This document shows, in pieces, positions 1-64,000 of a DNA stretch of 64,000 bases. The translations under genes were made by a program, and so were the position numbers. The notes under the pieces are model-generated. The model saw nothing but the letters and a program-made list of their open reading frames with translations, was not told the origin of the DNA and searched no databases. The stretch is taken from the NCBI RefSeq assembly GCF_040054535.1, contig NC_090795.1, positions 9,106,501 to 9,170,500 of the forward strand, given 5' to 3'. Numbering within the stretch: the first letter of the stretch is position 1; every line of letters begins with the position of its first letter. The stretch comes from Antennarius striatus. Its lineage: Eukaryota > Chordata > Actinopteri > Lophiiformes > Antennariidae.

Positions 1-266
1 TAAAAAAATAAACTAAAATCAGCAGCTATGTCTTGTTGTTTTTTAAATTAATTCTGGAAGGAAAGGATTTCAAACATTAATTTTTCAAAATACCAACTGC
101 CTCTCTCACTGGCTGCAAAGGTGGGAAAGGCTTTGGGTCGTAAAGGGTTTAATAAATGACTTTTGAAAGAACAGAAAGCGTTGTCAGATTGTAATAAAAG
201 GGAAGAAATATTTTGATCATGTACAGTACATTTTAGAAAAGCTCAACATAAACAAGTAGGACTGTG

Positions 267-339
267 GGCCCAGTGGCCTAATGGATAAGGCATCAGCCTC
301 CGGAGCTGGGGATTGTGGGTTCAAGTCCCACCTGGGTCG
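267..339 (+). tRNA. tRNA-Arg (anticodon CCG)
   Basis: A 73-nt cloverleaf folds cleanly. The 7-bp acceptor stem pairs 267-273 with 332-338 (one G-T wobble at the second pair), with discriminator G at 339. The D stem is 276-279/288-291, the anticodon stem 293-297/305-309, and the loop 298-304 carries CCG at 300-302. The T stem is 315-319/327-331 with loop TTCAAGT. An A box (from 274) and a B box (GGTTCAAGTCC, 318-328) are present. No CCA is encoded, as expected in eukaryotes. It has no intron. A run of four or more T does not follow closely; the nearest is CTTTAATTT about 10 nt downstream, so termination efficiency is uncertain. Confidence 0.93.
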
Positions 340-1492
340 GATCCTCTCCTTTAATTTATATATGCATATATTCTGCATCCATTCACAGTTGGTCTGACAA
401 TAACCTGAGATTAAAATGGTTCACCGGTCCCTCTGTTGGATTGCCTTGCATCAAACAGCTGTGGTGGACATACCTGAAAAGATACCATTTTAAATACAGG
501 CTGCTGCCAAACTGATGGTTTATTATTGATGAACTAAATGTAAGACACTTGTGGAGTCCCTTCAGACAGAGAAGTGAAAAAAAACAGCAACATACAAGTA
601 GGAAGTGATCTTTTCTTTCCTTTATTTCCATCACAATAAATAATATCCGTTGAAAACAACTAGATTTATGCAGGGAAGCCATTTTCGGAGAAAATTGTTC
701 CATTTTTATGATAATCAAACGTCGTTAGCAGCTTTTTGATGTTGCTAAAGTTGGATATGGGTCTCTTAATTCTTTTATATCTCTAAATTCAACATATATG
801 TTCTAATGATATCTGATCTAATGATGTCAAAAACCGATTTCAGCAGACTTATCAGAAAAAGAAAGCTTTGCTGCCTCCCTGTGGCTAAATCTGTGCGCAC
901 ACGCTGCACACATTATGACGTCACGCACTAAAAAAAACAGTTTCAAGGAAGAACACAGTTGCTTCGAATTAATAGTACAATAAAATATATATGCATGATA
1001 AAAAATATATATTATATGTGTAATAAAAATAAAACTGACACGTATCAAATCAAGCTCGTCTGGTTTGAACCAGCCGTCATGAACGTTTCAACAACATCGC
1101 CTACGTCATCAACAAGCTGCGCATGCGCAGTACAATGTGAAAGCAGACGTATCATCAGTCAGCGGGACTCGACCCAAACTACTGTATTTATCAACCTCGG
1201 TGTTTCAGGTATGGATATTCCGAACACCGTTGCCGCTTCTGGGCCTCGAGGACTCTCTAAATAACAGGACCCCATCGCGAAAAGAGACTAAAAGTGGCAC
1301 CTTAAGAAGTGGGGTTCACTTTTTAAAGTCACCCCACAGTTGACAGGAGATACGCACTTGCTTCCTGTTGTCAGTGAGGCTGTTTGATGACGGAAGGAGA
1401 TCAAATAATGTAAAGACCGGAGACCGGAATCAACGAGGAGCTGACGCCGACAGCCTGACCGGAGGTGAGCGACCCATGAGCGTGTTGGGGGT
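340..1492. promoter_or_regulatory. Spacer and likely promoter/5' UTR of the SHARPIN/HOIL-1L gene
   Basis: No coding exon is recognised here. The first part (340-1050) is AT-rich and unremarkable. From about 1070 the sequence becomes richer in GC and CpG (for example TGCGCATGCGCAGT at 1117-1130, an NRF1-like palindrome) and continues into the first coding exon, as expected for a housekeeping-type promoter. A possible splice donor (GGAG|GTGAGC at 1462-1471) could mark an alternative 5' noncoding exon; this is inference. Confidence 0.4.
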
Positions 1493-2034
1493 ATGTCGCT
1501 GACTTCAGGAGGCTGGGCTCACGGTCCGGGCGACACGCCGGACCAGTCCGCCGCCCTCCCCGCTCACCATGAGGCCTCACCGTCACAACTTGGCTGCCGG
1601 ACCGTCCTCATGTCGGTTCGGGTGTCGGTGTGTCACTCTGGTATTCGGCCGCTGTGTCTTCCCGGAGCAGGTGGCGACTCCCTCCGCCTGCAACTTAGCA
1701 TGGACCCCGGGAAGTCCGGGGAATTCCGGCTGTCGCTTCAGGACGGCAGCGGGACCGGCCGGAGTGCGGTGAGCACACAGCACAAATACACGCAAAACAC
1801 GTGGAAACATGTCTGTAAATAAGTTTATAGTCACTACAAGACTAGAGACAAAGTCAGAGTTACAGAGACTTTTTATTATTATATTATTATTGTTAGTTAT
1901 TATTATTGTTATTATTATTATTGTTATTATTATTTTATTACATTGTCAGTGTTCGTGTGTTCGTCCGTCTGTTAGTCCACCAAATACCTTTGCAACCATT
2001 GTTGATAGATAGATAGATAGATAGATAGATAGAC

Positions 2035-2073
<39 letters not shown>

Positions 2074-2483
2074 TAGACAGATAGACAGATAGACAGATAG
2101 ACAGATAGATAGATAGACAGATAGACAGATATACTTTATTTATCCCAAACTGATAGGAAGATGAAACAAAAAGCACATTACTCGGGCAGCAAATGGGATG
2201 AAAAAGACATGATGAGGTCAAGCTGCGTTGAGCTTGACCTTGAGAAAACTAAGTTAAATTTAAACTTTTATACACTGAAGAATGGGATAAGATAGAAAGA
2301 CAAGGGGGGAAGGCCAACATGAGTAAAACCATAGATCAAGTAGGTCAGAGCACTAGCTGTGATCTTTGACCTATGCCAGTAGGTCAGGGTAAAATTTTGA
2401 ATTCAGGGGTGTCGCAAAATGTTGCAGTCTGACTGCCTTGGTTCTACTTATTATTATAGCAGACATTGCATTTTATCAACAAT

Positions 2484-2571
<88 letters not shown>

Positions 2572-5500
2572 TATATACAATATATAGAGTAGTAGAGTCA
2601 GCCAGTAAGAGGTTAAGTTTGACAAAAGTGTTGATTCTCTCTTCAGTCATCTGGTGTGGAGTTATTTGGGCTCAAACAACAGATTCAGGTTTTATAAGCT
2701 AGTTACATGCATATGCATTTTGACAGCTGTTCTGTGACTTTGGTCCTCCTAAATATAAGTATTATAATACCTAAATATTATAAGTTTGGAAACATTGCTA
2801 ATTTCTTAGCCAATCTTTGTTTTTATGGAACTCAGTGACTATTGAAAAATCATAATTTTTGGACACTTCCTGAAGCTTCATCAAAAGAGACCAAGAAGAA
2901 AGAGAAGACAGTGATGGGTTTCTTTACAAGGAGCCTACCAGAGTCTCAGAGTGTCATGGCATAATGTAACCCATGATTCATTCTCCATTAGTTATTTGTG
3001 CCCCATTTGTTTCCCTGTTACCAGACCATCGCTGAGTTTGATTTGGGGACAGTAAAGTATGAAGTGAAGTCACCAAAGTGCCACGAACTGAGTTTAGTTA
3101 CGCCTCCGCATGAACGCATCAGCTTCAACTTCCGCTGTGAGCAGGAGGCTCAGGAGTGGGCTACAGTGGTGTTATCATCTCTGAGAGAAGCACAAAGAGG
3201 TCAGTCACCTTTCATGTCATGTGAACTGAGCTAGTCTTCCCTCAAACAGTTGATTTGTTTGCTACTTATTTGAGCGGAAGAGTTTCTCTTTGCCTTCCTT
3301 GATGTAGCTTAACAGCACTTTCGTCAGTCTCAACCACCATAACCAAATCTCTTTTTTCAGCTTCAGATGGAATTTCAGTCAATTGCTCACTGTTTACTCT
3401 GTTGAATGTTAAAAATTGTTAATAACAACAAAGATGATATTTAAATAAATTTCAAAAGTAGTGCACAACCAGTAAGCTATCGGCTATGGTTTGGGCCCAT
3501 CATTTTAAAGAAAGTTAATATATTCTTAGCCAGAAAATCTCCACTGAGTATCTCTTTGAGTTTGGGGATGCTGAACTCAACTTGCTAGGAAGACACTTCA
3601 AGAATGGACTTGGGACATGTATAAAATTCATTATCGTTCCTGAAAATGTAGGAGGGAATTTGTTTAGGTCTTTTTAGTTTCATTGGATTTCTGAACTGAG
3701 TTCCCTGGCACTCAAAACAGATTATCACTGAAATTAGTGTTGGTCAGGGACGCTGATCAATTATCAATTACTGTGGATTCATTATCCCTGTAGCAGCAAA
3801 CAGAACCGTCTTGTTTCCAGAGACACACTAAAACTGGATGAATAACTACAATTCATTACGTTCTACCCTCTAAGGACTGCTGTGTTCCCCTGTGGCCCCT
3901 ACTTACATAATACAATACTATATAATGTACTGTACTGGGTAAATGGGCTAAGATTAGAAACGGTGATGTAAAAACACATCAAGGATCAAATGGAAACATT
4001 CACTTTGTTTTTTTCTGCGTTGTCATCTCTTCTGTTTTAAAAACTTTGTCTAAGCAGAAGCAGCAATATGAAAGTTAGTGGAAGATTGAAAGGTTTCAGT
4101 CCACAGCTGCATAGAGCACAAAATAAAAATGTTTGTCTGGTTGTTTGACTTTTCTCTTTGACAGTTGTCCCCAAAGATGGCGGTCAAACGCGGCTCACTG
4201 ATGGTCTCAATATTCAGAGTACATTGTCCTTGCAGCAAACAGGTGTGTGCACTGACCACTTCCCTGCTAACATAATATATTATCGTCTAGTATGATGTAA
4301 TGTGACTGATTTACACATCAGTCCCTTACCAGCTGTTAACTGTTAAGGCATTATCCCTTTCACACACTTTGCAGTATGCTGACCATCATGGCTTGTCTGT
4401 GATTCTTTCTGCTCATATCTTCTGCAGAGGAAACCTGCGTTGAGCTTTCCCGAGCCATAGAAGCAGGTGACATGCAGTCGGCTTCTGTCTTTGCTGCCAC
4501 ACTTGCCCGACAACATGCCAGTCTAAAGATTCAGCCCTCTGCCAAAGATAACAATGAAAGTGAAATCAGGTAGGAGTGTTTTTACCATTTAATATAACTA
4601 AAACATTAAAAAGAATGTGGTTGATATTCAAAAATTAATTCAATTTTAAAGTGTAATATAAAGTAGATCGTGGTGTCATCAGTGCAGACTATGTGATGAA
4701 TGGCTACTCTTTTGTATTATCACAGCTTGGCTGTTGTAGTCGAGGACTCTTCTTCATCCTGTTGTATTACTGTGAAAGTTTTTCCACACATGACTACTGC
4801 AGTACTGAAACAGCAGGTCAGTCTGAAGCACTCTCCTCTTCATCATTTGTGTAGAGTTGGTTTAATTTGGATGTTGCAAAATTGCTATTTCCATGAAATA
4901 AGTTCTGAGTTGACTTATTTCTTTAAGTTCAAAGTTTCTGCTTTTATATGTTAGAGTTTTTTTATAGTAGGTTTACATCCTTTAATATGAATAACTTATT
5001 TTGCACCACTGTGCTCACTCTTCAACTTCCTTGAGGCCCTGTCAGGAGCAAAACAACAAAGGAAACGTTAGCTGCGTTTTAACACTGCAGTATAAACACC
5101 AAAAAGTCAGCATTAAAAAAACTAGTAACAACATCCAGCATACTACTCTTGTTATTCTGGGCACTCCAAATGGAGCTAGACATTCATGGAGTTGAAATGT
5201 TGCAGGTTCCTTCTTAAAAATATAAAAAGGTGGGATTTTTATTCAGGTGAGGATGACCCACAATCACAGTTTGCTGTTCCTCTCTCTTTGGTTTTCTTTC
5301 ACCTCAGATGTTTCTTGAGTATGGCTTTCACCCATGGGTACAGCGCTGGGTGATTGGTCAGTGTCTGTGCACTGACCAGCGCTCTCTGGCCTCATACGGC
5401 GTTCATCAAGATGGTGACACAGCCTTCTTGTACCTCCTGTCGGCCCGTCACGCTCGCCTGACCTTACAAGTGCTTCAACAGGACCAGGAGAGTGCCCTTC

Positions 5501-8500
5501 TTCTCAGTCATCCATCGTTGTCTCGCTCCACTCCTCCCCTGCCTGCGGCCTCTACAAATGGCCTCTCAACTGTGGACCAGAGGCCATACACCACCCTACC
5601 TCCCAGAACCCATGCCAACAGCCACAGTAAGGGTAAGGGTAATCATATGGGCTTCTCAGTGTTGTCAAACTTGCATTGTCATTTAAGTCATGCTTTCATA
5701 CATTTTCTTAACTGTTTCCGCTTTTGTGGGTCACGGATTTGCTGAAGCGTATCCGAGCGGACTTGTGGAAAAGTGGCGGGGACTCTCCCGGCACAACGCT
5801 GGTTCACAGCGGAGCTTATTTAACACATATCTGTTTTTTTTTAATTATTATCATTCATGAAATAGTGAATCCATAAAGAAGTGATTGAGCTGGTGTGTAG
5901 CAAATGGTAATATTGTTATCATTTGTCAGAAACAGTTTCATGTAGGAAAGAAAATCATAAGATCAACTTCCGGTCACCAAAGCTTCCCAGTCAGCTTTCC
6001 GCTGATCTTTACCTGGAAATTATGTTCTGGTCAAGGTGGATACTCATTGATCATACAAACGTTATAACACGTTATAAGTTTTATTAATCAGTTATTATAT
6101 GGGCTGTTTTAAATTCCTGATGTTTTGATACGTCACCGTGACGTTATGTTTTCTATTTTATATTACGTTATTGCAACGTTATCGTGACATTCGATTGTAG
6201 TCAGGCACCTTTTAGGGGAGCCCAGGTGCATCGTGGGGTCCTGTCAGAGAGGTCCAGCGCCGTTAGCGCTAGTTTTTAGTTTCAGTTAGTGAGAGTTAGC
6301 GATCAGAACGAATGAACAGAGGCTGTTTACCCGTCCGAACCGAATCATTTAATGCAGTTAATCTGTAATGCTGCTGAAAGTTTAATTAAATACAAATCGA
6401 ACTGTTCCCTGTGTGGCGCCTCTCTCTAACCAGAGCAACCGCGGTGGATGAGGTGGGTCCAACAAACTAAATACAGTCGCCTCCGGGCATACCTACAATA
6501 TGGGCATTGTTGGTGAGAAAATCGGTGCTGAGGTTCTTCACACATCTCTCTGGCAGGTCTGAGCGAAGAACAAAGAACATTCCAGTGTGAATACTTTTAA
6601 GAGATTCATTGCGCTCCTCTTTATGGGAGGACTTGAATGAATGAATTAGCATATCTAAATGTCCATCCATTGTTAAACTTGAATCCAAGTTGAATGCTGT
6701 ATATTTAATTTGATAAATGCTTAATGTTCAAACAGGCATAATCTGGTGATGCAGAGGAAAACAACCACACCTGCAGCACTAGGGCCACAACAAAGTCTTG
6801 TTGCGCATGAAAGCATAGTGATAAATCGTTCAGAGACCTTAAAGTAGAGACACCTGCTAATAAACACACTGGGCTCAAAGAGTCATTTGCAGATGTTTAC
6901 TAATTGGTTATTCTGCTTTCTCATTAAATATTTCAGGTGGGTCAAACACAAGTGAGTTAAGAGATCTCATCAACCTAGATATGTCCCAACTCAAAGAGGC
7001 ACTGAGCCCCATCACAGCCTCCACCCAGGTAATGGACTGCTGCTGCTTTTGGCACTTCAATATGTTTTGACCATTTACATCCCGCGAAGCGGTGATGTAT
7101 TGTAATTGTCAGTTTTTGTGTGTTCGTCCGCCCGTCCATCCACCAAATATCTTCACAACCATTGCAGATACAAAGATGAAAGAAAAAGCACATTACTCAG
7201 GCGGCAAAGGGGATAAAAATTAGATCAATCAATCAATCAATCAACTTTATTTATATAGCGCTTAATCACATCTGAAGACATTTCAAAGCGCTTTACAAAT
7301 AGAAAGCCAACAATGCCCTCCAGAGCAAGCATAAGCGACGGTGGCAGGGGAAAACTCCCTCATTGAGGAAGAAACTCCGGGCAGGACGCAGGCTCTGGAA
7401 GGCGGTCATCCGCCTTGACCTGTTGGTTGGGAAAGAGAAATACACTGGGGACAGAGATAGGTCAAGTGAAAGAGAGAGGGAGAGAGAGAGTAGCAGATAG
7501 GTCAGTTAAAAAGTTAAAATCCTCCACAACTGGCCAACGTTCAAACTCTATCCTAGCGTAAACTGATTGATATTTGTCCCAGAAACCCTGCTCTTTGGTG
7601 TGGTGTGCAGGAAAAGGCAGATCGCACTGCTGATGAGAAGAGGATTAACAAAAATGATTGGGAAGACCAGCTACACAGTAGCTTAAGAATTAGGGCAACT
7701 ACGTAGTACACCCTAGGAGTAACTTGTTCAGTATGTTTTTCAAGGGCAGTGTTCAGGACGTGAATAGATGACGTAGTTTTCTTCACCTTGAGAAAACTAG
7801 TTCAAGGTCAAATTTCAACTTTTGTACATTTTTTTGCACATATCTCAGGAACCGGATAAGATAGAAAGACGAAACAAAAAGCATTATATTCAGGGAGGCA
7901 TGGTGATAAAAATTAGACCACAACCTTGCCCTTGAAAAACTAGGCTAAGGACAAATTTTCAATTTTATACCTTTTTAGGCACACATCTCAGAAACCTGAT
8001 GAGATATACTGTAATAAACAAAACAAAAAGATTTTCAGGAAGCCAGGGGCACAAAATGTGATGATGTCGCGCGATGTGGCAGTCTCTGACTGCCTTGTTT
8101 AAAATGTATTAGAAAACACTGAAAGAGAATGAAAAAAAATAAAGAATATTTGTGTGTCTTAGGGCTGGCCATGCCCATCTTGTACTTACATAAATAAACC
8201 AACACGTCCGGGCTGTGAGATCTGCAGCACAAACCGCCCTGAGAACTACGTCATTCCAGGGGGATATCGTCCAGATGCTCTGGAACTTCAAAGAATCCAG
8301 CAGGAGAAGGAGTCCATCAGACAGTACCAGCAGGTACAAAGCACACACTCCTACCTGTACTGCATCATTTTCCACATTACACACAGTATTTATGCATTTA
8401 CAATCATACACGTACTTAGGAAAACCTCCGTTTTATGTGCAGTTTTGTGGCAATTTTAAAAAACGTGTTGCAACAAGCTGCAACCCAGCACGTTTTCTAA

Positions 8501-11454
8501 TTGGGAACAACACCAAGGCAAGGGAAAGAAGAGATAGATTAGTAGTTGACATTTGATTATAACTCTACAAGCTCTCTCAGGTTGACTCTCTTCTCTTTTG
8601 TCTCTGTTTTTTTAAAGGAGAAAGGGAGAAGAGAGGTGCTGAGGAGTGCAAACAACTCACTCCTGTTTAACCTGGACCAGGACATCTGAACACAGAGACA
8701 CAAGCATACGCACACTCCATGACTATGCGTGTTTCCCAGTTTGAAATTACAGCCACATTTTCGGATGTACCCATCAAACACTTTACTTTTAAATACAGTA
8801 ACTCATCAATGACAATGTCTGTGTGAACATCTATATGCTTGAATTTTTATCATCTGATTATTTATATCCTGCTTTTGACAGAATGTAGGTTAACAAGCAC
8901 ATTTGGACCACACTGATGAGACTTTTTAAGCCTTGTATATGCCAAATAATCGAAGCAGAAGGTGGTGATGCATCTTGGTCTGCACGGTTTTACATGAAGG
9001 AGAATTGTTGATTATATATTTTAAGATATTAACATTTTAAAGTTTACAAAATGTAACCAATATAGATTTTCCCCTCAAAAATATAATGAAAAATATTCTG
9101 TCACAAGGTCAAATCTTAAGGTTACCTGGCCTTGATGAACCCGGCATTGACCGTTCAGTATCAGAAAACTGTACATCAGCTGATTAAATGTGGGTTTTCG
9201 TGTACAGTATTAACTGCTTTATTAATTTTGTCAAACCTGAAGTAAACTTAAATAATAATAATAATTAAAATGCAGCTATAATCATCATTATATAGTTATT
9301 TAGCATGACTGCTCCGTGGTTTTACTGCACAGGTTGCCACAGTGAAGAGTGAGCCACCTTCTAATCTTCTGTCAAGCTCCTGTCAACACATGATGCTCAA
9401 ACTGTAGTGAGACATTATGAAAAATGCTGGATAATTGTGATCTCTGCTGGCTGTCATCATGGACTGTTATTTTATTGAACTTCTAAAGAGCAGAGGTTTC
9501 CACTTCATTGAATGTATTGGTCCGATTTTTAATTTTGCACTGTCAGTTGGGTTTATAAAAAGAAATCCGAATAAAAGTCTTGATATGCAATGCGTGTGAC
9601 TGCTCATGTACAGTATGTGCAAATACATCCATTTTATTGTATTTTACTTTTAAATGTGATCAATTTCACTCTGCCCTCGTGACACAAGTAGAAGGGAGAA
9701 GGTTTAATTCATAACACTGCTAACACATCACCCCATGTGACAGGCAAGGGAAGAGGAGCGCAAGGAGAATTTTGCCCAGCTAATGATGATCGACAGCCAA
9801 GACCTGCTCCCTAACCCCGATCCTGTGGACTGTAGGATCTGCTACGTAGACCTCAAGCCGGGAGAAGGGGTCCTCCTGAGGGAGTGTCTCCACTGCTTCT
9901 GCCGGTAAGATCCAGGGAGTGGTACGTAATATGAAACGTTTTTCATGATTCACACCTGTCATTACCTTTGTGTTTGTGTGTTCCTGCCCAGAGAGTGCTT
10001 ACGTTCAGTCATCATGCTTAGTGAGGAGCCAGAGGTATCTTGTCCTTACAGAGATGACACATACTCCTGCACATGCTCCCTACAGGAGAGGGAAATCAAA
10101 GCTGTGAGTCAAACCAAAGCGTGTAGTAATGGTTCAAATACCAGACTGAATTGCTTCCCTGACAAATTAGTTCCAGAGAAAACCTGATCCATACCAGGGC
10201 TGTTGATATTATGTCATTGCTGGTATATTTACCTTCATTTGTTTACTTTGCATAACACTTCAGCAGTATTATTAGGGTAACTAATCCACCGAAGTTTCCA
10301 ATTTCCTTCCCTGCCTTCTGTCCAGTTGGTGCCTCTTGAAGAGTATGAGCGCTGGCTTCAGAGAGGTCTGTCCGTGGCCGAGTCTCGCTGTGAGGGCAGC
10401 TACCACTGTGCAACTCCAGACTGTCTGGGCTGGTGCGTTTACGAGGACACAGTCAACGTCTTCCATTGCCCCGTCTGCAGGAAGCAAAACTGTCTCATCT
10501 GCAAAGTATGACAGAGTTCTTTCAGTGTGTACAGACATAATATTACATGATTATTATTTCCCACAAATTCTGCCTTTATATCCTAGCTGTATTTTTGTTT
10601 AATCCTCAGTCTATCCATGAGGGAATGAACTGCAAACAGTACCAAGATGATCTTGCATCACGTGCTATAAATGACTCTGCTGCCAGGAGGACAACACATC
10701 TGCTCAAGGTGAACTGTACCTGGCACTGGTGTACTATACTGTATATCCTCCAACAAAGGAGGAAAATCCTCTCAACTGCAGATAGTGCCAGGGGTCTGAT
10801 TTGGGTTTACTGTATATGTGTAAAACATACTGTAGACAAACAAACTTGAGAGAAAAATATATAATCATTTATATACACTCCATCCCATGTATACAACTAT
10901 TTTGTAGAATTTAATTCCCTGTAATCCAAAACAAATGACAGTACAATTTATTTCCTCCCCCACAGACTCTTGTGCAGTCAGGAGAGGCGATGCACTGCCC
11001 CCAGTGTGGCATCATTGTGCAGAAGAGGGATGGATGTGATTGGGTGCGCTGCACTGTCTGTCACACTGAAATTTGCTGGGTGACCAGAGGGCCCCGCTGG
11101 GGGCCAAAGGTATGAAATCCTTCTTTCTTGACCACATGTTTGATGATCTAGGAACCACCCTGTGTCTGTGTTCTACAGCTTCAAATGAAAGAACAATTCA
11201 TTCACTTTTGGTTGATAAGTTTCATGATAAGGTGGATTGTATAAAGAAGAAGATTCACTCACAAGTGGTTCAACTCACCCTTCCTCCATCACATGAATGA
11301 TGGAATGGTGGCATGCCACGGTGATTAAATGTTATTCAAATGTTTGACATGTCTCATTGTCATTCCTTTAAAGGGTCCCGGGGACACCAGTGGAGGATGT
11401 CGCTGCAACATCAATAATCAGAAATGCCACCCTAAATGCCAAAACTGCCACTGA
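1493..11454 (+). CDS. sharpin: SHARPIN/HOIL-1L composite: PH-like, UBL, NZF and RING-IBR-RING E3 subunit of LUBAC
   Basis: Fourteen coding exons join in frame to 708 aa: 1493-1768, 3025-3199, 4165-4242, 4428-4569, 4726-4816, 5308-5632, 6937-7028, 8163-8333, 9744-9904, 9992-10103, 10326-10505, 10610-10708, 10966-11109, 11374-11454. Residues about 40-150 resemble the SHARPIN PH-like dimerisation domain (LRLQLSMDP). About 177-210 is the LUBAC-tethering helix (LSRAIEAGD), 235-310 the ubiquitin-like domain ([10 protein letters not shown]) that binds HOIP, and 394-420 a Npl4 zinc finger (GWPCPSC..CEIC). RING1 starts at C480, followed by IBR and RING2 with the catalytic-type Cys at residue 658 (DGCDW, nt 11035-11037) and the family's terminal Cys-rich tail ending CQNCH. 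Human SHARPIN (387 aa) stops after the NZF; human RBCK1 (510 aa) lacks the PH part. Position next to oplah/foxh1 matches SHARPIN; an rbck1-like name is equally defensible. The 1493 start has G at -3; ATG 1610 (669 aa) is the alternative. Confidence 0.9.
1871..1940. repeat. (TTA)n-rich microsatellite
   Basis: Imperfect TTA/TTG trinucleotide array in the first intron of the LUBAC gene, just before a dispersed-repeat copy. Confidence 0.85.
1945..2445 (+). repeat. Dispersed repeat family R, copy 1, interrupted by a GATA/GACA array
   Basis: The left part (GTTCGTCCGTCTGTTAGTCC, then CACCAAATACC) matches 7117-7150 and the reverse complement of 37900-37945. The middle part (GAAACAAAAAGCACATTACT) matches copies at 7170 and 37860. 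The right end (GGGGTGTCGCAAAATGTTGC) matches the reverse complement near 37550-37575. It lacks coding capacity. It lies in intron 1 of the LUBAC gene. Confidence 0.7.
2003..2131. repeat. (GATA)n/(GACA)n microsatellite
   Basis: About 130 bp of tetranucleotide units, GATA at both sides and GACA in the middle, inside family R copy 1. Its open frame is only a by-product of the repeat. Confidence 0.95.
2488..2570. repeat. (GT)n microsatellite, about 83 bp
   Basis: Uninterrupted GT dinucleotides in intron 1 of the LUBAC gene. Confidence 0.97.
5735..6480. other. Unexplained intronic block, possibly a solo LTR-like fossil
   Basis: This stretch in the intron between 5632 and 6937 differs from its neighbours in composition: a GC-rich start, an AT-rich middle, then a part with GCGCCGTTAGCGC and, near 6390-6460, an AT-rich signal followed by TGTGTGGCGCC and an end reading CCAACA. 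That order resembles the R-U5 end of a retroviral-type LTR. No second copy, no clear target duplication and no coding part were seen. Family and age are undetermined, and it may be something else. Confidence 0.25.
7083..8100 (+). repeat. Dispersed repeat family R, copy 2, with a nested interspersed repeat
   Basis: It begins GCGAAGCGGTGATGTATTG, like the reverse complement of copy 3 (GTGATGTACTGTATTG), and ends GCAGTCTCTGACTGCCTTG, like copy 1. It contains two diverged tandem units of about 130-137 bp (7784-7920 and 7921-8050), each with the order CTTGA(A)AAACTAG, a CAAATTT block, a CACA.CTCAG block and AACAAAAAG. A different repeat sits at 7215-7445. It lies in the intron between 7028 and 8163 of the LUBAC gene. 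No open frame is convincing. Confidence 0.7.
7215..7445. repeat. Interspersed repeat with ATTTATATAGCGC / AAAGCGCTTTACAA motifs
   Basis: Five ATCA/ATCAATC units lead into a TTTATTTATATAGCGCTTA motif and a CAAAGCGCTTTACAA motif, which I know as a very common repeat signature in fish genomes. The class (SINE or LINE 3' tail) cannot be settled here. It interrupts family R copy 2. Confidence 0.6.
8618..9596 (+). CDS. sharpin: Alternative terminal exon giving a SHARPIN-like short isoform (coding 8618-8689, then 3' UTR)
   Basis: A polypyrimidine tract ending TTTAAAG precedes 8618. The exon reads in phase 0 from the NZF exon (8163-8333) and adds 23 residues (start [10 protein letters not shown], end NLDQDI) before TGA at 8687-8689. 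An AATAAA lies at 9570-9575, followed by a GT-rich stretch, so a complete 3' UTR of about 900 nt fits before the next exon at 9744. The product would be 473 aa: PH-like, UBL and NZF but no RING-IBR-RING, the architecture of mammalian SHARPIN. Because 8333 can splice in the same phase either to 8618 or to 9744, both forms are possible. Expression of either form is not shown by the sequence. Confidence 0.65.
9570..9575 (+). terminator. Internal polyadenylation signal AATAAA (short isoform)
   Basis: A canonical hexamer lies about 880 nt after the TGA of the alternative exon, with a TGTGTGAC-type GU-rich stretch 20-30 nt downstream. It lies inside the host gene, about 170 nt before the first RBR exon. 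Confidence 0.6.
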
Positions 11455-11960
11455 AAGTCTAGTGAGGCGTACTATCATTTTAGGATACGAAAGACTGAGC
11501 TTTGAATACGGTCTTCATTGAAATTGTGGAAATAAGACCATCGTGAAGATAAATGTACATTTCAACCCAAACAGACTGGAAACATATTTCATTTCCTTTC
11601 AGCCATGAGTGTTAGTCTTTCACAAACACAGACAAGCAGGCCATGTGGTTTTTACCAAGACTGTTCTCAGTTCAGTTACCACATTTGAATGTAATAATTA
11701 TTGATTAGATGGTTATCATTACATGGGACGATCTGCTGTAAGTGCATGTGGTACTTTAATTATTATCTGCACTGCATGATTCCTTGCAGGTTTGATGAGT
11801 TTGTTTTGTTAGGAAGCATTAGTAAACTGAAGTGGCCTTATTCTCTTGCACAAAGGCTGCAGCAGGGTGTTTGTCAGAAAGTGTTCCAGTAAGCATGGCA
11901 AAACTATTTTTGTGTCCTGAATATGCAATTTTATTAAATAAATCCCAACAGGTGTATAGA
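11455..11960 (+). terminator. 3' UTR and polyadenylation signal of the full-length LUBAC gene
   Basis: A 3' UTR follows TGA 11452-11454. AATAAA at 11937-11942 is the first good signal; a second lies at 12433-12438, so two 3' ends are possible. Confidence 0.55.
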
Positions 11961-12539
11961 ATTTTTTTTCAATATGTAATTCCTGCACATCTTGACACAA
12001 GGGATGCCTGAAAGGTCCACTTTTTACTCCAACATCTGTCCTACCTGGCATGTAGACTACCTGATATGTACACAGGGTGTTGTACTGTTGACCATCTTGG
12101 TATTGTGAAATGGCATTATCAATCTACATCAAAGTATTGATTAATACTGTACTTGAACCACTTGGTATCATTTGTAATACTGGGAATGTTTTCTAATTCA
12201 TTGATGCATGAATATTATTCTGATACAGTAACAGAATCCACAAGTGTCATGTCTAAGATATTACTAAAGTAAGAGCACCTAGCCTCACCATTCTGTCACC
12301 CAGAATACAAAGATTAACCCCACATACCCTCAACTACACCAGGTCACTGACAAGCCAAGAATAAATGTTCTCTGTTACTTCCTTTCAAACATCAGCACTG
12401 TGTTTCTAATGCACCACTGTGCCTTATATTTTAATAAATGCTCTCTAAACACCTACACTTCTTTGTGTGTGATTAGCATGTGACAGCTGCCAAATGACAT
12501 CTATTTGTAAGGTACACAAGACAAATTCAAAGTGCTGGA

Positions 12540-13310
12540 ACACACAATGAACCTGTCCCTGATAACCTGGGGGTTTTGGATGCTTCATATGGAGCTAATA
12601 AGTTGAACTGTATCCTTTGACTAATAGGAACCCAGTGTAGTGATTTGAAGAACAGTGTAATATGGTCCAGTTCCTGGCATTAGTTAGGAATCTGACAGCA
12701 GTGGTCTGGATCAGCTGCAGCTGCTTCATTGATTTCTTGTCTAACCTGTAAAGACACCGTTACAATAATCTAACCTACTGAAAATAAATGTATGAACAAG
12801 TTTTTCTGTGTCTTCTCTAGACAGGAAACCCTTGATTTTAGCTGTGTTTTTCAGGTGGTACTGTAAGAGGCAGACTTAGTTACAACTTTCAATTGGTTGC
12901 TCAGACTTACATCTGAGTCAATGATGACACTGAAGTTTCTGGATTGATTTGTAAATTTTAGTGTCTTGGAGTCAAGGTGAGCACTGGAGAGCACTTTGAC
13001 CCTTCCTTTTTGGAGTCAAATACAATTATCAGTCTTGTCTGCAAAAGTCTGAAAATTTTTGAAACTTAATTCATTGATTCACTTCACATTCATTGATTTG
13101 ATGGATAAACTTATTGAGAGAAAGTAAAGGACTGTAGTCATGTGATGACCTTGAAAAGTAAAGCTGTGTGTCACCTGCATAAGTCAGTAAGAGATAATAT
13201 ATTCTATTATCTGACCAACGGGCAACATGTAGATGCTGAAAAGAAGAGGCCAAACAGTGGACCCCTGAGGAACCCTGCATGTCATCGTTGTTTGCTCTGA
13301 CTTGACAATT
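12540..13310 (+). repeat. Teleost interspersed repeat, diverged
   Basis: The order of phrases (AACCCAGTGTAGTGATTTGA, then a TATGGTCC block, GCAGCTGCTTCATTGAT, then GTTACAATAATCTAACCT, a TGTGTCTTCTCTAG block, and later TGAGGAACCCTGCATGTCAT) follows a repeat I recognise from many fish genomes but cannot assign to a class. Numerous differences from a clean consensus suggest it is old. No intact frame. Confidence 0.55.
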
Positions 13311-14289
13311 TGGTAATCTAGAGGAGGCTTATAACTTCACTTTTACGATCAAATATGCATCCAAATGTAAAAGGTACAAAGTTATAAATGAGAAATGGAA
13401 ATGATGTAAAACAAGCAATTCAGGATTTTAATTACAATTGCAGTCAAAAATAAATCATGAATATTTAATAGGACAGTTTGTTAACGTAATTTTTAAAACA
13501 TAATATGCCAATCTCAATTTAGAGATCCAACAATTTTTATATTATGATTATATGGCTATAAAAGCAATTTTTCAATCAAGACGTTTATATTACACTTTAT
13601 CCACACAGAAAGTATTGCATTGTGAAATATTTTTAACTGATATAATGGGAGAAATGCAGTGGTTTGCAGCAGCATAAATAAGCCCAAAACATTATACTTG
13701 CACAATGTCAACACTCAAATACCACAGGTTGTTCATACATGATACTAATGTTCAGGAAGTAGCCATTGTTAATGATGTCAGAATTAAAATGGAATGAAAA
13801 CAAAAGGCAAATATCTACACACCAGTGGTATTTTTGGCCAGCCATTTGGTGCATAACATTTCAGTGTTTTCATAAGTGGTCATAAAAACACCTGATGTTT
13901 TTTTGGTTGTCTGCAAGATATCTTGATATGGAGAATTTACAGTTCCACCACTATGTGGAACTAGATCTAGCAAATCCAACATGTGCTACAGCAGTGCACG
14001 AATGACTGAGCCTTCAGGGCTTACAGAGTCTGCCATGCTGCTGTCACCAGGCTTTACCTACTGAATACCACAATCTGAAAGTGATAACTTTCATAGTCTT
14101 TTGTTGCCTTCATTTAAATTTGTATTAAAGACATTACTGGTACATTATTGATAAATATGATAAGAAGTTGTGACTCTTTGGTCCTTTGTTTCTTTTACCT
14201 TCCTTTCTTTCCATGTTTTTGGTTTGACATATCTTACAATGAGGAAAATACGCCACCTAGTGGATCATCGGTATACTGTTGTCCGAGGG

Positions 14290-14407
14290 GCGGGGTTTTT
14301 ACAATTTTACGTCATTCCCTTCGACGTCTTCGACGTGGTTTCTACCGACACAAGGCTACTGCAGGATAATAAAACACTACACTAACACTACACGCATTTT
14401 TTTACAG
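14290..14407 (+). promoter_or_regulatory. oplah: Probable oplah first noncoding exon with splice donor
   Basis: A GC-rich block runs into TTTTTTTACAG|GTAAGTACTG, with the donor at 14408. The next acceptor (CTTGCAG at 15093-15099) opens an exon with 30 nt of 5' UTR before the oplah ATG. Transcription start is not determined. Confidence 0.5.
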
Positions 14408-15129
14408 GTAAGTACTGTAATGATATCGGTGGGACGCCTCCCTTTGTATCTTTGTCAATCCGACATGTGCATTCTCACTTCACACACACCGTGATTTCAG
14501 AAAGCCATGGCTTCAATCATTTAGTTCAGTGTTCATGGAGCTTGAGTGGTTTTGTCTCAATCCACTTTGCGACTGCACAAAACTATTTTTTTTATTCTTA
14601 TTCTTATTCTGAAAATATGATCCCACCATATGTCAAACGTGTCAATGTGTCACCGTAAGGGTGGATTATTGACTGGATTATTTGCGTAATATATTAACAA
14701 AAATAACTGATCTATAAGATGATGCATAAGAAATATAATGGAAAATAAGCTAAATTGATGTTCCATCAAGAGTGTTTTTTGTTGTTGTTTTTTAGTATAG
14801 AATATGTAAATATCCAGGGAAAATGCGCAAAAAGTGTGTTGTGTTCATCTGAAGAGTCGTAAATATAAGAACAGACTGTGTGAGCCAGAGTTCAAGGGGT
14901 CAAATCAAACTAAAACGTCGGAGAAGTGAAGCTGGAAAGCAGAAACAGATAATAAGGGGGGCTTACATAAGCATGTGGGTTAAAGAGTTGTTATGTCATT
15001 GTACAGATTGTCTGATTTAATCTGTTTCTTTATCAGTGCTGATAGAGAGCAGGTAGTCGTCTCCTCCGTCTGACCTTTCCTCACTCCACTTCCTTGCAGG
15101 TGTTGCAGCAGCTCTTCTCTCTCTTGTCC

Positions 15130-18100
15130 ATGGCTGAGACTCAGGGCAAATTTGACTTTGCCATTGACCGGGGAGGTACTTTCACTGATGTGTTCGCCCG
15201 GCTGCCTGATGGTCGAGAGAGAGTCCTTAAACTTCTGTCCTGGGACCCCCAGAACTACAAAGATGCCCCCACAGAGGGGATCCGCAGAATCCTGGAAGAG
15301 GTAATACAATGAGTCAGTGGGTAATGAAGAAATTCCTTTGGTGGTTGTTATGAATGTTGTTTTGGGAGTTTAGTAAAAACCTTAGAATCCCATGCTGCAT
15401 TTTGGGTTGAAATTTTAAATCCTCTCCCTCACCAATTTAAGTCCTTGTCTTTTTCCAAATTCCTAAAAATGTCAGAGAAACTGTTTCTGCAGATTTTCTT
15501 CCTATAGACCTGGATACTTGCTTCTATTTAAAAGTCCCAGTTGCAAGTTGTACACATACATTTTAAAAATTCCAAAAGAAAAATTTCATAATTTCTTTTT
15601 TTGAGTATAAAACAGAATGTTGCTGTTAAGGAATATAAATCAGTTAGTGAAAGAATTTGTATTGAATGTATGTATTGTATAAATAATATTTTATATAGAT
15701 TAGCAACATTTATATACAATTGTGTGTTTCTCCGTGCATGACATGTGATTCTATATTCTATATGTGCTATATATACATACTGTATATGCGGTTGGGACAT
15801 GAATTCCACATTAAATCAACAGTAAATCAACAACGTGGAAAACAATGCAATGAGGCTGAATACCAACTTGTGAGGCACAGGCTCACCTGCATGAAGTATT
15901 ATTTATAATCATATGAATTTATTTGCAGGAATCAGGGCAGGCGTTTCCTCGAGATAAGCCCGTGGATACCTCCCTGATTGGGTGGATCAGGATGGGTACA
16001 ACTGTAGCAACGAATGCGTTGTTGGAGAGGGATGGAGAAAGGACTGCTCTGTTGGTCACTAAGGGCTTCAAGGATTTGTTGCACATTGGCACTCAGGCCA
16101 GACCCAAGCTGTTTGATCTGGTTTGTAACACTTGGTTTTCACATCCATAAAAATGCCTATATACATATAGTACATACACACACACAAACACACACACACA
16201 CAGACATAGATACTTTACATACAGGTAACTCGTGGATGTATGACATGTGAATGAGTTACCTCAGGACAGGTGGAATATGCTGCTAAACTAGGTTTAGTCT
16301 TCATCCTGTATTACAGAACCACAGGGCAGGTTTCGGAATTTGTCCCCAGGGTAACTATTATGTTAGTTAGTGATTGCTGACTTGTGTAGACTCCGTCTTC
16401 TAACACTTTACGATATTCCCATTGATATGTGCTATTTATATGTGGTTCAAGTGAACCTTACTATGGTTTTGACTTTCACTGACATACTTGTTTGTGTGCG
16501 CAGGAGGTGGCCATTCCTGAAGTGCTCTATGAGGAGGTAATTGAGGTGGATGAGCGAGTCGTCCTCAAACAAGACAGCTGTCAACTGCCAACAAAAGAAA
16601 CTAAACATATTGTCACAGGTGAGCTGCCTGTTGCCTAGCGTGGGAGTAAATAACATAAACCTGTTAACCAAGAGTGGTTGTGGTGCTGGAACAAATTGAC
16701 ATTCAGTTTTACAGTCAGTTTGTATTGAAATACTTTCAAAACTAATGACATTTCCATCAGCTGACCTTAGTACACCAAACTAGGTCATGTGGACGTGTGC
16801 ATGTTAGCATGTTTATTCAGCGTTTGAATAAAAAGCAGCTTTGTTCTTCAGAAACTCTTTACCTGCTTGTTAAAATTCTTGTATCCAGAGCGTATCCCAC
16901 TGAATATGTACCAGCTACTCCAGCCTTCCTGCATATATTAAACATCATGGGTAATTGTTCCTTTAGAGTTTTTTGATGTTTCACTTTCCATATAAACCCC
17001 ATTTTTAGGCTGATGCTGAAGGTTTGGTGGTCTTTTTCCATGGCTTGTATCCAAAATAAGAGACATGACTCTTGAAGAATGGAGTATATATCCTGTACTG
17101 ATGGATTTGTATTACTATTGTGCATGTACATTATTATTAATAATAATAATAATTGTTATTATTATTATCATCATCATACTTTACTAATCCCCTGTCAGCG
17201 AATAGTTTTAAATTATTGTTTTATTTATTTCTACTTTTATTAATCATTAATGTCAAAGATATGTGCAAAATTTTGTTCTTAACCTTTACCCCCAAAGCTC
17301 TTCTCTGGAATGAGGTACTTGTGAGCTGAGATGGGAATGAAATATTCTGCATGGTTTTGTTTGTTGACTTTCAAATGAAAACCGTGTCTACTGGCACGCA
17401 CACGGAAAACTGCCTTCAGATTAGAACGTTACCTATATTCCTTCCGTAATCTAAAATAATCCTGTTGTTGTGCTGTGTGGTTCTTGTAGGCAGCACAGGG
17501 GATTCTCTCGAGGTGTGGAAGGAGCTCAATCTGGAACAAGTGGAAAGAGACCTTAAAGGCGTTTTGTCTCGAGGGATCACCAGTCTGGCTGTCCTTCTGC
17601 TGCACTCCTACACGTCAGTACTCGCTTGATAATAGCGTTATATTTACTCAAGATCCTAATCCGACCATTCTGACATTGCAAAAGAACCTTGTGCGTGTTT
17701 TAGATTCTAGTTTTAACTTCTCTCTTTGTGTCTTCCTCTCAGATGGTCGGATCATGAGAAGGCGGTTGGCGCTTTGGCCCGTCGTCTCGGTTTCACCCAA
17801 GTGTCTTTGTCCAGCGAGGTCATGCCTATGGTGCGGGCCGTGCCTCGTGGGTACACTGTCTGTGCCGATGCCTACCTCACACCCAAAATTCATAACTATT
17901 TAAAAGGCTTTACCTCTGGATTCAAGGATTGCTTGAAGGTGTGTGCATCTACAATACGCTTTCTTCATATATATATTATTTATGGATTATATTTAAATGA
18001 TCATCTGCAATGGTGTTCAGGATGTGGACGTCCTGTTCATGCAGTCAGATGGCGGTCTGACTCCCATGAAGCAGTTTTGTGGTTCGAGGGCCATTCTGTC

Positions 18101-21100
18101 CGGCCCTGCAGGGGGTGTGGTTGGGTACGCCATCACCTCCTACAGCCAGGTGGAGAACAAACCTGTCATTGGGTTTGACATGGGTGGTGAGTTGGTGTTG
18201 GCACTTTAAGTAATTACTGAATTTCAAGACTACAGGAAGAACTTCATGGTGTTGTTCGGAAGTTATTAATACATAATTTTAATATATGTCTAAATGTAAT
18301 TTTGAATCATTTAAGGTCAAGCAGAAAATGCCTGTTTTTACGTCCCCTTTGACTGCCCCGGTGTGGTTTCTCTTCCCAGGAACATCCACAGATGTGAGCC
18401 GATACGCCGGCCAGTACGAACACGTGTTTGAGGCCACGACGGCTGGGGTCACCCTTCAGGCACCGCAGCTTGACATCAACACTGTGGCTGCAGGAGGCGG
18501 GTCACGACTCTTTTTCAGGTCTGCACGTACATGTGGCTAGATGAATTTGCACCCGATGACTCAGTAGATGATTTGTCATCTTAGGCCCCATCCACATGAT
18601 GCCGGAACTTTTTGAAAACGCAACTTTTGTGTTGCTTTTACGCCTTCCAACGCAGATATCCGGAAGGAAAACGCAACTTTTTGAAAACGCTGGCCTAGGT
18701 GGATTTTTTTTAAAACGTATTGTCCCGCGTATTGTAAGTCTTGGTGTATGTTTGCTTGTGGACTGCTCCACGTTACTGTAGAAATCTTCAGTGATGTTTT
18801 AACCTTAAAGGATAGCCTTTTGAATTTTGTTTTCATTTTTGTTTTCATTTTTCAAGAAAAATGTTGCATTGCCGGTTCCATCAGTTTATAGTCCTAAACA
18901 ACCCACCCAGAAATATTTGTGCCAAGATTGGGGGGGGGGGGGAGTTTTTTAACTGGTGACAGAAAATAGGTAAAGCAGGTAAATCATTTCTAGCTTCATT
19001 AATGTGTGTGGCCGTATCACATTCAAACAATGGAAAATGTGACATAAGTTTCACCAATGGTAGATTTTAATATCTGTAGTTCTTCACAAGCTGGAATCAC
19101 AATCCCAGTAAGTCTTTCTTGTCTTGTCTCCACCCAGTAGTTTGGTTTCACTTTAATTTTCTGTAAGCAATCGAAATTGAATGACATCTGTTTTTGCTCA
19201 TTTTTCCTGACATGTGAGCTCTCCCCTTGATTTCTTCTTCAGATCAGGGATGTTTGTGGTTGGGCCGGAGTCTGCAGGTGCTCATCCAGGACCGGCCTGT
19301 TACAGAAAAGGTTATACTTTGTTTTTCTCCACCATTACTTCCTTAGATCCTGTGATTTGGCTCTGGGTAGGATTGTGAAATATACAACGTATATTGTCCC
19401 TAACTCCAGTGATGTCTTCTGCTCTTTAAGTCATTCTCATATCTGTTTCATCAGTCAGATAAGTGCTTCCTGTGCAAACACGTAGCAGTGATGTGTGATC
19501 CTGTGGGTTTCTTCCTAGGGGGCCCTCTGACTGTAACTGATGCTAACTTAGCGCTGGGTCGCCTCCTTCCCTCCTTCTTCCCAAAGATTTTTGGACCCGG
19601 GGAGAATGAACCACTTTCCTCAGAGGAAACCATGAAGCATTTCCATGTTCTGACGCAGGAGATCAACCTCTTCTTGTCTTCTAATCAATCACAGGCACTA
19701 GTGTTTACTGGGATTTTATCAGATTTTCATTGCCTCATACTAAATCTTTGAGTTTTAATACTAAGGTATAGTTATTTGGGTTATTTTCTTTTTTTCTTTT
19801 TGTTTGTTTGTTTTTGTTTGTTTGTTTTGGGGGGATCATTTGCAGGTTGGCACAAACAACTCACACAACAGCAGGTCAGAGATGAGTGTCGAAGAGGTTG
19901 CTATGGGATTTATTCGTGTTGCTAATGAGGCCATGTGCCGGCCAATCAGAGCTCTTACACAGGTAATATGAGCTTTAGAGTCTCAGCTTGAGTTTGGTGC
20001 GATAATAGCAACGATTATTAAATGTTTCAAATATTCATTCTCACTTCTCCTCCTCCCCATACTCTCATAGGCTAAAGGTCATGACACATCTCAGCATGTG
20101 TTAGCGTGTTTTGGGGGAGCAGGTGGCCAACATGCGTGTTCCATTGCCCGAGCTCTCGGGATGAAGACGGTCTTGATTCACAAGTACGTGGAATGCTTTT
20201 CATGTTGTGTGTTTGTACGTGACACATATTCATGTATGGTGTGTTTACTGTCATGCTATACCTGTGTAATGCAGGTACAGCGGTGTGCTGTCGGCGTATG
20301 GCTTGGCTCTAGCTGACGTGGTGGAGGAGGTGCAGGAGCCGTGTTCCCTGAAGTACGAGCAGCACTCGTTTGAGGAGATCGATCAGAGGGTGGAGCAGCT
20401 CTCAAAACGCTGCCACGATACTCTCTGTGCACGTGGATTCACCAGGTAACTCCCCATGTGTCCCTCCATCACCATTAGAAGAAACGCTCACGAAATACAA
20501 CCCGCAGAGATGGATTGATTCATTAGCATCTGTCTGACTGAATTGAATACTATTTTAACGACTGGTAAAAACTGGTTGGAATAAGATTTGAATAAAGAAC
20601 CTCGTGGTTTCTTGTCTTTTTCAGGGGTCAGGTATCTTCTGAGGTGTTCCTCCACCTGCGCTATGAGGGCACTGACTGTGCTCTCATGGTTACCGCTGCT
20701 GGTTACCCCAGCAATGCCCAGTCCTGTGCAGCCGGAGACTTCCGGAGTGCCTTCACCAAGCGGTTAGCTCCTTGTTTACTACCTAGTTTAGTTAAGTTTA
20801 TTTGTGCACTGACGCAGTAGTGGCTGCACATTTATTCACCCGTAATGAATTTCCACCCTTGTATGCTCTCTGTGTGCACCAGGGAAGCAAACAAGCAGTG
20901 TGATTAAGGTGTCATTTTTAACAATAAGCTTAGAACACTTTGAAGCTGGAATTTCTTTCACATCTATGACCCTTTAGCTTCTCATACGTGACGCCTCCTG
21001 GTTTGTTTGGGGTTTTTTTCAGTTATCTGAAGGAGTTTGGATTCACGATCCCAGACAGGCTCATCATGGTCGATGACATCAGAGTGAGGGGCTGTGGGAG

Positions 21101-24100
21101 ATCTGGAATCAAATCAGTGTATAAATCAGAGATGGGACAAAGACAAGCCAAACCAGTCACGGTACAGACACACACACACACATACACACACACACATACA
21201 CACACACACACACACATAGTATCTAAATGCAAATGATTATCTCTGTCTATTCTCTTTCTATAGAGGACCATGTGTTACTTTGAGGAGGGTCACCTGGACA
21301 CCGGTGTGTACCTGTGGGAGGAGCTGCCATGTAATCACTCTATTCAGGGACCAGCCATTATCATTGACAAAAACAGGCAGGCACTTTCTCCTCACTGATT
21401 CATGTTTAGAGATGTGTGAAGTCAGTCCTGGACTAACTCAGTCCAAACCTCGGTGCTGGTTCAATGGTCCTGTCTTTTCCTCCCCCAGCACCATCCTGGT
21501 GGAGCCGTGCTGTGAGGCCCGTCTGACAGAGGGTGGCGATGTTTGTTTGACTGTGGGATCTGACCCCCGTTGTGCCCTCGGCACTGAACTTAATACTGTG
21601 CAGCTCTCCATCTTCTCCCACCGCTTCATGAGCATAGCAGGTGGGCCCATTGAGGAGTCAAAGAGAGGGGAGGGAGAGGTGTTTCTGTAGAAAGTGGTCA
21701 CAGGTGATATCATCTTTTTTCTGTCGTCCTCTACAGAGCAGATGGGTAGAGTTCTCCAAAGAACATCGATCTCCACAAACATCAAGGAACGTCTCGACTT
21801 CTCCTGTGCTGTGTTTGGACCAGACGGGGGTTTAGTGTCCAATGCGCCTCATATCCCCGTCCACCTTGGGGCCATGCAGGAGACTGTCCAGTTCCAAGTG
21901 AGGGATGGCAAGCCCTTAGAGCCGGAGACTAATCTACAAACAAGACCAACTCTGACAGTATTTTCTTCTCTATGCAGCTCAAAACTCTTGGGAACAAGCT
22001 GAAGGAAGGGGATGTGATTTTGAGTAACCACCCATGCGCTGGGGGCAGCCACCTCCCAGACCTCACCGTTATCACACCGGTTAGTCAGTCGTATTTTTAC
22101 TTCATCCTTTCCTTCATCATTTTCACCTCACTGCCGTTGATTCTTTCCCGTTTTTTCACCCTAGGTATACAGGAAAGGTGTGAGCTCGCCAGTGTTCTTT
22201 GTTGCCAGCAGGGGGCACCATGCTGACATTGGCGGTATCACCCCTGGCTCTATGCCCCCCCACTCCACCTCCCTTCAGCAAGAGGGGGCAGTCTTTACCT
22301 CCTTCAAACTTGTTACCGGTGGTGTCTTCCAAGAGGAAGGTAAGATGAGAGGAAGGAAGACAAAAATGATGAAAGGAGAAAGTAGAGATAATGAAGAGCT
22401 GCTCACGACGTAGAATACAGGTCATGTTGCTGAGCAGTGAGTTTAAATATTGTAACCAAATCTGAACTAATAGATCATTTTTAAAATTATTCACTTCTTT
22501 GCCTTTTCCTATTACTACTAACACCATTTTGAACCCTTACTTATCTCTATTTTATGTTTGTGCAGTATTTATAGAAAACATCCTATACTATATTATATTA
22601 CAGATACAGGTATAACCAGAATGTCTATGAGTAAACCACTAAGTTCAGTTGTTAAAATAGGGTGGATAACCAGAAATCTAAATTAACAACTTACTGACTT
22701 TTTATATATAACAGAAGTAATATTGAGTGTTTGTTTAAAGTTATGGGTTCCTGTCTTGTATTTTTCCTCTGTCTCCATATCAGCTGTAACTGAAGCTCTG
22801 ATGGCTCCAGCCCAGTACCCAGACTGCTCTGGGACTCGTAATCTCCATGACAACCTGTCAGACCTGCGGGCTCAGGTGGCAGCCAATCAGAGAGGCAGCC
22901 TGCTTGTGGGAGAGCTGATTGACAGCTACGGGTTAGCTGTGGTCCAGGCCTATATGGGATACATTCAGGTAGCTGTAGCTACAAAATGAAACGCTAACAT
23001 GAAAGCATACTGCCCTGCTACAGTATGTGTGTTCATGTCTCAGAGTAACGCAGAGCTGGCTGTGAGAGATATGCTCAGAGACTTTGCGCGTCGCAGACAG
23101 CATCAGACCGGCTCGTTGGAGGTGGAGTCGGAGGATTTCATGGATGACGGGACACCGATCAGACTGAGGGTTAAGATTAACGAAGAAGAGGTGGGCAGGC
23201 TGGAAGTTCAAATGCCACGACCGGCATTGACGAGAAGAATTAACGAAATTTCTCAGGGTGGAGGTTTAATAATGTGAAAAACTTGTGTCGCCACAGGGCA
23301 GTGCAGTGTTTGACTTCACAGGAACGGGAACAGAGGTTTGGGGCAACTGTAACGCTCCCCGTGCAATCACCCTCTCTGCCCTCATCTACTGCCTGCGCTG
23401 CATGGTCGGACAGGACATTCCTCTGAACCAGGTAGAGTAAGCACATGGGTTTTTATTATAAGGCACTTTTAAAATCTGCACAAGCTTCATAACATTTTGT
23501 ACGAGGATTTAACTTTCTTTATTCGTTCAGAAATTCTTCATGGTTTCACATAAATAAAACATAGCTTTTTCTTTTTTCCTATTCAGGGCTGTCTTGCACC
23601 GATCAAAGTCATCATACCTCCTGGTTCAATCCTTCAGCCTTCTGAGAATGCAGCTGTGGTTGGAGGAAATGTGCTCACATCCCAGAGAATCGTCGATGTT
23701 ATCTTCAGGGCGTTTGAGGTTTGCGCTGCTTCTCAGGTGAGAAACACTGAATTTGTATAGACAGAAATCTTTTCATGCTGAGAAGAGATTTACCAGGTGT
23801 CTAAATGGCTGCATTATCTCCGACAAAAAGCCGCTCAAAAGACAACTTAAGGTTTATTTCTATACTTTTCTTTGCTAATTTTTTTCTTTCTCTTTCAATC
23901 AGGGATGCATGAACAACATTTCCTTTGGCAATAAGAGGGTAGGTTACTATGAGACTGTGGCTGGTGGAGCAGGAGCCGGGCCATGCTGGAATGGACGCAG
24001 TGGAGTTCACAGTCACATGACCAACACCCGCATCACTGATCCAGAGATTCTGGAGAAGAGGTTAGACAAAAAAAGGTCTAAATTTTTCATTTAAAATGAT

Positions 24101-24808
24101 ATAAAGTTATTTATGTCACTGCTGTCCACCTGGTGTTTAGATACCCAGTCATTTTAGAGCAGTTCTCTCTACGGCCCGGCTCAGGAGGTGTGGGAAAATA
24201 CTGTGGTGGAGATGGCGTCATAAGGAAACTTCTGTTTCGGAGCAAGGTGGTTCTGTCTGTGCTGACCGAGAGGCGCTCCACCCGTCCTTATGGCCTTCAC
24301 GGTAAACCCTGCCTGCAGAATCCCTCAGTGGTTACTGTTTTTTTGGCTAGATTATTTATCACTGCGCCTCCTCTGCCCTCTCCTCTGTGGTGGTTAGGAG
24401 GTGAAGATGGTGCCGCAGGGCTGAACCAGCTTCACAAAGCAAACAACCGGATCCTCAATCTGGGAGGCAAAACCAGCATCAGCCTTGATCCTGGGGTGAG
24501 ACTGTACACTGTGTGATCAAATACTACCAAAAACTATAATACTATGTTGTATAAAGACTTGGCACTATTCACATTTTATAGTATTGATGAAGTAATTTAA
24601 ATATAAACCCATTATGAGCTGAATTCACTCTGAGACTCTGTGTCTCCTCCTACAGGACATGTTTTGCTTGTACTCCCCTGGTGGAGGGGGATATGGGAGA
24701 GAGGAGGATGCGAACAGGAGACCTCAGGCCAAGCGCAAGCGCTTCAATGAGACTTTTCCTGAGAGGGGCAGCCTCTTTGAATACCGAATGGCCCAAGAGG
24801 GAGTGTGA
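15130..24808 (+). CDS. oplah: 5-oxoprolinase (ATP-hydrolysing)
   Basis: Cytosolic enzyme of the gamma-glutamyl cycle: ATP-driven opening of 5-oxo-L-proline to L-glutamate. Twenty-seven coding exons keep frame and give about 1306 aa (human 1288): 15130-15300, 15929-16120, 16504-16618, 17490-17613, 17743-17938, 18021-18186, 18380-18518, 19243-19310, 19519-19700, 19846-19962, 20071-20183, 20275-20445, 20625-20762, 21023-21161, 21264-21376, 21489-21640, 21737-21897, 21978-22079, 22165-22339, 22784-22968, 23044-23190, 23297-23431, 23587-23736, 23903-24060, 24141-24301, 24398-24495, 24656-24808. The N-terminal hydantoinase A/oxoprolinase half shows [10 protein letters not shown] and, across a splice, [14 protein letters not shown]. 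The hydantoinase B half shows [14 protein letters not shown] and TPGSMPPHS. The start [10 protein letters not shown] fits the family. The end of exon 19519 is uncertain (19694 or 19700), and exon 21376 ends at a GC donor. All domains look intact. Confidence 0.96.
16176..16202. repeat. (CA)n microsatellite
   Basis: Short interrupted CA array in an oplah intron. Confidence 0.9.
18585..18720. repeat. hAT-like MITE fragment
   Basis: GGCCCCATCCACATGATG, followed by repeated AAAACGCAACTTTT blocks, resembles the common terminal motif of non-autonomous hAT elements (GGCCCCGT-type ends). Only one end is clear. It lies in the oplah intron 18519-19242. Confidence 0.4.
21167..21217. repeat. (CA)n tract immediately after an oplah splice donor
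   Basis: The 102-nt intron 21162-21263 has its donor GTACAG at 21162 and is CA repeat from 21167 to 21217, so half of the intron is repeat. Confidence 0.95.
21377..21378 (+). other. oplah: Non-canonical GC splice donor in oplah
   Basis: The exon ends AAC AG at 21376 and is followed by GCAGGC. The next exon starts at 21489 with C, restoring the Asn-Ser-Thr-Ile-Leu-Val-Glu run of the family in frame. No GT nearby preserves both frame and sequence, so this is a GC-AG intron (21377-21488). Confidence 0.8.
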
Positions 24809-25410
24809 AGAGGAATAAGAAAGGGGTGGAAAGTTTTCCAACAAGTTAGAACAGAAGAAAAAAAGGGGGAGAAGAAACAGTGGACAGTGACTTCACACAT
24901 AATGATGAAATCAAACATTCATAGTTAATAAGGAAGCTAGACGATAAGGCTTTGCTGACAATACTGGCATTTTTAAATAACTGAATACTAATAACTCACA
25001 TCTGTGCAGACAAATGTGCTGCTCTGTTAAATTGAAAACTTTTTTTGTTTGAATGTATTCTTGTCATTGAAAACCTGAGAAACTTCCAGGAAGATTGTGC
25101 TCCCTTTTGAAATGCAGATTTGCAAGGTTAGGACAGACGTAGTGCTGAAATGTTTTTCATGTTTAAATGAAGTCAAACTGTGAAACAAAAAGCCGCCCGT
25201 GTGAAGCAGCTGCTAATCTGTTTTTAAGTGAAGCAGCAATTTATCTTGCACTACAGATTTTGTTGTTTTAACATCAGGATAGTGAACAATTTCTAGCAGA
25301 GAGGATCGTCTTTTTAGGACAGGTCATAAGGAATGCGCTTGGATCATGAAAAACAGTAGATTCTTTTCACCCACAGCTGTATAATAAATAAAGGATTCTT
25401 TGGTCGAGTT
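24809..25410 (+). terminator. oplah: oplah 3' UTR with overlapping AATAAA signals
   Basis: About 575 nt after the stop, AATAAATAAA contains AATAAA at 25383-25388 and 25387-25392, followed by T-rich sequence. Confidence 0.7.
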
Positions 25411-27400
25411 CTACTTTAACGTTGATTTCCTTCTTTGAAAAAAATATTGTCGTTATGTAAAGTGGGTTGTAAATGAAGAGCAGCTTTTCGTATTATTTTA
25501 GAAGCTTGTAAATAGAGTAGAGGAGCTTTTCAAATTATTGAAATAACCTGTAAATGAAGAAAAGGAGCTGTTAAAATCATTTGAATGACAACTGTCTCCA
25601 AAAGCTTGTTAGAGTGCAGCATACATACTGCTTATGGGTAATTTTACAGTTTAAAACACAAACATCCCAGGCCCAGTGTTATTAGTCATGAATGTAAATC
25701 CATGGGTGTTGTTTTGGGAGAAGGGGGAAGTGTTGCTCCCTCCCATCTTTTGGAATGATCAGGGTGGTGAGGGAGTACAGGCATGCATAGGCAGCTGATA
25801 AAGAGATAGTGGCCACAGCATAGAAGCAGCAGGAGGCTGCTGGACTGTTGATGTAAATCAGCGGGCTCTGAATGTGTTTTTATGCGGGAAGCTCCGCCAC
25901 GCACCGTGGATCAAAGATAGTGTGTCCACAGATCGATTCCTGTGGTGAAACAACTACCAGTATTCATGCCAACAGGATTTAATAATCTGCCCAGTTTTTG
26001 CTGTTTGTTCTAATCTATTCCTATAAATTAAAATCTGTGGCTCGAGAAAGTTACTCTCCTAAAATTAACTCCAATGCTTTGGAAAAGAAAGAGGCCAATC
26101 ATGGAGAAATATTCAAACAGAATATGTTTGGTATCTCTAGAACAACATACTGCTGGTTGGGCTCTGTGTCAAAGAAGTGGCTGCTCACCAAAATGTTGCA
26201 CAAATGTATAATCACTCAGCTGCCAAGTAGGCAAGCACAAAACTTCTGTTCAAAAATACCAGTGTCCCAAAACGGATCTAGTTGACTGTTTGAAGTAAAT
26301 GATAATGGCAGGAAAAAAATTTCTTTATTTTTATACATTTACACTTCACATTTCAGTAGAAAATACTGTATTTTCCTACATTATATACATTTGTAATTCT
26401 GAAAACTGTTTAAGGCAAATCACATTATCATAGTTTGTTTTTTGGACACTCGATACATAATAAAATGATGCTGTAACAGTTCCTCTTTCATGTAACCATA
26501 CTCCAACCTGAACATAAACAAAGGAGCAACCTAACCAGTGAAAATGCTACAGATGAATAACATCACGATAAAGCTCAGTCAACCTCTTCAGGGTACGTAA
26601 ACGTACGAGCTGCTTTCATGTCAGCTCAGTCATGTACATGAAAAAAAAAATTTTGAAAAAATAAAAAACATTCATCTGTCAAGGCAGTCAAATATTTTGG
26701 CAGTTTCATTTCGAACAATATAATATCATCAAAACAGTGCAAATAACCACCAGTGCGAAGTCCACAGAAAACATCCCCGTGTGTCAGAAACCTGAGGTAG
26801 ATACTGGAGATTGATCAGCACTGGGAACAGGCAGCATTTGCATAGTTGGAACATTTATCCCATTTTTTTCCCTCAAAAAACGAGGTCAAACATCAGCTCA
26901 GAAAGCATCGACACAACTTTCGCATTTGGTATATGGTTTGTTAGCTGCACAGAATGCTCTTAGGAAAAATTAATCATCCTGCATATTCAACTAAAACAAA
27001 TGACCATTACCCTTTAAAACATAAAAAAGATATTTCATGAAAAATGTATTATTAAAATTTACCCAATAATGCTTCTGCATATTTGTGGGCTTACAGGATA
27101 AACTGCTTTTAAAAAAATGTTGTTCTTGTTCTGGCATTTATTTTTACTCTACATTCCAGCTCAAATTATTCAGCAGTCACAATGGGTAGGCACTGTGGAA
27201 GAAACCAATCTATCTAGAGAAGAAATAAATCAGCGCATATACAATTGCCAGTGCCAAGACTCCAAAGTAACACATAAAATTATGGAAGGACTCAGATTAA
27301 AAAAATTTTGTTTTGCTGGATTGCAGTCCTTCCCATGAAGTAAAACCACACCCTGTAACGCTTCTGACGTCTTGATTTAAGACAATGATAACACTGGTCC
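25411..27400. other. oplah-foxh1 intergenic spacer
   Basis: AT-rich with no recognisable gene. Open frames here are short and lack homology to families I know. The end adjoining 27400 is the tail side of foxh1. Confidence 0.55.
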
Positions 27401-27469
27401 TGGTCAGCCCACCTTTTCACATTAAACCATCAAAATTTATTCAGCTGAAGGGAGAATTTGCAGCAGAAC

Positions 27470-27475
27470 TTTATT
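27470..27475 (-). terminator. foxh1: Candidate foxh1 polyadenylation signal
   Basis: TTTATT on the plus strand is AATAAA on the minus strand, about 95 nt past the foxh1 stop. Another copy lies at 27437-27442. Confidence 0.5.
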
Positions 27476-27568
27476 TTTTGTTTAACTCTTCGCCCTGCGT
27501 TATAAGACACTGCCTTTATGACTGTCATTCGGGCTTGATGCGGAAGGGAAATAAGACATCAGAATATT

Positions 27569-30036
27569 TCAGTACTGATGGTACCTGTGCAGAGCGTGGC
27601 CATTCTGCAGAGTGTATGGACTGGGTTGCTGATGATGCGAGTGAGAGTTCTGATTGTTTGGAACAAATACATCAAACACACTTTTATTGGGGGGCACAGA
27701 TTGCAGCATGTTGTCCAAATCCATGATGAGGGGAGGGGCTTGAACGGAAACATGTCCACTGGGTAGGAGGGGCCAATAGGCACGACTTAAGAAGTGACTG
27801 GGTGCAATTGGGGGGGTGCTATAGCCATACAGGGGAATTCTGCCATGCAGGGGCATTAAAGGGCTGCCACTGAATCGCATGCTGGGTGGGGCGACAGCAT
27901 TGGGAGGTGCATATTTAGCATAGGAGGTAGGGAGCTCCCACGGAGGAGGAACAGTGTCTCGTCTCGCTGATTTGTGCAATGGGGGTCTGTATTCCCCGTA
28001 ACCATCTGACCCAGCCTGAACATTCAGGGGAACACGCTTGCTAGAAAGGGACACTCCTTTCAATTCTTCATCAGATGATGAGGAGGAGGAAGAGGAGGAG
28101 GTAGAGGCCGGGCTGGCAGAGCTGGCTGAGGCGCTCTGAGCAGAGGAGGTGTAGCAGGGTCGTGATTGCGGTGAGGACCGGGGGTGCTCCATCTTGCCCC
28201 AGCTGTCCCTGGTTGACATGCTGACATCCTCAGAGACAATAGGGGGCTGCAGGCTGTGCAGGAGGGAATCTATAGCGAAGGAAGAGTCCAGCTTGGGTCG
28301 TAACAAATCCTCCTGCGATGGAGAGGGATTTCTGGGCTGCAACGCTGGGAGGGCCGTGACAGGGGCAGAGAGTGGCTCGGATTCCAGCTTATGCCCCTGC
28401 ATGATGTAAGGGGCTAAATCTTGAGCAAAAATGGTCTCATCCTGGCGCGACACAGCTGTGTTTTGCCTTTTGAGGAGTTCTAGAGGAACACAGCTCAGCT
28501 CAACTGCCCAGAAGTTCCCTTTGCCCTGAGGCTTACCTGGGTCCTTCAGCACCTGCAATGTAGGGAGGATTGAGATGAAGACTTGGTTAGAAAACCTCGT
28601 CTAACAGGACAGACCTAGTTTCACATCATAATGGTGCATAAAAGAATTACTTTGAAGGCTACAACAAAACCCTTAACTGCATTGTTCTCAAGTTAGTTGC
28701 AAAAAACTACTTACTCAAGAGAAAAGAGGAATTTGACTGTGGAACAATTGGAACAGTGTCAGAATACGTACTTTCACAAAGCAGTCATAAGAGGAGAGGT
28801 TGTGTCGCACAGAATCTCTCCAGCCCTTGTAGTTTCCTTTAAAGAATGGGAACAGAGAACTGATCTCCTTCAGGATCTGGAAATAAAACAGTCAGTGGGA
28901 TTGAAGGGAATAATGGACTTCGGAAATTCAATTTGAGAATTTTATATTGTGAACAATTCTATTTATATGCAAACATGGTACCACAGCAGCAATGTAAACT
29001 ATCAAAGTTTGTGCAGACTTCAAGTATAAAAGCAGAAGTAGATTAAAACAAGGTTATATTTTATTTAACTTTCTAAAAAATAAAAATATTATACTGTACA
29101 TACACTCAAAATAATTGGTTGATGCCCAAACAGCATAAACCCACTGCTTGGAAAAATGAAATGTGGTTTTGCCACAAACTGTATCTTATCACCATCCTGA
29201 TACAGATCAGTGTCTGGTTTCACTGCAGGCCAACCTTATCAAGCCAAACCAAGAATGGTGGGGCGGCAGCCACTCAAGTGTCACCAAAGGATTCCTGTTT
29301 TGTGTCACTACTAACTGTAAATGATCAGTCAGTGCGGTATTGATATATTTGATAGTGATGTAAACTGTGATTCCACTTTGAATTTCTTTCCCATGTACAA
29401 ATGTTCTAGGGTTTTTGAGCTTAACTTTAATTTCAACAAATACTGCAGGAGTAAAGTGATTTTACTTTGCATGGTGCATAAAAATTTAGCATGGATCACC
29501 CAACAGTGGACAATAAACACACGACAAGAGAATTAGATTCTTACCTCTGATAACGTCAGTTTCTTCTCTGGAGACCTTTGGATGACCATAGCAATCATAG
29601 CGAGGTATGAGTACGGCGGCTTTGGATAACGCTGGTAGTTCTTCTTCTTCCCTCCTCCGATGCTTTTCTCTCGACCACTGAGCCATGAGTCAGCGGTGAC
29701 AATTTCCTGTTGGATGGTGGCGTTTTGAGGGTTCGGGTAAGATGATTCAGCTGGCACGAATGTATCCATGAATGTGCTGGTGAGGCGTTCAGGGCGCGCT
29801 GGCGGGTTCTCCAAAAGCTGCTGAGATACCATCTGAGGCCGGCGTGGAGGCCGACTCTGGACAGGAGAGCTCCGCTCTACACCGCGGTGAGGAAGACTCC
29901 GGTGCTCATATCTGTGTGAGTCAAGGTGATGGTCTTGGTGTTCTCCAAGGTGAGACACGGAAGGTAATGCCAAGAGACTCCGCTCCGGCCCGTGTTTTGT
30001 CATGTTGATCAGCCAATGGGGGCGATGTGCTCGCAC
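27569..30036 (-). CDS. foxh1: Forkhead box H1 (FAST/schmalspur), SMAD2/4 partner in Nodal signalling
   Basis: Three exons on the minus strand: 30036-29545, 28876-28772 and 28552-27569, joining in frame to 526 aa. The forkhead domain spans the first two splices: [15 protein letters not shown], then [26 protein letters not shown] and [14 protein letters not shown]. The C-terminal half has a serine run (about nt 28080-28120), a FoxH1 motif ([17 protein letters not shown]) and the SMAD interaction motif ([13 protein letters not shown]). Both are known to bind SMAD2/3, which places the protein as a nuclear transcription factor acting with activated SMADs in early embryos. The first Met is at 30036; an internal Met at 30003 (MTKHGPERS) is the more likely start, by my memory of fish FoxH1 beginning MTKH. 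It is transcribed against oplah and ppp1r16a. Confidence 0.95.
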
Positions 30037-31860
30037 GTTCGGACAGGAGCTCGGACAGGGGGGAGGGAGGTCAAAGAGTCGGTCCTTAACTTCTGGCAGA
30101 CTGCTGGCTCCAGGCTGACTCTATTTGAAGAGCAAACAATTAACAGTTTCATGTAAATCCCGCTGCGTAATCGAGAGGAGAATGACGCGTTATCTGAGAA
30201 GCGAATGAATGATCGCCCCGGGGGGCAGGGACGGGTATGTGTACGAGGGGCCAGATTATGTGTACGAGGGGCCAGAGAAAAACTACATTTCTAAATACAG
30301 TATATGAGAATAAAATGCAATGTAAAAAGCAAAAGTTTTTTTTGCAGAATAAAGAGGTTTACGCGGGAAGGCCCACAATGCTGACTGTGCATTTGGAGCA
30401 CGGGCAACAGACTTAAAACAAATAAATAATAAAGTTTGTGTTTAACAATCACGGGCATACCAGCATCGTCACTATTTAATTTTAAAGCTGGAGTAGAATT
30501 AAAGCAGAATTTCTCCTTGAGATACGAGTGACGAAAGGTGAAAGTGGGGAGGGGTGACAATTTCGATTGAAGCACTTAAAGTGGATTTAAACAGTTTTGG
30601 ATAACCATGACCTGGATAACCTACACAGACATGTCAAATTGAAGCTTTAATCTAATTAGAAAATTTTGATAAGCATCATACACCAGCGATGACATGAAGT
30701 TGACACTAGTCAGTGTGCATTCAATTTATATGAGGTATTGGAATCGAGTTGGCATTTACTATAGTTACTGAAGCAGGATAATATTTCCAAAGAGCAAATA
30801 AGCACATATGGAATTATTTGGGTGAAATGTAAATATATTTTGAGAAAGGTTTAAAATTCTGATTTAATTTGATGCAGAATAAAAGGGTTCCCTGTGTTCT
30901 TAGTACTCAATAATCGGGTGGTAGATTTGCGCGCAGTAGGGTTCCCTTGTCGCAATACAGGATGTCATTCCGTGTTGAAAGACTCAGTTTCGGGAATGTG
31001 CATCTTTTGTTCAGGTTAACGCAGTGCTAATGTGCAAAGTGTTTCTACCCAGCGAGACAGTGAAAACAAGTTGGATTAGAAGGAACCCCGCTGGCGAGCT
31101 GGAGACTCTTCCCTGACGGAGAAACTGCTTAGCAAGTGGCGAAATGCATGTATTCAACACATTTGTGGGGTTTTTTTTGGCGCTTACAAACTGTAAGTGT
31201 CGTTTTCGGGAGGGCATTCACACCTCAAACGGGAGCGCTCATGTTGCTGAATTGTTTCAAACAATCTCAATCTTTCGAACTGGTTTACTCAATTCAAGAA
31301 CAGCAATAGAGAGTGAATTTCTTTATATTAAACACACAGTTTTGATATGTATAGATGCCAAACTACCTGAATTTATTTTGTATTATTATGTCAACTTTGC
31401 ACTAGATGATATGGAAACGCATCTGCTTTAACATTGTGAGAATTTTCTGACAGCCCATAATTGCAAATCTGCCTCTAATGCATAATTAAGCTGTCCATCA
31501 CTGTGGGGGCATTTTAATAAACTGCGCGTCTTTCCCTTGATAGCAACAAACAAGGTCTGACCTCTCCCCTGTTTGTCAACCGTTCGCTGAATATGGTTGA
31601 ATTTTATTTATTTATTTTTTGTCTTTAAGAGAAGCCCTTCAGAAATTATTCTCCTGCTCCAAAAACCTAAAAATCAGTTTTGCTGATTTTTGCAACAAAA
31701 TACAAAGTCGCCATATGGTTTGTTAATAACGATGATGATAATGATAAGGATGATGACGCTATCACCTGTAGGAAATTGCAGCATATCACCTAGAGTGTTT
31801 GTCTCCCTCTCGTGGTGTCACTCAAATTTCATCTTGAAATTACAGCGTTAACGGCACAGT

Positions 31861-31919
31861 ATTCATTCATTCATTCATTCATTCATTCATTCATTCATTC
31901 ATTCATTCATTCATTCATT
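31861..31919. repeat. (ATTC)n microsatellite
   Basis: Fourteen or so uninterrupted ATTC units upstream of foxh1. Confidence 0.97.
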
Positions 31920-33315
31920 TTCTTATTTCAGTAAATCTGGCTATCATAGTCAATTGAAATGGATTAGACAGTGACACATTTCCATTTTTTCTGAGTTTAT
32001 TCGAAAGTATAACACATATAGACAACTCTCACTCCATATTTAGATTAAATTTACATTGCAAGGAGAAATGCTCTGTTCAAAAAAACGATATAACGATACA
32101 AAACGCCAAGCTATCCCTTCCTATCTAGTGGAATACGAGTCAATAGACTTTGCTTGGATTAGTTAGCTAAGAATGAGAAGAATAGGAAACCATGTGAATG
32201 GGATAGTATCCAGGACAAGTCTGATTGTGTCCAGACAAAGCCCTTCCGAGCTGCTCTGAGACGCACCCTGATGATGAAGTGTGTTTTCTGTGATAGACAC
32301 AGAGAAAGTGAAAGCGAGTTCTAATTTTGCCTCCAGATCTTTGGTTCTTTAAGAGTGTTGGTGTACTGTTGGTTATTCAGTACAGCCAATACACAATCAA
32401 TTTTCATCTCTTGGCCAATATGTGCAGGCCATAATTTCTCTGCAGTATTATTATAATGTCCAAAAAGATCTGTTCAGGGTAATAATAGCCTGCACTTTGT
32501 GGTTGTTGTGGTGGAATAAACAAACATTCTGAGACAAAATTGGAGTGTTTTTTTATTACAATTTATGGATCACCCAACATTTTTAACAGAGATGTTTATT
32601 ATGAGAAAACAGACATAAAGAGCAATTTTGTTCTACTGTATGACAAACCTTTTTTTTAAAAATCTTACTGTCAATGTGTATTCTTTGTTCTTAGATATTT
32701 CATGCAAATATTATGAAAATATTCTGAAATTTAAATACAATAAAGGTGCATTCAAAATATCTATCCACATCTGATTTTGATTCTTCCACAAGCTTTGTCT
32801 GGATTAAGAACGCAGTTCAAGCTGGTCAGGCTATGCACTAGGCTGACTTAAAATTAATAATGGTGATACTGGAATGTCAAAAGATCACATAGTCCGACTT
32901 CTGTTGTACACTGACAAGTACATATGAAGAGGACAAACACACACACACACACCCCATTATTTTATGATGGAAAGACAGTGGAAAATACATTTGTCAAACC
33001 AGGTATGCAGTTCTAAAGCCAACCTTAACTCTGAGTCACACAGATGCTCAAAGGCTTATAATATTTATGCGCAGAAGCACACCCTTTACTTTCAGCTTTA
33101 TATTACAAGGCAAGGGTGCACCTGAATTAAAGGATGTCACACCTACTCGTTTTTCCTAATATTTGCTCTCTGTCGCCTTGTGTACACCTGCTTTTAAATA
33201 AGTCATCATAACCTTAAAATTACGATATGATGTTATGATTTTGCATTCAATTGTGCTAGTAACTCTTTTTTAAAAGGTGTTGCCCAAGTAAAAGCCATTT
33301 AATACACGTAGATCA

Positions 33316-34093
33316 TGTGTCAAACTCAAGGCCCGGGGGCCAGATGTGGCCCGCCACATCATTTTACGTGGCCTGCGAGAGCATAAAAAGTCAAATTTTC
33401 AAAAAATACATAGGTCAAAAGTGTGTTTGACCAAAAACTACATTTCCCACAATGCAGTAATCAAGCCCATTTTAACTTGGACAAAAATGTTTTGAACAAA
33501 GTTAATGTTCTAAATTGTGTTTGATGTTCTTCCTCTTCTTCTCCTTTCGGCTTTTCCCTTCAGGGGTCGCCACACCAAATCAATTGCCACCCTCTAACCC
33601 TGTCTTCTGCATCCTCTTCTCTCACACCAACTACCGGTACCTTCATGTTCTCTTTCACTACATCCACAAACCTCCTGTTTGGCCTTCCACTAGGCCCCCT
33701 GCCTGGCAGCTCAAAACTCAGCATCCTTCTACCAATATATTCACTATCTCTCCTCTGGATATGTCCAAACCATCTCAGCCTGGCCTCTCTAACCTGTATT
33801 TGATGTTATTTTTCTTTATCCATTGGATAGTTTGGTCCTTGATTGACGGAGTTCTGTAGGTTTCATAAACTGACAAATTAAAAGGATTTATGTTATAACA
33901 GAAACAAACATGTTTTTTTTCTTTGTAGCTGTAATGTTTGTAATTTAAATACGTAATTATTTAAGAGTTATTTAACATTGAGGGGTAGTTGCATTCATTT
34001 TACATTACATTTAGTTACATTTATAAGTTGGCCCTTTGAGGACAGCCATTATGCTGATGTGGCCCTCAGTGAAAATGAGTTTGACACCCCTAA
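33316..34093. mobile_element. Non-autonomous hAT-like element, interrupted by a LINE insertion
   Basis: Left end TGTGTCAAACTCA and right end TGAGTTTGACACCCCTA are inverted copies. The flanks read GTAGATCA (33308-33315) and ATAGATCA (34093-34100), which fits the 8-bp target duplication typical of hAT with one change. Internal GGCCAGATGTGGCCCGC and GATGTGGCCCTC blocks face each other. No transposase frame is present. About 270 bp of the length is a later insertion. Confidence 0.7.
33529..33798 (-). mobile_element. 5'-truncated LINE 3' end (RTE-like) inside the hAT element
   Basis: On the minus strand the frame reads RRMLSFELPGRGPSGRPN, then REEDAEDRVRGWQLIWCGDP and a stop, which I recognise as the C-terminal end of a fish LINE reverse transcriptase protein (RTE/BovB-like; clade not certain). 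A purine-rich GGAGAAGAAGAGGAAG tail follows. The 9-bp duplication TTTGATGTT flanks it at 33520-33528 and 33799-33807, so the insertion boundaries are visible. Confidence 0.75.
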
Positions 34094-34229
34094 TAGATCA
34101 TGAGACTGACCAACAGAAACGCCACCCGCAGACCTGCACGCCGATGTGCGGGCTTTGGCGCCCTCTAGTGGATGGGTCGTGCTGGGAGGAGGGCGCGCGG
34201 GTCCCGTTGTTATGGTGAAGCATTCGCCC

Positions 34230-34296
34230 TGAAGGCTGGAGCGGTTGAGTCTCACAGCCCGGAGCTGCGCTGGACCAGCCGCAGTCTACTCAACAG
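34230..34296 (+). promoter_or_regulatory. ppp1r16a: Probable first noncoding exon and promoter of ppp1r16a
   Basis: A CpG-rich stretch (about 34130-34296) ends CTCAACAG|GTAAGATG, a strong donor at 34297, with no plausible start codon reading through. The next plus-strand gene is ppp1r16a, whose ATG exon opens with an acceptor at 41560-41566. A further candidate noncoding exon is 35821-35951 (acceptor TTCCTTCTTAG, donor GTAAGACT). Assignment is by position only. Confidence 0.45.
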
Positions 34297-37200
34297 GTAA
34301 GATGTAGTCACGTTGTTTTATGTTCATCACTTCATATCGATATTCTATACCTCTCTCGGCTCAACTGCACCCGTTATAAACCGTTTTGTTGTTAACGTGA
34401 CATTTTTAAATACATTTTAATGCCACCACTCTCGGACTGCGTGAGGTAAGCTAACCTGAGCCTTAGGTAATGTTAGCATTACATAGCGTCAACAGCGGCC
34501 GAGCTTTCGCTGCCCCAACAGGGGATTTTACCGTTTCTAAGAAATAAGAGAGCCACGTAGGACACACCAGCTTTTAATAACTTTGTCCACGCTGGGACAC
34601 AATGATAACAGAGCCAGGCAGCTTAAATGAACTGCGTGCGCTACCTGTCAGACTAGCCACCTGTTGAGCTAGGCAGGTGAGCTAACCCGTTAGCTCATCC
34701 TGCAGCACAGCCAACAAATGAAAGTATTCAGTTATTATTCAAGCTTTGAAATCTGGTTATAGTAATTATACCAACATTAACTTAAAGAAGTTACACGATA
34801 CTTCTTGCTGAAGGCAACAGTTTGAATATATTTTATTCACGGAACATGATTTGCATGGCTTGACTCAGAGCGCCGCTGAAGGCTTCTTTGCATAGCGATG
34901 GACTTCATGACATGACACGCTGCAGATCCAAGATCAATGTCAAACGGGTAATGTCGTCCAGTTCTGCAGCCTGCATGAACACGGGTGTTATTTTAGTCGT
35001 TGGAGGTACTGAAATCATAATATTCTAAATATTGAACATAAACAATAACCTTCCGTTTGCATATGCTCGCCTCTTGAGTTTATTCAACACACTTGTAATT
35101 GGCATACTGTAGTAACAATAACAAGTGATTTAATTTCACTACCTGATGTATTCATATATTAGTTAATTTATACTGTTCAGTCACTTAAATTCCAAGCCAG
35201 TCTTGTTCACTCGTGCTGTGGTCAAAACAACTTTTTAAAGACATTGATATGAAATAAGTAGAATGTCCTAGTTGTAGGCTCCTCCTTGCGCATATAGAAA
35301 GTTTTGCAATAATGTGTAAAGCCTAAAAAAGTAGTATCACATCTAATCACTTGTGATTCATACTTAAATGGACTGGAAACCCTTAGATCTTGCAATGAGA
35401 AACCTCCAGTGAATTTATTTTTAAAGCGTACTTCTGCAACAATTGGTTACCTGGCTGAACAACCTGATTAGATAATGTGTAAGGACAAAGACCAGTATAT
35501 TCTAAGGCAATCATCATAAAGATATTTACCCCTCATTATTGGTTTTCATTATTGATAAGATGATTCCAACAAAATAATATTGACAGTTCTTCAAAAGTCA
35601 CTCTGTATTTGTTTAGATTGTTTCTCTGTTACTTTAGTGCACACAAAAAAAACCTTTGTTTTCCCTGTAGTTCAACACTGTGGCATCACATGTGCATGAA
35701 TGTCAGCATTCAACAACCAGATGTCATTAACATCATCTCATCCTGTGGGCACATGTTCGAAAATTCTTTGTCCTTATTTTTTTGTTAGGCTTTCATGAGA
35801 TAACCCTGTTTCCTTCTTAGGAGGAGTGTGAGGAGCCACACTTGGCCAGTCTGTCTCCTCCCCATCCTTCCTCCTCCTTCACATATTCTGTTCTGCTTTA
35901 CATTCTCTGCTCTACTTCCTCTTGTCTTCTTATTCCACATCCTGTCCTCCGTAAGACTCTGTTTGTGCATCCCTACATCTATTTATGTGTACATCTTACA
36001 TGTATGCTCTTTTTGTTTTTCCATTGGTTTCTTTCACTGGTCTGGCGACTCTGCAGCATTACTGATATTGCTGGGTGATTATAAGGTGGAGCTTAAACCA
36101 TTACACATGACCAGACTTAGTCTACATCACAGACCACTCTTCTGCTGTCTTTTCTGTAATTCTGATTCTGTCTTTCTTTATAGGGTTGCAGACACTGATT
36201 GTTTTCTCAATCAGCTGATGATAGATTCTCAAAGCCCAAAGTGTTGACTTTAAACACTGTTTTCTTCCTAACAGCATCTAATCAAAGCAATCAACACACC
36301 GTTTCAGCCCGGCTTCCTGTCCAAACACTTCTGAGTTGCACACTAACACAGAGAACAATGTGAACATTTGGCAGTCATAGTGGATAATTTGGCATTGGTT
36401 CAGATAGCAGACGTGATCATTCTGGAATCATCAAGCTGAAATGACTCGCATTGTTTGTTTCAATGGCCAGGAATGTCCTGTAGAACACAACAAATAGCTC
36501 ACTGGGATGGTGCTTGTTGAGTGATGTTATTTTGTGACGATAAACTACAAATGAAGCACAAAAATGATTCCAGTTACCAGATTTAAGGCTGATGCAGAGT
36601 TTGAGCTGTTGTGTTCTTAAGAATTCTGTCACAAACTTGTGCGCTTTGGAGTACCACCCACTGGATGAATGTATGAGCTGGAGTTTGTGTGTATTCATAG
36701 TGGCCTATTCATTAAAACGACTGAATGAAAGTTTATATTCCTGAGTTGCCAGAGACAGCCCTTCCTGTCGAGTCATTTAGTGGAAAAAGTAGGAGCACAA
36801 AGGTCAGATTGATGTAAGGACAGTTTTCCAAATACACAAAACATTTAGTTATACTTGTCATTGTACGTTTGCTGCCATGCCAGAGTTCGTACATTATCCA
36901 TCACAAAGCTTGTACAGTTTAGCCACTAGTATATTCTGCATTCCTCATCTGTAGGATTTTAGTTCTATAAGGAACAAAACCTGAGATTAAAGATATGCAG
37001 GTTCACATCACTGCATGTAGTGGTAGCACACCCAAACTTCTCAATGGGCATTTAGCTTGATAGGATCTAAATGAATGGGGTACGATCATTTAACTTAATG
37101 GTCAACTGTGTTGCATGTAGTCAGCTGCATTTACAATGAATTGATTTCTGTCGCTCTGTCTTGTTGACAGTGGGCATTTAAATACATTCGTGTGGTTGGT

Positions 37201-37539
37201 TGGTTGCTCTCAACAGCGTAGAAAATGCCATTTAAACTCATCTTTCATGGATTCCTCTCTGTTTGCACTGGATGTCTAGGCCAAAATTCAACACTAAGAA
37301 ATTTCTTCCATTTTAACATCTCATGGAGCTATTCCCCAAACCTCTTTGATCACAAATTCAAAAGCTGTCTATCTCCCCTGCTGACTATTTTGCTGCTGAT
37401 GAGTGATGTCTGTCAGACACTGGGATTTCTTTCCTCGGTCACCACACCCCAGCTCGTACTTTGTTTAATCACAACCAAATGATGGACTCTATGCAGAAGG
37501 CACCTCTCTGACCGGTCTCTAAAGCAAAAGAAACAAGTC

Positions 37540-38003
37540 AGTCACAGATTGCAACATCCTGCGACACCCCTGAATTCAAAATTTTACCCCGTGCTCTGAT
37601 CAACTTTCATAGATCAAAGCACTAGCACAAAGACCATAGATCAAAGCACTAGCTTTGATCAATGGTCTTACACTGGCTTTCTCCCTGAGTGACAAATGTA
37701 ATTTCCCCGAGGGGATTAATAAAGTATATCTTCTTATTCTTCTTCTTCCCTCGTCTTTCTGTCTTATCTGGTTCCTGAGTGTACAAAAGCTGAAATTTGA
37801 CCTTGATCTAGTTTTCTCAAGGTCATCATCTAATTTTCATCTCCTTTGCCGCCCGAGTAATGTGCTTTTTGTTTCATCTTTCTATCTGCAACGTGTGTCC
37901 ACCAAGATATTTGGTGGACTAACGAACGGCCGGCCAGATGAACGAACACACAAACACTGACATTACAATACAGTACATCACTGCTTCAAAGCGGAATGTA
38001 ATA
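37540..38003 (-). repeat. Dispersed repeat family R, copy 3 (reverse orientation)
   Basis: Reading the minus strand from 38003, the order is GTGATGTACTGTATTG, TTCGTTAGTCCACCAAATATC, AACAAAAAGCACATTACTCG, CTTGAGAAAACTAG, AGGAACCAGATAAGAC, then GGGGTGTCGCAGGATGTTGC, the same order as copies 1 and 2. A LINE-type tail with TATACTTTATTAATCCCC is embedded at 37675-37745. Confidence 0.7.
37675..37745 (-). repeat. LINE 3' tail (Rex1/L2-like)
   Basis: On the minus strand, TACTTTATTAATCCCCTCGG followed by GGAAATTACA is the familiar fish LINE tail. Similar tails appear at 43478-43510 and, weakly, at 17177-17200. Confidence 0.5.
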
Positions 38004-38767
38004 AAAAAAGATTAGAAAAGCTATACTAGTAAGAGTGGCATTAAAAAAAAAGCAAACATTTGTGTTAATGTAGGTTCACCCAGACAGAACCCAGAGCAGA
38101 GAGAGAACGTAGGAGTGGTGACTAGTGTACGCTTGTACAAGCCTCCTACGGCTGCAGCAGACTAACAACGTCCAACACCTTCCCTCACATAGTTAACAGA
38201 TAAACTGCATCACACCCATCTTTGGAACAATTCAATCCTAAAACATTTCATTAATGTGAGATAATTTCTTTTATTATATAATACGTGCATGAATTTGATC
38301 ATACTTTGAACATACTTTAATGGTGAAATATTTGATCTCAAAAGGTGTTCTTTAATAGTGAAATCTTTGATCTCAAAAGATGTTCGGGTTTCCAGTGATG
38401 TGTTGTAAATAATCATTTGTAATGTTGCCAGTCCTCTCATTATTTATACCCTTTCAATTTTTCGTATCCACTATTGTCCTATGGGCTAGATACATAAGAA
38501 CTATACACAGACTGATGAAGCATTATAACTACTTTGAAATTATAACTTCTGTACATTCTGTGTAAAAAAATTATATAAATCCTGTATTGTGGAAAGCGCA
38601 TTGAGGTTACGCTTGTTGTATGAAATGTGCTGAATAAATAAATTTGATTTGATTTGAAAACATTGTGGAACCAATGACATGTGGTTTACAGAGAGACTGT
38701 TGTGAGGTTCTGGAGGTGTGTTGAGGGAACGATTTGACATTGCCGTCCACAGCAAAGACAGAAAACA

Positions 38768-38800
38768 CACACACACGCACACACACACACACACACACAC
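38768..38800. repeat. (CA)n microsatellite
   Basis: CA array with one CG interruption in the probable ppp1r16a 5' intron. Confidence 0.95.
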
Positions 38801-41549
38801 ATTGACTCAGATTTGGTTTATCTATCTACTGCTGCTCATGAAGTCTCCTAGCAATTTTTATTCTTGAATGTTATGTCATTAGTAAGCCTACTTGCTCCAT
38901 GTCTTTAAGCAGTGATCCATCAAATGATTTCATGGTCTGACATTATGAAAGAGAGCTTTGATGTACCAGCATGGCGGCAGTTATGAAGTCTTTGAGAGCG
39001 GATATTAAGTTACTTTATTATGTGGTTAAAATGTTAAAATATTATGGATAACTAAAATGTGTTATTGTCAATGTCATCATGGCCTTTTTGAAAATTTCAG
39101 CCATTCCGTCAGTATTTACTGATTAGGTCTGACAGGAGCATGAAGTAAACATGAGACCAGTTTCATTTACGACCTTCGAAATAATCACATTTACAGTAAG
39201 ACAGAGAATTTTACTCTGATCCATTGGATTCTGTCTGGTATTATCCAGCTAATGCACCAGCTAAATTCCTACAGGAATTCTTCCCATTGCTCAAATCCTT
39301 TCTTCCGTTAAAGCCCATTAAAACACCACAAAACATGTTGCACTTTTCATTCTACAGCTGGTTTAGAACTCTGACGAAACATGTTAAGCTGCTAACTACT
39401 TTGTCAACCGTTTTCTCTTCGTCAAGGGCTTGGCGTGTAAGACGGTTTTCTGTTAACTTCTCAACATGCCCTTTTTATGCCATGACTATTTTCCAGTTAT
39501 AAGAGGTCTCCTGGAGGAAAGTTGCCTCTGGGGGTTATTGACATCATAAATGAACCTAGTACTCATGAGCTATGTCTGGATCCAGAGCATTCTAAATCCA
39601 TATTCGTGTACTTTTGAATAAATAGTCCATGAGGTGGCCTGCCAGCTTATGGGGGAGTTAAGTTATTACTTCAGTCTAAGGAAATCCTCACATTGTCGCT
39701 TGTGACAAAGGGTGAGAGGTTAGGTACCCTTAAAATAGAAAGAGAATGACTGCCTATCCCCCAAGGAAAGTCCTATTGATGATGATATTTTAGTTTGCCG
39801 TATGAGTAATGGCAACTATGAGATGCTTTATGTATTACTGTTGTGGTAATTGTTTATCTAGCAGGTGTTTGACCTCTTTTCTCGAAATTTAGTTCTTTAG
39901 TTTGACACCTCAACTTGTTAAAAAATCAACTTTACAACATTTATTACGTAAGTGTGAAATATAAACATTTTATCAACACATTTTAATAGACTTATTGCAG
40001 GATCATTGCCCAACAGAGGCATAAAACTCCAGCCACAGGGAATTTATGAACTCAGTTTCTTCCTGTATAAAGGTTTATAACAGATCTTTAGATCATCAAT
40101 AAATTATGTATCAACGCAAGCTCAAAAACCTTTTACACCCTTTTATTACAGGCAGGGTTCAATCCAGTGAACGTTTGACTTTATTCCATGGGTTTAAACT
40201 GATTCGGGTCGATCTAGATATGTCATTGTGAGAATTGCAAAAAGTTAGAATTTTGCTTGGAAAGTCATATCAGGCTCATTTCTGTTGAATATACTGGATG
40301 GAGGGATTTGTTGAGCGCTGTTGTTTATCCACCTCACCTTTTTGGACGTTTCTACGGTGGCTCTGCAGCCCTGGCCTACTGTGTTGTCAGTCACTCTCTC
40401 TATTTCACAGTGCCTCCCGTTGACCTTTACTCTCAGCTCTCGCAGGCCCGAACCTAAATAATAAATGAGTAGCCTGGAAAGAGTAGAGTGTCTCTGTGAG
40501 CAGAGCAACTCACCTGGGAAGTCAATGAAAGTTAACGACAGCGATCTTGCTGAACAGCGTTGTGTAGATCACTAGACGCCGGATGTCTGCTTTGTGTCCC
40601 ATTTTACACAACAACCCTTCTCTCAGTGTCTGCGAAAGCCAGTCGTAGCACAGTATGTGTCGGGTGCAAGGTGTGTCAATCATTAATGAAAAGTGTCCCA
40701 CCATCTCACATTTCCTCCAGAAGAGGAGTGAGAGAAGAGGTAGTAAGGAAAAGGAGCTCAGGGGTTAAAGATAACAGGATTAGAGGAGCAGTGTTTGTGC
40801 ATTATTCTGTAACACAGTACTCACGTTTACTCTCCCTTCCTCTCTTTCGTCTCTCTCCCTGCCCACAGTTGCAAACAGAGAACGAGGATATAATATTCAG
40901 TTTCTACCCAGCACCCACCAAGAACACCAATGACAACGAGAACTTTGGAATAATCTCAGCTCGCCAGTGATGGATCTTTGAATCCTGGCCTTTACTCAAA
41001 TGTTGCAGTCCTTCCTGCCTCCTGGATTTGTCTTTCACTGACACCTTAATTCCACTATGGATCCTCAATAACTCAGTCACCACCGATCAGAATCTTGGAT
41101 GGAGCGGTTAACTGGGGAAATTGTTTGACTGTTGGTTAAGTTACCCAGAGTTGATATGGATGAGAGGATTGATTGTTGTTTGCGAGCCATAGTTTGGTCG
41201 ATAGTACTTTTTGCACACCAACTTCCTACAACACACTCGGAGTGATCATTGTAAAAATGGAAAAAAGACATTGCAACTATTCAACTTATTTTACCTTTCA
41301 GAAATCATGGAGATATCTCTCCACCTGATCGTAGAACACAAGTCGATTTTTGGAACAATTTATTGCTCAAATTGAGGAGTTGTTTTTCATGACAATTAAA
41401 TTTTACTTTTTCTTTTTGTGCTCCCTCAGGCCTGCCCACAGGCCCGAGTGGCCTAACGGTGGAGCCTGTCAGGGGAGGCATATTAGAAATTTGGGTATCT
41501 GAAATTTGTATATTTATGACCCTCATAAACTATTAGGAATCAAGAATAG

Positions 41550-45657
<4,108 letters not shown>

Positions 45658-47245
45658 ACAAAACTGATGCACAGAGAGAGACAGACGGAGTGGAGAATCT
45701 GCAAGCTGCGCTCTGAAGCAGCAAGAGACTGTTCAGCAACATGCCAACAGGAGTCCATGTCAAATTCCTATTTAATCGTAAGCTTAGTGTGATCAACATA
45801 TGATACACACATTACATGTAATGTGTCGGCATTCCCTGCTGCTCCCTGTCACTCTCCCGTGTGGTGTCAGGTGACTAAGAACAGCTGTATAGCTTGTGGT
45901 TCTGGAATCACAAGCAAATATTTACATTATTTCTCTGCTCATTACTTGAGTCCTCTCTTACTACTCTATTAAAACCAGCCAGCTGATATTTGACTGGAAC
46001 TTTCCAGTCATGTGATAGCTGAATTATCCACGCTGAGCAGAATGAAATGATATTTAGGCCTTCAGCTGATTTGTTTTCTCTCTTCTTTCCTGATTGTGAT
46101 GAAGACTAAGGGATCAACATTTCCATAAATTTGAATTATAATATGAAGAGTGTTTGTTTTGGTCGGAGGTCTTGCTTGAGTGATTGAATCAGAAGTATCC
46201 CTACTCTGAACATTTTCATCATGAATTAAACAAGGATAGCTTCCTTGCTTGATTTTTTTTCTTGAACTGACAACTTTTTTCTTTTGTAATTTATTTCAGT
46301 GCACAGAAAGCCTACATTTCGATATTTGTATTGCAGAAATTTGTAAATTGTCTCTTAAAGAGTATGAGCTAATCTATAATCCAATAATTGTATAATTTAT
46401 TCAGCCTTTTGTTATCACTCCTGTATATGTTTTTCTGTCAGTATTTATGTTTATTTGCTTTCTGAATTGAATTACTGTATGTACTGAATATGGGTTATCA
46501 CATGTGAAGGCAACATATTTATGACATTAGGCTTTGTCAAACCCAGTGAGCTGATCATAGGATTATTTGTCAGAGGTTGGTGCCTTCTATCGGTGACAGA
46601 TTTCAAGTAGGTTTGCAATGCTTGCACAAGGTTCCACATGTCAGTCTTTTGGGCAGTGGAAGCAAAGATCTTTCAGATATTAACTCCAACTTGATGTGAC
46701 ATTAATGCACTTGAATTTCTGAATTGCATCTCATTTTTGTTAGTGATTTCTACTGAGCCCTGTTTAAAAAAAGAAAACATAAAAACACAATTTCGCAAAT
46801 CATCTCATATTTTTATGGTCTAATTCTAATTCTCTGAACACTGAGTAGAACCCAGAAAACCATGTTTATAAAGAAACATCACATTACTAATTCATTTAGA
46901 TGCTGGTTTAATGTCAGATTCTGGCCATTTGGTCATAAGATAAAAAAACAAAACCCTACCCTGAGTGAAAATAAGGATGTCTCCTCCTCGTGGTGCACTT
47001 GAGCACCATCATGTTTTGCACACGTTTTTCTTTTCCCATTCCATGACTGCCTTAAGCACTTCTCAGTTGTCACAGCGTCCACTGATCCAAATCAGAGTTG
47101 AGTAACTTTTTGCTTTCAAATTACAATGAGGGAAAATTAAACACCAAATCTGTATAACTGACAAGGTACAGAATGATACTAAGAGCAATGTGATTAAAGC
47201 TAGGTCAAAGCATTGCTTTAATAAAACACATCAGTGGATCATTTC
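45658..47245 (+). terminator. ppp1r16a: ppp1r16a 3' UTR region
   Basis: A long AT-rich 3' UTR is plausible. A candidate AATAAA lies at 47220-47225, with weaker ATTAAA variants earlier (45967 area). Confidence 0.4.
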
Positions 47246-48312
47246 TTGTATTATTCCACTCAGCTCTGCAGACTGATGATGATTGCATCAACATGCTTGA
47301 CTAGCTTTGTTACTGTATATTTCATATTAAATTAAGTAGCGCCACCACATATTTGAACCCAGAAACCTCCTAGAATGTAGAATTGTGTTGATCAATTTTT
47401 GGGTTACAAAGAAAATTTCCATAGTGGGTCAACTGGATCTATTTTTCATCTAAATTTACTTTGCCCTTGCACAGATACATTAAATTCATTTGAGATACCT
47501 AATGGGGCCCAATACAGGATATATTTTAATCCCAAAGAATCCAGATCATGATCTAGCTCTGGATTCAAATATGCATGGTGGTGGAGTACAGTAGTTAGAG
47601 TCGTTGAGGAATCCAATATTAAACATTTCAGATATTCAATTTGATCTTGTACTAATGCGGTACCATGCACAAAAAGGAACCCAGATGGATATAAATATGG
47701 GTCATGGGTATACTGTATGTTAGCATTATGTGAAAACAATAAGAAAATGAAAGATTTTAATTACAGTCTTGTAGATACAAATCAGACTCAATTGTTTGAA
47801 TCCTTGATGTCCTGACATGAGCCAGGAAAACAATACTTTGAGAGCCATTGTAACACAAATGATAAAGAATACAGTACCATATATTTATAAATGCGGAGAC
47901 TTTATAGACTTGGTGGATGGGGCAGTGTCTGCTTGACACTGGGCTCTAACATGACAAGCTACCACCTCTGAAAACCTGTGATTTTTCTTCCACTTGTTCC
48001 CTGAAACAAGTACATACCTGCACACATTTTAACACTGTTCTTGACATGTTGTGTCTGGCCCCAGACATGCTTATACTTTTTAGGTTTCCTCTCATATGTT
48101 ACGTATTAATGTACAACAATTTGCCTTTTAAAATTAGGTATAGGATGAAGGGAACAGAATGTGTCATGTGAGGCAGCCCAAATATGCACTGCGTGACATA
48201 CAGTAGTCCCGAGGGGCATCACATGGGTGGGGGCGAACTGTTTTAGTTTGAGATATCAAATTTCAATCCTTTCAATCCCTTTTCGAGGACGTCTGGTGGG
48301 TCTCACATCCTG

Positions 48313-48354
<42 letters not shown>

Positions 48355-50079
48355 ACACACACTAACAGACAACTAATTCTGTTACTTCTTTCAATAGCAC
48401 ACACAACAGCCAGCAAGAAGGAAGGAACTTCAATACTTCAGCACCTAAGCCTGTCTGTTCTACCCTCCTGTATGTCCGCATGCAGAGCCCCGTCTGGTAC
48501 AGTGTGATGATCTGGTGAAGTTTCAACATCTTTGTCAGGTCAGAGGCTGGTGTGAAATAATTTTGCGCAAACACTGAGTCATATTATTTTCTGATCTGTT
48601 AAATACAGTGGTGATACAGCAGGCTGATCTCTGGTTGTCCCACACCCTTTGTGCCAAAACTGGTTTTTGGACTGTTTCTCCTTACTGTGTGCTGAAAATA
48701 ACTCATAATGAAACTGAACTAACCTGTCTGAACTCAGCACATCATCAGTAGGACCCCAACCCTGATAGACAGCAAACTCTAAAGAGCAAACAAAGCTACT
48801 AAAATACTTGCTTATGACAGCTAGAGTTAAGTTTACCTTTAGTAATCAGGGGTGTTTCTAAAAAATCTCCTTATTCATAATGCAAGGCACATGACCGATT
48901 AGAGGATCCAGAAAACTGCCTCATAATTCCTTGCAGGAGGAACACAACACCCAAGCAGCAGCGCTGCAGAACAGTAGACTACCAATCAACATAGAAAGTA
49001 GTTCAAATTACCTAGATTTATTAAATGTTGGTTGCTGCAACAATAAGAATGTGAAACTTAACCAAACTAACCAGTCTCACTAGCCTCGGGGACAAAAAGC
49101 TACTGCTGGAACAATTGACTTGGCTAGTGTTATTTTTAAAATTGTTTTATGCACATTTTAAAAAGACAGGAATAGATGTGAATAGAAGTGATAGAATCAA
49201 TGATGGATGAGCACCACTTAGCTGCTTGAGTTATGAGGTTCTTATATTGTCGTACACAGTTACCACCGCATTTGTACAACTGATTGGGACATACATAGAA
49301 CTGAGTCATCTTATTATTTTAAAAGTACATTTGATGATATGATATTTGGTGTTGTTTTAAAACCCAACCTAAAGTCCAATCAGTATGTCCCTACCAATTA
49401 AAACAGAACAGCACAACTTTATTCTCCATGTCAAGAAGAACAAAAAAAAAAGACTTCTAGGTAGTCTTCTTCAAATCTTGTGAAATAAGTAATGTTCCAT
49501 TTATGTAACATGCCAATTCTTGCATATTACAACATTTCTGTTGAAATTCAACATCTGGTTTTCCTTTGCATGGCTACAGGGGACTGGAGCCAGACATCTG
49601 GCAAGAGGTGGGATCTAAGGTTTCTAAATTCCACAACTATTAATAATTCACCAATTCACCATTTCACGATTGGGGGTGTAGTAGGTGCCCTTTGCAAATC
49701 AGAGAGAACCCACAAAGACATTTGGACAACGCGCAAATTCCATTCCATTCAAGTTTCAAGATCTGGATTCAAACCCAGGACCTTCAGACCACCAAACATT
49801 TAACAATGAATTGGTTGAAATATCAACTAAGAACCATGTTAGTTCAAAGTCTGACTACAGTAGTGTTCTATTATGTGTTACTGCGGCAGACATTGATTCT
49901 AGCCATTAATTATTTATTTATATTTTTTGATTACTATACGACCAATTCCAAAAATTAAATTCATGACAGTTGCTTCGCTCATATGAATTGTCTTGAACTT
50001 AAAAGTCTTTTCTTGAAGATTATCACGTTTGTAGTCCAGCCTTTGCTGCACTAGTGAAGTTTTTTTTTGTTTTTTTCCG
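47246..50079. other. ppp1r16a-gpt intergenic spacer
   Basis: AT-rich, no recognised gene. A (CA)n array lies at 48322-48362. Sequence becomes CpG-rich only from about 50080, at the gpt promoter. Confidence 0.55.
48322..48362. repeat. (CA)n microsatellite
   Basis: CA array with one TA interruption, preceded by a short CT run. Confidence 0.95.
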
Positions 50080-50375
50080 ACGGCACCTGAAGGAAACGTC
50101 CCCCTCGCTGAAGCCACAGGAAACACTCAGCCAATCACGAGCAGGAGGGAGGGAAGGCGCGGCGGCGCGCGGGTGGAGTTTGATAGTCTGCACGCGCGGC
50201 TGCCTGTCAGTTGGAGCATCGAGTAGCTGGAGGGAAGCGACACGTCAGAGTGCTCCCGACCACTGTCAGCCCATCCCCGCTGAGCAACTGGTAACAGCCG
50301 GGGCCGCTCCTGCAGCGGACTCTGACGGAGTTCTACATGTTTCTCAATCTTCTTGTGTGTTTGCTTGTTTTTCAG
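50080..50375 (+). promoter_or_regulatory. gpt: gpt CpG-rich promoter and probable noncoding first exon
   Basis: Dense CpG (GCGCGGCGGCGCGCGG at about 50157) sits in an otherwise AT-rich spacer. A donor-like CAACTG|GTAACA is at 50291 and an acceptor TTTTTCAG ends at 50375, so a noncoding exon ending at 50290 followed by an 85-nt intron is likely. Confidence 0.5.
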
Positions 50376-50419
50376 ATACCAGTCCAGTGAGTGACAGCAG
50401 CAAACAAACGGTGTGGAGA

Positions 50420-61368
<10,949 letters not shown>

Positions 61369-61830
61369 CCCCCCCATCTGCATCTGAAGACCCTACTCAT
61401 TCAGTACCAGAGCTACCAGTGCCTTAGTGTGAAGGAAAGTCGCAACACCGTCTCCTCCAGTTTACCTCTCAACACAAGGCGAAACTCTCCTGAATGAATT
61501 TAAACCGTTTTTTTTGGTTGCATGGTAGCTTAAAGCTGGGGCTTAATATGAAGATGGAATGATTTCAGTATATGATGCACTTTCTCAAAGAATTACTGGT
61601 CCTGATGTGTAATTACCTAAAGATTTCATAGTGCTAACTCTATGTCCACTAGGGAGACGCTGCATTCAAGGGCATTTCTCTCCTGCCAACATTTTCAGCC
61701 AAATAAGTTGGAAATATTGTAAGAACATGTTAGATCTTGTTACACTTGATTGACTGGCAATATAGCCATTTGTATTACTAGTGTTAATTTTTTAAAATGT
61801 GATTAAAAACAATTTCTAAAATGTTTCTTG
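61369..61830 (+). terminator. gpt: gpt 3' UTR
   Basis: Follows TAA at 61366-61368. An ATTAAA signal lies at 61802-61807, so the transcript probably ends near 61825. Confidence 0.5.
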
Positions 61831-61879
61831 AATATACCTGCTCTTACATTGAATAATAACAGAGCCAGCCCAACAAAGT

Positions 61880-62122
61880 GGCCGTCAGTTTGTTTTATTT
61901 TAAAAAGACTTCAACAGTGCTTACATGCTTTTCAAAACAGAAGAAAGCAGAATCTCTCGCAATGAACAGAAACTAAAACGATGATTGAACTTCATAATCA
62001 TCACAGTAACACCGTTTAACTCCACTATGTTCCCTTCACCTTCCCAGAAGCTTCCCCCACAACCTCCAAGACTCCACCCAAACACGGTTAGAGTTCTTAG
62101 CCACTGGTGGAGAGACACTCCT
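61880..62122 (-). terminator. pdia4: pdia4 3' UTR with AATAAA on the minus strand
   Basis: TTTATT at 61894-61899 is AATAAA on the minus strand, about 225 nt past the pdia4 stop. The pdia4 end therefore lies within about 100 nt of the gpt end. Confidence 0.6.
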
Positions 62123-64000
62123 TCAAAGTTCATCTCTCTCCTGTGACAACTTTGTGGCATGCTTTTCCAAGAACGTACTGAGCCCCTCCACTGTTCTGTC
62201 TCCACCCTCAAACTTGATGGGGTTCTGCTTGCTGTTGCTTGGGGCAAAATATATCGTGGGGAAGCCCTCTGTTTTGTAGTGATCATTTGGCACGTCATTG
62301 GCTGTTGCATCCATCTTTGCGATCACAATGTTCTTCTCCCCCTTGTACTTCTTACCCAGAGCCAAATAATCTGGCTCCAGTTTCTTACAGTGGCCACACC
62401 AGGGGGCATAAAACTCGATGAGGACATCCTTCTTCGAATCCATGACTATATCGTCAAAGGTCTTCCCAACCACAACCTTCACTGGTCCTTTGTTGTTCTT
62501 TGGCACTGGCTGAGACTTGATAATGGGACTGAGCTTTCCTGTGGACCAGAGAGAAATTCAGAACAAGGGAAATATTACCTCCAGTGTGAATAGATAATGC
62601 TCCTTAATTTAAGCATGAAATGAAGAGCTACAACCATATTTCTGTACATTGTCAGAAGTGATTTTCATTTTTTTAACATTTACTTTCTAGTTGGTGAAAT
62701 ACTAAACAACTAAAAAGCTGAATCTCCCCAGAACAGGAAATGAGAAAATCCAAAATAATTGTTTCACAAACTGCCAATCAGACAAAGCTTGCTTTATGTA
62801 CGTGGATCATATCCTTTAGAATTCACACTATTTAGCCAACACACAACCTCACTCACCTTTCTTAAAGGCCTTAACAAAATCTCTCAGCACATCGGAGTCA
62901 AACTCTTCTGGCTCCATGGCAAACTTTTTGCCTCCATCAGCCAGAATTCCTACGTTCACTTCTTCTCCACTCTCACCCAGTCCCAGGCCTTTCAGCTCAT
63001 CTGCAAAGTCTTCCTCATCAGCGATGGCAAACACGTATTCAGGGAAGTCCTTTGCCACCTCGAGCACCTTTGACCTCCAAAACTGCGTAGCTAAAAAGAA
63101 AGAACAACTGCTTTGTAAGTCCTCCGCAGGTAGTGCTCGCCATTTAGAGAAATTACTGGTGTCAATAAATAACACACTATATATAAAGAGCTCACCTTTC
63201 CTGTAATCAAAGCTGAAGTCTACTCCATAATACACGACCACCAGGGGTCTTTTGGTGTAACGTTTGGCTTCATTGCTTGGTTTCCTGTGACCCACCAGAG
63301 GAATCGTATGCTTTTTGAAGAATTCCTGCAATTCTGATGATGTTGTAGAGTCCTATATTATAAAGAAAAGGTCATACTTTACATAAGAGGAGTTGGGAGG
63401 ATACTGGTCACGTGACCACAATTTATAACCTCTGAAACCAATTTGAATCACAAATACTGAAAATGACAACAACAGATGAACATTACCTTCACTGCAAACG
63501 TGCGTGATGCCGGCTCATACTTGGAGTGAAACTTTTCAGGCTGAGCGATGACAATTTCACCAGGTGACGCTTTGAGATATTTGGCCACATCAGAGTTGAA
63601 AGTGTGACGGAAGTTGAAGTCTTCCCTCAACGAGTTACCTGCAAGACAGCAAGGAGACTATCCAATAGTCCATCTGAAGGACACAGAGTTATTTGAGAAC
63701 ATCTGCACTATCTCCACAAATAAATATTGGAACTTATGATAGATTAGCCATACAAAGAAGTTTCCTTTATACACACACATTCACACAAAATTAAACAAAA
63801 ATCCTGCAGTTACTTTAATACACTGAACAGCTCATGGTACTCACAAGCCTCAAGGAAGATCTCATAGGCTGTGTCCTGTTCACTGGAGAAAACGCCCACT
63901 ATCACAGCATCGTCACCATCTTTAGTGAACTCCTGCACCTGTTTTACCGCCTGGACCTGCTTGGAGGGCGGGCCAGACTGCTCGATCATGTAATCAACAA
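62123..64000 (-). CDS. pdia4: Protein disulfide-isomerase A4 (ERp72), C-terminal part
   Basis: Five minus-strand exons are visible, in phase: >64000-63845 (partial), 63638-63487, 63352-63196, 63090-62857, 62538-62123. They cover the non-catalytic b-type thioredoxin folds ([51 protein letters not shown]) and the last catalytic thioredoxin domain with [14 protein letters not shown] (CGHC at 62387-62398) and [11 protein letters not shown]. The protein ends RDEL, an ER-retrieval signal of KDEL type. It folds and isomerises disulfides in the ER lumen. The signal peptide and the first two catalytic domains lie beyond the window. The last residues align well with human PDIA4, which ends KEEL. Confidence 0.95.

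Follow-up and report, generated by a model that had tools for sequence, protein, structure and literature searches.

In the fish Antennarius striatus, one gene model joins the PH-like domain of SHARPIN to a HOIL-1-type RBR module, and we consider it quite probable that this gene is one of two sharpin co-orthologs which has retained an ancestral RBR, with independent losses in mammals and in the second copy. The gene (C20) lies at positions 1493-11454, + strand, of the window, the 64,000-nucleotide stretch of NC_090795.1 analysed here, and its 14 coding exons encode 706 amino acids. The earlier note on this DNA had claimed that one gene carries both the SHARPIN and the HOIL-1L/RBCK1 architectures, which the 706-residue frame supports at the level of the gene model.

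Gene model and domain composition

Translation starts at the ATG at 1493 and stops at the TGA at 11452-11454; splicing of this span removes 13 introns, all of them GT-AG (13/13) and with compatible phases, and leaves one open frame. The start codon is backed by the paralog C18, the two N-termini being alike (MSLTSGGWA / MALSSGGWA). Fourteen phase-compatible exons for a PH-like domain, tethering helix, UBL, NZF and RBR, as previously described, are thus borne out by splicing and domain matches. The model joins the PH half and the RBR half in a single gene, and its RNA is predicted to connect 8333 to 9744. Two features absent from the earlier note are an ambiguous exon-6 donor (5626, 5632 or 5638, all three in frame) and, at 8618-8689, a stretch in phase that contains a stop codon.

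1493..1768, +, exon 1: start codon, first part of SHARPIN PH-like domain (splicing, Pfam, C18 N-terminus)
3025..3199, +, exon 2: remainder of PH-like domain (splicing, Pfam, SHARPIN structure match)
4165..4242, +, exon 3: linker (splicing; phase equal to C18 exon 3)
4428..4569, +, exon 4: LUBAC tethering motif, LTM (splicing, Pfam)
4726..4816, +, exon 5: UBL, first part (splicing, chain match)
5308..5626 (donor alternatives 5632, 5638), +, exon 6: UBL, second part, and linker (splicing, chain match)
6937..7028, +, exon 7: linker (splicing)
8163..8333, +, exon 8: NZF zinc finger, then helix (splicing, chain match)
8618..8689, +, possible alternative last exon: phase 0, 23 aa and stop (resembles C18 last exon, not conclusively)
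9570..9575, +, AATAAA: possible poly(A) signal for short form (motif)
9744..9904, +, exon 9, long form: RING1 (splicing, HOIL-1 match, C5 exon comparison)
9992..10103, +, exon 10, long form: RING1 end (splicing, HOIL-1 match, C5 exon comparison)
10326..10505, +, exon 11, long form: linker and IBR (splicing, HOIL-1 match, C5 exon comparison)
10610..10708, +, exon 12, long form: IBR end and linker (splicing, HOIL-1 match, C5 exon comparison)
10966..11109, +, exon 13, long form: RING2, catalytic-type Cys656 (splicing, HOIL-1 match, residue alignment)
11374..11454, +, exon 14, long form: C-terminal Cys cluster, terminal His, stop (splicing, HOIL-1 match, residue alignment)

The PH-like domain is named Sharpin_PH by Pfam (PF16764, E 1.9e-54) and matches the SHARPIN structure 4emo with 55.8 bits; at the position which we take to be equivalent to Val-114 of the mammalian PH dimer interface, it carries Thr. 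The earlier note had suggested that one polypeptide may combine SHARPIN self-association with HOIL-1 ligase activity. The LTM is identified by Pfam at E 4e-17, the UBL matches chains of both HOIL-1 and SHARPIN, and LTM and UBL together score higher with SHARPIN (118.1 bits) than with HOIL-1 (102.8 bits). An NZF is present and matches HOIL-1 chains, in a PDB match set which holds no SHARPIN NZF. The best solved-structure match of C20 by score is the HOIL-1 RBR, and the helix-RBR part aligns to human HOIL-1 with 413.3 bits (E 1.7e-122). Pfam gave no hit for the UBL and the whole RBR of C20, scored the NZF (25.6 bits, cut-off 27) and the IBR (23.6 bits, cut-off 24.3) just below threshold, and named none of five short pieces run against it.

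Cys656 aligns to C460 of human HOIL-1, in a comparison chain that carries Ala at 460 by design, and the active-site set C460/W462/R464/E471/H510 is kept completely in the alignment (5/5), with H510 as the C-terminal His; 31/33 Cys/His positions of the human chain are also kept. Roles of C460, W462, E471 and H510 are described in PMC9834252. C20 carries a HOIL-1-type RBR module with its active-site residues, and ligase activity is predicted.

Three family loci in one genome

Whole-genome searches, which scored the best candidates only and covered this one fish genome, found members of the SHARPIN/RBCK1 family at three loci, namely C20 (PH and RBR), C18 and C5. The PH query matched C20 and C18 only (4/5 candidates at E <= 1), the RBR query C20 (6) and C5 (5) only (11/13 candidates), and the LTM-UBL query all three (7/8 candidates). 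C18 is a second sharpin with PH, LTM, UBL and NZF, modelled at 436 aa with phases equal to those of C20; the model contains no RBR, and tblastn with the RBR part over 40 kb around it gave no match better than E 0.36. A separate rbck1 locus without the PH part, which the earlier note had suggested seeking, is found in C5 on another contig: it carries LTM, UBL, NZF and RBR, has a first coding exon of 40 nt, and contains no PH that Pfam detects. In this fish rbck1, Cys stands in place of R464 and 5 residues of RING1 are deleted.

In a seven-row LTM-UBL tree, C20 and C18 group with mammalian SHARPIN (99/99) and C5, flagged as a long branch, groups with HOIL-1; the sister support of C20 and C18 (91/89) lies below the tool's bootstrap mark. 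C20 is flanked by an oxoprolinase-like gene, FOXH1, an ankyrin gene and an alanine aminotransferase, C18 by Gaa1, an RNase_PH gene and an aminotransferase paralog, and C5 by a TBC gene, which presumably agrees with the human map (SHARPIN at 8q24.3). Because of the tree and the neighbours, C20 is classified, from sequence, as a SHARPIN co-ortholog with its RBR kept, and C20 and C18 are probably two sharpin co-orthologs that go back to the teleost genome duplication. The proposal that the locus keeps the architecture from before the split most likely holds for the RBR part, in view of the shared exon phases, but C20 does not represent both descendants, SHARPIN and RBCK1, since tree and neighbours place it on the SHARPIN side.

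Origin of the RBR module

From the LTM exon onward, the intron phases of C20 are those of fish rbck1, and the lengths of the RBR exons in C20 and C5 (161/161, 112/97, 180/180, 99/99, 144/144 and 81/81) are equal in 5/6 cases, with all phases equal. As the RBR exons share phases and most lengths with rbck1, the RBR is most likely older than the SHARPIN/RBCK1 split and was lost independently in mammals and on C18. The RBR of C20 is identical to fish rbck1 at 153/274 positions (55.8%) and to human HOIL-1 at 171/279 (61.3%), in a comparison of three sequences with a fast C5 and no outgroup, which is not a rooted test and would fit either inheritance or an ancient exchange between paralogs.

An improbable alternative is that fish sharpin took over the RBR exons of an rbck1 copy once fishes and tetrapods had separated, and that mammalian SHARPIN never had one. 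Such a capture needs no repeated loss, and PH-less and RBR-less forms do exist in other copies; however, the RBR of C20 is nearer to human HOIL-1 than to the fish's own rbck1, as far as the unrooted comparison can be read, and the insertion must have fallen in phase right after the NZF exon, recreating the rbck1 exon order. The RBR identities and the common exon phases make it unlikely that sharpin fused recently with rbck1 of the same fish. More generally, a recent unrelated fusion, the outcome against which the earlier note had set its claim, is disfavoured by the shared exon phases and lengths and by an RBR no nearer to the fish's own rbck1 than to human HOIL-1. The 53-aa RING1 exon was also compared with viral contigs, where none of 14 pattern matches was confirmed.

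The same note had described the two mammalian genes as complementary reductions. Loss of the RBR in SHARPIN is supported by the distribution of domains over the loci, whereas a PH loss in HOIL-1 is not; the PH-less state of HOIL-1 may equally reflect a PH loss in HOIL-1 or PH exons newly gained by SHARPIN. An old RBR in the sharpin lineage points to descent of SHARPIN from an enzyme whose catalytic half was lost.

The possible alternative last exon at 8618-8689

If used, the stretch at 8618-8689 would end the protein at 471 aa, as a SHARPIN-type product without RBR. The last exon of C18 resembles it in register with the acceptor (ERGRRE/EKGRRE), with a match of 14/18 nt that is unique among 77 AG sites in introns and 3992 in the window; the DNA local score of 15 was reached in 0/2000 shuffles. 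The match fades with length, three window sites reaching it at 24 nt, and 2/77 intron sites and 15 window sites equalling it at 30 nt. At an offset of two codons, the C18 last exon is similar to the beginning of the RING1 exon as well (amino-acid score 24, vs 28 for the 8618 stretch; DNA score 10, 172/2000 shuffles), and amino-acid shuffles place RING1 as good or better (16/5000 vs 27/5000; 17 vs 23 in a second run). The likeness of the 8618 stretch to the C18 last exon is suggestive, not conclusive, and the latter could instead be a decayed RING1 exon, because RING1 scores as well or better, Arg and Glu abound in both the 8618 stretch and the RING1 exon start, and the top blastn piece of the C18 last exon reaches only E 0.11, the same as an unrelated 17-base piece. 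In rbck1 on C5, the intron that follows the NZF exon showed no comparable exon in a narrow motif scan.

The in-phase stretch with its stop, together with the AATAAA 174 bases upstream of the RBR exons, could also be read as the end of a sharpin gene (stop 8689, poly(A) near 9590) followed by an adjacent RBR-only gene beginning just before 9744. We judge two genes slightly less probable still than a captured RBR: the exon at 9744 starts at a splice acceptor and equals, in length (161 nt) and phase (0), the rbck1 exon after the NZF exon on C5; only ~150 bases between the poly(A) site near 9590 and the acceptor would have to hold a promoter and first exon; and the HOIL-1 alignment crosses the junction without a gap. 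That C20 is simply the HOIL-1/rbck1 ortholog, extended by one more domain at the N-terminus, is hardly credible, for although its top solved-structure score is the HOIL-1 RBR, its LTM-UBL groups with SHARPIN at 99/99 and a separate PH-less rbck1 lies on C5 near the TBC gene.

Proposed mechanism and implications

As a sharpin co-ortholog with retained RBR, the long form is predicted to be a LUBAC subunit whose LTM would pair with that of HOIL-1 or SHARPIN, whose UBL would dock on HOIP and whose NZF would bind ubiquitin. Its RBR may take ubiquitin from an E2 onto Cys656 and pass it to hydroxyl or amine groups, as in HOIL-1, whereas a short form that stops at 8689, if produced, would be a SHARPIN without ligase part, as in mammals. 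Since C20 kept a HOIL-1-type RBR, ancestral SHARPIN would have borne one, and mammals and the C18 copy would have lost it independently of each other.

More tentatively, and with rather less than even confidence, SHARPIN can be pictured as an RBR ligase whose catalytic half has been lost on two or more occasions: an alternative last exon, which yielded an isoform without ligase even before the teleost genome duplication, would have opened the way, after which the short form became fixed in C18 while C20 retained either the long form or the two together. In that case three RBR subunits (HOIP, HOIL-1 and SHARPIN-RBR) could be present in fish LUBAC, with the better-kept HOIL-type site on SHARPIN, because fish rbck1 has the Cys at the R464 position and the RING1 deletion.

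SHARPIN, which in mammals acts in immune signalling, is usually taken as a non-catalytic LUBAC adaptor, and a ligase-bearing vertebrate SHARPIN would help to explain the core which it has in common with HOIL-1. An animal that has SHARPIN both with and without the ligase would also offer a natural experiment on the way in which mono-ubiquitination of the HOIL type holds LUBAC in check. Knockouts of sharpin or rbck1 in fish may be less than straightforward models of the mammalian genes.

Comparison with known systems

Mammalian SHARPIN (SIPL1) resembles C20 in the order of PH-like domain, LTM, UBL and NZF, in the LTM-UBL tree and, presumably, in its neighbours. It has no RBR, in contrast to the complete RBR of the C20 long form, and C18, as far as searched, is like mammals in this respect. 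HOIL-1L/RBCK1 shares with C20 the LTM, UBL, NZF, helix and RBR with the C460, W462, E471 and H510 equivalents, but its LTM-UBL belongs to another branch and fish rbck1 is a separate locus; mammalian HOIL-1L is not known to have a PH part. The domains of mammalian SHARPIN are given as PH, UBL and NZF in PMC9084887.

Among the literature matches listed, no title or abstract opening reports an RBR-bearing SHARPIN. Zebrafish work was reportedly included in a 2010 paper on Sipl1/Rbck1, and the zebrafish gene shrprbck1r, which we take to stand for 'sharpin and rbck1 related', presumably denotes the same hybrid gene; because of this name, the hybrid architecture has probably been annotated already. 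The symbol shrprbck1r is indexed with PMC12979160, although it did not turn up in the text searched. The ligase-less product proposed for 8618-8689 has a counterpart in RBCK2/HOIL-N, the short RBCK1 splice form, likewise an N-terminal product, which appears in PMC6044281 as a product of alternative splicing (HOIL-N in the text, RBCK2 in the references) and which, unlike the proposed C20 short form, belongs to RBCK1 and has no PH.

Gene structure and domain content

The gene span proposed in the earlier note, 1493-11454, is correct, and splicing of the window sequence joins 14 coding exons across 13 GT-AG introns into one intact coding frame of 706 codons plus stop.

Coding exons of the window gene, from splicing of the window sequence
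1493-1768, +, exon 1
3025-3199, +, exon 2
4165-4242, +, exon 3
4428-4569, +, exon 4
4726-4816, +, exon 5
5308-5626, +, exon 6
6937-7028, +, exon 7
8163-8333, +, exon 8
9744-9904, +, exon 9
9992-10103, +, exon 10
10326-10505, +, exon 11
10610-10708, +, exon 12
10966-11109, +, exon 13
11374-11454, +, exon 14

The end of exon 6 carries three consecutive in-frame GT sites (5627-5644; GTAAGG, GTAAGG, GTAATC), and alternative donors after 5632 or 5638 are possible, from which proteins could differ by 2 or 4 additional residues. In a different frame, a short upstream reading frame (1476-1502; MSVLGVCR, then stop) runs across the main start codon (1493), and a donor-like GTGAGC stands at 1465-1470; a tRNA-Arg (CCG) gene is located at 267-339, 1.2 kb before that start codon. 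Elsewhere in the window, 54082-54581 (-) resembles, by eye, a Tc1-type transposase relic, one piece of which gave no Pfam match.

In the window protein, Pfam recognizes the SHARPIN PH-like domain (Sharpin_PH, 1.9e-54) and the LUBAC tethering motif (LTM, 4e-17), as well as NZF (7e-06) and IBR (5.3e-05), both slightly below curated cut-offs. Among solved structures, the best matches are human HOIL-1 helix-RBR for the RING-IBR-RING (RBR) part (413.3 bits), HOIL-1 NZF for the NZF (72.4), SHARPIN PH for the PH (51.5) and SHARPIN for the LTM-UBL part (114.7 bits; HOIL-1 98.8).

According to one study, C460 of HOIL-1 is the active-site Cys, W462 replaces the usual His, and H510 is required for substrate transfer, perhaps forming a triad together with C460 and E471 (PMC9834252). 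Human C460, W462, R464, E471 and H510 align with Cys656, Trp658, Arg660, Glu667 and His706 of the window protein, the human PDB chain used for comparison having Ala at 460 by design. The Cys/His positions of this chain are kept at 31/33 in the window gene and 30/33 in fish rbck1. From these kept residues, the ligase of the window gene is predicted to be active.

Paralogs and orthology

In the same genome (548,383,777 bases), in which the window spans C20:9106501-9170500, the PH query matched the window locus (C20) and a second sharpin locus, C18 (4 of 5 candidates), the LTM-UBL query matched these two and the rbck1 locus, C5 (7/8), and the RBR query matched C20 and C5 (11/13). The NZF exon, as a DNA query, matched C20 and C5 (both of 2 candidates), and the C18 NZF was recognized by protein comparison. 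The C18 model has 9 exons with phases as in C20. Its 436-aa product carries Sharpin_PH (8.3e-54), LTM and NZF by Pfam and ends 18 residues beyond the NZF exon, which measures 99 nt versus 171 nt in the window gene; the post-NZF helix is absent, and the RBR part searched in 40 kb at C18 gave nothing better than E 0.36. The C5 model comprises 12 exons that encode 523 aa; where the PH exons would stand, it has a first coding exon of 40 nt. Both C20 and C18 frames are intact, and their duplication is old, since they agree at 43/127 fourfold sites.

A tree of seven LTM-UBL sequences separates C20, C18 and human and mouse SHARPIN from C5 and human and mouse HOIL-1 (99/99); C20 and C18 pair at 91/89, below the tool's bootstrap mark, and C5 forms a long branch.

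Neighbouring genes of the three loci
Beside C20: oxoprolinase-like gene (Hydant_A_N 4.9e-10)
Beside C20: FOXH1 (7e-18 to a FOXH1 chain)
Beside C20: ankyrin gene, read as PPP1R16A
Beside C20: alanine aminotransferase, window 58628-61279
Beside C18: Gaa1 gene
Beside C18: RNase_PH gene, read as EXOSC4
Beside C18: second alanine aminotransferase, C18 about 10834000-10839500
Beside C5: TBC-domain gene, read as TBC1D20

In the human genome, 8q24.3 holds OPLAH, EXOSC4, GPAA1, FOXH1, PPP1R16A and GPT with SHARPIN, and 20p13 holds TBC1D20 with RBCK1. The aminotransferase copies near C20 and C18 fit a block duplication, of which they are a possible trace; their PDB match is a GPT2-type chain, so they may be of either the GPT or the GPT2 type. 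The oxoprolinase query matched C20 only (1/1 candidate). C5 also carries, at 6.93 Mb, a PPP1R16-like exon with 45% identity. This agrees with PPP1R16A being paired with PPP1R16B, a gene of human chromosome 20, and hints that SHARPIN and RBCK1 split during the early vertebrate genome duplications.

Descent of the RBR

Helix-RBR identities are 171/279 between C20 and human HOIL-1, 162/274 between C5 and human, and 153/274 between C20 and C5; the RBR exons of C20 and C5 agree in phase and, in 5/6, in length. In this unrooted comparison of three sequences, these findings fit an RBR that probably existed before the split of SHARPIN and RBCK1. If the C20 and C18 genes are closer to each other than to mammalian SHARPIN, its absence from mammals and C18 would reflect two losses, or one loss and a regain. 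Judged by this one fish genome, the ancestor may or may not have carried the PH part.

No report of an RBR-bearing SHARPIN stood among the papers listed in searches of a literature collection with few subscription journals. The hybrid gene is probably annotated already, since a zebrafish symbol, shrprbck1r ("sharpin and rbck1 related"), suggests such a gene; one paper carries this symbol in its index entry, and a search of its text did not turn it up. We treat the evolutionary reading as less explored.

A possible ligase-less product

Features downstream of exon 8
8618-8689, +, possible alternative last exon (phase 0 after exon 8; 23 open codons, then stop; T-rich acceptor in front)
9570, +, AATAAA downstream of this exon

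Joined to exons 1-8, this stretch would complete a protein of 471 aa whose architecture is that of mammalian SHARPIN. Evidence from the C18 paralog speaks both for and against the exon, which is somewhat more probably real than not. An alternatively spliced N-terminal product of HOIL-1L, HOIL-N, is mentioned, with RBCK2 cited, in one paper (PMC6044281), so ligase-less splice forms have a precedent in the sister gene. By eye, GAG followed by GTGCTG within 8618-8641 is also a possible donor, which would make an in-frame microexon of 18 nt (EKGRRE).

Possible working of the protein

By alignment, and with an assumed chain-numbering offset, the equivalent of SHARPIN Val-114 is presumably Thr139 in the window protein and Thr in C18. 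Val-114 is an interface residue of the mammalian SHARPIN PH (PMC9084887), and the PH self-association proposed in the earlier note is therefore uncertain here.

By monoubiquitinating subunits of LUBAC, HOIL-1L suppresses the complex (PMC10967397). A HOIL-type RBR on SHARPIN itself could strengthen such a brake, to which the C18 protein or a short C20 form would add nothing. Fish rbck1 (C5:2274106-2281693) may encode an altered ligase, since it has Cys in place of human R464 and its RING1 is 5 residues shorter between two Cys. The substitution R464H is reported to weaken HOIL-1L activity (PMC10967397); at this position the window gene, unlike fish rbck1 with its Cys, has Arg.
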